From Tannerella forsythia (lineage in GTDB: Bacteria > Bacteroidota > Bacteroidia > Bacteroidales > Tannerellaceae), in assembly GCF_003860135.1 (NCBI RefSeq), contig NZ_RQYN01000020.1:1-45747 (forward strand): a DNA stretch of 45,747 nucleotides. Direction: 5' to 3'. Numbering within the stretch: the first letter of the stretch is position 1; every line of letters starts with the position of its first letter. Position numbers and translations under genes: made by a program. The notes below the pieces were generated by a model. The model saw only the letters and a program-made list of their open reading frames with translations. It was not told the DNA's origin and did not search any database. Of this stretch, positions 1 through 45,747 are shown one piece after another.

Positions 1-2259
1 ATTGCTTCCGTTTCCGTTCATGATCGTCTTATGCAAGGTATAGTTTCGTTCGTTCAAGTCTGCTTCCCACGCGCCAAATCCTCCGTAGATTTCGACACTG
101 TCATAATTGATCACGTACGATTTTCCTTTGGGAGGCGTGTAGTTCCCTTTGGCCACCCAGATACAGTCGCCCTGCGAAGCCTTGTCAAGTGCTTCTTCAA
201 TGGTGGGAAAAGCATTCTGCCAGCTCGTTCCGTCACGACGTCCGCCGTTGACATTCTGGTCGACAAAGTATCCGATGTTCTTCTCGTGCAGCATCAAGTC
301 CATGACGAGGGTCGTGTCGCAAGTCACTTCATTGATGCCTGAACCGGCTGTAGCCGAGAGATGAAGCGTGACCTTTTTCGGCCCGGTCGAGTTCCAGACT
401 ACTTTTGGACTTGCAGCAACCGATGTAGACGGGTTTCCGCCTTCAAAGGTCCACTTATACTTTAGCATGCTCGCTATTGAAGGATTGGCTGTGATGCCGA
501 ACTGTTGCGGCACGCTCATTTTGGCCGGTTTGTTCGGTTGGCGTTTAATCGACGCGGAGAAAGCCAGGTCAATGATCCAGCAGGTATCGGTCAACTTTTG
601 AAACTCCTGATCCATTTCCAGAATATACATACCCGGTGTGCGTGCTTTTAGTGCACTCATGTCAGCCCCTTCCTTAATGGATTTGTCCGGTAGTGTCCAT
701 TTATAATTGGCTGCATACCCTCCCATTAGGGTAACAGGCCTGGCACTAGCTGCACAACGATAGATCGTATCCGGGTCGAATTTCCAATCGCCGAATGCCG
801 ACAAATATCCAAAGGTGGCATAATATTGCGTTAAACTTCCGGAGAAATAACCCAATGAGAATACGGATTCAGAGTTGAAAATTGTAACTACCTGATCATC
901 TGCAGCTACTGGGAGAGTAGCCCGCATATAACTCCATCCGGCAATGCCGGGTATTTTCCCCATTTGCTCGGCAGTGGCACCCGTTCCGGGAATACCGGCC
1001 AGCGTCATCAGGTTATAAGTTGTTCCACCGTATTCGATTTCGAAATATTTCTCACAAGTATCCCGATAAGCCAGAAAGATAGCGTTTTTTTCATTGGCAA
1101 GTGGCGCCGGATACTGATAAAAAGATAATTTGTTGGCCGCTACGCTGTAGATACTCGGGAGTACGGCGCCTCCGGGATGGTAGCTTTGAGAGGTCGTCTG
1201 TAAACAATAAGCTCGTTTGTTCGTTTTGATGCTGACCGCATAAGGAGGCTTATGCAGTTCGCCCATGTTGAAGACAGCTGCTTTGCCGGCTTGTAATCCT
1301 GTACCGATCTGTTGCTGACTTCCGTCCGGAAGATTGACGAACACATCCGTACCGTCTTCGGTAGCCATAATGTATACGCGATCTTTCGAGTATTTTCCCC
1401 TATTAGGATGGAGCGTGGAATCGGAGTAAGCTTTGACAATCGGATAAAGTGTGCCGGTCTTGTCAACCGGGATAATTTGATCGGCGATCATATCGTGGTT
1501 TGTTACCTCTTCGGTCGAAGATACAGCAATCGGTTTGTCCGATACGATTTTTGTTCCTCCCAGCGTATTGAATGTGCCCGGTGTACCATGTCCTTTCTCC
1601 AAGTATTTAATCACATCGCCTTTACGTGCCAAGGTTACCGTATGAGTTCCTGCCGGAATATCAGCCATTGGAGTGCCGGTACCTATATCGTATTTCTTGA
1701 CACAGTCTCGTGTCAAAGTAACTGTAACCGTTGTATTGTCTTCTGTAGCAACAATGTCGATCTGATCGAAAGCGTGCGGATAGTCATTCCCTGTCCCCGG
1801 GTCTCCATTGATATAAAAACCATCAGTCGTTTGCGGGACGAAAAACTCTGTACCCAATGCGGATTTTCCTTTTAACGCAAAGATATCCTTCGTATACAAA
1901 GCATCAAAGACATAATAGACAATAAGTTTCTCGGTCGATTTGATATGAATCCCTCCCGGTACTACGTTTCCGGCATTGATCATCATATTTTCTACATTCG
2001 CTGTAGAAAAAGGCCGATCAATAATACGGCGTTTACCTTCGCCGGGTCCGATAAGGAAAGTTTCCGTAAGCCCGGACCTATAGTAGGTAATCGTAACCTT
2101 TGCCGAATTAACTTTCGAGGTATTTGTAAACACAAACCCTCCATTGTCCTGCGTTGAGAGACCCGATTGCGGTGCGACAAACCAGAATTCGGTATCTTGT
2201 GCTCTAAGGCCGGTTAAAGCGTATAAGCACATAAACAGAATTAGAAGTTTTTTTTTCAT
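1..2259 (-). CDS. Secreted surface protein with IgGFc-binding-like N-terminus and start of a beta-helix region (partial)
   Basis: The frame is open from the ATG at 2259 to the window edge (753 codons, no stop), so the C-terminus is missing. A Sec signal peptide (MKKK, hydrophobic core, LRA then Gln21) is clear. Residues about 22-400 resemble the IgGFc-binding N-terminal family: beta-rich, with stretches such as GTEFFVPQ, ATEDNTTVTV and SSTEEVTNHD. A PKD/Ig-like part follows (YKWTFEGG, PKKVTLHL). From about residue 670 comes a typical start of a right-handed parallel beta-helix/adhesin domain (GYFVDQNVNGG, GTSWQNAF, IEEALDKASQGDCIWVAKG, YGGFGAWE). Family knowledge places such proteins outside the cell, often exported by type IX secretion through a C-terminal domain that would lie outside this window. 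Function is not known; adhesion is inference. A TAnnTTTG promoter lies upstream. Confidence 0.8.
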   Translation of the reverse strand, partial: MKKKLLILFMCLYALTGLRAQDTEFWFVAPQSGLSTQDNGGFVFTNTSKVNSAKVTITYYRSGLTETFLIGPGEGKRRIIDRPFSTANVENMMINAGNVVPGGIHIKSTEKLIVYYVFDALYTKDIFALKGKSALGTEFFVPQTTDGFYINGDPGTGNDYPHAFDQIDIVATEDNTTVTVTLTRDCVKKYDIGTGTPMADIPAGTHTVTLARKGDVIKYLEKGHGTPGTFNTLGGTKIVSDKPIAVSSTEEVTNHDMIADQIIPVDKTGTLYPIVKAYSDSTLHPNRGKYSKDRVYIMATEDGTDVFVNLPDGSQQQIGTGLQAGKAAVFNMGELHKPPYAVSIKTNKRAYCLQTTSQSYHPGGAVLPSIYSVAANKLSFYQYPAPLANEKNAIFLAYRDTCEKYFEIEYGGTTYNLMTLAGIPGTGATAEQMGKIPGIAGWSYMRATLPVAADDQVVTIFNSESVFSLGYFSGSLTQYYATFGYLSAFGDWKFDPDTIYRCAASARPVTLMGGYAANYKWTLPDKSIKEGADMSALKARTPGMYILEMDQEFQKLTDTCWIIDLAFSASIKRQPNKPAKMSVPQQFGITANPSIASMLKYKWTFEGGNPSTSVAASPKVVWNSTGPKKVTLHLSATAGSGINEVTCDTTLVMDLMLHEKNIGYFVDQNVNGGRRDGTSWQNAFPTIEEALDKASQGDCIWVAKGNYTPPKGKSYVINYDSVEIYGGFGAWEADLNERNYTLHKTIMNGNGSN

Positions 2260-2603
2260 AGAACTTTTTTTATTACACGATTTTTTTTTAAAGTATGTTG
2301 AATAGATATTGTTTCTGTTGATTGCCTGCAAAATTAATCGTTTTGATAGAATAACACTATCATTTACACTTATATTAACACAACTCAAACACTTTAATCT
2401 GGTAAATAATATTGCAAACAACTTCATTAAACTCTGTGTATAAGCCATATTAAACCCTTTAAGAGCACTTCTTTACCTCTATCTATAAACAAACGGGATT
2501 GCCATAATTATAAACATTTAACCTTTTTCAATCCTTTGACTGGTTATAAACAACCGGTTCATCGGACGCACTGTCATGTTCGAAGCTGATCCAACTCGGA
2601 TTC
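2260..2603. other. Intergenic region, AT-rich, between two minus-strand genes
   Basis: No coding potential was recognised. The stretch holds the TAATTTTG promoter box at 2329-2336, T-rich runs near 2268-2290, and a 7-bp hairpin with one G-T pair (ACTGGTT / AACCGGT, loop ATAAAC) at 2539-2558. That hairpin lies downstream of the porW stop but has no U-run on the minus strand, so it is at best a weak terminator. Confidence 0.6.
2329..2336 (-). promoter_or_regulatory. Promoter -7 box of the surface-protein gene
   Basis: The minus strand reads TAATTTTG, an exact match to the Bacteroidota -7 consensus TAnnTTTG, about 70 nt upstream of the ATG at 2259. No convincing TTG -33 element is seen 19-20 nt further upstream. 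Confidence 0.5.
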
Positions 2604-5600
2604 TCACTTTCGTGTCCGGACTTTGCGGGCCGCAGCCTTTTCTTTTTGTGCTGCCTTGCGTGCCGCTTCTTTTTCTTTCTGCCGCTGACGGTTCGCCTTT
2701 TCCTTTTCTTTCCGCTCTTTTTCTTTTTGTTTCAGGCGTTCCTTGGCTTCTTTTGTTTTCTGACGACGAAGGGCCTCGCGTTCTTTCAGAAGCTGCTTTT
2801 TCTGCTTGGCCGCCTCTTTCCGTCTCTCTTCGAGTGTCTTTTCTTTCGCTTCCTGTTCAAGACGTTCTTTCGCTTCGGCTTGCGCACGACGCTTCTGCAA
2901 ATATTCGAGCGTGATTTCTTTCGGTTTCACAAGAACGGAGTCTTGCGACGTTACAGTCGTGTCCGGAGAAACAGTCTGTTCTTCTTCCGCTACAGTCTGC
3001 TCCTCGCCTTCGGGAATGTTTTTTTCTTCGTGTTCGGTTTCTTCCGTCTCTTCCTTGACAGGCTCCTGTCCTTTTTCGATGGATGTCTCTCCCGTTTCCT
3101 GTACTGTTTCTTCTTGCGAAAGAGGAGCTTCTTCCGAAATTTCCTCCTTGGTTTCCTTTTGAGGAGACTTCTCTTCTTCGGTAATTTCGGAGCTCTCGGT
3201 AGAAATATTGGCTGCCTGTTCCACAGCAATGTCTTCACGTGATGTCTCCTCCTCATCGGCCGCCACCTGCATCCGCCAGCGGACCACGAGTTCAGGAGCC
3301 TGCGCTCCGTATTTCTCAGCAAAGAACGTCATGTATTCTTCAAGAGTCTTGCCGTGCAGCAGCGTCTCGTAGTTCTCGTCGGAGAAGGGGAAGAACAACA
3401 CGGCACGATCGATGGCTGAGGCATATCCGTCGGGTGCATAGATCATCGCGTAATACTCAAGCGTCTCTTCCAGATTATTGAATCCGCTTACGATCAGCAT
3501 ACTGAACGATCCGGCCTCTTCCATGCTCAGATCAAAGCTTTTGACCTCGAAATGGGCAAAATTGTACGCCGCTACGGCGTAGAGCAACTGGTTGCGGTCT
3601 ACGGCTCCGGTCGGATAGAGCAAGACCATGCGGTGCGGCGACTGCGGGTTATCGACGAACTGCCGCGCCGAGTCGGCCGCCGAAAGCTGACCGTATTCGT
3701 CAAGTCCGAAGCGCAGGTTCCACTTCATGCCCGTCATATTGCCTTGTACCAGTTTGCGACCGCGCAGAATACCTTTGAGCATCTCGTTGGCCAGCTCTGT
3801 CACATCGGCCGACGGATATTTCTCAACCAGCTTCTGCAAAGCGTTTTTGAAACCGGCGGCATCGCCGGACTGCACGTAAGTAAGTGCTTCGACAAACATA
3901 AATTTAGGCATCAGCGTGGCCAGCGGATATGTCTTGCTGAAATGACGGTAGCTGCGTCGTACAAACGACGTGTCGTTCGCCAAGTAGCGGTTATACGTCG
4001 TTTCGTAGAGTGAATCTTGTACCCTGTCCATCATACGGATATTGTATTCGTAGTTCGGGTCGGCTACGGCTTTGGCATAATCGCTTTCGGGAAATATCTG
4101 TATCAGTTTGTTCTTGTATTCCGTCTCTAACGGCTTGTCTTTATACCGAAGTCCCATCAGATACGACTGGAAATAATAATCCATCCGGTACTTGTTTTCC
4201 GGAAAACGACGCTCCAGCTCCCTGAATGTCTCGACCGAGAGTTGTTTGTTTTCCAGTTTGTCCTTGTAGATCATGCCCATGTTGAACAGTCCGTCGGCAA
4301 TGATGATGTTCGAGGCTTCCACGTCTTCTTCGGAGAAAGGAATCTGTTGCAGATAATATTCGCGCGATTTCGGGTCGGACGAAAGTGAATCCATCACCAG
4401 TTGCATCGAATCGACAGGCGCCTCAATCGGGTTGCCTTCTTCATCGAACTGCATCCGATTCTCTTCGTCTACGTGCTGATTTTCGAGCGGAGAGGCCATG
4501 CTCATCGCCTTGTCGCGGCGACGCCAGTCGTCCTGATTGACGCGTTTGCCCCATTTGTTCTGGAACTGTGTCTTACCCTGCGCAACGGTCTGATCGTTGT
4601 AGAAGTAGAACGAGCTTCCTCCCGAATTGACGGAGAGCGACTGAAGATTGGCTTGCATGTTCGGACGTTGACCGAAACCGCTGCCTCTTCCTTCCTGCTC
4701 GGCGAGATAGCGTTCCCGTTCCGCGTCTTCAGCTTCCTTCTTTTCTTTTTCTTTTACTTCTTCGATGATTTTGTCGATCACCGCCAACCGTTCCGATTCC
4801 GGCAGTTTGGCCAGCGCTTGTAAACTGTCTTGCAGATGCACGGCTTCGACATGCACCACCAATTCGTCGAGCGCAGCCGACAGTTGTGCTACACGATCGT
4901 AATCCTTATATTCTTTTCGGATGCCGCTTAAAGCTCCGCTGAAACATGGTTGCGCTTTTACGTACTCCTTTTGAGCGAAATAGATATCGCCCAATTTGAT
5001 CTGACAAATCGCGAGATCGAGCCCTCCCTGCGTACTCTTTTCGATACCGAGAGTGTAATTGGTGATCGCGTTGGCCGTATCGCCGCGGCTCATATACACA
5101 TTCCCGATAGCGGTATAGACCTGATCGAGAAAATCTTTATTCTTGTCGCTTTTGGTCATGCGATGCAGCATCTTCAGCACTTGCGGATAGCGGCTGGGCG
5201 GAAGGACTTCAGCCTGCCGGATACGCGCTGCGAATTCCATCTCGTACGGAGGATTGGAAGAGGCCACTTTGCCGAAAGTCTGATAGGCTGCTTCGTTCTG
5301 TCCGAGTTCCGTCTGTAACTGTCCCAACAGGTAACGCATGCGGGTGCGTTGGCGACGATTCTTTTCATGACCGATCACTTTCTGCAACTCCGGAACCGCT
5401 TCTTCAAACCGTCCGCTCTTCACCAGATAGTCGGCATATACGCGATCATATTCTTTTTGGTTCTGTGCGGGGAATCCGTTTTCTTTCAAGCGTGCCAGTG
5501 CCGTTTCCGTTTCATAGAGCCATCCCAATTCCGCATAGCAGCGCGCCTGCCAGATCCGTGCTGCAGCGACCATCTCCCTGTCAGTCGCATAGTGGCGTGC

Positions 5601-6080
5601 GATGTACGAGAATGTAGCCGAGGCCTGCAAGAAGTCGGCATTGTAGAACTGCCCCTGCGCGATAAGCATCCAGCAGTGTTTCAGGAAGGGATTGTATTCT
5701 TCTTTGTTTTGCAACGCCACCTGCTTCGGGTCGTTACGCCACCCTTCCTTACGTGTCGGCTTTTTTCGGATAGAATGTTGTTTGATCGCCTTATTTCCTT
5801 TCTCGATCGCGCGGTCGAACGGGCCACCGGTCTCGTTTTTGTCTTTCGGTTTGGCACTGACAGGATACATAAAAATACGTTCGGTATAACTCTCTTTGTA
5901 GTTGTTGTGCATATCGGCCAACTGCTCATCGAACGAAGTCTTACCGTTGAAATACGTGTTGTATCGGGCGGTAAAAGCATGCCACCGACGACTGGCCGCC
6001 GTATTCTTCTTCGTACTGCACGCTCCGAGCAAGAGCAGTGCGGTCCCCACCCATAAAAAAATATCGTACTGTCTTCTCAC
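2604..6080 (-). CDS. porW: PorW/SprE-type TPR lipoprotein of the type IX secretion system
   Basis: 1158 residues. The N-terminus is a lipoprotein signal with lipobox LLGAC (Cys21). Residues about 30-110 (RWHAFTARYNTYFNGKTSFDEQL, read in two pieces) match the conserved opening of the PorW/SprE family. Several TPR-like helical pairs follow, for example AIGNVYMSRGDTANAITNY and AICQIKLGDIYFAQKEYVKA. PorW is known in Porphyromonas as an outer-membrane-associated lipoprotein linked to the PorK/N ring and translocon of type IX secretion. The tail is unusual: about residues 940-1045 are strongly acidic (runs of E with S/T/P), and 1050-1158 are Lys/Arg/Glu-rich and predicted as a long charged helix. 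The next gene downstream is a predicted secreted surface protein. Family assignment is fairly firm; what the tail does is unknown. Confidence 0.82.
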   Translation of the reverse strand: MRRQYDIFLWVGTALLLLGACSTKKNTAASRRWHAFTARYNTYFNGKTSFDEQLADMHNNYKESYTERIFMYPVSAKPKDKNETGGPFDRAIEKGNKAIKQHSIRKKPTRKEGWRNDPKQVALQNKEEYNPFLKHCWMLIAQGQFYNADFLQASATFSYIARHYATDREMVAAARIWQARCYAELGWLYETETALARLKENGFPAQNQKEYDRVYADYLVKSGRFEEAVPELQKVIGHEKNRRQRTRMRYLLGQLQTELGQNEAAYQTFGKVASSNPPYEMEFAARIRQAEVLPPSRYPQVLKMLHRMTKSDKNKDFLDQVYTAIGNVYMSRGDTANAITNYTLGIEKSTQGGLDLAICQIKLGDIYFAQKEYVKAQPCFSGALSGIRKEYKDYDRVAQLSAALDELVVHVEAVHLQDSLQALAKLPESERLAVIDKIIEEVKEKEKKEAEDAERERYLAEQEGRGSGFGQRPNMQANLQSLSVNSGGSSFYFYNDQTVAQGKTQFQNKWGKRVNQDDWRRRDKAMSMASPLENQHVDEENRMQFDEEGNPIEAPVDSMQLVMDSLSSDPKSREYYLQQIPFSEEDVEASNIIIADGLFNMGMIYKDKLENKQLSVETFRELERRFPENKYRMDYYFQSYLMGLRYKDKPLETEYKNKLIQIFPESDYAKAVADPNYEYNIRMMDRVQDSLYETTYNRYLANDTSFVRRSYRHFSKTYPLATLMPKFMFVEALTYVQSGDAAGFKNALQKLVEKYPSADVTELANEMLKGILRGRKLVQGNMTGMKWNLRFGLDEYGQLSAADSARQFVDNPQSPHRMVLLYPTGAVDRNQLLYAVAAYNFAHFEVKSFDLSMEEAGSFSMLIVSGFNNLEETLEYYAMIYAPDGYASAIDRAVLFFPFSDENYETLLHGKTLEEYMTFFAEKYGAQAPELVVRWRMQVAADEEETSREDIAVEQAANISTESSEITEEEKSPQKETKEEISEEAPLSQEETVQETGETSIEKGQEPVKEETEETEHEEKNIPEGEEQTVAEEEQTVSPDTTVTSQDSVLVKPKEITLEYLQKRRAQAEAKERLEQEAKEKTLEERRKEAAKQKKQLLKEREALRRQKTKEAKERLKQKEKERKEKEKANRQRQKEKEAARKAAQKEKAAARKVRTRK

Positions 6081-6261
6081 GTTTTCTGTCGCTGTCTATC
6101 CTATCTATAGAATAACTGATTTCTTTTCGGTTTATTGTTCTATCAGGCACAAACCTGTAAAAAATACGGGAGTCGTTCTGTCATGTCCCCATATTCTATG
6201 TCAACTTTTTCCAAAACAAGACACCATTAGCACCTAACCACTATCAAACAATCTTTTTATA

Positions 6262-6269
6262 TACCTTTG
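6262..6269 (+). promoter_or_regulatory. Promoter -7 box just upstream of the radical SAM gene
   Basis: TACCTTTG matches TAnnTTTG exactly and ends only 4 nt before the ATG at 6274. If it is used, transcription would begin at or next to the start codon and the mRNA would be leaderless or nearly so. No clear -33 TTG was found. Confidence 0.5.
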
Positions 6270-6273
6270 CGGA

Positions 6274-7137
6274 ATGAAATCGAAGATGCACGCTTTCCCT
6301 TTTAAAGTACAGAAGATTTCGTTGAATGCCGGTTTTACGTGCCCCAATCGCGATGGGAGCAAGGGAACGGGTGGTTGTACGTACTGCAATAACCGGACGT
6401 TTAATCCTGATTATTGTCGTGCGGAGAAGAGCATTACCGAGCAGATGAACGAAGGGATGCGTTTCTTTTCCCGCAAATATCCGGAAATGAAATATCTGGC
6501 TTATTTTCAGGCGTACACGAATACATACGGCGAGATGGACGAATTGCGACGCAAGTACGAAGAAGCCTTGGCCTGTCCGGACGTCGTGGGGTTAGTGATC
6601 GGCACACGCCCGGATTGCATGCCGGACGAGTTGCTCGATTATCTGGCCGATCTTGCGCGGGAGACGTACGTGATGATCGAGTACGGCTTGGAAAGTACGC
6701 TCGACCGTACGCTGCAGCGGATCAATCGCGGGCATACGCATGCCGAGTCGGAAGATGCGATCCGTCGCACTCATGCGCGAGGCCTTCCCGTAGGCGTACA
6801 CTTGATTCTCGGTCTTCCCGGCGAGAGCCGCGACGAGATGCTCCGTCATGCCGACGTGCTTTCGGCTTTACCCATTACTTCGCTTAAACTGCATCAGTTA
6901 CAGATTATCCGTCATACGGCGATGGGACGTGAGTACGAGGCATATCCCGGGCGATTTCATTTGTTTACGGTAGACGAATACATTGATTTGGTCGTTGCGT
7001 TTCGGCAACGTTTGCGTTCCGACATTGTTATCGAACGATACGTATCTCAGGCGCCCAAGGAGTGGCTGCTTGCTCCTGACTGGGGGCTGAAAAATTATCA
7101 GTTTGAAGCAAAGCTCCGAAAACGCATGAACGGATGA
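6274..7137 (+). CDS. YhcC-like radical SAM protein (TIGR01212 family)
   Basis: 287 residues. Near the N-terminus the pattern C-x7-C-x2-C (TCPNRDGSKGTGGCTYCNN) gives three cysteines typical of the TIGR01212/YhcC radical SAM family, which binds a 4Fe-4S cluster and cleaves S-adenosylmethionine. Further family-like segments are FQAYTNTYG, GTRPDCMPDE, EYGLES, RGHTHAE and HLILGLPGE. The substrate of YhcC-type proteins is not established. The length is close to the family norm of about 300. The gene stands alone after a divergent promoter region shared with porW and is followed by a 323-nt gap. The ATG at 6274 is favoured because the alignment-like motif block starts directly after it. Confidence 0.88.
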   Translation: MKSKMHAFPFKVQKISLNAGFTCPNRDGSKGTGGCTYCNNRTFNPDYCRAEKSITEQMNEGMRFFSRKYPEMKYLAYFQAYTNTYGEMDELRRKYEEALACPDVVGLVIGTRPDCMPDELLDYLADLARETYVMIEYGLESTLDRTLQRINRGHTHAESEDAIRRTHARGLPVGVHLILGLPGESRDEMLRHADVLSALPITSLKLHQLQIIRHTAMGREYEAYPGRFHLFTVDEYIDLVVAFRQRLRSDIVIERYVSQAPKEWLLAPDWGLKNYQFEAKLRKRMNG

Positions 7138-7212
7138 AAGCGGCGCCGTATTGTATGTTGTAAATTTGTTAATGTCGTATACTTTTCTTAACGTGCTCCG
7201 AGCGGCATTAAC

Positions 7213-7272
7213 TTACATACGGACGCAAGAAAATTTATATACGGACGTAAGTTTACGCGCATCCGTATGTAA
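7213..7272. repeat. Inverted repeat with an internal direct copy
   Basis: The arms TTACATACGGA (7213-7223) and TCCGTATGTAA (7262-7272) are perfect complements. The left arm continues with CGC and the right is preceded by GCGCA, so pairing extends past a 2-nt bulge. A third, direct copy (ATATACGGACGTAAG) sits between the arms near 7236-7251. There is no U-run, so a simple terminator is not supported. Confidence 0.65.
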
Positions 7273-7428
7273 ATAAAATTGCTTCCTTATGCAGGCTAAA
7301 TGGGGTGAAATATAAATGGTTTTTAACAAAAAGAAAGTCGAGCAAACACTCTTCCCGGGGTGCTCGCAACTGCTATTCGGCTTCGGATTTTTTTAGCGGA
7401 CTTGTTTAGGAATATCGGAATTTTTATC

Positions 7429-7436
7429 TAAGTTTG
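7429..7436 (+). promoter_or_regulatory. Promoter -7 box of dpp4
   Basis: TAAGTTTG matches TAnnTTTG. It lies 24 nt upstream of the ATG at 7461, giving a short A-rich leader. A TTG codon at 7434 that would extend the reading frame lies inside this box and is therefore unlikely to be the start. Confidence 0.6.
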
Positions 7437-7460
7437 CCCGAAGAAAAAAAACAACAAGTA

Positions 7461-9629
7461 ATGGTGAAGAAAACAGGAATAGTCTTTTTGCTTTCGCTAC
7501 TCGCGGCAGGGGGCGTCAGCGCGCAGCAGCGGGTGGAACTGCGAGGGATTACGGACGGAAAGTTCAGCCAGTCAACGGCCGACGGCGGGCTGCGTACAAT
7601 GGCCGACGGAGTACATTATACGGCTATGAATAAGGAGCGGACGATGATTGTCAAATACGACTATCGCACGGGTAAACCGGTCGATACGCTCTTTCATACC
7701 CAAACGGCGCGTGAATGTACGTTCGATGATTTTCAGGGCTACCAAGTGAGCCCGACCGGACACCGTATCCTGATCTGGCGCGAGACGGAGCCGATCTATC
7801 GTCGCTCGTTCAAGGCGCAGACTTACGCCTACGATGTGCGTCGCAATATGGTGAAACCGCTGAACGATTCGGGAGCCAAAGTGATGATTCCGACCTTCTC
7901 GCCCGACGGACGGATGTGTGCTTACGTGGTCGATAACAATATATGGGTGAAAAAATTCGATTACGATACGGAAGTGCAGGTCACGAAAGACGGCGTGCCG
8001 AACAAGGTCATCAACGGTGCTACGGACTGGGTCTATGAAGAAGAATTCAGCGTGACGAATCTGATGAGCTGGTCGTCCGACAGCCAATATCTGGCATACG
8101 TGCGTTCCGACGAGTCGGAGGTGCCGGAATACGCCATGCATATCTATGGTGACGGCTATTATCCGGGCACGTATAACTATAAATACCCGAAGGCCGGCGA
8201 AAAGAATTCCCGCATCACGCTTCATTCCTACAGCATTGAGACGAAAGATATCAAAACGATTCCGGTACCGGTCGATGCCGACGGCTACATCCCGCGCATC
8301 GCTTTTACTGCCGACCCCGACCAGTTGGCCGTGATGACGCTCAATCGTCATCAGAACATCTTCAGCATGTATTATGCGAATCCGAAGAGCAGTATCTGCA
8401 AACAGATCCTCAAGGAAGAAAGCGATACGTATATCGATTCCAACTGGCTCAATGAGCTGAAGTTTACGAACAACGGCTTCTTGTATGTGAGCGAGAAAGA
8501 CGGTTATGCGCATATTTATCAGTATGCGGCAACGGGTGTAGAACAGCGTCAGGTGACGAAGGGTAACTGGGATGTGACGCGGTTGATCGGTATCGACGAA
8601 GCCACAAACACGGTCTATTACGAGTCGGCCGAAGAAAGTCCGTTGCGCCGGGCGGTGTACAAGGTGGATGCCAAAGGTGTGAAAACTCGCCTGACGAAGC
8701 AGGAAGGAACGAACAGCGCATCGTTCAGTGCCAACTTCGCCTATTATGTGAACCGATACTCCAGTGCTCGCACGCCGACCGTCATCACCGTGAACGAAAC
8801 GAAGACGGGCAAGACGTTGCGGACGCTCGAAGATAATGCGTCGTTGAAGGAAACGCTGCAAGCCACGGCTTATTCGCCGAAGGAGTTTATCACCGTACAG
8901 ACCGCGTCGGGCTATGAGCTGAACGCGTGGATCGTGAAGCCTGCCGGCTTTGACCCGTCGAAGAAGTATCCGGTCATGATGTTTCAATACAGCGGCCCCA
9001 ATTCGCAATCGGTATTAGACCGCTACGAGTTCGGATGGGAGCAGTATCTGGCGGCAAACGGCGTGATCTGCGTCTGTGTCGACGGACGAGGCACCGGAGC
9101 GCGTGGTGAGACATTCCGCAAATGTACTTACCTCAAGCTCGGCGAGCTGGAGTCGAGAGATCAGGTCGAGGCCGCGCAGGCGCTGGCCAAGCTGCCCTAT
9201 GTGGACGGCAGCCGGATGGCCATCTGGGGCTGGAGCTTTGGCGGATACAATACGCTGATGGCGCTGAGCACCGGCAACGGCACCTTCAAAGCCGGTATCG
9301 CCGTTGCGCCGCCTACCGACTGGCGCTACTACGATACGGTTTATACCGAACGATTCATGCGTACACCGAAAGAAAATGCGAACGGTTACAATACTACATC
9401 GCCCATCTTGCTGGCCAAAGATTTGCAGGGCAAGCTGCTGCTGATCCACGGCACGGCCGACGATAACGTACACTTCAAGCAGACGATGGACTATGCCGAG
9501 GCACTCGTGCAGGCCGGCAAACAGTTCGACATGCATATCTACCGAGATCGCGATCACGGCATCTACGGCGGCAATACGCGCTACCATCTATACACGAAGA
9601 TGACGAACTTTGTGCTGGAAAATCTGTAA
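7461..9629 (+). CDS. dpp4: Dipeptidyl peptidase IV (S9B serine peptidase)
   Basis: 722 residues from the ATG at 7461, close to the 723 I recall for the P. gingivalis enzyme. A signal peptide (MVKKTGIVFLL..., cleavage after VSA at residue 21) precedes a beta-propeller and a C-terminal alpha/beta hydrolase domain. The double-Glu substrate motif is DWVYEEEF (Glu193/Glu194). The catalytic triad is Ser592 in GWSFGGY, an Asp in HGTADDNVHF (residue 667/668) and His699 in RDHGIYGG. The enzyme removes X-Pro dipeptides from peptide N-termini in the periplasm or at the surface, which suits an amino-acid-fermenting life style. Its TAA overlaps the ATG of lipA by one base, so the two are probably translated from one mRNA. 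Confidence 0.96.
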   Translation: MVKKTGIVFLLSLLAAGGVSAQQRVELRGITDGKFSQSTADGGLRTMADGVHYTAMNKERTMIVKYDYRTGKPVDTLFHTQTARECTFDDFQGYQVSPTGHRILIWRETEPIYRRSFKAQTYAYDVRRNMVKPLNDSGAKVMIPTFSPDGRMCAYVVDNNIWVKKFDYDTEVQVTKDGVPNKVINGATDWVYEEEFSVTNLMSWSSDSQYLAYVRSDESEVPEYAMHIYGDGYYPGTYNYKYPKAGEKNSRITLHSYSIETKDIKTIPVPVDADGYIPRIAFTADPDQLAVMTLNRHQNIFSMYYANPKSSICKQILKEESDTYIDSNWLNELKFTNNGFLYVSEKDGYAHIYQYAATGVEQRQVTKGNWDVTRLIGIDEATNTVYYESAEESPLRRAVYKVDAKGVKTRLTKQEGTNSASFSANFAYYVNRYSSARTPTVITVNETKTGKTLRTLEDNASLKETLQATAYSPKEFITVQTASGYELNAWIVKPAGFDPSKKYPVMMFQYSGPNSQSVLDRYEFGWEQYLAANGVICVCVDGRGTGARGETFRKCTYLKLGELESRDQVEAAQALAKLPYVDGSRMAIWGWSFGGYNTLMALSTGNGTFKAGIAVAPPTDWRYYDTVYTERFMRTPKENANGYNTTSPILLAKDLQGKLLLIHGTADDNVHFKQTMDYAEALVQAGKQFDMHIYRDRDHGIYGGNTRYHLYTKMTNFVLENL

Positions 9630-10480
9630 TGAGCACTTACCTTCGGAAGCCCGACTGGCTGAAAATACGTTTGCAGGGAAACGAACAGTTTCGCCGAACG
9701 AAAGAAATCGTCGAGTCGCATTGTCTCCATACGATCTGTACGAGCGGCAAATGTCCCAATCAGGGCGAGTGCTGGAGTCGCGGCACGGCTACTTTTATGA
9801 TCGGCGGCGATATCTGTACGCGCTCGTGCCGTTTCTGCAATACCTTGACGGGTAAGCCCCGGCCGCTCAACCCGGACGAACCGGCACAGGTGGCCGAGAG
9901 CATTCGCCTGATGAAGTTGCGGCATGCCGTCGTCACGTCGGTCGACCGGGACGATCTGCCCGATCTCGGAGCACAGCACTGGGTGCAGACCATCCGGCGT
10001 ATCAAAGAAATCAATCCGCGGACGACACTCGAAGTGCTGATCCCCGACTTTCAGGGGCGGACGGAGCTCGTCGATCAGGTGATCGATGCGTCGCCCGAAG
10101 TCATCTCGCATAATCTCGAAACGGTGCGCCGCCTCACGCCTCAAGTACGCAGCGCGGCACGTTACGAAGTAAGCCTGTCGGTATTGAAACGCATTGCCGA
10201 GCGGGGACTGTGTGCCAAGACGGGCATCATGGTCGGGCTGGGCGAGACGGTAGCCGAGGTAGAGGAACTGATGGACGACGCCTGCGCCGTGGGCGTATCG
10301 GCACTGACGATCGGGCAGTACCTGCAACCTTCGCGCAAGAACTTGCCGGTGACGGAATACGTCACTCCCGCGCAATTCGAAGCTTATCGTGAAATGGCCC
10401 TCTCAAAAGGTTTTCGCTCGGTCGAGAGTGCGCCGTTAGTGCGTTCGTCGTACCATGCCGAGCGCGTGCTTGAAGAATGA
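9629..10480 (+). CDS. lipA: Lipoyl synthase
   Basis: 283 residues. It shows the two cysteine sets of LipA: CTSGKCPNQGEC for the auxiliary 4Fe-4S cluster that donates sulfur, and CTRSCRFC (CX3CX2C) for the radical SAM cluster. The C-terminal RSSYHAE motif, which helps bind the auxiliary cluster, is present. LipA inserts two sulfur atoms into octanoyl groups on lipoyl domains of 2-oxoacid dehydrogenases and the glycine cleavage H protein, in the cytoplasm. The start codon overlaps the dpp4 stop (TAATG). Pairing of lipA with a peptidase gene has no obvious functional logic; it is an operon arrangement only. Confidence 0.97.
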   Translation: MSTYLRKPDWLKIRLQGNEQFRRTKEIVESHCLHTICTSGKCPNQGECWSRGTATFMIGGDICTRSCRFCNTLTGKPRPLNPDEPAQVAESIRLMKLRHAVVTSVDRDDLPDLGAQHWVQTIRRIKEINPRTTLEVLIPDFQGRTELVDQVIDASPEVISHNLETVRRLTPQVRSAARYEVSLSVLKRIAERGLCAKTGIMVGLGETVAEVEELMDDACAVGVSALTIGQYLQPSRKNLPVTEYVTPAQFEAYREMALSKGFRSVESAPLVRSSYHAERVLEE

Positions 10481-10529
10481 ACGTTCCTATTCGCAACAAA
10501 GCCCCCCTATACATTGTTATATATACAGC

Positions 10530-11738
10530 ATGGAACAAATTACCCGCATAAAGAACAGCATGGATATCCGTAACGGTCTGAATAATCAGGCCGTCGGGTT
10601 GTTGCCGTTGCTGTTGCTCATGTTTCTGAACAATTTCTACACATACATCGTCTCGTTCGTTATCGCAGGGGTGTTCTGTGTGGTCAGCTGTTTTACGTTT
10701 TGGGGACTGTTTCGCGGCAGGAAGTATCAGTTTATGCTTTTACCTACAGCCATTACGCTGGTGCTCTATTCGCTCTTCCTCTTCTTGCGCCTCGAACCGG
10801 TCTTGTATCTGCATTCGCCGCTCATTACCGAATGGCTATTGGTTGCCGTCTTGTCGGTGATCGGCTTTTTGAAGCGCCCGATCGTCGGTTGGGTACGTAA
10901 ATCGAATCGTCCGGCCTTGAAGCGCGCTCCGTTGCGAACGGCTTTGAACGAGTTCTTTTTTGTGGCGCATATCGCTCAGAACGTCTATACGCTGCATCTG
11001 TTTATCCTTCTGTTCTATATGATTCTCCCCGAAAGTTACCAGCATATCTGGGTTGAACGGCTGCTTTACCGTGAGGCAGCCTTGTTTATCGGCTTGGGGA
11101 TTATCGCCTACGAGCAGATTCGCGTTTCGATGATGAAGCAGGGGCTGGCGGAAGAGAAATGGTTGCCCGTGCTTGATAAGAAAGGCAAAGTGATCGGACG
11201 GATTGCTTATTCGGTCAGCCTCACCTCGCAGGCGCGGCATTATTGTCATCCGGTGGTGCGCATTGCCGTGGTATATGACGGGATGCTCTACCTCGTCAAA
11301 CGCAGTTCTGTTCAGCCAGTCTCGCCCGAAGCGCTCGATCATCCGTTTTACGGGTACGTGCTTTTCAAGCAGACATTCGATCAGACCGTCCGCGAGCTGC
11401 TGGGGAGTTCGTTAGCCAAGAGCGAAGCCAAGCCGCATTTCCTCGTTCGCTATCCGTTCGAGAATGAACGGGTGACACAGCTCGTATCGTTGTACGTGCT
11501 GACCTTGCATTCCGAAGAAGCTTTCGTGAACTATGTAAAAACGGCCGAAGGGAAGTTATGGACACCCCGTCAGATCGAAGAGAACCTGCAACAGGGACTT
11601 TTCAGCGAATACTTCGAGAAGGAGTATGCCTATTTGCAACATACCGTATTGCTGGCCGAACAATATACGGCCAAGCGCGAGCAGCCGGTCGAGGTATCGA
11701 CCGAGACGGAGCCGGTTACCGTTTCGCCAACTCGATAA
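10530..11738 (+). CDS. Membrane protein with C-terminal degenerate Nudix-like domain
   Basis: 402 residues if started at the ATG at 10530; an in-frame upstream ATG at 10455 would overlap lipA by 26 nt and adds a polar stretch, so it is less likely. Residues about 20-230 hold some five to seven hydrophobic segments. The soluble C-terminal part (about 235-385) reads like a Nudix fold: GRIAYSVSLTSQ, VVRIAVVYDGMLYLVKRS, then YVLFKQTFDQTVRELLG and QLVSLYVLTLHSEE. The catalytic Nudix box (GX5EX7REUXEEXGU) is not intact; only REL remains. The family is not recognised and the function unknown. The last 23 bases overlap the convergent gene at 11716. Confidence 0.7.
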   Translation: MEQITRIKNSMDIRNGLNNQAVGLLPLLLLMFLNNFYTYIVSFVIAGVFCVVSCFTFWGLFRGRKYQFMLLPTAITLVLYSLFLFLRLEPVLYLHSPLITEWLLVAVLSVIGFLKRPIVGWVRKSNRPALKRAPLRTALNEFFFVAHIAQNVYTLHLFILLFYMILPESYQHIWVERLLYREAALFIGLGIIAYEQIRVSMMKQGLAEEKWLPVLDKKGKVIGRIAYSVSLTSQARHYCHPVVRIAVVYDGMLYLVKRSSVQPVSPEALDHPFYGYVLFKQTFDQTVRELLGSSLAKSEAKPHFLVRYPFENERVTQLVSLYVLTLHSEEAFVNYVKTAEGKLWTPRQIEENLQQGLFSEYFEKEYAYLQHTVLLAEQYTAKREQPVEVSTETEPVTVSPTR

Positions 11739-12210
11739 TCTCCATATCGCGGATGTCTGCCCCGTCGATGACGAAGCGCATCAACGTGCGCACCGTATGA
11801 AAGCCGCTTTTTCCGGCCGCTCCGGGGTTCAGGCATAGACAATTCAAACGTTTGTCGAACATTACTTTGAGGATATGGGAATGTCCACAGACGAACAGTT
11901 GTGGCTTCGTCTCGTACAGCTCGGCGCGTATGGCCGGCTCGTAACGTCCCGGGTAGCCGCCGATATGGGTCATCATGACGGACACGTCCTCGATCGTGAA
12001 GTGAAGCGTCTTCGGGTACATCTGTCGCACGGGGTAGCCGTCGATGTTGCCGCAGACAGCGCGCAGCGGGCGTATCGCCGAGAGTTGCAACGCCACATCG
12101 GCCGAACCGATATCGCCCGCGTGCCAAATCTCGTCGCACGAAGCGAAGTAGGTTGCGTATTTCTCATCCCACCATCCGTGGGTATCCGAAAGTAATCCGA
12201 TCGTTTGCAT
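11716..12210 (-). CDS. YfcE/MJ0936-type metallophosphoesterase
   Basis: 164 residues, normal for this small calcineurin-like family. Metal ligands are visible in order: SDTHG (Asp9, His11), HAGDIG, GNID, the THIGG histidine, and the pair in CGHSH. Family members are cytoplasmic phosphodiesterases that need Mn or a similar ion; the natural substrate is usually unknown. It lies 20 nt downstream of the PCMD lipoprotein gene on the same strand and is probably co-transcribed. Its 3' end overlaps the opposite-strand membrane protein gene by 23 nt. Confidence 0.93.
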   Translation of the reverse strand: MQTIGLLSDTHGWWDEKYATYFASCDEIWHAGDIGSADVALQLSAIRPLRAVCGNIDGYPVRQMYPKTLHFTIEDVSVMMTHIGGYPGRYEPAIRAELYETKPQLFVCGHSHILKVMFDKRLNCLCLNPGAAGKSGFHTVRTLMRFVIDGADIRDMEIIELAKR

Positions 12211-12230
12211 TAAGAGGAAAAAGATATAAG

Positions 12231-13313
12231 TTACTCACAAGCAATTTCTACTTCGTCGATATAAAGTGTGCTGCCGGGAGCGCCGCTGAACGTCGCTCCT
12301 GCGATGCTCGACGTAAAGACGACCGCCAGATTGTAGACGCCGTTGCGCAGCTTCGCCGCATCGATGGTTTTGCCTTCGCGCGTGATGAACGGGAGCCTGA
12401 AATGTGTCCACTCGTCCGTCTCTTTCTGATCTTCGACGACGGCGGCGCAGACAACGTTCGGATGCGTCAGGATATTCGTACCGTCGAGGGTTTTGAGTGT
12501 CTCGTCCGTCTCATACAGCACGGCATAGAAATGACAGCGGTCGGTGATTGCCGTTTGTGTGGGTTGGCCATTCTGATAATACGTTGTCCCTGCCTTGTAT
12601 TTGTAATAGCCCGAAAAATAAAGCGGCCGACGGTAGAACGGCAATCCGAAGCGCGTTGCTTTGAGCGGGCTGCTGAGCGCACTCAGGAGATCGAATGTAC
12701 CGATAAACAGGTTTCCTGCGGCAATCGGCATGCCGGCAAGCGCGCCGAAGCTGCCGGTGCTGCGTGTCGTCAGGCGCGCGCATCGACCTGTATATCCATC
12801 GGCTGACTGGGTGGTGGGATAGTCGTCGGGGATTTGCGCGTTGCCTGTCATGGCAAACCCGAGGTTTCCGCTGGCCCACTCCATCGAGACACGTCCGTTT
12901 TGCTTCTCGGCAAAAATGTAGAAGCGGCCGCTCTTTTCGGCCACCGTATCTTCGAAATGATACTTTGTCGGCAGTTCATCGACCACGAACGAGACGGTGT
13001 ACGTTTTTTTCCACTGCCCGTCTTGCGATGTGACGGTGTATGTCTGAGGCGTAGAGAAGTCGCGGGTTGTACCTCCGGCAGGTTCGATGGTGGCACCGTC
13101 GGACAGCGTGAACGAAAGCGTTTGCCGGGTCAGGTCCGCATTGGCTTCTACGAAGAGCGTGATTTTATCGTTTTCGATGATCGGTTCACGCTTGAGAAGA
13201 GACGTCTCGGCAAGGGTGCATGTCAGGATGTCGGCTTCCGCGTTCGGCAGCTCGTCGCGCAGACAGCCGGTCGATAAGAGCAGAAGTATCAGTAGGAAAA
13301 AGAATTGTTTCAT
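12231..13313 (-). CDS. PCMD-type (putative carbohydrate metabolism domain) lipoprotein
   Basis: 360 residues. The lipobox is LLSTGC (Cys17), followed by LRDEL; a basic residue and two acidic residues just after the Cys resemble Bacteroidota lipoprotein surface-export signals, so surface exposure is plausible. Residues about 40-115 look like an Ig/DUF-type beta domain (LTRQTLSFTLSDGATI, TYTVTSQDGQWKKTYTV). Residues about 120-360 match the PCMD beta-sandwich family (GCARLTTRSTG-like stretch, FSGYYKYKAGTTYYQ, FTSSIAGATFSGAPGSTLYIDEVEI). Such proteins are common in Bacteroidota and thought to bind glycans, although no enzymatic role is established. The upstream 41-bp repeat array lies within 120 nt of the start. 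Confidence 0.85.
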   Translation of the reverse strand: MKQFFFLLILLLLSTGCLRDELPNAEADILTCTLAETSLLKREPIIENDKITLFVEANADLTRQTLSFTLSDGATIEPAGGTTRDFSTPQTYTVTSQDGQWKKTYTVSFVVDELPTKYHFEDTVAEKSGRFYIFAEKQNGRVSMEWASGNLGFAMTGNAQIPDDYPTTQSADGYTGRCARLTTRSTGSFGALAGMPIAAGNLFIGTFDLLSALSSPLKATRFGLPFYRRPLYFSGYYKYKAGTTYYQNGQPTQTAITDRCHFYAVLYETDETLKTLDGTNILTHPNVVCAAVVEDQKETDEWTHFRLPFITREGKTIDAAKLRNGVYNLAVVFTSSIAGATFSGAPGSTLYIDEVEIACE

Positions 13314-13432
13314 CTTGTTTTATCGAGGAATAAGCGAGGACAAAAGTAGAAGAAATCTTTTCCAAATCCAAGTGGTTGAACGAAAAAACATCGTCTCTTC
13401 GCAGATATCCGGAATGCTTCCAGCAGTGCTCG

Positions 13433-13670
13433 GGAATCTCCCGTTGTGCCGAGAAGTCTTCGAGCAATGTTTTAGAATCTCTCGTTGTGCTGAGAGGTCT
13501 TCAAGCAATGCTTGGGAATCTCTCGTTATGCCGAGAAGTCTTCGAGCAATGTTTTAGAATCTTTCGTTGTGCCGAGAAGTCTTCGAGCAATGCTCGGGAA
13601 TCTCCCGTTATGCCGAGAGGTCTTCGAGCAGTGCTTGGGAATCTTCCGTTGTGCCGGGAGTTTTTCAAAC
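13433..13670. repeat. Tandem array of 41-bp palindrome-rich units (5 full, 1 partial)
   Basis: Units begin with GGAATC or AGAATC at 13433, 13474, 13515, 13556 and 13597, each 41 bp, with a truncated sixth at 13638-13670. A degenerate fragment precedes 13433. Each unit packs short palindromes side by side: GAAGTCTTC, CGAGCAATGCTCG and CGGGAATCTCCCG (with variants). Copies differ at a few positions in alternating fashion, so neighbours are not identical. There are no spacers, so it is not CRISPR. Confidence 0.9.
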
Positions 13671-13671
13671 A

Positions 13672-13709
13672 AAACGACACCGGAAGCGTCCCCCCCCCCG
13701 GTGCCGTTT
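13672..13709 (-). terminator. Terminator-like hairpin after the aspartate aminotransferase gene, with G10 loop
   Basis: On the minus strand AAACGGCACCGG pairs with CCGGTGTCGTTT (12 bp, one G-T pair), followed by TGTTTG. The loop contains ten G in a row (C10 at 13690-13699 on the plus strand). It starts 18 nt past the stop at 13727. Confidence 0.65.
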
Positions 13710-13726
13710 GATGATTGGGCTTTAAC

Positions 13727-14920
13727 TTATTTCAGTTTCGCCAGTGCTTCGGTGATGCGACGCATCGCCTCGGTCAGGTTCTCGTCCGAGGTGGCGTATG
13801 AGAGGCGGATGCATTCGGGGGCACCGAATGAGTCGCCACCTACCGTAGCCACATGGGCTACTTCGAGCAGATACATCGCCAGATCGGCCGCGTTCTTTAC
13901 GGTTCGTTCGCCGGCGCTTTTGCCGAAGTAGCTGCTCACATCGGGGAAAATATAAAAAGCTCCTTCAGGCACGGAGAGCTGAACGCCCGGAATCTCACGG
14001 CAGAGGCGGCAGATCAGATCGCGTCGGCGCATAAAGGCCTGTCGCATCTCCTCCACGCAACGCTGATCGCCGGCAAAAGCTTCTTTGGCGGCTTTCTGCG
14101 CGATGGAGCTGGCACCCGACGTATATTGTCCCTGCAATTTGTTCGTCGCCTTGGCAATCCACAGCGGCGCGGCGATGAATCCGATGCGCCAACCGGTCAT
14201 GGCGTACGCTTTCGATACGCCGTTGATGATTACGACCCGATCCTTTATCTCCGGAAACTGCGCGATACTCGCATGTTTCCCTACATAATTAATATGTTCG
14301 TAGATTTCGTCAGACAGTACGATGATGTTCGGATGTTTGACTAACACTTCTACGAGCGACTGAAGTTCTTCGCGGCTGTACACACTGCCGGTCGGGTTCG
14401 ACGGCGAACAGAGCATCAATGCCCGCGTGCGAGGCGTGATCGCCGCTTCGAGTTGTGCCGCTGTGATTTTGAAATCCTGATCGATACCGGCCGGAATGAT
14501 CACATTCGTGCCTTCGGCGAGTTTCACCATCTCCACATAGCTCACCCAGTAGGGAGCGGGCACGATCACCTCATCGCCCGGATTGATGATACTTAGCAGC
14601 GTATTGCAGACCGACTGTTTGGCTCCGTTCGATACGATGATCTGATCGACCGTGTAATCGAGACCGTTCTCGTTTTTCAGTTTGTCGACAATCGCTTTCC
14701 GCAAATCCATGTAACCGGGCACCGGCGAATAGAACGAGAAATTCTCGTCGATGGCTTTCTTGGCCGCCGCCTTGATATGATCGGGCGTAAAGAAATCCGG
14801 TTCGCCCACGCTCAGGTTAATGATGTCTACCCCCTGCGCTTTCAGTTCGCTACTTTTTTGCGACATGGCCAGCGTCGCCGATGTCGAAAGGCTGGCCAAA
14901 CGTGCTGATACTTGTTCCAT
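13727..14920 (-). CDS. aspC: Aspartate aminotransferase, class I fold
   Basis: 397 residues, typical of class I/Ib aspartate aminotransferases. Motifs include LSVGEPDF, SNGAKQSV, CSPSNPTGSVYS, LSDEIYEH and the PLP-lysine block SKAYAMTGWRIG; the conserved Arg that binds the substrate carboxylate lies near RLSYATSDE. It transfers amino groups between aspartate and 2-oxoglutarate in the cytoplasm. It follows ribBA on the same strand after 32 nt and is likely the last gene of the lptF/G-ribBA-aspC unit, ended by the hairpin at 13672-13709. Exact substrate range cannot be read from sequence. Confidence 0.93.
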   Translation of the reverse strand: MEQVSARLASLSTSATLAMSQKSSELKAQGVDIINLSVGEPDFFTPDHIKAAAKKAIDENFSFYSPVPGYMDLRKAIVDKLKNENGLDYTVDQIIVSNGAKQSVCNTLLSIINPGDEVIVPAPYWVSYVEMVKLAEGTNVIIPAGIDQDFKITAAQLEAAITPRTRALMLCSPSNPTGSVYSREELQSLVEVLVKHPNIIVLSDEIYEHINYVGKHASIAQFPEIKDRVVIINGVSKAYAMTGWRIGFIAAPLWIAKATNKLQGQYTSGASSIAQKAAKEAFAGDQRCVEEMRQAFMRRRDLICRLCREIPGVQLSVPEGAFYIFPDVSSYFGKSAGERTVKNAADLAMYLLEVAHVATVGGDSFGAPECIRLSYATSDENLTEAMRRITEALAKLK

Positions 14921-14952
14921 ATATCTGTATGTTTTTCAATAGAATGATTCTG

Positions 14953-16164
14953 CTATTTAATGTTCTGCAATTGATGTCCCATACGCTCTTTCTTGGTACG
15001 CATGTAAAACTCGTTATGCTCGTTGGGCGGCACCTCGATCGGGATGTTTTCGACTACTTCCAGCCCGTATGCTTCCAACCCGACACGTTTGACGGGGTTG
15101 TTCGTCATCAGGCGCATCTTCGTCACGCCGATCTGACGCAATATCTGCGCTCCCACACCATAGTCGCGCTCGTCGGCCTGATGGCAGAGCTTCAAGTTGG
15201 CCTCGACCGTGTCCAGACCTTCTTCTTGCAGCTTATATGCGTGAATCTTGTCCATCAGCCCGATACCGCGCCCTTCCTGATTCAGGTAGAGCACCACTCC
15301 TTTACCTTCCTGCTCAATGAGGCGCATGGCCTTGTGCAGTTGCTCGCCGCAATCGCATCGCATCGAGCTGAAGATATCGCCTGTCATGCACGACGAGTGT
15401 ACGCGCACGAGTACCGGCTCGTCCGGTTTCAGTTCGCCTTTGACCAGCACCACATGTTCCGCCCCGTTGCTTTTTTGGCGGAAAGGAATGATGCGGAAAC
15501 GTCCGTGCTCGGTCGGAAGATCGGCTTCGACCCCCTTCTCTACGAGCGACTCCGTTCGGAGGCGGTAGGCAATCAGGTCGCGTATGGTGATGATTTTGAT
15601 GCCGAATTTTTTCGAGACTTTGATTAGTTCCGGCATACGCGCCATCGTCCCGTCTTCGTTCAGGATTTCGATCAGTGCCCCGGCCGGATAGAGCCCGGCC
15701 AGCCGTGCCATATCGACCGTGGCCTCGGTATGTCCCGCGCGGCGCAAGACTCCTCTTGAGCGTGCGCGTAACGGATTCACATGTCCCGGGCGTCCCAAGT
15801 CGGACGGCTTCGTAGCCGGGTCGGCAAGCGCCAGAATCGTTTGCGCCCGATCATGGATCGAGACGCCCGTCGTGCATCCTCCTCCCAGCTTGTCTACCGT
15901 AACGGTAAACGGCGTTTCGAGCATGGACGTATTATGAATCACCTGCATGTTCAGCTCCAATTCTTCGCACCGTTCTTCCGTAATCGGTGCGCAAAGTACG
16001 CCCCGGCCGTTAGCCAGCATAAAATTGACCTTCTCCGGAGTGATTTTCTCTGCGGCGATAATGAAATCCCCTTCGTTCTCCCGATCTTCGTCATCGACGA
16101 CGATCAGAAACTTCCCTTCGCGGAAATCTTCAATTGCTTCTTCAATCGTGTTCAATCGGTTCAT
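14953..16164 (-). CDS. ribBA: Bifunctional riboflavin enzyme RibBA
   Basis: 403 residues in two fused parts. The N-terminal part (about 1-200) is 3,4-dihydroxy-2-butanone-4-phosphate synthase: [29 protein letters not shown] and GHTEATVD are its acidic and phosphate-binding motifs. The C-terminal part (about 205-400) is GTP cyclohydrolase II with zinc cysteines in SSCMTGD and RCDCGEQL, then NQEGRGIGL and TNNPVKR. Together they make the two precursors of riboflavin from ribulose 5-phosphate and GTP. Only 5 nt separate it from the upstream permease gene, so there is no room for an FMN riboswitch directly in front. Confidence 0.97.
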
Positions 16165-16169
16165 ATAGT

Positions 16170-18062
16170 TTATTTTTTTAGAATATTCAAAAGTTCATTA
16201 CTCACATGAGCAATGGTTCGTATGTCGTGCAACAGCAGTTTGCGACGATAAGTGGCCAGCAGATAGATCGGCAGACCGATGGGAAAAAGCCAGCCCAATA
16301 TTTTCCCTACCGTCGGGCTTATCCGGAAATGAATCAGATGGTATCCGTTCAGGATCGGGTAATCCATCAGTTTATTCAGCACCAGATGGCGGTCGGAGTT
16401 AGTTCCTTCGGCAACCAGTTCTTCCAACTGCACGGAGATCCGTTCGGCTTCCGGGTCTTTGCCCCCCTGCTCCCAGAAACGAAAATACGACATCCATCGT
16501 TTGGAACGTTTCAGATATGCTTCGCATTGCTCTTTCAGGTCCTTGATTTGTGCTTCCCACTGCGTATAGTCGACATGGAACATGATCACTTCTTTCCTTT
16601 CGATCTTACGTGTCGCGCGTTTGCCGATCAGTTTCTTCAGTCCTTCGATATACGTGTCGGCATTGAGGATAACCGAGTCGTTCGAGGCTTTGTAAGTCAG
16701 GAAAACACCGAGTGGAAGCAGCACGGCCGAGCTTAACCACATACCTTGCCATGGTTGCCACATGCCGTTGCTCGCCATCTTCAGGCCGATGTTATTGATA
16801 ACATAGTAAAAAATGAACAGAAAGACGGAAATCACGACCGGCATGCCCAGTCCGCCCTTGCGGATGATGGCGCCGAGCGGTGCACCGATAAAAAAGAAGA
16901 TCAGGCAGGCAAACGAAAGCGTGAACTTTTGGTGCATTTCGGTATGATGACGACGCATCTCCCTCTCATCGCTGGATAATACCGCAGCCTTGAAATCGTA
17001 GTCGGCCTTCGTCGTTTCCAGCGCATTTCTGGCTTGGCGAAGGATGGAAGCCTGTCTGCCTGTCGATAATTCCCGGTAGAGACGGTCGAAGTCCGGGATT
17101 TCTTCCGCAGATACAGAGCCCTGTTCTGCCGCCGTGTCTTCTTCCGGCCTTACTCCTTCCAGCTCTCTTCGGTATGATTGCCGGTAGATAGCTGTTGCAT
17201 TCAGTTGCTTGATGCTATCCAGATGAAGCGTCATCGAATCGATCGAAGATTGTAGATCGGCCAGGTTTTTCCCGATATACCGGTCTTGCAGGACCGACTC
17301 GTCGGCACGGTGAAAATCCGAATCGAAGCGGATCAGCATCTCCCGTGTCTTGAACGATTCCTTCATATACGGTACCGTTTCACTGCTTCCTATACCGTCT
17401 TTGTTGAAGTTCTTAAACATCTTGCCCTCGAACAGAAGAAGTACCAGAAACTGCTTGTCGGCCGAAATTTTCATCCGTCCCGAATCGGCCACAATTACCT
17501 GAGCATTGTTAAAACCTTCGGAGTAATCATAGATCATCAGATGGTTGAGTCGTCCGTCTTTGTCTTTCTTTTTGACATAAAGGTTGTAACCTTCGATCTG
17601 ATTGGAGAATGTGCTCTCCGGGATCTGTAGTTCGGGCGATTTGGCTCTGATGGAACCCAGGAGCGTCCACATTTTAACCTGCGAGAGGGGGATGATGTTG
17701 TTCTGGAAAAAGAATGCACCCACGGCAACGAACGATAAGAGAATGATAAACGGGAGCATGATGCGAGGCAAAGAAATCCCGGCCGACTTCATGGCCAGCA
17801 GTTCGAGCTGTTCTCCCAAGTTCCCGAACGTCATCAGCGAAGCCAACAAAATTGCCAAAGGTAATGCGAGGGGTACAAGGGATAGGGCGGCATAGAAAAA
17901 CATCTCGGCAAGAACATTGATTTCAAGCCCTTTGCCGACCATTTCGTCTACGTATTTCCAAAGAAACTGCATCAGGACAATAAACATGCAAATGCCGAAA
18001 GTCATCAAGAATATCGGCATGAATGTTTTCAATAAAAAGAGATACAGTCGTTTAATCCCCAT
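16170..18062 (-). CDS. LptF/LptG-type permease (YjgP/YjgQ family)
   Basis: 630 residues. Three N-terminal membrane helices (about 10-125, including [23 protein letters not shown]), a long periplasmic jellyroll region (about 140-330), then three helices about 390-470 ([38 protein letters not shown]). This is the LptF/G layout: inner-membrane partner of LptB that lifts lipopolysaccharide into the Lpt bridge. A C-terminal extension of about 150 residues contains a charged coiled region and one more hydrophobic stretch ([18 protein letters not shown]); I recall similarly long homologues in Bacteroides. It heads the unit with ribBA and aspC. Whether it is LptF or LptG cannot be decided. Confidence 0.9.
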
Positions 18063-18083
18063 GATGTCCTTTTAAATCAACCA

Positions 18084-18127
18084 CAAAAGTAGTGTAAAAA
18101 GAGACAATACATCACATCAAGATGTGA
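18084..18127 (-). promoter_or_regulatory. Promoter box and operator-like palindrome upstream of the LptF/G gene
   Basis: The minus strand reads TACTTTTG (18084-18091), a TAnnTTTG match 22 nt before the ATG at 18062. Twenty-one nt further upstream is the perfect palindrome TCACATCAAGATGTGA (18112-18127, 7-bp arms, 2-nt centre), which would overlap the -33 region. The 2-nt centre makes a DNA operator more likely than an RNA hairpin. Confidence 0.45.
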
Positions 18128-18134
18128 AACAACA

Positions 18135-18518
18135 TTAAATCCCCAAGGTTCGTTTAAGCACTTCCACCTGCGAATCCCACAGATCGATGGCGTCCATCTT
18201 CTCGTCGGGTTCCGCAAAATCCGTAATCTCAAGCGCGGTAGAGCCGGTAAGCTCGATGGTGTGGATGATGAATTCGAAGTACGCGTTTTCATCTTCTTCT
18301 TCCACCCAGCGATAACGAACGCTGACTTCGGGTTTGATATCGATGATCTCGGCTTGTTCCTGCATCTTTTTCCATGTGAATGTGCAGATGTTTCCCCTGA
18401 TATCTACGGTGTCGGCAAACCAGGAGGACAATCCGAGGGCTGTTGTTACATGGTTCCACAGGCTGCGATTCGAAACTTTGTCGAAAATATACTCGATATG
18501 AAATTTTTCCTTCTTCAT
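18135..18518 (-). CDS. START-like domain protein (AHSA1/SRPBCC fold)
   Basis: 127 residues from the ATG at 18518 (MKKEKFHIEYIF); an in-frame ATG at 18551 adds eleven polar residues and is less likely. The pattern FDKVSNRSLWNHVTT, LSSWFAD, FTWKKMQEQAEI, VRYRWVEEED and LEITDFAE follows the START-like proteins of Bacteroidales, which share the SRPBCC/AHSA1 helix-grip fold. No ligand or partner is established. It is cytoplasmic and lies 72 nt upstream of the LptF/G gene on the same strand; a promoter between them suggests partly separate expression. Confidence 0.82.
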   Translation of the reverse strand: MKKEKFHIEYIFDKVSNRSLWNHVTTALGLSSWFADTVDIRGNICTFTWKKMQEQAEIIDIKPEVSVRYRWVEEEDENAYFEFIIHTIELTGSTALEITDFAEPDEKMDAIDLWDSQVEVLKRTLGI

Positions 18519-18679
18519 CCTGTTTTTCTGTTTTGTGATGATGGCGCGCAAGATACAAAAAAGGATGAGACTTTACAAGAAAGATGGTATAAAAAAACAA
18601 ACATCCTGTTTATTTCGCTGATTTAAAAATATTTGAATGCTTTTCAAAAAAGTAAAAGAATAAATTGTCGTTTTTTTTC

Positions 18680-18710
18680 TTGGTGAAAAGGCTGATTTAT
18701 TGTATATTTG
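18680..18710 (+). promoter_or_regulatory. Promoter of the rimP-nusA-infB operon
   Basis: TTG at 18680-18682 lies about 20 nt upstream of TATATTTG at 18703-18710, matching the Bacteroidota -33/-7 arrangement. The rimP ATG is about 60 nt downstream, so the mRNA has a leader of roughly 50 nt. Confidence 0.75.
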
Positions 18711-18735
18711 CGGCCGATTAAGACGAAGAGGAGGC

Positions 18736-18752
18736 GGGGACGAGTAGTCCCC
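18736..18752 (+). promoter_or_regulatory. Leader hairpin in front of rimP
   Basis: GGGGAC / GTCCCC form a perfect 6-bp GC-rich stem with loop GAGTA. It is followed by a pyrimidine-rich CTTCTTTCTATTATAG run to the ATG at 18770. Without a true U-run it is not a clear terminator; a role in mRNA stability or in feedback on the operon is conceivable. Confidence 0.5.
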
Positions 18753-18769
18753 TTCTTTCTATTATAGAG

Positions 18770-19237
18770 ATGATTGAAACGAAGATAGTGGCCGATTTGG
18801 CCGAGGCTTATTTGGCGGATTCGGAGTGTTATTTGGTCGATGTAACCGTTGCTCCGGACAATTTCATCGTGGTGGAAATAGACCATGATCAGGCTGTCGG
18901 TATTGACGATTGTGTGGCTTTAAGTCGCCATATCGAAGCAGGACTGGACCGGGATGTCGAAGATTATGAGTTGGAAGTAACTTCGGCCGGACTGACGTCG
19001 CCTTTTAAAGTGCTTCGTCAGTATCTGAAAAATATAGGGAATGAAGTCGAAGTGCTGTTGAAGAGTGGTGAGAAACTCTCCGGACAGTTAAAGTCGGCCG
19101 ATGATACAGGACTTGTCGTGACGGTAGGTCGGCAGGTGAAACCGGAGGGTGCCAAACGTAAAGTGACGGTTTGGACAGACGAGGCTTATCCCTATGACAA
19201 GATAAAGTATACGAGAAATATAATCAGATTCAAATAG
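18770..19237 (+). CDS. rimP: Ribosome maturation factor RimP
   Basis: 155 residues, standard length. The N-terminal domain shows LVDVTVAPDNFIVVEIDHD and the signature CVALSRHIEAGLD, DYELEVTSAGL, SPFK; the C-terminal SH3-like domain follows (LKSGEKLSGQLKSADDTGL). RimP binds the nascent 30S subunit and aids assembly around S12. It is the first gene of the conserved rimP-nusA-infB operon and is read from the promoter at 18680-18710. Confidence 0.95.
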   Translation: MIETKIVADLAEAYLADSECYLVDVTVAPDNFIVVEIDHDQAVGIDDCVALSRHIEAGLDRDVEDYELEVTSAGLTSPFKVLRQYLKNIGNEVEVLLKSGEKLSGQLKSADDTGLVVTVGRQVKPEGAKRKVTVWTDEAYPYDKIKYTRNIIRFK

Positions 19238-19245
19238 GAAATTTT

Positions 19246-20628
19246 ATGGCGAGAAGACAAGAAACAGTCAGTATGATTGATACATTGCAGGAATTCAAAG
19301 AATTAAAGAGTATAGATAAAGACACGATGATCAACGTGCTGGAAGAATCATTCCGCAATGTGATCGCCAAGATGTTCGGGACGGATGAGAACTACGACGT
19401 GATCATCAATCCGGAAAAAGGTGATTTTGAGATCTGGCGAAACCGTATGGTCGTGGAGGACGGCCATGTGGAAGACCCGAATCTGGAAGTCGCATTAAGT
19501 GAAGCACAAAAGATCGATGCCGACTGTGAAGTGGGCGAAGAAGTGACGGACGAAGTGCATTTTGCGGACTTCGGACGTCGTGCCATTTTGAATTTACGCC
19601 AGACGCTTGCTTCGAAGATTCTGGAGCTCCAAAAAGATAATTTATATGCCAAATACAGAGACTTGATCGGCTCGATCGTAACAGCCGACGTTTATCAGGT
19701 CTGGAAGAAAGAAGTCTTGCTGTTAGACGATGACGGTAACGAGTTACTCTTACCTAAAGCTGAGCAGATTCCGAGCGATTTTTATCGTAAAGGCGAATCG
19801 GTACGTGCCATTGTGCAGCGGGTAGATAATGATAATAACAATACGAAGATTTATCTCTCGCGAACCGATAAGGTCTTTTTGCAACGTTTGTTCGAGCTTG
19901 AAGTGCCTGAAATCAACGATGGCCTGATCACCATTAAAGCCATTGCGCGTATTCCGGGGGAGCGAGCCAAAATCGCCGTTGAATCGTATGACGATCGGAT
20001 AGACCCTGTCGGGGCGTGTGTCGGAATGAAAGGCTCACGTATCCGCGGAATCGTGCGGGAGCTTCGAAACGAGAATATCGATGTAATCAACTATACGAGT
20101 AATACATCGTTGTTTATTCAGCGTGCGCTGAGTCCGGCCAAGATATCGTCGATCCGGGTGGATGAGGAAGAACATAAGGCGGAAGTCTTCTTGCGCCCCG
20201 AAGAAGTCTCTTTGGCTATCGGTAAAAACGGGCTGAATATCAAGTTGGCCAGTATGCTGACGGATTATACGATCGACGTGTTCCGCGATATCGATGCCGC
20301 CGACGAGGAAGATATTTATCTGGATGAGTTTGCGGACGAGATCGATATGTGGGTGATCGATGCGTTGAAGAATATCGGCTGCAACACAGCTAAGGCCGTA
20401 CTTGCCCTTTCGCGCGAAGAGATTATGGAGCGTGCCGATCTGGAGGAACAAACGGTCGATGACGTATTGAGCATTCTCTCTTCCGAATTTGAAGATGAAG
20501 AAGTATCCGATCCCGATTTTGAACCTGCCGAAGAAGAGGATTCGATGGACTCGGAAATAGACGTACCGGAGCCTGTGTCAACAGAGCAGGACACGGAAAA
20601 TGAAGAACAAGAAGAAGAGAAGGAATAA
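19246..20628 (+). CDS. nusA: Transcription termination/antitermination factor NusA
   Basis: 460 residues from the ATG at 19246; the opening MARRQETVSMIDTLQEFKEL matches other Bacteroidales NusA as I recall them, which supports this start over the inner ATG at 19273. The N-terminal RNA-polymerase-binding domain (to about 130) is followed by an S1 domain (about 135-205) and two KH domains with GACVGMKGSRIRGIVREL and EVSLAIGKNGLNIKLAS. The C-terminus holds a short helix-hairpin-helix part (NIGCNTAKAVLALS) and a very acidic tail. NusA modulates pausing, intrinsic termination and antitermination. The gap to rimP is 8 nt. Confidence 0.97.
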   Translation: MARRQETVSMIDTLQEFKELKSIDKDTMINVLEESFRNVIAKMFGTDENYDVIINPEKGDFEIWRNRMVVEDGHVEDPNLEVALSEAQKIDADCEVGEEVTDEVHFADFGRRAILNLRQTLASKILELQKDNLYAKYRDLIGSIVTADVYQVWKKEVLLLDDDGNELLLPKAEQIPSDFYRKGESVRAIVQRVDNDNNNTKIYLSRTDKVFLQRLFELEVPEINDGLITIKAIARIPGERAKIAVESYDDRIDPVGACVGMKGSRIRGIVRELRNENIDVINYTSNTSLFIQRALSPAKISSIRVDEEEHKAEVFLRPEEVSLAIGKNGLNIKLASMLTDYTIDVFRDIDAADEEDIYLDEFADEIDMWVIDALKNIGCNTAKAVLALSREEIMERADLEEQTVDDVLSILSSEFEDEEVSDPDFEPAEEEDSMDSEIDVPEPVSTEQDTENEEQEEEKE

Positions 20629-20658
20629 CATACGAGACCTATACAAGAAGAAATATAT

Positions 20659-23616
20659 ATGCCTGTTAAATTAAACAAAGTACTCAAAGACTTAAATGTC
20701 GGTCTTCAGACGGTCGTCGATTTTCTGCACGCCAAAGGACATGAAATCGACAGCAATCCCAATGTTCGGATTCAGGATGATCAATATGCGTTGCTGGTCA
20801 AAGAATTCGGAAAAAATCTGTCGGAGGCCGAACGTCGCCGTCTGCTTGAGAAAGCCGCTCCGAAAGCACCGGTTGTAAAGGAATCTCCCCAAAAGCAAAA
20901 AGAGAAAGAAGAAGAAAAGGCGAAAAAAGAACCGGAGGTGATGAAAACGGAAATTCCGGATGAGATCAAGCCCAAGTTCGTAACGAAAGGCAAGATTGAT
21001 CTTTCGGGAATCGGTGAGCCGAAGAAAGAGAGTACCAAGCGGACGAAGAAAGAGGAGAAAGAAGAGAAAGAAGAGGTCATGCCTACTGTTGCTCCGGTAG
21101 AAGAAGTGAAGAAGGTCGAAGAAGTACAGCAACCGGAGCCGGTACAAGCCCCGGAGCCTGAAGTCGTACCGATCTCCGCACCGTCTGTCGAAGTGCAAGA
21201 GGTGCAGACGCCGGAGCCTCATTCCGCAGAAGAGCCGGCCGAAAGCAAAGAGGAAGAGCCGGCAGTAACGACTCAAACCGAAGAAAAAACGGTCGAGGCG
21301 CTACCGAAGGAGCCGGAGAGCGAACCGGCCCCCAAGCAGGAAGAGGAAATTTTCCGCTTAGGACAGCCGAAATTGGAATCGACCATTAAAGTAACAGGCA
21401 AAATAGATTTGGCGTCGATCAACCAGTCGATGCGTCCTAAGAAGAAGAGCAAAGAAGAGCGCAGAAAAGAACGCGAAGAGAAACGTAAACAGCAGACACC
21501 GGCGGATCATAAGCCGAAGCCTGCAACCGGCGCTGTGGGTACGGCCAATACAGCATCGACAACGGGCGAGAGCGGAAAAAAGAAACGTAAACGGATCAAG
21601 AAGGATAAAATCGATATCAACGCGACGGTGGGTACCAATACTCGCCGCGATGATCACGGGCGCGGTCATGATCACGGAGGGAAACGACTGAAGAAGCCGG
21701 TTCGTGCCGAGATCAGTGAGGAAGATGTACAGAAGCAGGTGAAAGAAACGTTGGCTCGTCTCACAAGTAAAGGAGGAAAGAACAAAGGCGCCAAATATCG
21801 TCGTGAGAAGCGCGATGCCGTAGCACACCGTGAACAGGAATTGCAGCTTGAAGAAGCAAAGGAAAGCAAGGTATTGAAGCTGACCGAGTTTGTGACGGCT
21901 AACGATTTGGCAAACATGATGGATATCTCTGTCTCGGAGGTGATCTCTACCTGTATGAGCATCGGCATGATGGTGTCGATCAATCAGCGTCTCGATGCCG
22001 AGACGATCAACATCGTAGCGGAAGAGTTCGGATTCAAGACGGAATATGTAAGTGCCGAAGTATCCGAAGCGATTAAAGAAGAAGAGGATAATCCGGAAGA
22101 TTGGGAGCCGCGTCCGCCGATTGTGACGGTGATGGGACACGTGGATCACGGAAAAACATCCTTGCTCGACAATATTCGGAATGCCAATGTGATTGCCGGT
22201 GAAGCGGGCGGAATTACACAGCATATCGGTGCGTACAATGTGAAGTTGTCCGATGGACGCCATATCACCTTCTTGGATACTCCCGGTCACGAAGCGTTTA
22301 CGGCCATGCGTGCTCGCGGTGCCAAGGTGACGGATATTGCGATTATTATTGTGGCGGCCGACGACAGCGTCATGCCTCAAACGGTCGAGGCCATCAACCA
22401 TGCATCGGCTGCGGGAGTACCGATCGTTTTCGCCATTAACAAGATCGATAAGCCCGGAGCGAATCCGGACAAAATCAAAGAAGAGCTTTCGCAGATGAAC
22501 TATCTGGTAGAAGACTGGGGCGGAAAGTATCAAAGTCAGGAAATTTCCGCCAAAAAAGGCATTGGCGTGCAAGACCTGCTGGAAAAGGTCTTGCTCGAAG
22601 CAGACTTGCTCGAACTGAAAGCCAATCCCAAGAAGCGTGCAACGGCTTCGGTCATCGAGTCGTCGCTCGATAAGGGACGAGGCTATGTGGCTACGGTGCT
22701 GGTGAGCAACGGTACGTTGCGACAAGGGGATATCGTATTGGCCGGTACGCACTACGGGCGTCTCAAGGCGATGTTTAACGAACGGAATCAGCGTGTTGAA
22801 AGCGCGGGGCCGTCGGAACCGGTATTGATTCTCGGATTAGATGGAGCACCACAGGCCGGCGATACCCTGAATGTCCTTGAAACGGAGCAGGAGGCACGTG
22901 AGATTGCCAGTCGTCGCGAACAATTGCAGCGTGAATTGGGACTGCGTACCCAGAAACGTTTCGGACTCGAAGAGCTGGGACGTCGTCGTGCCCTCGGAGA
23001 CTTCCACGAGCTCAACCTCATTGTCAAGGGCGATGTCGACGGTTCGGTCGAAGCCTTGTCCGACTCTTTGATCAACCTTTCGACGGAAGAAATTCAGGTG
23101 AATGTCATTCATAAAGCGGTCGGTCAAATTTCCGAATCGGATGTCGAATTATCCGTATCGTCAGATGCCATCATTATCGGTTTTCAGGTTCGTCCGGCAG
23201 CGTCGGCACGTAAACTGGCCGACAAAGAAGGTGTGGAAATCCGCTTGTACTCGATTATCTACGATGCGATCGAAGAAGTGAAATCGGCGATGGAAGGTAT
23301 GCTTTCGCCGGAGATTAAGGAAGAAATCTGTGGGAATGTGGAAGTACAGCAGGTGTTCAAGATTTCGAAAGTCGGTACGGTGGCCGGCTGTATCGTGAAA
23401 GAGGGCAAGATCAAACGCACGAACAAAGTACGTGTAATTCGTGACGGTATTGTCATTCATACGGGAGAGCTCAGTTCGTTGAAACGTTTCAAAGACGAGG
23501 TGAAGGAAGTGGTAACCGGACAGGAATGCGGTATCTTTGTCAATAATTACAACGATGTACAGGTGGGTGATATGATTGAGCCGTTCGATGAGATTGAGAT
23601 AAAGAAAACATTATAA
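20659..23616 (+). CDS. infB: Translation initiation factor IF-2
   Basis: 985 residues. The N-terminal IF2_N helix domain ([19 protein letters not shown]) is followed by about 330 residues of low-complexity Lys/Glu/Pro/Ala-rich linker, a second IF2_N-like part ([15 protein letters not shown]) and the GTPase domain. G motifs are GHVDHGKT (about 492-499), [14 protein letters not shown] and a SAKKGIG element. Domains II to IV follow, ending in the initiator-tRNA-binding C2 part ([18 protein letters not shown]). IF-2 brings fMet-tRNA to the 30S subunit and promotes subunit joining. It is the third gene of the operon, 30 nt after nusA. Confidence 0.98.
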
Positions 23617-23628
23617 TGCTTTGAGCGG

Positions 23629-24123
23629 ATGAACTGGTTGGATATTGTCATTATCTGCCTTGTCGGGGCCGGTTTCCTCAAAGGATGGGCAGACGGATTT
23701 ATCCGTCAGATCGTTGCATTACTCGCGTTGCTTGCAGCTATCTACCTGTGTGCAAAGGTGGCCGTGTTCATCCGCGAATATATTTTACAGACCGGTTGGT
23801 TCCCGGAAAACAGCGTGACTGTCGTTAGTTATGTGCTTGCTTTCGTGTGCATTCTTATGGTTGTTACGCTGGTCGGAGGCTGGGTACATAAGGTCATGGA
23901 TGCGACGCCCCTGAGCTTTGTCAATCATTTGGCCGGCGCTGTCTTCGGGGCTGTTGTCGCTTTGTTTATCGTTAGTCTGACACTGAACCTGTTGGAAGGC
24001 GTAGATCGTCGTTCCGTGATTCTCACACAACAAACGAAGGTAGAATCCCGTTTATATGATTATGTAAAAGAAGCTGTGCCGGCAATCTATCCGGCCGATT
24101 TATTTGTAAGGAAGAAAAATTAA
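23629..24123 (+). CDS. CvpA family inner-membrane protein
   Basis: 164 residues with four hydrophobic segments: a first helix [20 protein letters not shown] followed by [18 protein letters not shown], then [22 protein letters not shown] and [19 protein letters not shown]. The pattern of a short N-terminal helix, a GxxxGxxxGF-type turn and a conserved fourth helix is that of the CvpA/colicin V production family. Members are inner-membrane proteins of unclear function linked to envelope stress in other bacteria. It sits 12 nt after infB and 1 nt before sufB, so it probably belongs to a long infB-cvpA-suf transcript. Confidence 0.88.
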
Positions 24124-24124
24124 C

Positions 24125-25582
24125 ATGGATACAACAAAAAAAAATACAGACCCGATCTTAGACGAAATAACCGGTAGCGAATATAAATACGGTTTTACGA
24201 CAGAGATCGAGACCGATATGTTGCATCGCGGATTAGACGAGGAAGTGGTGCGCATGATTTCCGCCAAAAAGGAAGAGCCGGAATGGTTGCTTGATTTCCG
24301 GCTCAAGGCGTTGCGTCACTGGCAAACGCTCGAGATGCCTACATGGGCACATCTGAAGATTCCGCCTATCGACTATCAGGATATCATTTATTATGCCGCA
24401 CCGAAGACGAAAGCAGGGCCGAAAAGCCTCGATGAGGTTGACCCCGAACTGCTGAAAACATTCGACAAACTCGGTATTCCTCTTCATGAGCAGAAGATCC
24501 TGAGCGGGATGGCGGTCGATGCCGTGATGGACAGCGTCTCGGTGAAAACGACATTTAAGGAAACGTTGGCCGAGAAAGGCATCATCTTCTGTTCGTTCAG
24601 CGAAGCGGTAAAGCATCATCCGGATTTGGTCAAACAATATATGGGAAGCGTAGTGGGGTATCGCGATAACTTCTTTGCGGCGTTGAACTCGGCCGTCTTT
24701 TCCGACGGATCGTTCGTGTATATCCCCAAAGGCGTGCGCTGTCCGATGGAATTGAGCACGTATTTCCGGATCAATGCCGCCAACACGGGACAGTTTGAGC
24801 GAACCCTGATCGTAGCCGACGACGAGTCGTATGTCAGCTACCTCGAAGGATGTACCGCACCGATGCGTGACGAGAACCAGCTGCACGCAGCCATTGTGGA
24901 GATCATTGCTCACAGGCGTGCCGAAGTAAAATATTCGACCGTGCAGAACTGGTATCCGGGCGATAAGAACGGCAACGGCGGGATTTATAATTTTGTGACT
25001 AAACGGGGGATCTGCAAAGGTGAGGGCAGCAAGATTTCGTGGACGCAGGTAGAAACAGGATCGGCCATTACGTGGAAATATCCGTCGTGTATTCTGGCCG
25101 GCGACAACTCGGTCGGAGAATTTTATTCTGTCGCCGTGACGAATAATCACCAACAAGCCGACACGGGTACAAAGATGATCCACTTGGGACGAAACACACG
25201 CAGTACGATCGTATCGAAAGGAATCTCGGCCGGTCACAGTCATAATAGTTACCGGGGGATGGTAAAAGTCGCCGCCCGTGCCGAAGGAGCGCGTAATCAC
25301 AGTCAGTGCGACAGCTTGTTGCTCAGCTCTACCTGCGGTGCGCATACGTTCCCCTATGTCGATATACAGAACGAAACGGCTGTTGTAGAGCACGAAGCAA
25401 CGACTTCGAAAGTCAATGAAGAACAGTTATTCTATTGTAACCAGCGCGGTATCGATACCGAGAAAGCCGTGAGCCTGATTGTCGGCGGATATGCTCGCGA
25501 GGTGATGAATAAGCTGCCGATGGAGTTTGCGGTAGAAGCGCAGAAATTGTTGGCTATCTCGTTGGAAGGAAGTGTGGGATGA
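24125..25582 (+). CDS. sufB: Fe-S cluster assembly scaffold SufB
   Basis: 485 residues, full length for SufB. Recognised blocks are [11 protein letters not shown] near the N-terminus, [65 protein letters not shown]-like [14 protein letters not shown], and the C-terminal [20 protein letters not shown] with [11 protein letters not shown]. SufB receives sulfur and, with SufC and SufD, builds 4Fe-4S clusters in the cytoplasm. Its TGA overlaps the ATG of the next gene (ATGA). Unlike the usual sufBCD order, a beta-barrel gene separates it from sufC. Confidence 0.97.
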
Positions 25583-26280
25583 CACCTTGGCTGCGTATAT
25601 TGTTGTTGTGGTTTGCCCTGCTGCCCGTGTGTATCATACAGGCACAGTCGGACGAAAGTCGATGGGCAATTAATTATACGACGAATATACTGGCATCTCC
25701 TGTGCCCGCGCGTCATTCGGCAAGCATGCCGAACAAAGGAGACTTCGGGGGCTTTTCGGTCATGGGAGAATATTCTTTCGCCGAGAAGTGGACGGCCGAG
25801 CTTGGTTATTTTCTGACCGAGGTCCATTATAACCGTCAGGTGCGTACGATGGAAGGCTTGCAAGGTGGAGTAAAGCGTTACTTCCTCAACGAGCGTATTT
25901 TTTTCCAGCCTTACCTTGCGGCCAGAGGCCAAGTCAATTGGCGAAGACGGTTCGAGCAGGTCGGAGAGCCTATGAACGCGTCCTACACTGCCGAGCATCG
26001 CTATCGGAATCCGCTGATTTCGTTCGCGCCGGGTGTCGGAGCGGATATTTATCTGTTTTCCTCCGTGGCTTTCACGATCCGGTACGATTTCATGATGGGA
26101 ATAGATTCCCGCACCACCATTGAAGGCCGGACACAAGACAGCCCTTCTTTTTACTATCACGACAAGGGGATGTATCATCAATTGGGGTTGGGAGTAAAAG
26201 TAACTTTTCCGTTCCGGTTTTCGGAACAGGACGGGGAAAGTTTGTTATATTTGTTATTAGACATGTTATTTTGGAATTAA
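25579..26280 (+). CDS. Outer-membrane beta-barrel protein inside the suf operon
   Basis: 233 residues. A signal peptide ([20 protein letters not shown], cleavage after IQA, Gln23 at +1) is followed by alternating hydrophobic/polar strands typical of an 8-stranded OMP_b-brl type barrel: [88 protein letters not shown] (each read in shorter pieces). It ends in FWN, close to the terminal aromatic pattern of barrels. Its start overlaps sufB by 4 nt and its end lies 14 nt before the sufC ATG, so it is translated within the suf mRNA. No link of a barrel to Fe-S assembly is known to me; function unknown. Confidence 0.78.
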
Positions 26281-26294
26281 GATTGAATGGAATT

Positions 26295-27053
26295 ATGGGA
26301 GAGATCTTGTTAGAAATAAAAGATTTGTACGCTGAGGTCGATGGTAAAGAGATTCTCAGGGGACTTAACCTGACCGTCAGGAAAGGTGAAATACACGCGA
26401 TTATGGGGCCGAACGGTTCCGGTAAAAGCACGCTCAGCAGTGTGCTCGTCGGTAATCCGGCGTTTACGGTGACGAAAGGAACCGTGATGTATAAGGGCAA
26501 AGACCTCTTGGAACTGTCGCCCGAAGAGCGGAGTTGCGAGGGGATGTTCCTCAGCTTCCAGTATCCGGTAGAAATCCCGGGAGTCAGCATGGTCAATTTC
26601 ATGCGGGCTGCGGTAAATGCACAACGTGAATATCGAAATGAAGAGCCGGTGTCGGCTTCTGATTTTCTGAAGATGATGCGTGAGAAACGCGAGATTGTGG
26701 AGCTTGATAATAAGTTGATGAGCCGTAGCGTCAATGAGGGTTTTTCCGGAGGAGAGAAGAAACGCAACGAGATTTTTCAGATGGCCATGCTCAATCCGAC
26801 CTTGGCGATTCTGGACGAGACGGACAGCGGCCTCGATATCGATGCGTTGCGCGTCGTAGCTAACGGGGTAAACAAACTCAAGTCGCCCGATAATGCGTCG
26901 ATTATCATCACTCACTATCAGCGTCTGCTCGATTATATCAAGCCCGATGTCGTGCATGTCCTCTACGAAGGACGTATTGTGAAAACTGCCGGAGCCGAAC
27001 TTGCCCTCGATTTGGAAAAGAAAGGATACGACTGGTTGAAAACTAACGATTGA
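26295..27053 (+). CDS. sufC: Fe-S cluster assembly ATPase SufC
   Basis: 252 residues from the ATG at 26295; an in-frame TTG at 26271 would add eight residues and overlap the barrel gene, and is less likely since MGEILLEIKDLYAEV is the normal SufC opening. ABC ATPase motifs: Walker A GPNGSGKST, Q-loop near FQYPVEIPGV, signature FSGGEKKRNE (typical SufC variant), Walker B LAILDETDSGLD and the switch His in IITHYQR. SufC powers the SufBC2D scaffold. It is followed by sufD after 7 nt. Confidence 0.97.
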   Translation: MGEILLEIKDLYAEVDGKEILRGLNLTVRKGEIHAIMGPNGSGKSTLSSVLVGNPAFTVTKGTVMYKGKDLLELSPEERSCEGMFLSFQYPVEIPGVSMVNFMRAAVNAQREYRNEEPVSASDFLKMMREKREIVELDNKLMSRSVNEGFSGGEKKRNEIFQMAMLNPTLAILDETDSGLDIDALRVVANGVNKLKSPDNASIIITHYQRLLDYIKPDVVHVLYEGRIVKTAGAELALDLEKKGYDWLKTND

Positions 27054-27060
27054 CGGAGAG

Positions 27061-28437
27061 ATGAACAGTGTGCATATACCGGATAAGCATACGATGCATC
27101 CGGAAAAACAATACGTCGATCTTTTTACGCAGCACGAAGATGTGCTCCGTCATCATGCGCCGGCGTTTATGAACGCTCTACGGACGCAGGCGCTGGCCGA
27201 TTTCGAGCAGGCGGGATTTCCTTCCCCCCGGCACGAAGACTATCGCTATACCGATGTTGCCAAGGCGTTTGCGCCTGACTATGGGGTGAATCTGACCCGT
27301 CTGCATGTGCCCACCAACCCTTCGGACGTGTTCCGCTGCGATGTGCCGAACATGAGTACCTCGCTCTATTTCGTGGTCAACGATTCGTTTCATACCGATA
27401 CGTTACCGAAAGCTTCATTGCCCGAAGGGGTATATGCGGGTGGCATGCACGCCTTTGCCGAGCTTCACCCTGATGTGGCTTCGCGCTACTATGGCAAGGC
27501 CGCCGATACTTCGGCCGATGCCGTCAGCGCTCTCAATACGATGCTGGCACAAGACGGCTTCGTGCTTTATGTGCCGCGTGGCGTCCACGTCGAACGTCCC
27601 GTACAATTGATTAATATTTTACGCAGTACGGTCGACCTGATGGCGAACCGTCGCGTGTTGATCATCATGGAGCCGCACGCGTCGGCCAGACTGCTTGTCT
27701 GCGATCACAGCATGGATGATGTTAAATTCTTAGCCACGCAGGTCGTTGAAATCTTTGCCGAAGAAGGAGCATTCTTCGACTACTATGATCTGGAAGAAAG
27801 TTCGGCTTCGACTACGCGTTTTTCGTCGCTCTACGTCGAACAGGCGGCTTCGTCCAATGTCTTGGTCAACGGTATAACGCTTAATAACGGACTGACCCGT
27901 AATAATTACCGGATTCGTCTGAATGGTGAGGGAGCAGAGGCCACACTCTGTGGAATGGCTATCGAAGACCGGGATCAGCAGGTGGATACGTACACGCATA
28001 TTACGCATGCCGTGCCGCATTGCACCAGCGTCGAACTATTTAAAAACGTGCTCGACGAGCGGGCGGTAGGGGTTTTCAGCGGGCGGATTCTGGTGAACGA
28101 AGGCGCTCAGAAAACACAAGCTTACCAGACGAACCGTAACATGTGCCTTACGCCCGATGCCCGCATGTACAGCAAGCCGCAGCTCGAAATTTATGCCGAC
28201 GACGTGAAATGCTCGCATGGCATGACGACCGGTCAACTTGATGAACAGGCACTCTTTTACATGCAAAGTCGCGGCCTTCCTTACGAAGAGGCGCGAATGC
28301 TGCTCAGTGTCGCTTTTATGTCGGATGTGATTGACCATGTCCGGCTCGAAGCCTTAAAAGACCGTCTGCATCTGCTTGTCGAAAAACGCTTCCGCGGCGA
28401 ATTGGCTCGATGCGCCGGATGCAAATGCGGAACCTGA
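27061..28437 (+). CDS. sufD: Fe-S cluster assembly protein SufD
   Basis: 458 residues. The ATG at 27061 is chosen because GGAGAG lies just upstream; an inner ATG at 27094 is the alternative. The beta-helix core shows FVLYVPRGVHVERPVQLIN, RVLIIMEPHASARLLVCDH, LEESSASTTRFSS and the C-terminal family block KPQLEIYADDVKCSHGMTTG followed by GQLDEQALFYMQSRGL. SufD partners SufB in the SufBC2D complex and is needed for iron acquisition in the models studied. The C-terminus ends in CAGCKCGT, a cysteine-rich tail. A rho-independent terminator follows at 28464. Confidence 0.95.
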   Translation: MNSVHIPDKHTMHPEKQYVDLFTQHEDVLRHHAPAFMNALRTQALADFEQAGFPSPRHEDYRYTDVAKAFAPDYGVNLTRLHVPTNPSDVFRCDVPNMSTSLYFVVNDSFHTDTLPKASLPEGVYAGGMHAFAELHPDVASRYYGKAADTSADAVSALNTMLAQDGFVLYVPRGVHVERPVQLINILRSTVDLMANRRVLIIMEPHASARLLVCDHSMDDVKFLATQVVEIFAEEGAFFDYYDLEESSASTTRFSSLYVEQAASSNVLVNGITLNNGLTRNNYRIRLNGEGAEATLCGMAIEDRDQQVDTYTHITHAVPHCTSVELFKNVLDERAVGVFSGRILVNEGAQKTQAYQTNRNMCLTPDARMYSKPQLEIYADDVKCSHGMTTGQLDEQALFYMQSRGLPYEEARMLLSVAFMSDVIDHVRLEALKDRLHLLVEKRFRGELARCAGCKCGT

Positions 28438-28463
28438 AGCAGGTTATGTTCTTTAATATAGCT

Positions 28464-28494
28464 GTCCGGTAAAAATAAATCGGACGTTTTTCTT
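28464..28494 (+). terminator. Rho-independent terminator of the suf operon
   Basis: GTCCGGT and ATCGGAC form a 7-bp stem with one G-T pair, loop AAAAATAA, followed by GTTTTTCTT. It begins 26 nt past the sufD stop. The same bases are part of the left inverted repeat, so a competing longer hairpin with 28493-28504 is possible. Confidence 0.7.
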
Positions 28495-28518
28495 ATCGGA
28501 CAGCCATCGTTCTTTTAC

Positions 28519-28894
28519 TTGAAGAATGAGGCCTTTAAGGTCAAGCAACGTTTCCTTAAGATGAAGGAACGCTTCCTTAAGGTCAAGGATCGTTTCCTTA
28601 AGATGAAGGAACACTTCCTTAAGGTTAAGGATCGTTTCCTTAAGATGAAGGACGCTTCCTTAAGGTGAAGGATCGTTTCCTTAAGATGAAGGAACGCTTC
28701 CTTAAGGTCAAGGATCGTTTCCTTAAGATGAAGGAATGCTTCCTTAAGGTGAAGGATCGTTTCCTTAAGATGAAGGACGCTTCCTTAAGGTGAAGGATCG
28801 TTTCCTTAAGATGAAGGAACACTTCCTTAAGATGAAGGAATGCTTCCTTAAGATGAAGGATCGTTTCCTTAAGATGAATGAGTGCTTCCTTAAG
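28519..28894. repeat. Tandem array of 18 units of 21 bp (two of 20 bp)
   Basis: Units end in CTTAAG. Type A reads ATGAAGGAACGCTTCCTTAAG-like (20 given: TGAAGGAACGCTTCCTTAAG) and type B GTCAAGGATCGTTTCCTTAA+G; they mostly alternate, giving a 42-bp period, until 28811 where A-like units run on. The first unit is degenerate. The 20-bp units at 28645 and 28770 each begin an identical 41-bp pair, suggesting segmental duplication. AAGGAA and TTCCTT arms alternate along the array, with 3- and 6-nt loops. The 20-bp units break every reading frame, which argues against coding. Confidence 0.92.
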
Positions 28895-29047
28895 ATCAAG
28901 AAGTCTTTTCGGATGATAGAGGACGAAAGAACGCTTGTATTTTATCGGACAGCTATACTATTTTTTACTACTTTTCACTTCTCTCCCTTTGTCCGGATCA
29001 TGACATTCGGTATAAGGGGGAGAAGAATTACAAAACACAACGAACAG

Positions 29048-29521
29048 ATGAAGACATTTTTTAAAACAATCTTTCCGCTTTTGCTCACCGTGGTGTTGCT
29101 GACCCGTTGCGGAGGAAGCGAACCGAAGAATTTTGCTTATACCTACGTGCTGGAGAGTACCCGAACGTATCGGCTTTTTTTCTCGTTAGACAGCCTGGGG
29201 CATTACGTCGTAGAGAAGCAAAACATCCGTTTTGAACAGTACGAACCTTACCGTGCGGAAGGGACACTGACCGACGAGGAATATGCGCGATTCAAATCGT
29301 TACTGGCAAAAAGTAAGCTTTTCGACATGAACAATTCATACGGCTTTGAGAAGGAACCGGATCAGCCTGTAGCCGACATGATCTACCAAATTGCCTATCA
29401 AGCGGACGGGCGTGAAAAATTTATTACCATCCGACACGAAGAGTCCATGCGTTTTTCCCGTCACTTTACGGAGTTGCTGAAATATACGAACGAGTTTATC
29501 AGTGACCGAGTCAAGGAATAG
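29048..29521 (+). CDS. Small hypothetical lipoprotein
   Basis: 157 residues from the ATG at 29048 (MKTFFKTIFPLLLTVVLL). A hydrophobic leader ends in LLTRCGG with Cys21; Arg at -1 is unusual for a lipobox, so lipidation is likely but not sure. The mature part (AYTYVLESTRTYRLFFSLDSL, read in pieces; EGTLTDEEYARFKSLL; IRHEESMRFSRHFTELLKY) looks like a compact alpha/beta fold of the kind seen in many Bacteroidales hypothetical lipoproteins. The frame is open upstream through the 21-bp array to 28790, but that part is repeat, not gene. It converges with the AI-2E-type gene, 6 nt apart. Confidence 0.72.
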   Translation: MKTFFKTIFPLLLTVVLLTRCGGSEPKNFAYTYVLESTRTYRLFFSLDSLGHYVVEKQNIRFEQYEPYRAEGTLTDEEYARFKSLLAKSKLFDMNNSYGFEKEPDQPVADMIYQIAYQADGREKFITIRHEESMRFSRHFTELLKYTNEFISDRVKE

Positions 29522-29527
29522 CCGTTA

Positions 29528-30547
29528 TCACATCTTGCCTTTGTCCAGATATTCGGTCTTAAACATTTTGATCAGCAGAAAAAAGATGGAGAGCAACAGC
29601 GGGCCGAAAATGATCCCCCAGAATCCGAAAACCGACAGGCCGAGAATTACGCCGAAAACGGTGATCAGCGGATGCGTATCGGCCAGTTTTTTCTGAAGGA
29701 CGAAACGGATCACATTGTCGATATTCGTGAGGATGATGGCGCAGAATGCTCCCAAGCCGATCGCGTTCGTCCAATCGCCGACCAACATCAGGTACACCAC
29801 GATCGGTACCCATACGATGCCGGTGCCAACCAATGGAATGATGGTTGAAAAGCACGTCAGAAAACCGAAAAGCAAAGCGCTCGGCACACCGAATATCAGA
29901 TACCCGATGTAGGCAATCAAGCCTTGTATGACGGCAAGTAAAGGGATACCGATCGCGTTGGAACGTACCATAACGTATACTTCGTTGGCAATATCTTTCC
30001 TATTCTCAGGGTTAAATGGGAGCAATTCATAGAAATACTGCTCAATCGCCCGGAAATTAAGCAGGATGAAATACAACAAGAAAATCAGCACCACAACGGT
30101 CACGACCATACTGCTCATCTGACTGATAAGGTACTGTATGGCTGTACTGATATAGCTCGTAGCCGTTGTCAGATTCTCGGACGAGAACAAATCGTAGCCG
30201 AATCGTTGCTGAAGTTGCATCTCCAGATTTTCAATCATTTTTTGCAGGGATGAAATGTCCATGTTGATGTCCTGTACTTTTCCCAGCAACGCCGAAACCA
30301 TAAAATACAGCGGAACCGTAATAACGACCGCTACTTCGAACAGGATAAGGAACGTGGCCAGAACATGATTCATCTTTTTCTTCTCTGTCAGGTAAATCAT
30401 TTGTCGGCGTACGATCACAAAAATAGTGAAAGCCCCAAGTAGCCCGTTTACAAACACCCACAATTCCTTAACAATCACCCATCCCAACAACAAGATCAGG
30501 ATACCGAGCGAATATTTCCAATATTTTTCTTTTCCTGCCGAAGCCAT
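29528..30547 (-). CDS. AI-2E family transporter (PerM/YdiK type)
   Basis: 339 residues with about seven to eight membrane helices. Family landmarks are LLGAFTIFVIVRRQMIYL near the N-terminus, a periplasmic/cytosolic helical part (residues about 95-145), VTVVVLIFLLYFILLNF, then GVPSALLFGFLTCFSTIIPLVGTGIVWVP read in pieces, which holds the conserved P-x-x-G segment, and GLSVFGFWGIIFGPLLLSI near the end. The superfamily covers exporters of several solutes, among them AI-2 and Na+/H+ antiporters; the cargo here is unknown. It lies 57 nt downstream of tyrA on the same strand, separated by a hairpin. Confidence 0.9.
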   Translation of the reverse strand: MASAGKEKYWKYSLGILILLLGWVIVKELWVFVNGLLGAFTIFVIVRRQMIYLTEKKKMNHVLATFLILFEVAVVITVPLYFMVSALLGKVQDINMDISSLQKMIENLEMQLQQRFGYDLFSSENLTTATSYISTAIQYLISQMSSMVVTVVVLIFLLYFILLNFRAIEQYFYELLPFNPENRKDIANEVYVMVRSNAIGIPLLAVIQGLIAYIGYLIFGVPSALLFGFLTCFSTIIPLVGTGIVWVPIVVYLMLVGDWTNAIGLGAFCAIILTNIDNVIRFVLQKKLADTHPLITVFGVILGLSVFGFWGIIFGPLLLSIFFLLIKMFKTEYLDKGKM

Positions 30548-30561
30548 ATTTTTTCTATTTT

Positions 30562-30600
30562 AAACCGCGTAAAGGTAAAAAGTTTTCCGGTTACGCGTTT
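30562..30600 (-). terminator. Hairpin between tyrA and the AI-2E-type gene
   Basis: On the minus strand AAACGCGTAA pairs with TTACGCGGTTT, ten base pairs with one bulged G, around an 18-nt loop. It lies directly after tyrA. No long U-run follows, so termination may be partial; TACCTTTA at 30570-30577 (one base off TAnnTTTG) inside it could serve as promoter for the permease gene. Confidence 0.45.
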
Positions 30601-30604
30601 GACT

Positions 30605-31378
30605 CTATTCGATTTTTTTGCGCAGACGCGCCAAATAGCCTCGCATTGCCTCCGTATCGCGCTCGGCGATGATTTTCTGTAATTCGTCCAGCTCGCGCTG
30701 GATACGGTCGATCTGCCTCGGCGTGCGTGGATTAAACAAGATTTCGCTCAGCAGATAATCATCTTCGGAAAGGACGCCTCGCGCGATTTTCATGTGGCGT
30801 CTGAAAGTCGTTCCCGGCGCATCCTGATGTACCATCGTTGCGACAAAGACGAATGTCGAAGCGAACGGAATGCCCAACGAGTAAGCGACGACTTTATCGT
30901 GCTCCTCGAATGTATATTCGAAAATATTCAATTTCAGTCTTTCATATAAATCTTTGAAGAAGATTCTGCCGAGGTGATCGCCTTCGGAGATGATGATGGC
31001 GTTCTCCTGCATCAGGTTGCCGAGGTTCGCGAACGTAGGCCCGAACATCGGATGGGTAGAGACATAGGGAAATCCGCAGTCTTTGTAGAATTCCAGCAGG
31101 TTCGTTTTCACCGAAGCGATGTCGGCAATGATGCAATAGGGCCGAAGGTGCGGCAATACGCTTCGGAAAGCCTCGATCGTTTGGGTCAGCGTCACGCAGT
31201 TGATGACCATCTCGGGGGCAAACGCGTCGATCTCGTCGACCGATTGCATGCGCAAGGCATTGTAGATAAAACGCATCCGTTTGGGGTCTTGTTCAAGTAC
31301 GGCCACCTCGTGGTCGAAACTCAGCAGGTCGGTAAAGAAAGCCCCCATCTTTCCCGCTCCCAAAATCAATATTTTCAT
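30605..31378 (-). CDS. tyrA: Prephenate dehydrogenase
   Basis: 257 residues. An N-terminal NAD(P)-binding fold opens with ILGAGKMGAFF; VINCVTLTQTIEAF, CIIADIASVKTNLLEFY, YVSTHPMFGPTFA and AYSLGIPFAST are the TyrA signature blocks, including the His-Pro-Met-Phe-Gly-Pro segment around the active site. It oxidatively decarboxylates prephenate to 4-hydroxyphenylpyruvate for tyrosine. The protein is short (no ACT domain). It is last in the four-gene minus-strand operon, 12 nt after the DAHP synthase gene. Confidence 0.93.
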   Translation of the reverse strand: MKILILGAGKMGAFFTDLLSFDHEVAVLEQDPKRMRFIYNALRMQSVDEIDAFAPEMVINCVTLTQTIEAFRSVLPHLRPYCIIADIASVKTNLLEFYKDCGFPYVSTHPMFGPTFANLGNLMQENAIIISEGDHLGRIFFKDLYERLKLNIFEYTFEEHDKVVAYSLGIPFASTFVFVATMVHQDAPGTTFRRHMKIARGVLSEDDYLLSEILFNPRTPRQIDRIQRELDELQKIIAERDTEAMRGYLARLRKKIE

Positions 31379-31390
31379 TGTTTGTTCGAT

Positions 31391-32461
31391 TTATTCGTTC
31401 ATGACAATCATTTGCTGGCGTACCGACTCCTCGTGAATCTCTTTCAGGATGGCCAGTACGAAGTCGGGATTCAGGTCCATGGCCATGCCTGCCTTCGTGC
31501 GATTTTCCAGAATCTCTCCGTAGCGAGGCGTTTGCAGTACCGGCATTTGGTGTTCTTTTTTATATACCCCGATCTCTCGCGAGATGCGCATGCGTTTGGC
31601 CAGCAGCTCAAGCAGATTCTCGTCGATCCCGTCGATTTGTCGGCGCAATTCGTGCAGATTCTCGGTCGTCTGATTCGACTCGCGGATGACGAGCAGGTTC
31701 AGTACATAATCCAGCACATCGGGTGTAATCTGCTGTGCCGCATCGCTCCACGCGTGGTCGGGAGCGCAATGCGATTCGATGATCAACCCGTCGAAATTCA
31801 AGTCCATCGCCTGCTGACAGAGTGAGGCGATCAGTTCGCGTTTGCCTCCGATATGGCTGGGGTCGCAAATGATCGGTAAGTTCGGCATGCGGCGACGCAA
31901 CTCGATGGCGATATGCCAGAGCGGAAGATTGCGATACATCTTCTTGTCGAACGAACTGAACCCGCGATGTACCGCCCCGATGCGGTGGATGCCCGCCCCG
32001 TAAAGCCGCTCGATGGCGCCGATCCATAGCTCCAGATCGGGATTGACCGGGTTTTTGACCAGCACGGGTATGTCGACCCCTCGCAGCGCGTCGGCTACAT
32101 CTTGCATGGCAAACGGATTGACGGCTGTTCGCGCACCGATCCATAAAACGTCGACTCCGGCCTTTAAGGCTTCAAAAACATGATCTCTCGTGGCCACCTC
32201 GGTAGCGACGTACATGCCCGTCTCTTCCTTTACCTTTTTCAACCATTGCAGTCCAATGGTGCCTACTCCTTCAAAGCCGCCGGGTTTGGTTCGAGGCTTC
32301 CAGATACCCGCACGAAAGATACGAATGCCGATGGCGGCCAATCCTTTGGCCGTAGTCAAGACCTGCTCTTCGGTTTCGGCACTGCACGGTCCGGAAATCA
32401 CGAGCGGACGCTTGTCTTCGATTCCCGGTAATAAAATAGATTGTAGTTCTAACTGTTCCAT
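31391..32461 (-). CDS. DAHP synthase fused to type II chorismate mutase
   Basis: 356 residues from the ATG at 32461 (MEQLELQSILLPG); an in-frame ATG at 32488 is less likely. Residues about 1-260 are 3-deoxy-7-phosphoheptulonate synthase of the type that resembles KDO8P synthase: VISGPCSAETEEQ, RAGIWKPRTKPGGFEG, TEVATRDHVFEA, WIGARTAVNPFA, VKNPVNPD, ICDPSHIGGKRE and IESHCAPDHAWSDAAQQ. Residues about 270-356 are an AroQ chorismate mutase (LHELRRQIDGIDENLLELL, RMRISREIGVYKKE). The fusion catalyses the first shikimate step and the branch to prephenate, and mutase-linked feedback is common in this class. Confidence 0.94.
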   Translation of the reverse strand: MEQLELQSILLPGIEDKRPLVISGPCSAETEEQVLTTAKGLAAIGIRIFRAGIWKPRTKPGGFEGVGTIGLQWLKKVKEETGMYVATEVATRDHVFEALKAGVDVLWIGARTAVNPFAMQDVADALRGVDIPVLVKNPVNPDLELWIGAIERLYGAGIHRIGAVHRGFSSFDKKMYRNLPLWHIAIELRRRMPNLPIICDPSHIGGKRELIASLCQQAMDLNFDGLIIESHCAPDHAWSDAAQQITPDVLDYVLNLLVIRESNQTTENLHELRRQIDGIDENLLELLAKRMRISREIGVYKKEHQMPVLQTPRYGEILENRTKAGMAMDLNPDFVLAILKEIHEESVRQQMIVMNE

Positions 32462-32497
32462 ACACCTTATTTTTTTTCTGTTTATCAAAACTTCGTT

Positions 32498-33706
32498 TTA
32501 TTGTTTTCGTATACGGTTTACCCGTTCCAGCGCTTCGGCCAGCTGCTCGTCTTTGCAACAGAGCGACAGCCGTACATAGCGTTCGCCCGCACTGCCGAAA
32601 ATAAATCCGGGTGTGATAAAGACCTTAGCTTCGCGCAGTACACGATCGGCCAGCGCTTCACCGCTTATTTCCGTATCGGCGATCTTTCCCCAGAGAAACA
32701 TACCCACTTGCTGCTCGTCGTAGGTACAATTCAAGGCTTCCATGATTTGCCCGGCCAACTTGCGACGTCCCCGATAGATACGGTTCATCTCGGCATACCA
32801 AGCCGGCGGTGCATTCAACGCTTCGACTACGGCCGACTGCATCGGGCGAAATTGCCCTGAATCGACGTTACTCTTCACTTTCAGAATCCATTGTACGAAC
32901 CGCGCGTTCGACACCAGCATCGCCATACGCCATCCGGGCATGTTGTGCGCTTTGCTCATCGAATTAAGCTCGACAGCGATTTCTTTGGCTCCTTCTACGC
33001 GCAGGATGCTACGCGGATGATCGTTGAGGATGAAGCTGTACGGGTTATCGTGACAGATCACGATTCCGTGGCGACGGCCAAAAGCGATCAGCCGTTCGAA
33101 CAGAGCCTCGTCTCCGTCGGTACCGGTCGGCATATTCGGGTAGTTCGTCCACATCAGTTTGATGCGGGCGAGGCCGCTGGCCTTTCGCTCGTCCACAATC
33201 CGTTCCAGCGCGTCGAAGTCGGGTTGCCAGCCGTTCGATTCGTGTAGCTCGTAGGCGATGAGGTCTGCCCCGACAAGCCGGCTCACCGAATTGTAGGTCG
33301 GATAGCCCGGATTAGGCACGAGCACGCCGTCGCCCGGGTTGAGGAAAGCCATGGAGATATGCAGAATCCCTTCTTTCGATCCGATAAGCGGCAGGATTTC
33401 CGTTTCGGGGTCTGCCTCTACGCCGAACCATCGCCGATACCATCCGGCATAGCTGTGCCGCAGTTCGGGAATGCCTGTATAAGGTTGGTAACCGTGCACA
33501 TCCGGTCGGCATGCTTCGCGACAGAGCGTGGCGATGGCTTCGTCGGACGGCGGCAAGTCGGGACTTCCTACGCCAAGGCTGATCACACGCATTCCCGCGG
33601 CGTTCATTGCGGCGACTTCTTTCAGTTTCTTTGAGAAATAATATTCCTGCACGCTGTCTACACGCGTAGCGGGCATAACATCATAAACCTTGTTTTCCTT
33701 CTGCAT
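32498..33706 (-). CDS. PLP-dependent aminotransferase, probably aromatic
   Basis: 402 residues, class I fold. Motifs: LGVGSPDLPPSD, YQPYTGIPELRHSYAGWY, LIGSKEGILHISMAF, NPGYPTYNSVSRLVGA, NYPNMPTGTDGD, CHDNPYSFIL, and the PLP-lysine block NSMSKAHNMPGWRM. It resembles LL-diaminopimelate/aspartate-type aminotransferases, but its place between prephenate dehydratase and DAHP synthase-chorismate mutase points to transamination of phenylpyruvate and 4-hydroxyphenylpyruvate; that role is inferred from context. It overlaps the end of pheA by 26 nt, so translation is probably coupled. Confidence 0.88.
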   Translation of the reverse strand: MQKENKVYDVMPATRVDSVQEYYFSKKLKEVAAMNAAGMRVISLGVGSPDLPPSDEAIATLCREACRPDVHGYQPYTGIPELRHSYAGWYRRWFGVEADPETEILPLIGSKEGILHISMAFLNPGDGVLVPNPGYPTYNSVSRLVGADLIAYELHESNGWQPDFDALERIVDERKASGLARIKLMWTNYPNMPTGTDGDEALFERLIAFGRRHGIVICHDNPYSFILNDHPRSILRVEGAKEIAVELNSMSKAHNMPGWRMAMLVSNARFVQWILKVKSNVDSGQFRPMQSAVVEALNAPPAWYAEMNRIYRGRRKLAGQIMEALNCTYDEQQVGMFLWGKIADTEISGEALADRVLREAKVFITPGFIFGSAGERYVRLSLCCKDEQLAEALERVNRIRKQ

Positions 33707-34523
33707 ATTCTCCTAAAATTTTCAAATCCTTCGTCAGCGGCATAATCGCATCCAGCGCTTGTTTGTAGCGTGGATAATCCGAAAACGTCAGATTGACGTA
33801 AAACAAATATTCCCATTCGCGCCCGATAATCGGCAACGACTGTATTTTCGACAGATTCATATCATAGAACGAGAGGATCGTCAGTACTTTCGAGAGGCTG
33901 CCGGCCGTATGTGGCAAGGAGAAGACGAGCGAGGCCTTGTTCTTCGTCACTCCTTCAAGGAGTTCGGAAGCCATCGACGGCGTGGCCACGGCCAGAAAGC
34001 GCGTATAGTTGCGTTTGTTCGTCTCGATGCCTTCGGCCAGTACTTCCAGTCCGTACATCTCGGCTGCCCGACGCGCACAGATAGCGGCATGACCGTTCAT
34101 TTTCTCCGCGGCGATTCGTCGTGCGCTGCCCGCTGTGTCGTCCATTTCGACGAGTTTGACATGCGGAAGCGTCGCGAGGAAATCATCGCATTGCATCAGT
34201 GCGATCGGATGCGAATTGACTTCGGTAAGGTCGGATATTGTCGTTTTCGGCAGTGCGGCGAGTGAGTGCATGATACGTAATTTATACTCCCCCGCTACTA
34301 CGCATCCGCTCTGCCGAATCAGCTCGTGATTCTGCAACAGACTGCCGGCAATCGTGTTCTCGATCGCCATGATTCCGACCGTCCGGTCGTCGGACGCGAC
34401 TTTTCGTACAAGCTCCTTGAACGTCTCGCACGGTACTAACTCGATCGGTTCGTCTTCGAAATAGCGATGTGCCGCTACATCATGATACGAACCGGCTACT
34501 CCTTGTATGGCCACTTTTCTCAT
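33681..34523 (-). CDS. pheA: Prephenate dehydratase with ACT domain
   Basis: 280 residues. The catalytic part (1-180) begins VAIQGVAGSYHDVAA and carries MAIENTIAGSLLQNHELI, HPIALMQC, DTAGSARRIA, AICARRAAEMYGLEVL and the TRF motif (NYTRFLAVAT) that is essential in this family. Residues about 190-280 are an ACT domain (SLVFSLPHTAGSLSKVL, KIQSLPIIGREWEYLFYV) for phenylalanine feedback. The enzyme converts prephenate to phenylpyruvate. It is first in the operon and lies 30 nt downstream of the attenuator terminator, so its expression is expected to depend on the leader at 34553-34762. Confidence 0.95.
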   Translation of the reverse strand: MRKVAIQGVAGSYHDVAAHRYFEDEPIELVPCETFKELVRKVASDDRTVGIMAIENTIAGSLLQNHELIRQSGCVVAGEYKLRIMHSLAALPKTTISDLTEVNSHPIALMQCDDFLATLPHVKLVEMDDTAGSARRIAAEKMNGHAAICARRAAEMYGLEVLAEGIETNKRNYTRFLAVATPSMASELLEGVTKNKASLVFSLPHTAGSLSKVLTILSFYDMNLSKIQSLPIIGREWEYLFYVNLTFSDYPRYKQALDAIMPLTKDLKILGEYAEGKQGL

Positions 34524-34552
34524 TTTTCTGTTTCTTTTCTGTTCGCAACCTC

Positions 34553-34585
34553 AAAAAAAAAATCCCGCCATTCACATGGCAGGAT
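34553..34585 (-). terminator. Attenuator terminator in the pheA leader
   Basis: On the minus strand ATCCTGCCAT and ATGGCGGGAT form a 10-bp stem (one G-T pair) with loop GTGA, followed directly by a run of ten T. The arm bases TCCTGCC (34578-34584) are also complementary to GGCAGGA inside the leader-peptide gene (34646-34652), which gives an alternative antiterminator pairing. It lies between the leader peptide and pheA, not at the end of a gene. Confidence 0.88.
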
Positions 34586-34640
34586 CTTTTTTTAATGTCT
34601 AATACCCCTTATGGTACTTTCTTAGATTGTTTTACACATA

Positions 34641-34706
34641 TCAAGTCCTGCCTTTATCTCTACCAAGATAAAAGTAATAATACTTGTAGGTGTAAAATCG
34701 TTTCAT
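34641..34706 (-). CDS. Tyr/Phe-rich leader peptide of the pheA operon (21 residues)
   Basis: The minus strand has ATG at 34706 and TGA at 34641-34643, giving 21 residues that begin MKRFYTYKYYYFYLG and end DKGRT. Six Tyr and two Phe lie within residues 4-13. The ATG is about 27 nt downstream of the -7 box. The last codons contain GGCAGGA, the antiterminator arm. A ribosome stalled on the Tyr/Phe codons would leave that arm free to pair with TCCTGCC and break the terminator; a ribosome reaching the stop would cover it. This is the logic of classical amino-acid attenuation, inferred here from sequence. Too short for a normal gene search. Confidence 0.85.
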   Translation of the reverse strand: MKRFYTYKYYYFYLGRDKGRT

Positions 34707-34732
34707 TTTTGTTTACTTGATTATATCAGGTG

Positions 34733-34762
34733 CAAAGATACATCACCTTTTTTAACATGCAA
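34733..34762 (-). promoter_or_regulatory. Promoter of the pheA leader and operon
   Basis: TTG (34760-34762 on the minus strand) is 19 nt upstream of TATCTTTG (34733-34740), a full match to the Bacteroidota -33/-7 pattern. Transcription would start near 34728, about 20 nt before the leader ATG. Confidence 0.82.
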
Positions 34763-34783
34763 GAAAAAAAACGTTTTTTTTCT
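34762..34783. repeat. Perfect 22-bp palindrome of A8-CG-T8 upstream of the pheA promoter
   Basis: AGA7ACGT8CT-type sequence: AG, eight A (the first after G), CG, eight T, CT, symmetric over 22 bp. It abuts the -33 element. It could terminate the SDR-independent upstream transcript weakly, or act as a bent A-tract near the promoter. It lies downstream of nothing on the minus strand except the intergenic DNA before the pheA promoter. Confidence 0.55.
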
Positions 34784-34823
34784 CGAATCCCCCAATGATT
34801 TCCTGTAAACGTATGAAAACTCA

Positions 34824-35555
34824 TCAACTGTTTTTGATTTTTAAGCATTCCCAAATACGTTGAGGCATGAGTCGCCAAAAGAAGACCAGAAGACGGTAGC
34901 GCCAATCGATGACGACGACGCGTTTACGCTTTTCCAGCCCACGGACGATATGTCGGGCCACAACTTCCGGTCGCATGAGCATCGGATATTTCTTCTGGTT
35001 GTCGAGTATCGCTGTGTCTACGAACCCCGGCCGGATATCCGTAAAAATGAGGTTGTCCTTTTTTAGATGTGTCAGCTGGGCCAAAGCGTCGATATAAGTG
35101 TTCTGGAAACGTTTGGAGGCCGAATAAGCCGGAGCGCTTCCCAATCCTTTCGTGCCCGCGATAGAGCTGATGACGGCGATATGTCCGCCGCCGTTGCCAC
35201 GGAAATAACGATAAGCCGCCGTTACCATACGGATAAAGCCGGAGACGTTGGTTGCTGCCGTCCACAACTCGATATCTTCTTGCAGAGTTGTATTCTGCCG
35301 TCCGACACCCGACGAAAGGAAAAACAGATCCATTCCGCCCATGGCTTCGACAAGCTCAAGCAAGCGTTCCGGTGCGTCGTCACGTGTGACATCAAGCACC
35401 TGTATTGTCACCCGTTCCGGAGCCAAGGCTTGTAAGCGTTGCAGTTCGGCCTCGCGACGGCCTGCCACACCCACCGACCAGCCACGGCCAAGTAAAAGTT
35501 TCGCCACTTCCAGCCCAATGCCGGAAGTGGCGCCTATCACAATAGCCCGTTTCAC
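34824..35555 (-). CDS. SDR family NAD(P)-dependent oxidoreductase
   Basis: 243 residues with a GTG start at 35555, one nt after the tpx stop, which suggests translational coupling. The Rossmann motif is GATSGIG (residues 8-14), the catalytic set includes ISSIAGTKG (Ser) and YSASK (Tyr/Lys), with the SSGVG segment in place of the usual NNAG. This is the classical short-chain dehydrogenase layout; the R-R pair after the second strand (VAGRREAE) favours NADPH. The C-terminus has a hydrophobic stretch (YRLLVFFWRLMP) that may touch membrane. Substrate unknown. Confidence 0.9.
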   Translation of the reverse strand: MKRAIVIGATSGIGLEVAKLLLGRGWSVGVAGRREAELQRLQALAPERVTIQVLDVTRDDAPERLLELVEAMGGMDLFFLSSGVGRQNTTLQEDIELWTAATNVSGFIRMVTAAYRYFRGNGGGHIAVISSIAGTKGLGSAPAYSASKRFQNTYIDALAQLTHLKKDNLIFTDIRPGFVDTAILDNQKKYPMLMRPEVVARHIVRGLEKRKRVVVIDWRYRLLVFFWRLMPQRIWECLKIKNS

Positions 35556-35556
35556 T

Positions 35557-36081
35557 TTACAGCGTACTTTTCGCCGCGTTCAGCGCTTTTTCGTAATCAG
35601 GCTCCGTAGTCAACTCTTTCACGTATTCGACGTAAACGACTTTTCCTTCTGGATTGATTACAACAACGCCGCGCGCCAGCAACATGTTTTCTTTGATCAG
35701 AAAACCATATTTCCGGCCAAACTCCGACTGCATGTAATCAGACAGCGTATGAATACGGTCGATTCCTTCGGCCGCGCAGAAACGTCCCAAAGCAAACGGC
35801 AGGTCTTTCGACAAAGTCAGTACCACGATGTTCTCCGACAATGCGGTAGCCTCCTTGTTGAAGCGTTTTGTTTGCATGGCGCAGACGCCTGTATCGATCG
35901 AGGGGAAAACCGAAAGAATCACCGTCTTACCTTTGAAATCGGACAATGATACGGGTTTGCTGTCACGACCTATGGCCGTAAAATCAGGCGCCGTATCGCC
36001 CACTTGAATCGTCTCGCCAAGCAATGTCAGCGGAGTGCCGTTGAAAGCAACGGCACCTTTGTTTTCTTTTAATTCGTTCAT
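35557..36081 (-). CDS. tpx: Thiol peroxidase Tpx (atypical 2-Cys peroxiredoxin)
   Basis: 174 residues from the ATG at 36081 (MNELKENKGAV); an adjacent ATG at 36084 adds one Met, and an open frame further upstream is not conserved in look. Peroxiredoxin motifs: VGDTAPDFTAIGRD, FKGKTVILSVFPSIDTGVCAMQ with the peroxidatic Cys in TGVC, and LPFALGRFCAAEGI with the resolving Cys. Tpx reduces H2O2 and alkyl hydroperoxides using thioredoxin. A good promoter lies upstream and the downstream SDR gene follows within 1 nt. Confidence 0.95.
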   Translation of the reverse strand: MNELKENKGAVAFNGTPLTLLGETIQVGDTAPDFTAIGRDSKPVSLSDFKGKTVILSVFPSIDTGVCAMQTKRFNKEATALSENIVVLTLSKDLPFALGRFCAAEGIDRIHTLSDYMQSEFGRKYGFLIKENMLLARGVVVINPEGKVVYVEYVKELTTEPDYEKALNAAKSTL

Positions 36082-36160
36082 CATATCCAATTGTATCTTG
36101 ATTAAATAATAAATAAATTTCATGAATCCGCCCTGTTGAGCTGACATTCATTTCATGCGG

Positions 36161-36190
36161 CTAAGTTAGTGAACCTTCAACATAAAACAA
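36161..36190 (-). promoter_or_regulatory. Promoter of tpx
   Basis: TTTTTTG on the minus strand (TTG at 36188-36190) is 19 nt upstream of TAACTTAG (36161-36168), one base off TAnnTTTG. The -33 element lies inside the U-run region of the hsp20 terminator. The leader would be about 75 nt. Confidence 0.55.
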
Positions 36191-36220
36191 AAAAGCCAAT
36201 GTACGATTTTGCGCACATTG
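36186..36220 (-). terminator. Rho-independent terminator of hsp20
   Basis: CAATGTGCG and CGTACATTG (36197-36220 in plus coordinates) form a 9-bp stem with one G-T pair and loop CAAAAT, followed by GCTTTTTTG. It is 45 nt past the hsp20 stop. Confidence 0.8.
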
Positions 36221-36264
36221 ACTTTTATTAACTAACATTTCTCCGATCTCTTACGAGGCAGCAA

Positions 36265-36699
36265 TCAACTGATTTCGATCGTTCGCTGAGCTTTGTGAAT
36301 CTCTTCGTGAGAAAGTTTCGGTAATTCGATACTCAGTACGCCGTTTTCTACCTTCGCACAAATTTTATCCTTGTCCACATCGTCCGGAAGAATTAACGCC
36401 TGTTGAAACTTCGAGTACGAAAATTCACGACGCAGATAACGTGCTTCTTTATTCTCTTCGCTCTTTTCACTTTTCTTCTCCATCGAGATCACCAAATGAT
36501 TGTCCGTATCGATGTTGATGTTAAAGTCATGTTTCGTCATCCCCGGAGCAGCCACTTCAACCGTATAATTGTCTTTCGTTTCTTTTACGTTAATGGCCGG
36601 TGCCGTTACATTTGTTCGTCTCATCCATTCATTGTCGAAAAAGTCGTTGAAAATGGACGGTAACCAATCGCTCTGATTTCTTCTCATCAATGTTGTCAT
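36265..36699 (-). CDS. Hsp20/alpha-crystallin family small heat-shock protein
   Basis: 144 residues. The N-terminal part (LPSIFNDFFDNEWM) is short and aromatic; the alpha-crystallin domain spans about residues 35-130 (APAINVKETKDNYTVEVAAPGMTKHDF..., YLRREFSYSKFQQALILPDDVD, AKVENGVLSIELPK). A C-terminal I/V-x-I type element is weak. Small Hsps hold unfolding proteins in soluble oligomers. The start has AGGAGGA 8 nt upstream, a strong Shine-Dalgarno rarely seen in this window, hinting at high translation. Paired palindromes lie upstream at 36844-36904. Confidence 0.95.
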   Translation of the reverse strand: MTTLMRRNQSDWLPSIFNDFFDNEWMRRTNVTAPAINVKETKDNYTVEVAAPGMTKHDFNINIDTDNHLVISMEKKSEKSEENKEARYLRREFSYSKFQQALILPDDVDKDKICAKVENGVLSIELPKLSHEEIHKAQRTIEIS

Positions 36700-37003
36700 C
36701 TTTCAATCCTCCTATAATTTAATGTTCTTTTTTTGAAATCCGACTCATGATTCGTTTGATATTTCACCTTCTTACGGATTGTTATCGCCGAGGTCGTTGA
36801 ATCGGTTTCATCAGATGAGATACAAAACGCATACCACCGCACAACGCATGCCAAAATGGCGTAGTTTTACATTTACCTCACGATACACGCATGTCAAAAT
36901 GACACTTTCTTAATTTTAAAGAAAGCGTAATCTGCTTTTTGTACAGAAGATTGTTTTTCCGGTAGTAAAGCTCTATACGGCCTTCGTTTGATATTTGACA
37001 GGA
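36700..37003. other. Intergenic region with hsp20 control elements
   Basis: About 300 nt without a gene. It contains the AGGAGGA ribosome-binding site near 36708, the two palindromes annotated at 36844-36904, and a perfect 7-bp hairpin (CTTTCTT / AAGAAAG, 36905-36925) without a U-run. No exact TAnnTTTG box was found before hsp20. Confidence 0.6.
36844..36904 (-). promoter_or_regulatory. Two palindromic sites 43 bp apart upstream of hsp20
   Basis: Minus strand: TGTCATTTTGACATGCGT and GCCATTTTGGCATGCGT, each a palindrome (TGTCA/TGACA and TGCCA/TGGCA around TTT) followed by TGCGT. Both lie about 150-200 nt before the hsp20 ATG. The second also contains TGGCATGCGTTGTGC, which has the GG-N10-GC spacing of a sigma-54 promoter. 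Binding sites for a heat-shock regulator are the simplest reading; the protein is unknown. Confidence 0.5.
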
Positions 37004-37531
37004 CTAAAGATTCGGAAGTCGCTGCAAATATGCTTCTACTTTTGTATAGAGTTCGATTACACTGTCTGCGATCGGTCGACAGGCCGTATCGATAAGAATA
37101 ACCTCTTTGTCCCATGTATGATACTCTCTTTTCTGAATTTCTTTCCACGTCGGAAGGGATAAGCCGGGAATGTCTGTCGTTCTGTTTTCAACCCGCGACT
37201 GATGTTCTGCTTTGTCCGAACAGATTACTTCGATGTTGACATACTTGCACCCGCATTGCATAGCGACCTCATGCCACTCTTTTCGGGTCAAGGAAACAGG
37301 GTTGCAGCTGTCGGCAACGACGTGGTTACCGATTCGCAAATTTTCAGCCGCGAGCCGATAGGCCAGTCGATAGCCTTCGCCTTCTACCGGATAACGACAT
37401 AAGTCTCGTAAACCTTGTTCAAGGGTATCGATCCGTAAATAGGCCGCGTTATATTTGGGGGCCAATGCTTTCGCGAGGGTGGTTTTTCCCGTAGCCGGTA
37501 AACCGGAAAACAAAAATAAGATAGCATTCAT
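37004..37531 (-). CDS. P-loop AAA-type ATPase / small-molecule kinase
   Basis: 175 residues. Walker A is GLPATGKTT at residues 10-18. RIDTLEQGLRDL gives the acidic residue used as base by small kinases; HVVADSCNPVSLTRKEWHEVA resembles the second acidic site of the zeta-toxin/chloramphenicol-phosphotransferase-like kinases; a lid-like segment CSDKAEHQSRVENRTTD carries arginines. The fold class is clear, the substrate is not. It lies 304 nt before hsp20 and just after a terminator that ends the next gene, so it is its own unit. Confidence 0.8.
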   Translation of the reverse strand: MNAILFLFSGLPATGKTTLAKALAPKYNAAYLRIDTLEQGLRDLCRYPVEGEGYRLAYRLAAENLRIGNHVVADSCNPVSLTRKEWHEVAMQCGCKYVNIEVICSDKAEHQSRVENRTTDIPGLSLPTWKEIQKREYHTWDKEVILIDTACRPIADSVIELYTKVEAYLQRLPNL

Positions 37532-37602
37532 GCTGATGTATGATATGGATATTCACAACTTTCTTCATGTATGAATAAACGAATTTCCGGATGTGGAGAA
37601 AC

Positions 37603-37633
37603 AAAAAGAGTTGCCTCCTTATGAAACAACTCT
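37603..37633 (-). terminator. Rho-independent terminator of the Cys/Lys-rich miniprotein gene
   Basis: AGAGTTG and CAACTCT form a perfect 7-bp stem (37607-37633) with a 13-nt loop on the minus strand, followed by TTTTTG. It starts 20 nt past the stop at 37654 and supports the short gene as a real transcript. Confidence 0.75.
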
Positions 37634-37653
37634 TTCGATCTATCAGAAGATGC

Positions 37654-37857
37654 TTATTTCGCTTCTTTTTTCTTCGAGCAGCATTCTTTCTTCTTGTCGC
37701 AAGCCTTATCTTTTTTGCAGGCTTCCTTGCCTTCTTTCTTGCAGCACTTCTGCTCTGTCTTTGTGCACTCTTTCTTTTCTTTCGTATCCTGTGCGTTGGC
37801 AGAAACGCCCAATGCCATGGCAGCAACGATCGCTGCGCTCAAAATCATTTTCTTCAT
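37654..37857 (-). CDS. Secreted Cys/Lys-rich miniprotein
   Basis: 67 residues. A clear signal peptide (MKKMILSAAIVAAMALGVS, cleavage after ANA, Gln23 at +1) leaves a mature peptide of 45 residues with 18 Lys and 7 Cys, arranged as KKEC, QKCCKK, EACKK, KACDKKK and KKECCSKKK. Such spacing could bind metal ions or form several disulfides; the charge would favour binding to lipopolysaccharide, nucleic acid or acidic surfaces. No known family is recognised. An independent terminator follows. It is divergent from sufS, with 160 nt between. Confidence 0.8.
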   Translation of the reverse strand: MKKMILSAAIVAAMALGVSANAQDTKEKKECTKTEQKCCKKEGKEACKKDKACDKKKECCSKKKEAK

Positions 37858-38005
37858 CGTTCTGTTACTTTAAAAATTAATACCGGATGCAAAGAAAAAA
37901 GATTTTGCGATTCGCCCTACCGCAAGCCCTTAAAAATTAAATATCTTTATTTCATCTACACACATTTTTTCAGGTCGGAAAAGCGCTGTATTCAGGAGAG
38001 AACAC

Positions 38006-38013
38006 TATCTTTG
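38006..38013 (+). promoter_or_regulatory. Promoter -7 box just upstream of sufS
   Basis: TATCTTTG matches TAnnTTTG and ends 4 nt before the ATG at 38018, so a leaderless or nearly leaderless mRNA is predicted. No clear -33 TTG at the usual distance. Confidence 0.5.
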
Positions 38014-38017
38014 CAAC

Positions 38018-39220
38018 ATGTTAAAGACAGCATCTATCCGAAAGGACTTCCCCATTTTGCAGCGCGAAATATATGGTAAACCGCTGGTGTATCTCGATAA
38101 CGCAGCCACGACCCAAAAGCCTCGTTGCGTTGTCGAAAAAATAACAGAAGAATATTATTCTGTGAATGCGAATATCCATCGCGGTGTCCATTTTCTCAGT
38201 CAGCAGGCTACCGAAGCGCACGAGGCAGCCCGCGAAACGGTACGAATGTTTTTGAATGCCCGTTCCCCGGCCGAAATCCTTTTTACGCGAGGTACAACCG
38301 AAGCGATCAACCTTGTTGCGTCAAGTTTTTCACGCGCCTTTGTAAAGCCGGGTGACGAGGTAATCATCTCCGTGATGGAGCATCATGCCAATATTGTTCC
38401 CTGGCAATTACATGGTCTGAAGCTGAGAGTAATACCGTTCGACGAGCGCGGTGAACTCGATCTGGAGGCATTTTCCCGATTGTTTTCCAATAAGACGAAA
38501 CTCGTAGCCGTCACTCAGATGTCGAATGTGCTCGGGGTAATCAATCCGGTGGAGGAGATTGTGCGGATAGCCCATCAGCACGAGGTACCTGTCCTTATAG
38601 ACGGCGCGCAGGCCGTCGCCCATCAGCAGATCGATGTGCAAGCGCTCGATGCGGATTTCTATGCTTTTTCCGGGCATAAAGTCTATGGGCCTACAGGCAT
38701 CGGCATACTCTACGGTAAGGCGGAATGGTTAGATCGTCTGCCGCCTTATCAGGGAGGTGGGGAGATGATTCAAAACGTGACTTTTGAGCATACGACGTTC
38801 AATGAACTCCCATATAAATTCGAGGCCGGTACTCCGGATTACATCGGCAGCACGGCTTTGGCCGAGGCGTTGAAGTATCTACAGACGATGGGCCTTACCG
38901 AAATCGCGGCACATGAACACGAACTGCTTCGCTATGCAACGGAGCGGCTCGATGAAATTGAAGGTATGCGTATCTTCGGACGTACCGAACATAAAAACAG
39001 TGTCATTTCTTTTCTGGTGGGAGACATTCATCATTACGATATGGGTATGCTTCTCGACCGTCTCGGCATAGCCGTGCGCACGGGGCATCATTGTGCGCAA
39101 CCGCTTATGCACGCACTCGGCATCGAAGGGACCGTCAGGGCTTCGTTCGCACTTTATAATACAAAGGAGGAAGTGGATGCACTCGTCGAAGGAATTCAAC
39201 GTATCCGGAAAATGTTTTGA
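38018..39220 (+). CDS. sufS: Cysteine desulfurase SufS
   Basis: 400 residues, class V aminotransferase fold, group II (SufS/CsdA). Motifs: YLDNAATTQKP, NIHRGVHFLSQQAT, FTRGTTEAINLVASS, EHHANIVPW, DGAQAVAHQQIDV, the PLP-lysine block FYAFSGHKVYGPTG, and the catalytic-Cys loop VRTGHHCAQPLM with Cys in the HHC position. It takes sulfur from cysteine and passes it via SufE to SufB. It is not in the sufBCD operon, but sufE is 1 kb further on the opposite strand. Confidence 0.97.
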   Translation: MLKTASIRKDFPILQREIYGKPLVYLDNAATTQKPRCVVEKITEEYYSVNANIHRGVHFLSQQATEAHEAARETVRMFLNARSPAEILFTRGTTEAINLVASSFSRAFVKPGDEVIISVMEHHANIVPWQLHGLKLRVIPFDERGELDLEAFSRLFSNKTKLVAVTQMSNVLGVINPVEEIVRIAHQHEVPVLIDGAQAVAHQQIDVQALDADFYAFSGHKVYGPTGIGILYGKAEWLDRLPPYQGGGEMIQNVTFEHTTFNELPYKFEAGTPDYIGSTALAEALKYLQTMGLTEIAAHEHELLRYATERLDEIEGMRIFGRTEHKNSVISFLVGDIHHYDMGMLLDRLGIAVRTGHHCAQPLMHALGIEGTVRASFALYNTKEEVDALVEGIQRIRKMF

Positions 39221-39274
39221 TAAAAAACATCCCGGACATAACTATAATTGTCTATAATTTAATATATAAACATT

Positions 39275-39589
39275 ATGATACTGACAACAACGCCTTCTAT
39301 CGAAGGACAAACAATTACCTCGTATCGAGGCATCGTGAGCGGTGAAGCGATTATCGGTGCCAATATTTTTCGCGACTTCTTTGCTTCTATTACAGATCTT
39401 GTCGGAGGCCGTTCGAATGCGTACGAAGAAGTTCTAAGAAAAGCGAAAGACGCAGCCTTGCAGGAGATGGCAGAACACGCAAAAGAGCTCGGTGCGAATG
39501 CGGTGCTCAGCATAGACCTGGACTACGAAACGATCGGAGGAAGCATGTTGATGGTTACGGCAAGTGGCACGGCTGTGACAGTGGGATAA
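39275..39589 (+). CDS. YbjQ family (DUF74) heavy-metal-binding-domain protein
   Basis: 104 residues. The pattern [36 protein letters not shown] (seen in pieces), [19 protein letters not shown] and [17 protein letters not shown] is the full YbjQ signature. These proteins form a pentameric ring of the DUF74/YbjQ fold; the function is unknown despite the heavy-metal label. It follows sufS by 54 nt and precedes rnhB by one nt (TAAGATG), so it is likely co-translated with rnhB. Confidence 0.92.
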
Positions 39590-39590
39590 G

Positions 39591-40193
39591 ATGCTTCAAC
39601 CATACCTCAAAGAGGGACGCCTCGAAGCCGGATGCGACGAGGCCGGACGAGGGTGTCTGGCCGGTGCTGTCTATGCGGCCGCTGTGATCCTTCCGTCTGA
39701 TTTTCACAATGAGTTATTGAACGACAGCAAGCAGTTGACGGAAAAAAAGCGTTACGCCTTGCGACCGATCATCGAAGAAGCAGCGACGGCTTGGGCAATC
39801 GGTGTCGTAACTCCCGAAGAAATCGACAAGATGAACATTCTGCGTGCTTCGATTTTAGCGATGCATCGCGCCATCGGCGGGCTGAAAGTGAGGCCGGAAT
39901 ACCTGCTGATCGACGGGAACCGTTTTGCTCCATATCCCGGTATTCCGTATGAGACAGTCGTCAAAGGCGACGGAAAGATGATGAGCATTGCCGCAGCTTC
40001 GATCTTAGCTAAAACGTATCGCGACGACTATATGAACGCACTCGCGGAGAAATATCCGGCATATCATTGGGAGAAAAACAAAGGCTATCCTACCGAAGCG
40101 CATCGTGAAGCCATCCGTCGCGCAGGCACGACGCCTTATCATCGCAAAAGCTTTACGCTCCTGCCGCCCGCACAGCTCCGTCTGGAGTTGTAA
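39591..40193 (+). CDS. rnhB: Ribonuclease HII
   Basis: 200 residues. The active-site motif is [19 protein letters not shown] (Asp17, Glu18), with the other acidic ligands in LLIDGN and in the [21 protein letters not shown] block; the C-terminal [11 protein letters not shown] segment is conserved in RNase HII. It nicks RNA-DNA hybrids and removes single ribonucleotides from DNA. Its stop is 2 nt from the convergent sufE stop, leaving no room for a terminator between. Confidence 0.96.
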
Positions 40194-40195
40194 AG

Positions 40196-40624
40196 TCAGG
40201 CCTCAGGAGCTTTGGCACTGAAAGCCAAAGCATACATTTTCATTTGTTTCAACATCGCGACGAGACCGTTGGAACGGGTCGGGGACAGATGCTCTTTCAG
40301 TCCGATGCGCTCAATGAAATACAAATCGGCATCGAGGATTTCCTGCGGCGTGTGATGAGACAGTACCCGTATGAGTAACGAAACGATACCTTTCACAATC
40401 ACGGCGTCGCTCTCACCCTGAAAGATCACCTTGCCATCTATGTAATCGGCCTGCAACCATACGCGACTTTGACATCCTTCAATCAGGTTGTTACTCGTTT
40501 TATATCGGTCGTCGATCGGCGGCAGCGCATTGCCCATGTCGATCAGTAAGGCATACTTATCCATCCAGTCTTCGAATACGGAGAATTCTTCGATCACTTC
40601 GTTCTGTATCTCATTAATCGTCAT
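40196..40624 (-). CDS. sufE: Sulfur acceptor SufE
   Basis: 142 residues, the usual length. Recognised blocks: FEDWMDKYALLIDMG near the N-terminus, NLIEGCQSRVWLQAD with the sulfur-accepting Cys, ESDAVIVKGIVSLLIRVLS, and the C-terminal IGLKEHLSPTRSNGLVAMLKQMK. SufE takes the persulfide from SufS and hands it to SufB. It lies 12 nt downstream of the glutaminyl cyclase gene on the same strand, an arrangement with no obvious functional reason. Confidence 0.95.
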   Translation of the reverse strand: MTINEIQNEVIEEFSVFEDWMDKYALLIDMGNALPPIDDRYKTSNNLIEGCQSRVWLQADYIDGKVIFQGESDAVIVKGIVSLLIRVLSHHTPQEILDADLYFIERIGLKEHLSPTRSNGLVAMLKQMKMYALAFSAKAPEA

Positions 40625-40636
40625 CTTAGTTAATTC

Positions 40637-41629
40637 TTAATGGTTATAAATTACGCTCAAAACCGTTTCACCTACGGCTTTTAATGTTTCACGGTCGATA
40701 TTCTCCATCGTGTCGTTCTGCGTATGCCAGTAAGCGCCAAAGCCCGACCGGGTATCCGGATCGTAATTGATGATGTCCAGACAAGGGATGCGAAGTCCTT
40801 GTATTACATATTGATGGTCGTCGACGATGGTGCCTCCCTGCGCGTTGATGAAATATTTTCCGTAACCCAGCTCGCGTGCGGCAGCCCATACTTTCTCTAC
40901 ATATCTCGCGGCATATTGCACAGAGGTGCCTTCCTTATAAAAGGTAGCACCGCGTGAGCCGATCATATCGAGCAGGATACCGAACTCGGCCTTGTAGTTC
41001 GGTACATGCGGGTTCTTTGCCCAGAATTGTGATCCGAGACACCACGTGTCCGGTTTGTATTCATCGACGAACTCCGGTGTACCGTAATCTTCCGCATCAA
41101 AAAACACGATATCGATTCCGATAGCAGGCGCCTTTGCCTGAATCTGGCGAGCGATTTCGAGCAGAACACCCACGCCGCTACCCCCGTCGTCAGCACCATC
41201 TATCGGATTACGGTGATTGGCTTCGTCGGTGTCGTGATCGGCATAAGGACGGGAGTCCCAATGGGCAAAAAGGAGTATCCGACTCGACTTTTCGGGCTGG
41301 AACGCTCCGATGATATTTTTGGCCTTTAATTTCTCGCCGTTGTATGCCGTTAGTACGGCTTCCTGTACATAAACTTTCGCTCCGTGACGCTCCAGCTCTC
41401 CTGCCAGATAATCGGCGCATCGTTGGTGTGCTTCCGTGTTCGGTACGCGTGGACCAAATGCCACTTGTCGTTCGATATAGGCATAGGCACTGTCTGCATT
41501 GAAGGTCGGTGCTTCTATACGCTTATTCGTGTCGGCAGGAGTCCTAGTATCCTCTTTCGTCGTATTTTTCTGACCGCAACATGACAGCATCAGACCGCCA
41601 AGTAATACTCCTACATATTTATTGATCAT
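40637..41629 (-). CDS. Glutaminyl-peptide cyclotransferase (M28 family), lipoprotein
   Basis: 330 residues from the ATG at 41629 (MINKYVGVLL); a further ATG at 41638 is possible. A lipoprotein signal ends in LMLSCCG (Cys17 or 18). The M28 fold shows AFGPRVPNTEAHQRC, LFAHWDSRPYAD, PIDGADDGGSGVGVLLEIAR, DIVFFDAEDYG, DTWCLGSQFWAKNPH, ILLDMIG, QGGTIVDDHQYV and YWHTQNDTMENID. This agrees with the type II glutaminyl cyclases of Porphyromonas and Tannerella as I know them: they close N-terminal Gln to pyroglutamate on exported proteins. Alternative: an M28 aminopeptidase; the strong match makes cyclase more likely. Confidence 0.88.
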   Translation of the reverse strand: MINKYVGVLLGGLMLSCCGQKNTTKEDTRTPADTNKRIEAPTFNADSAYAYIERQVAFGPRVPNTEAHQRCADYLAGELERHGAKVYVQEAVLTAYNGEKLKAKNIIGAFQPEKSSRILLFAHWDSRPYADHDTDEANHRNPIDGADDGGSGVGVLLEIARQIQAKAPAIGIDIVFFDAEDYGTPEFVDEYKPDTWCLGSQFWAKNPHVPNYKAEFGILLDMIGSRGATFYKEGTSVQYAARYVEKVWAAARELGYGKYFINAQGGTIVDDHQYVIQGLRIPCLDIINYDPDTRSGFGAYWHTQNDTMENIDRETLKAVGETVLSVIYNH

Positions 41630-41650
41630 TATATCCATGATTATGGTCGA

Positions 41651-43441
41651 TTATTTTATCCCATTTTGTACTTCATTCATAACTCTCATCAGGTTGCCTC
41701 CCCATATTTTGGCAATGCTTTCGTCGTCCAGTCCTTCGGCAATCAGACGCATCGTGATTTGCATCAGTTCGTTGGCGGCACGACAGCCTATCAGCTCGCC
41801 GTCCCCATCGAAGTCGGAGCCGATACCTACATAATCGATCCCGACCAGATCGATCACATGCAGGATATGCCTGATAGCATCACTCAATGAAGCCTTTTCC
41901 GGCGATTCGTTGATAAACCCTTTATAGAGGCAGATTTGGATCACGCCTCCTTGTTGGGCTAACGCTTTGATTTGATTATCGTCGAGGTTACGGCGATGAT
42001 TGCATAAGGCACGGCACGACGAATGCGAGGCAATAACCGGGCGGGTACTGTGCTCCAGTACATCGTAAAACGTACGATCGGCAGCATGCGACACATCGAT
42101 CATCATCCCGAGACGATTCATCTCGGCCACAACCTCTTTCCCGAACGGACTGAGGCCGCCCCATTCCGTCTTTCCTGCGGCGGAGTCGCAGAGGTCGTTA
42201 TCGCCGTTATGACAGAGCGTAATATACGATACGCCCATCTGCCGGAAACGGTGCAGGTTCGTTAGGTCTTTGCCGAGTGCATAGCCGTTTTCAATCCCTA
42301 AAAGAATGGCTTTTTTGCCTTCTTCTTTCAGCCGACGTAACTCATCCGAACTTTGTGCAATGCCCATCTCATGCGGGTAACGTCCGGCTTGTGTGATAAC
42401 TTGCGTAAGCCGGTCCGTAGCATAATCCGTCGCTTTCTGTAAAGAGGCTGCGTCCCGATCGCCCTGCGGAATATACGCGACCATAAAAGCGGCATCGAGG
42501 TGTCCTTCACGCATCAACGGAAGATTGACTTTGCCCCCTTCTTTGCGCCCGAGGTCGAATGTTTGAAAAATCATCGGTGTATCCGTATGCGAATCGATCG
42601 TGATGATCTTGCGGTGTAGCGCTTTGGCTTGGGCATATACCTCTGCCTGATGCAGATGATAACGAAAGAGATTCAGCATTGTCTCGTTTCCCGATACAGC
42701 CATAGGCTCCGGGTGCCACTGCACACTGAAGATCGAGTATTCGGGGTGCTCCATCGCTTCATTTACCCCGTCCGGCGCCGTAGCCGTAGCTATAAATTCG
42801 GGTGCCACATCCTTAACGGCCTGATGGTGGATCGAATTGACAGCGATTGTAGAGGATAACCGGTGAGATGATGCTTGAGGCGAACCGCTGAAATGTAATG
42901 CGGTTTGCAGCTTGCAGGGAAAGGGAGCTAACGTGACCGCGTGTGTGGCAACGTCACGCGCTTCTTCCTGACTGTGTTGCAACGCCTCTTTCGGGTGCTG
43001 GGCATGAATATCCTGATAAAGCGTGCCGCCGAATGCGACGTTGATCAACTGATGTCCTCGGCAAATTCCGAAAACAGGTAATTGGCGATCGAAAGCAAGC
43101 TTCAGCAACAGGAAATCGTATTCGTCACGACAAGAGTCCGTATCGCCGAGCTCGGGAATCGGTGTTTCTCCCAGATATTCGGGATGTATGTCGCCCCCTC
43201 CCGAAAAGATCAGTCCATCGAGATCTTCTACGATCGAAGTAAGCGCATGAATATCGGTGATTACCGGAATTAAGACGGGAGCGCCTCCAGCCATCACCAC
43301 AGATTGGAAGTAAGGCTCTGCAATGCATGAGGTGCCTTCTTTCCTGTTTGCCGAGATTCCGATTTTCGGTTTACGATGAGAAGGAAGGGTCGATGCGGAA
43401 GATTCTATATTCTTATATAATGTATCGAGCAGAACAGACAT
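41651..43441 (-). CDS. C26 gamma-glutamyl hydrolase fused to M19 membrane dipeptidase
   Basis: 596 residues from the ATG at 43441 (MSVLLDTLYKN); the next ATG upstream (43480) lies in the loop of the gyrB terminator. Residues about 25-270 are a class I glutamine-amidotransferase-like C26 peptidase: ISANRKEG, GLIFSGGGDIHPEY, FGICRGHQLINVAFGG (nucleophile Cys), VNSIHHQAVKDV and FSVQWHPEP (His, Glu). Residues about 285-596 are an M19 dipeptidase with all five ligand sites: IDSHTDTP, LLGIENGYAL, DVSHAADRTFYDV, VIASHSSCRAL and GIGSDFDGDG. It should cut gamma-glutamyl bonds and then dipeptides, for instance from glutathione-like or gamma-Glu peptides; the pathway is inferred. No signal peptide is seen. 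Confidence 0.9.
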   Translation of the reverse strand: MSVLLDTLYKNIESSASTLPSHRKPKIGISANRKEGTSCIAEPYFQSVVMAGGAPVLIPVITDIHALTSIVEDLDGLIFSGGGDIHPEYLGETPIPELGDTDSCRDEYDFLLLKLAFDRQLPVFGICRGHQLINVAFGGTLYQDIHAQHPKEALQHSQEEARDVATHAVTLAPFPCKLQTALHFSGSPQASSHRLSSTIAVNSIHHQAVKDVAPEFIATATAPDGVNEAMEHPEYSIFSVQWHPEPMAVSGNETMLNLFRYHLHQAEVYAQAKALHRKIITIDSHTDTPMIFQTFDLGRKEGGKVNLPLMREGHLDAAFMVAYIPQGDRDAASLQKATDYATDRLTQVITQAGRYPHEMGIAQSSDELRRLKEEGKKAILLGIENGYALGKDLTNLHRFRQMGVSYITLCHNGDNDLCDSAAGKTEWGGLSPFGKEVVAEMNRLGMMIDVSHAADRTFYDVLEHSTRPVIASHSSCRALCNHRRNLDDNQIKALAQQGGVIQICLYKGFINESPEKASLSDAIRHILHVIDLVGIDYVGIGSDFDGDGELIGCRAANELMQITMRLIAEGLDDESIAKIWGGNLMRVMNEVQNGIK

Positions 43442-43463
43442 AAACGATGCTTCGAAGATCGAT

Positions 43464-43493
43464 AAAAGAGGGCAATCCATGAAAGAATTGCCC
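43464..43493 (-). terminator. Rho-independent terminator of gyrB
   Basis: On the minus strand GGGCAAT and ATTGCCC (7-bp stem, 10-nt loop; 43470-43493) are followed by CTCTTTTATCG. It lies 24 nt after the gyrB stop. Confidence 0.75.
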
Positions 43494-43516
43494 CCGTATG
43501 TTCCTTTTATATGTGA

Positions 43517-45490
<1,974 letters not shown>

Positions 45491-45516
45491 CTAATAAATC
45501 TAATGTAAAAGGCTAA

Positions 45517-45524
45517 CAAATGTA
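45517..45524 (-). promoter_or_regulatory. Promoter -7 box of gyrB
   Basis: The minus strand reads TACATTTG, a match to TAnnTTTG, 41 nt upstream of the ATG at 45475. An A-rich stretch lies just upstream; a -33 TTG is not evident. Confidence 0.55.
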
Positions 45525-45747
45525 GTTCTTTTTTTTATGACAGAGGGGCATGCGTGTGGTAAAAAGTATTAAAAAACGGAAGAGAGGCAATGAATGGCCT
45601 CAAACGAAACTAAGGCTCATAACGTCTCGTATCCGATTGGCTTCATATCATATGGATAGATGTTGTTAGGGCATTGTTAAATATATATAGCTATTTCATT
45701 GTTTAGTTTTAGAAAAAGTAATTTTAGGGATTTTTCTATCATATGTT
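45525..45747. other. Intergenic region at the right edge, no gene recognised
   Basis: AT-rich, no coding frame of note and no tRNA-like folding seen. GAGGC / GCCTC with an 8-nt loop at about 45583-45600 is followed on the minus strand by TCTTCCGTTTTTT, so it may terminate a minus-strand transcript coming from beyond the right edge. Confidence 0.45.

Follow-up and report, generated by a model that had tools for sequence, protein, structure and literature searches.

A putative leader-peptide attenuator rich in tyrosine and phenylalanine codons precedes the pheA operon of Tannerella forsythia and of most related Bacteroidales examined

The window (the whole 45,747-nucleotide stretch of Tannerella forsythia DNA that was analysed) carries four consecutive genes for aromatic amino acid biosynthesis on its minus strand (Table 1). 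The earlier note on this DNA, made from the sequence alone, assigned to this operon the phenylalanine branch, the tyrosine branch and the shared first step, and the domain matches bear this out, with a prephenate dehydratase (PheA), an aminotransferase, a DAHP synthase-chorismate mutase fusion (AroF/CM) and a prephenate dehydrogenase (TyrA). Relatives were collected with a PheA protein search that gave 580 confirmed stretches; the top 80 were kept, all with titles naming Bacteroidales or unclassified Bacteroidia. The gene order pheA-aminotransferase-aroF/CM-tyrA is complete in 69 of these 80 (67, plus two with an extra upstream match). The remaining 11 comprise five loci that stop at or near the locus end (L003, L018, L031, L034 and L041), two without tyrA (L047 and L058), and four with incomplete operons (L036, L046, L050 and L080).

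Between the promoter-like element and pheA, the window contains all the parts expected of a classical attenuator. The promoter-like element (a TTG, 19 nt and TATCTTTG), the 21-residue leader with its Tyr/Phe block, and the exact complementarity of GGCAGGA to a TCCTGCC lying inside a terminator with ten T, all described in the earlier note, can be read directly from the sequence. The TTG-N19-TATCTTTG element is presumably an instance of the Bacteroidota -33/-7 promoter consensus. The terminator has a predicted energy of -22.1 kcal/mol (z -6.9), a stability attained in 0 of 200 shuffles, and the pheA ATG (34523) lies 29 nt past the T run. A hairpin that the earlier note did not contain, designated 1:2, is built from the last control codons and overlaps the start of the antiterminator arm by two bases. 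The bases that follow it (about 34642-34652, GGCAGGAGUUU followed by G), and their counterparts in relatives, resemble the sites at which RNA polymerase pauses in a hairpin-dependent manner. The AGTACC/GGTATT spacer hairpin of the earlier note does fold in the window, but it is missing from a consensus fold of 34 sequences, in which only the terminator appears; it is therefore not regarded as conserved, and was dropped as a functional part.

Table 1. Features of the pheA leader region and of the operon downstream in the window
Feature	Position	Strand	Basis and remarks
Promoter-like element: TTG (34762-34760), 19 nt, TATCTTTG (34740-34733)	34733..34762	-	sequence reading
Leader ORF: 21 codons, MKRFYTYKYYYFYLGRDKGRT, and TGA; ATG at 34706, stop at 34643-34641	34641..34706	-	sequence reading
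Control codons: residues 4-13, 6 Tyr and 2 Phe	34668..34697	-	sequence reading
1:2 hairpin: 34674-34665 with 34660-34651, 10 bp, -8.5 kcal/mol, z -4.1	34651..34674	-	fold
Antiterminator arm GGCAGGA, segment 2	34646..34652	-	sequence, covariation
Spacer hairpin AGTACC/GGTATT (34618-34613 / 34606-34601)	34601..34618	-	window fold only
TCCTGCC, core of terminator 5' arm, segment 3; exact complement of GGCAGGA	34578..34584	-	sequence, covariation
Intrinsic terminator, segments 3:4: hairpin and T10 (34562-34553)	34553..34592	-	fold, sequence
pheA, prephenate dehydratase	33681..34523	-	PF00800, E 2.6e-52
Class I/II aminotransferase	32498..33706	-	PF00155
DAHP synthase-chorismate mutase fusion	31391..32488	-	PF00793 and PF01817; mechanical TTG start, true start may be further in
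tyrA-like prephenate dehydrogenase	30605..31378	-	PF02153

Including the window, 81 regions upstream of pheA were compared, and 76 of these could be assessed. The five left out have no upstream DNA (L001), are masked (L010) or are cut (L030, L039 and L061), although parts of the element are visible in the remnants of L010, L030 and L061. An aromatic-rich leader and a terminator precede pheA in 72 of the 76, the Tyr/Phe-rich short ORFs that the earlier note proposed looking for in relatives. Records from Bacteroides, Phocaeicola and Parabacteroides are among the carriers, with leaders such as MNRFSFTYFFYYFYFSRVKAGVCM (L011, Parabacteroides chinchillae) and MKALYNTYFFFFYYFYFSNKVKREFVCVR (L060, Phocaeicola vulgatus). 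As a control, all other mechanically called ORFs with a length of 150 aa or more were taken from L001-L080 and L134-L162 (632 in total), and the 420 nt upstream of each were scanned; an aromatic-rich ATG short ORF occurs there in 6 of 632 cases, and such an ORF followed by a terminator in 0 of 632. The pair is missing from four assessable sequences (L036, L046, L080 and L050), all of which have incomplete operons despite more than 3 kb of further sequence; among the 72 carriers, the operon is incomplete in two (L047 and L058), and five more are cut by locus ends. In L050, the promoter box and the terminator are kept while the leader ORF is gone, an arrangement like that of a decayed attenuator.

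The leaders have several features in common. A TAnnTTTG box is located 5' of the leader ATG in 66 of the 67 sequences with enough upstream DNA, compared to 4.5% of shuffled stretches. The 15 nt preceding the ATG are 59% A, with a Shine-Dalgarno-like motif in 2 of 72. The last six codons of the block, taken over all 72 leaders, comprise 233 Phe, 194 Tyr and 5 other codons (427 of 432 are Tyr or Phe), and both amino acids are represented in every leader. A sample of the order as a whole, with 149 genomes, contains PheA in 61 and AroF-CM in 141. Among the 61 PheA genomes, leader and terminator were detected in 48 by the strict rule used in the control and in 50 by a looser one, with two more (L100 and L113) recognized by eye; three loci (L232-L234) lie at contig ends, and the pair is missing in 6 of 58 (L183, L184, L186, L220, L226 and L231).

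The two arms of the proposed antiterminator are preserved as a pair. The search for the 7-nt arm was limited to 8-28 nt past the first base of the last Tyr/Phe codon, as an unlimited search took A/T-rich matches in some loci. Within this range, the arm matches the terminator core at 7 of 7 positions in 59 leaders, at 6 of 7 in 12 and at 4 of 7 in one (L076); in shuffled segments, matches of 7/7 and 6/7 are found in 0.2% and 4.3%, respectively. The commonest variants are GGCAGGA/TCCTGCC (31), AGCGGGA/TCCCGCT (21) and GACAGGA/TCCTGTC (7), followed by rarer ones, and when arms are paired with the differing cores of other loci, 7/7 is found in 58 and 6/7 in 762 of 3416 combinations. In many relatives, the pairing between the arms runs well past 7 bp.

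Compensatory changes in GGCAGGA/TCCTGCC, which the earlier note had put forward as a check, were assessed in an alignment (A2) of 34 of the 72 sequences, chosen by eye for spread prior to counting. In this alignment, 96.6% of cells are paired and 36 are doubly changed, each value matched by 0 of 500 shuffles, and the covariation of 0.374 compared to 0.198 in shuffles is likewise reached by 0 of 500. Two other measures are unexceptional: there are 3 doubly changed pairs, compared to 2.6 in shuffles, a count that 326 of 500 shuffles attain, and 5 further pair types, compared to 6.9, a count that all 500 attain. Three of five covariation measures therefore lie beyond all shuffles and two do not. 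Relatedness inflates the shuffle test. A slide control, which is free of that effect, gives a covariation of no more than 0.14 when the arms are shifted by 1-3 columns. The terminator helix behaves similarly in the covariation test.

The position of the arm is also largely constant. With the first base of the final Tyr/Phe codon as the reference point, the arm offset is 13-16 nt in 67 of 72 leaders; the others are 10, 12, 18 and 18, with one unplaced. The leader stop codon is more variable, being located 5' of the arm in 18 of 72 and 21-33 nt past the arm start in most Bacteroidaceae. The arm is thus tied to the Tyr/Phe block and not to the stop codon, which indicates that it is kept as RNA and not as peptide. 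The location of the arm in the last leader codons, as described in the earlier note, holds for the window but not for every relative. Masking of the arm must therefore take place during ribosome passage and cannot be confined to the stop, the point named in the earlier note.

The 1:2 hairpin pairs the last Tyr/Phe codons (mostly UUU UAC UUU) with the segment immediately 5' of the arm. Over 72 leaders its mean z is -3.1, with z below -1 in 68, and it overlaps the arm by 1-2 nt in 67. The base that pairs, in the folds, with the third position of the penultimate Tyr codon follows the codon used, being G in 62 of 62 leaders with TAC and A in 5 of 5 with TAT. This conserved hairpin fits either a protector or a pause hairpin, and may contribute to pausing.

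Folding was modelled at equilibrium with RNA parameters for 72 sequences, with a ribosome stall or a masked arm imposed. Before the 3' arm of the terminator is made, a stall at the last codon gives an antiterminator probability above 0.5 in 71 of 72; with the ribosome absent, the antiterminator still forms in 55 of 72, with a probability of 0.98 in the window. In the full RNA, the terminator is dominant in 71 of 72 without a ribosome, and in all 72 when the arm is masked. For A-site positions from codon -5 to codon 0, the antiterminator then has a mean probability of 0.37-0.42, dropping to 0.20 at +1 and 0.00 at +2, and this drop coincides with the end of the Tyr/Phe block. A stall at the last codon gives a value above 0.5 in 32 of 72, and antitermination at equilibrium is predicted to be only partial in the set as a whole (0.42). 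For the window, the terminator wins in the full RNA at each stall position (antiterminator 0.00), and antitermination must accordingly depend on the order of folding. Of the two alternative structures that the earlier note expected for the window, the antiterminator is therefore obtained before the 3' arm is present, but not in the full RNA. Release of the arm on stalling and its masking on passage agree with the spacing and the folding curve of the set, and in the window with the state that precedes the 3' arm. Given the antiterminator in 55 of 72 without a ribosome and the overlap of 1-2 nt, the 1:2 hairpin is a weak guard, and a leader that is not translated might be read through.

The element is very likely a transcription attenuator in which the ribosome senses the supply of charged tRNA-Tyr and tRNA-Phe, in line with the Tyr/Phe attenuator that the earlier note proposed, and the Tyr/Phe-rich leaders and covarying arms of the relatives support this reading. 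Transcription of the leader would start at a promoter of its own, and ribosomes would translate it in the wake of RNA polymerase. When Tyr or Phe is scarce, the ribosome would stall within the Tyr/Phe block, covering segment 1 and blocking the 1:2 hairpin, with its front edge just short of GGCAGGA; this arm could then pair with TCCTGCC ahead of synthesis of the terminator 3' arm, and the polymerase would proceed into pheA-aminotransferase-aroF/CM-tyrA. When both amino acids are ample, the ribosome would advance by one or two codons and cover the arm, so that the terminator forms. The sequence comparison supports the leader, the promoter box, the terminator, the covarying antiterminator, the 1:2 hairpin, the spacing, and the match between codons and operon content; we infer translation, stalling, ribosome-polymerase coupling and the direction of the response.

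The codon content of the leaders appears to follow the content of the operons. The fraction Tyr/(Tyr+Phe) is 0, 0, 0.14 and 0 for stand-alone pheA genes, has a median of 0.44 in fused operons (n=72), and has a median of 0.625 in operons without pheA (n=14). In Mann-Whitney comparisons with the fused set, p is 3.6e-4 for stand-alone pheA and 8.8e-9 for operons without pheA, values that are overstated, as the 18 unfused block ends were set by eye, the rows are related, and there are only four stand-alone cases. Seven pheA genes have AroF on another contig; the blocks of four (L113, L115, L185 and L187) are Phe-only or Phe-dominant, and the other three (L183, L184 and L186) have no leader. Ten loci led by an aminotransferase gene or tyrA and lacking pheA contain 14 Tyr-containing leaders, with one each in L091, L096, L111, L114, L195 and L197 and two each in L118, L131, L188 and L199. 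PheA is encoded elsewhere in five of these ten genomes, and none was found in the other five. In L199, the blocks contain Tyr and Trp but no Phe. Eleven further AroF loci (L189-L194, L196, L198 and L200-L202) have no such leader within the stretch, outside which the start of the operon may fall. The few cases available support leaders that are Phe-only with a lone pheA and Tyr-rich without pheA. The window leader is itself atypical, with a Tyr share of 0.75 that is the highest of the 72 and exceeds the median for operons without pheA, a Lys within the aromatic block, and an arm offset of 18.

Related leaders are also found beyond the Bacteroidales. In a sample of the phylum (148 genomes, with PheA in 128), all 32 PheA genomes of the same class were read, and 28 of these other Bacteroidia have a leader before pheA, 26 with a detected terminator (L139 and L158 lack one); no leader was found in L141, L150, L167 and L168. 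Of 95 genomes from other classes, 17 were read, and leader and terminator are present in three (L135, L136 and L152), which came from the 30 best PheA matches, and not in the other 14. In a midpoint-rooted PheA tree of 54 rows, a group of 38 rows (36 with a leader) is separated from one of 16 rows (none) with a support of 100/100. The PheA sequences of L135, L136 and L152 fall within the leader-bearing group, which is consistent with movement of the operon together with its switch into other classes. Shuffling of single leaders is a weak test at the class level (p at or below 0.05 in 16 of 32), and a pooled swap test was therefore used; the match between arm and terminator averages 5.9 nt for own pairs and 4.3 nt for swapped pairs (p 2e-4, n=32).

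Some of these leaders depart from the simple Tyr/Phe arrangement. A Trp codon is located in or at the block, as judged by eye, in 13 of 32 class-level leader-terminator pairs (L138, L143-L147, L149, L151, L153, L154, L159, L160 and L165), which all lie outside the Bacteroidales and would fit a count of all three aromatic amino acids. Tandem leaders, each with its own terminator, precede pheA in 9 of the 61 order-sample loci (L089, L095 (the same as L117), L102, L106, L110, L124, L127, L128 and L224), and also in L134 and L164. In L089 and L117 (the L095 genome), the matching arm of each leader is its own and differs in sequence, and the arms of L127 and L128 match weakly.

Many leaders end their block in an FYF or YFYF pattern, as might be expected if the leader peptide itself arrested the ribosome in response to free Tyr or Phe, with no counting of charged tRNA by codons. 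What is conserved, however, is the composition of the block and not its order, since poly-Phe, Tyr-rich or Trp-containing blocks take its place in other operons and clades. The residues that follow the block are variable, with almost none in the 18 short leaders, and the recurring UUUUACUUU can also be accounted for by the 1:2 hairpin. Nascent-peptide arrest is therefore considered very improbable.

An RNA switch that binds a protein or metabolite (a riboswitch, a T-box or the target of an antitermination protein), with an incidental short ORF, might also be considered, as a terminator with a competing antiterminator is typical of such classes, and as the antiterminator is predicted to form without a ribosome, before the 3' arm, in the majority of sequences. 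At gathering scores, however, no Rfam family is found in the window, and only tRNA is found in 18 related loci; in addition, the helices detected are those of the attenuator, and the codon content tracks that of the operon. The likelihood of such a switch is judged slighter still than that of peptide arrest. The sub-threshold matches in the window, Thr_leader (26.5 of 55) and BTnc060 (26.5 of 228.9), are far below the cut-off and were set aside, as was RF01859 Phe_leader (15.1 bits against a gathering score of 55, E 6.5), a family to which the element does not belong. Equating BTnc060 with the terminated leader was likewise abandoned, as the family is not matched at gathering in 13 Bacteroidaceae, Prevotellaceae and Parabacteroides loci. 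In L118, a sub-threshold match to MicX (2644-2823, minus strand; 30.9 of 75 bits, E 0.0033) lies over the tandem Tyr-rich leaders, and is probably a chance fit to two hairpins.

The least credible alternative treats the leader as a small protein or sRNA with a function of its own, and the terminator as an unregulated stop whose one effect is to lower expression. It could draw on the leaderless L050, but it is at odds with the covarying arms, with reading frames that end before the arm in a quarter of the leaders (18/72), and with the fixed distance to the last Tyr/Phe codon. The parts of the element are real, and it is very probably functional.

The source genome offers some context for this regulation. 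In its assembly (rated 99.98% complete), the HisG and TrpE N-terminal families have no match, and it is accordingly probable that the organism is an auxotroph for His and Trp in which the synthesis of Phe and Tyr, and its regulation, have been retained. A search of the same genome for a his leader gave 16 matches to a His-codon-run pattern, with none convincing among the 12 loci read.

Classical attenuation is known mainly from Proteobacteria, where the short, Phe-rich pheL leader is followed by an antiterminator and a terminator ahead of pheA. The proteobacterial pheA/pheST attenuator (RF01859) and the element discussed here both have a leader ORF with codons for the end product, an antiterminator that competes with a terminator, and a location before pheA. 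They differ in the mixture of Tyr and Phe codons, the TAnnTTTG box and the A-rich start with very few Shine-Dalgarno-like motifs found here, and in the operon, which here has Phe, Tyr and first-step genes. Leaders that count several amino acids made by one operon are familiar from Escherichia coli thrL (Thr and Ile) and ilvL (Ile, Val and Leu); those concern other amino acids in another phylum, and in the present family the mixture of Tyr and Phe varies with the content of the operon.

Within the phylum, a study of Flavobacterium psychrophilum reports strong clues that amino-acid operons there are preceded by leader-peptide attenuators, and describes structured 5' elements in front of pheA and hisG, conserved in Flavobacteriaceae and with no Rfam match (PMC9723704). 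Tyr/Phe codons, arms and covariation are not described in the passages concerned. Long 5' UTRs with short ORFs reminiscent of leader peptides are mentioned for Bacteroides thetaiotaomicron in PMC7366714. The tandem attenuators of the Salmonella mgtCBR operon (PMC3641672) place two leader short ORFs before one operon, as in L089, L095 and other relatives; unlike mgtCBR, the window has a single leader, and both members of the tandem pairs in its relatives are aromatic-rich. Related predictions may be contained in Lopatovskaya 2010 (Mol Biol 44:128), cited in PMC4833913. No Tyr/Phe leader attenuator in Bacteroidota was described in the open-licence papers searched. Leader-peptide attenuation of amino-acid operons as such had already been reported in F. 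psychrophilum (PMC9723704), and what is added here is a probable Tyr/Phe attenuator that is unusually widespread.

On balance, we lean towards an ancient aromatic attenuator that extends through the class Bacteroidia, with a mixture of Phe and Tyr (and, in many cases, Trp) codons that has been retuned by selection as operons were split or lost genes, and with tandem copies in some lineages; its persistence would imply functional coupling of ribosome and RNA polymerase on leaders without a Shine-Dalgarno sequence. The interest of the system lies in its spread, its codon logic and the question of coupling. A complete attenuator with covarying arms appears to precede the aromatic operon in most of the Bacteroidales examined, with leaders of the same type in the great majority of the other Bacteroidia read (28/32). 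The attenuator may serve as a native reporter for transcription-translation coupling in organisms whose leaders start without a Shine-Dalgarno sequence, and the leaders form a natural series, their codons varying along with the genes of the operon, that would make amino-acid sensing testable by leader swaps.
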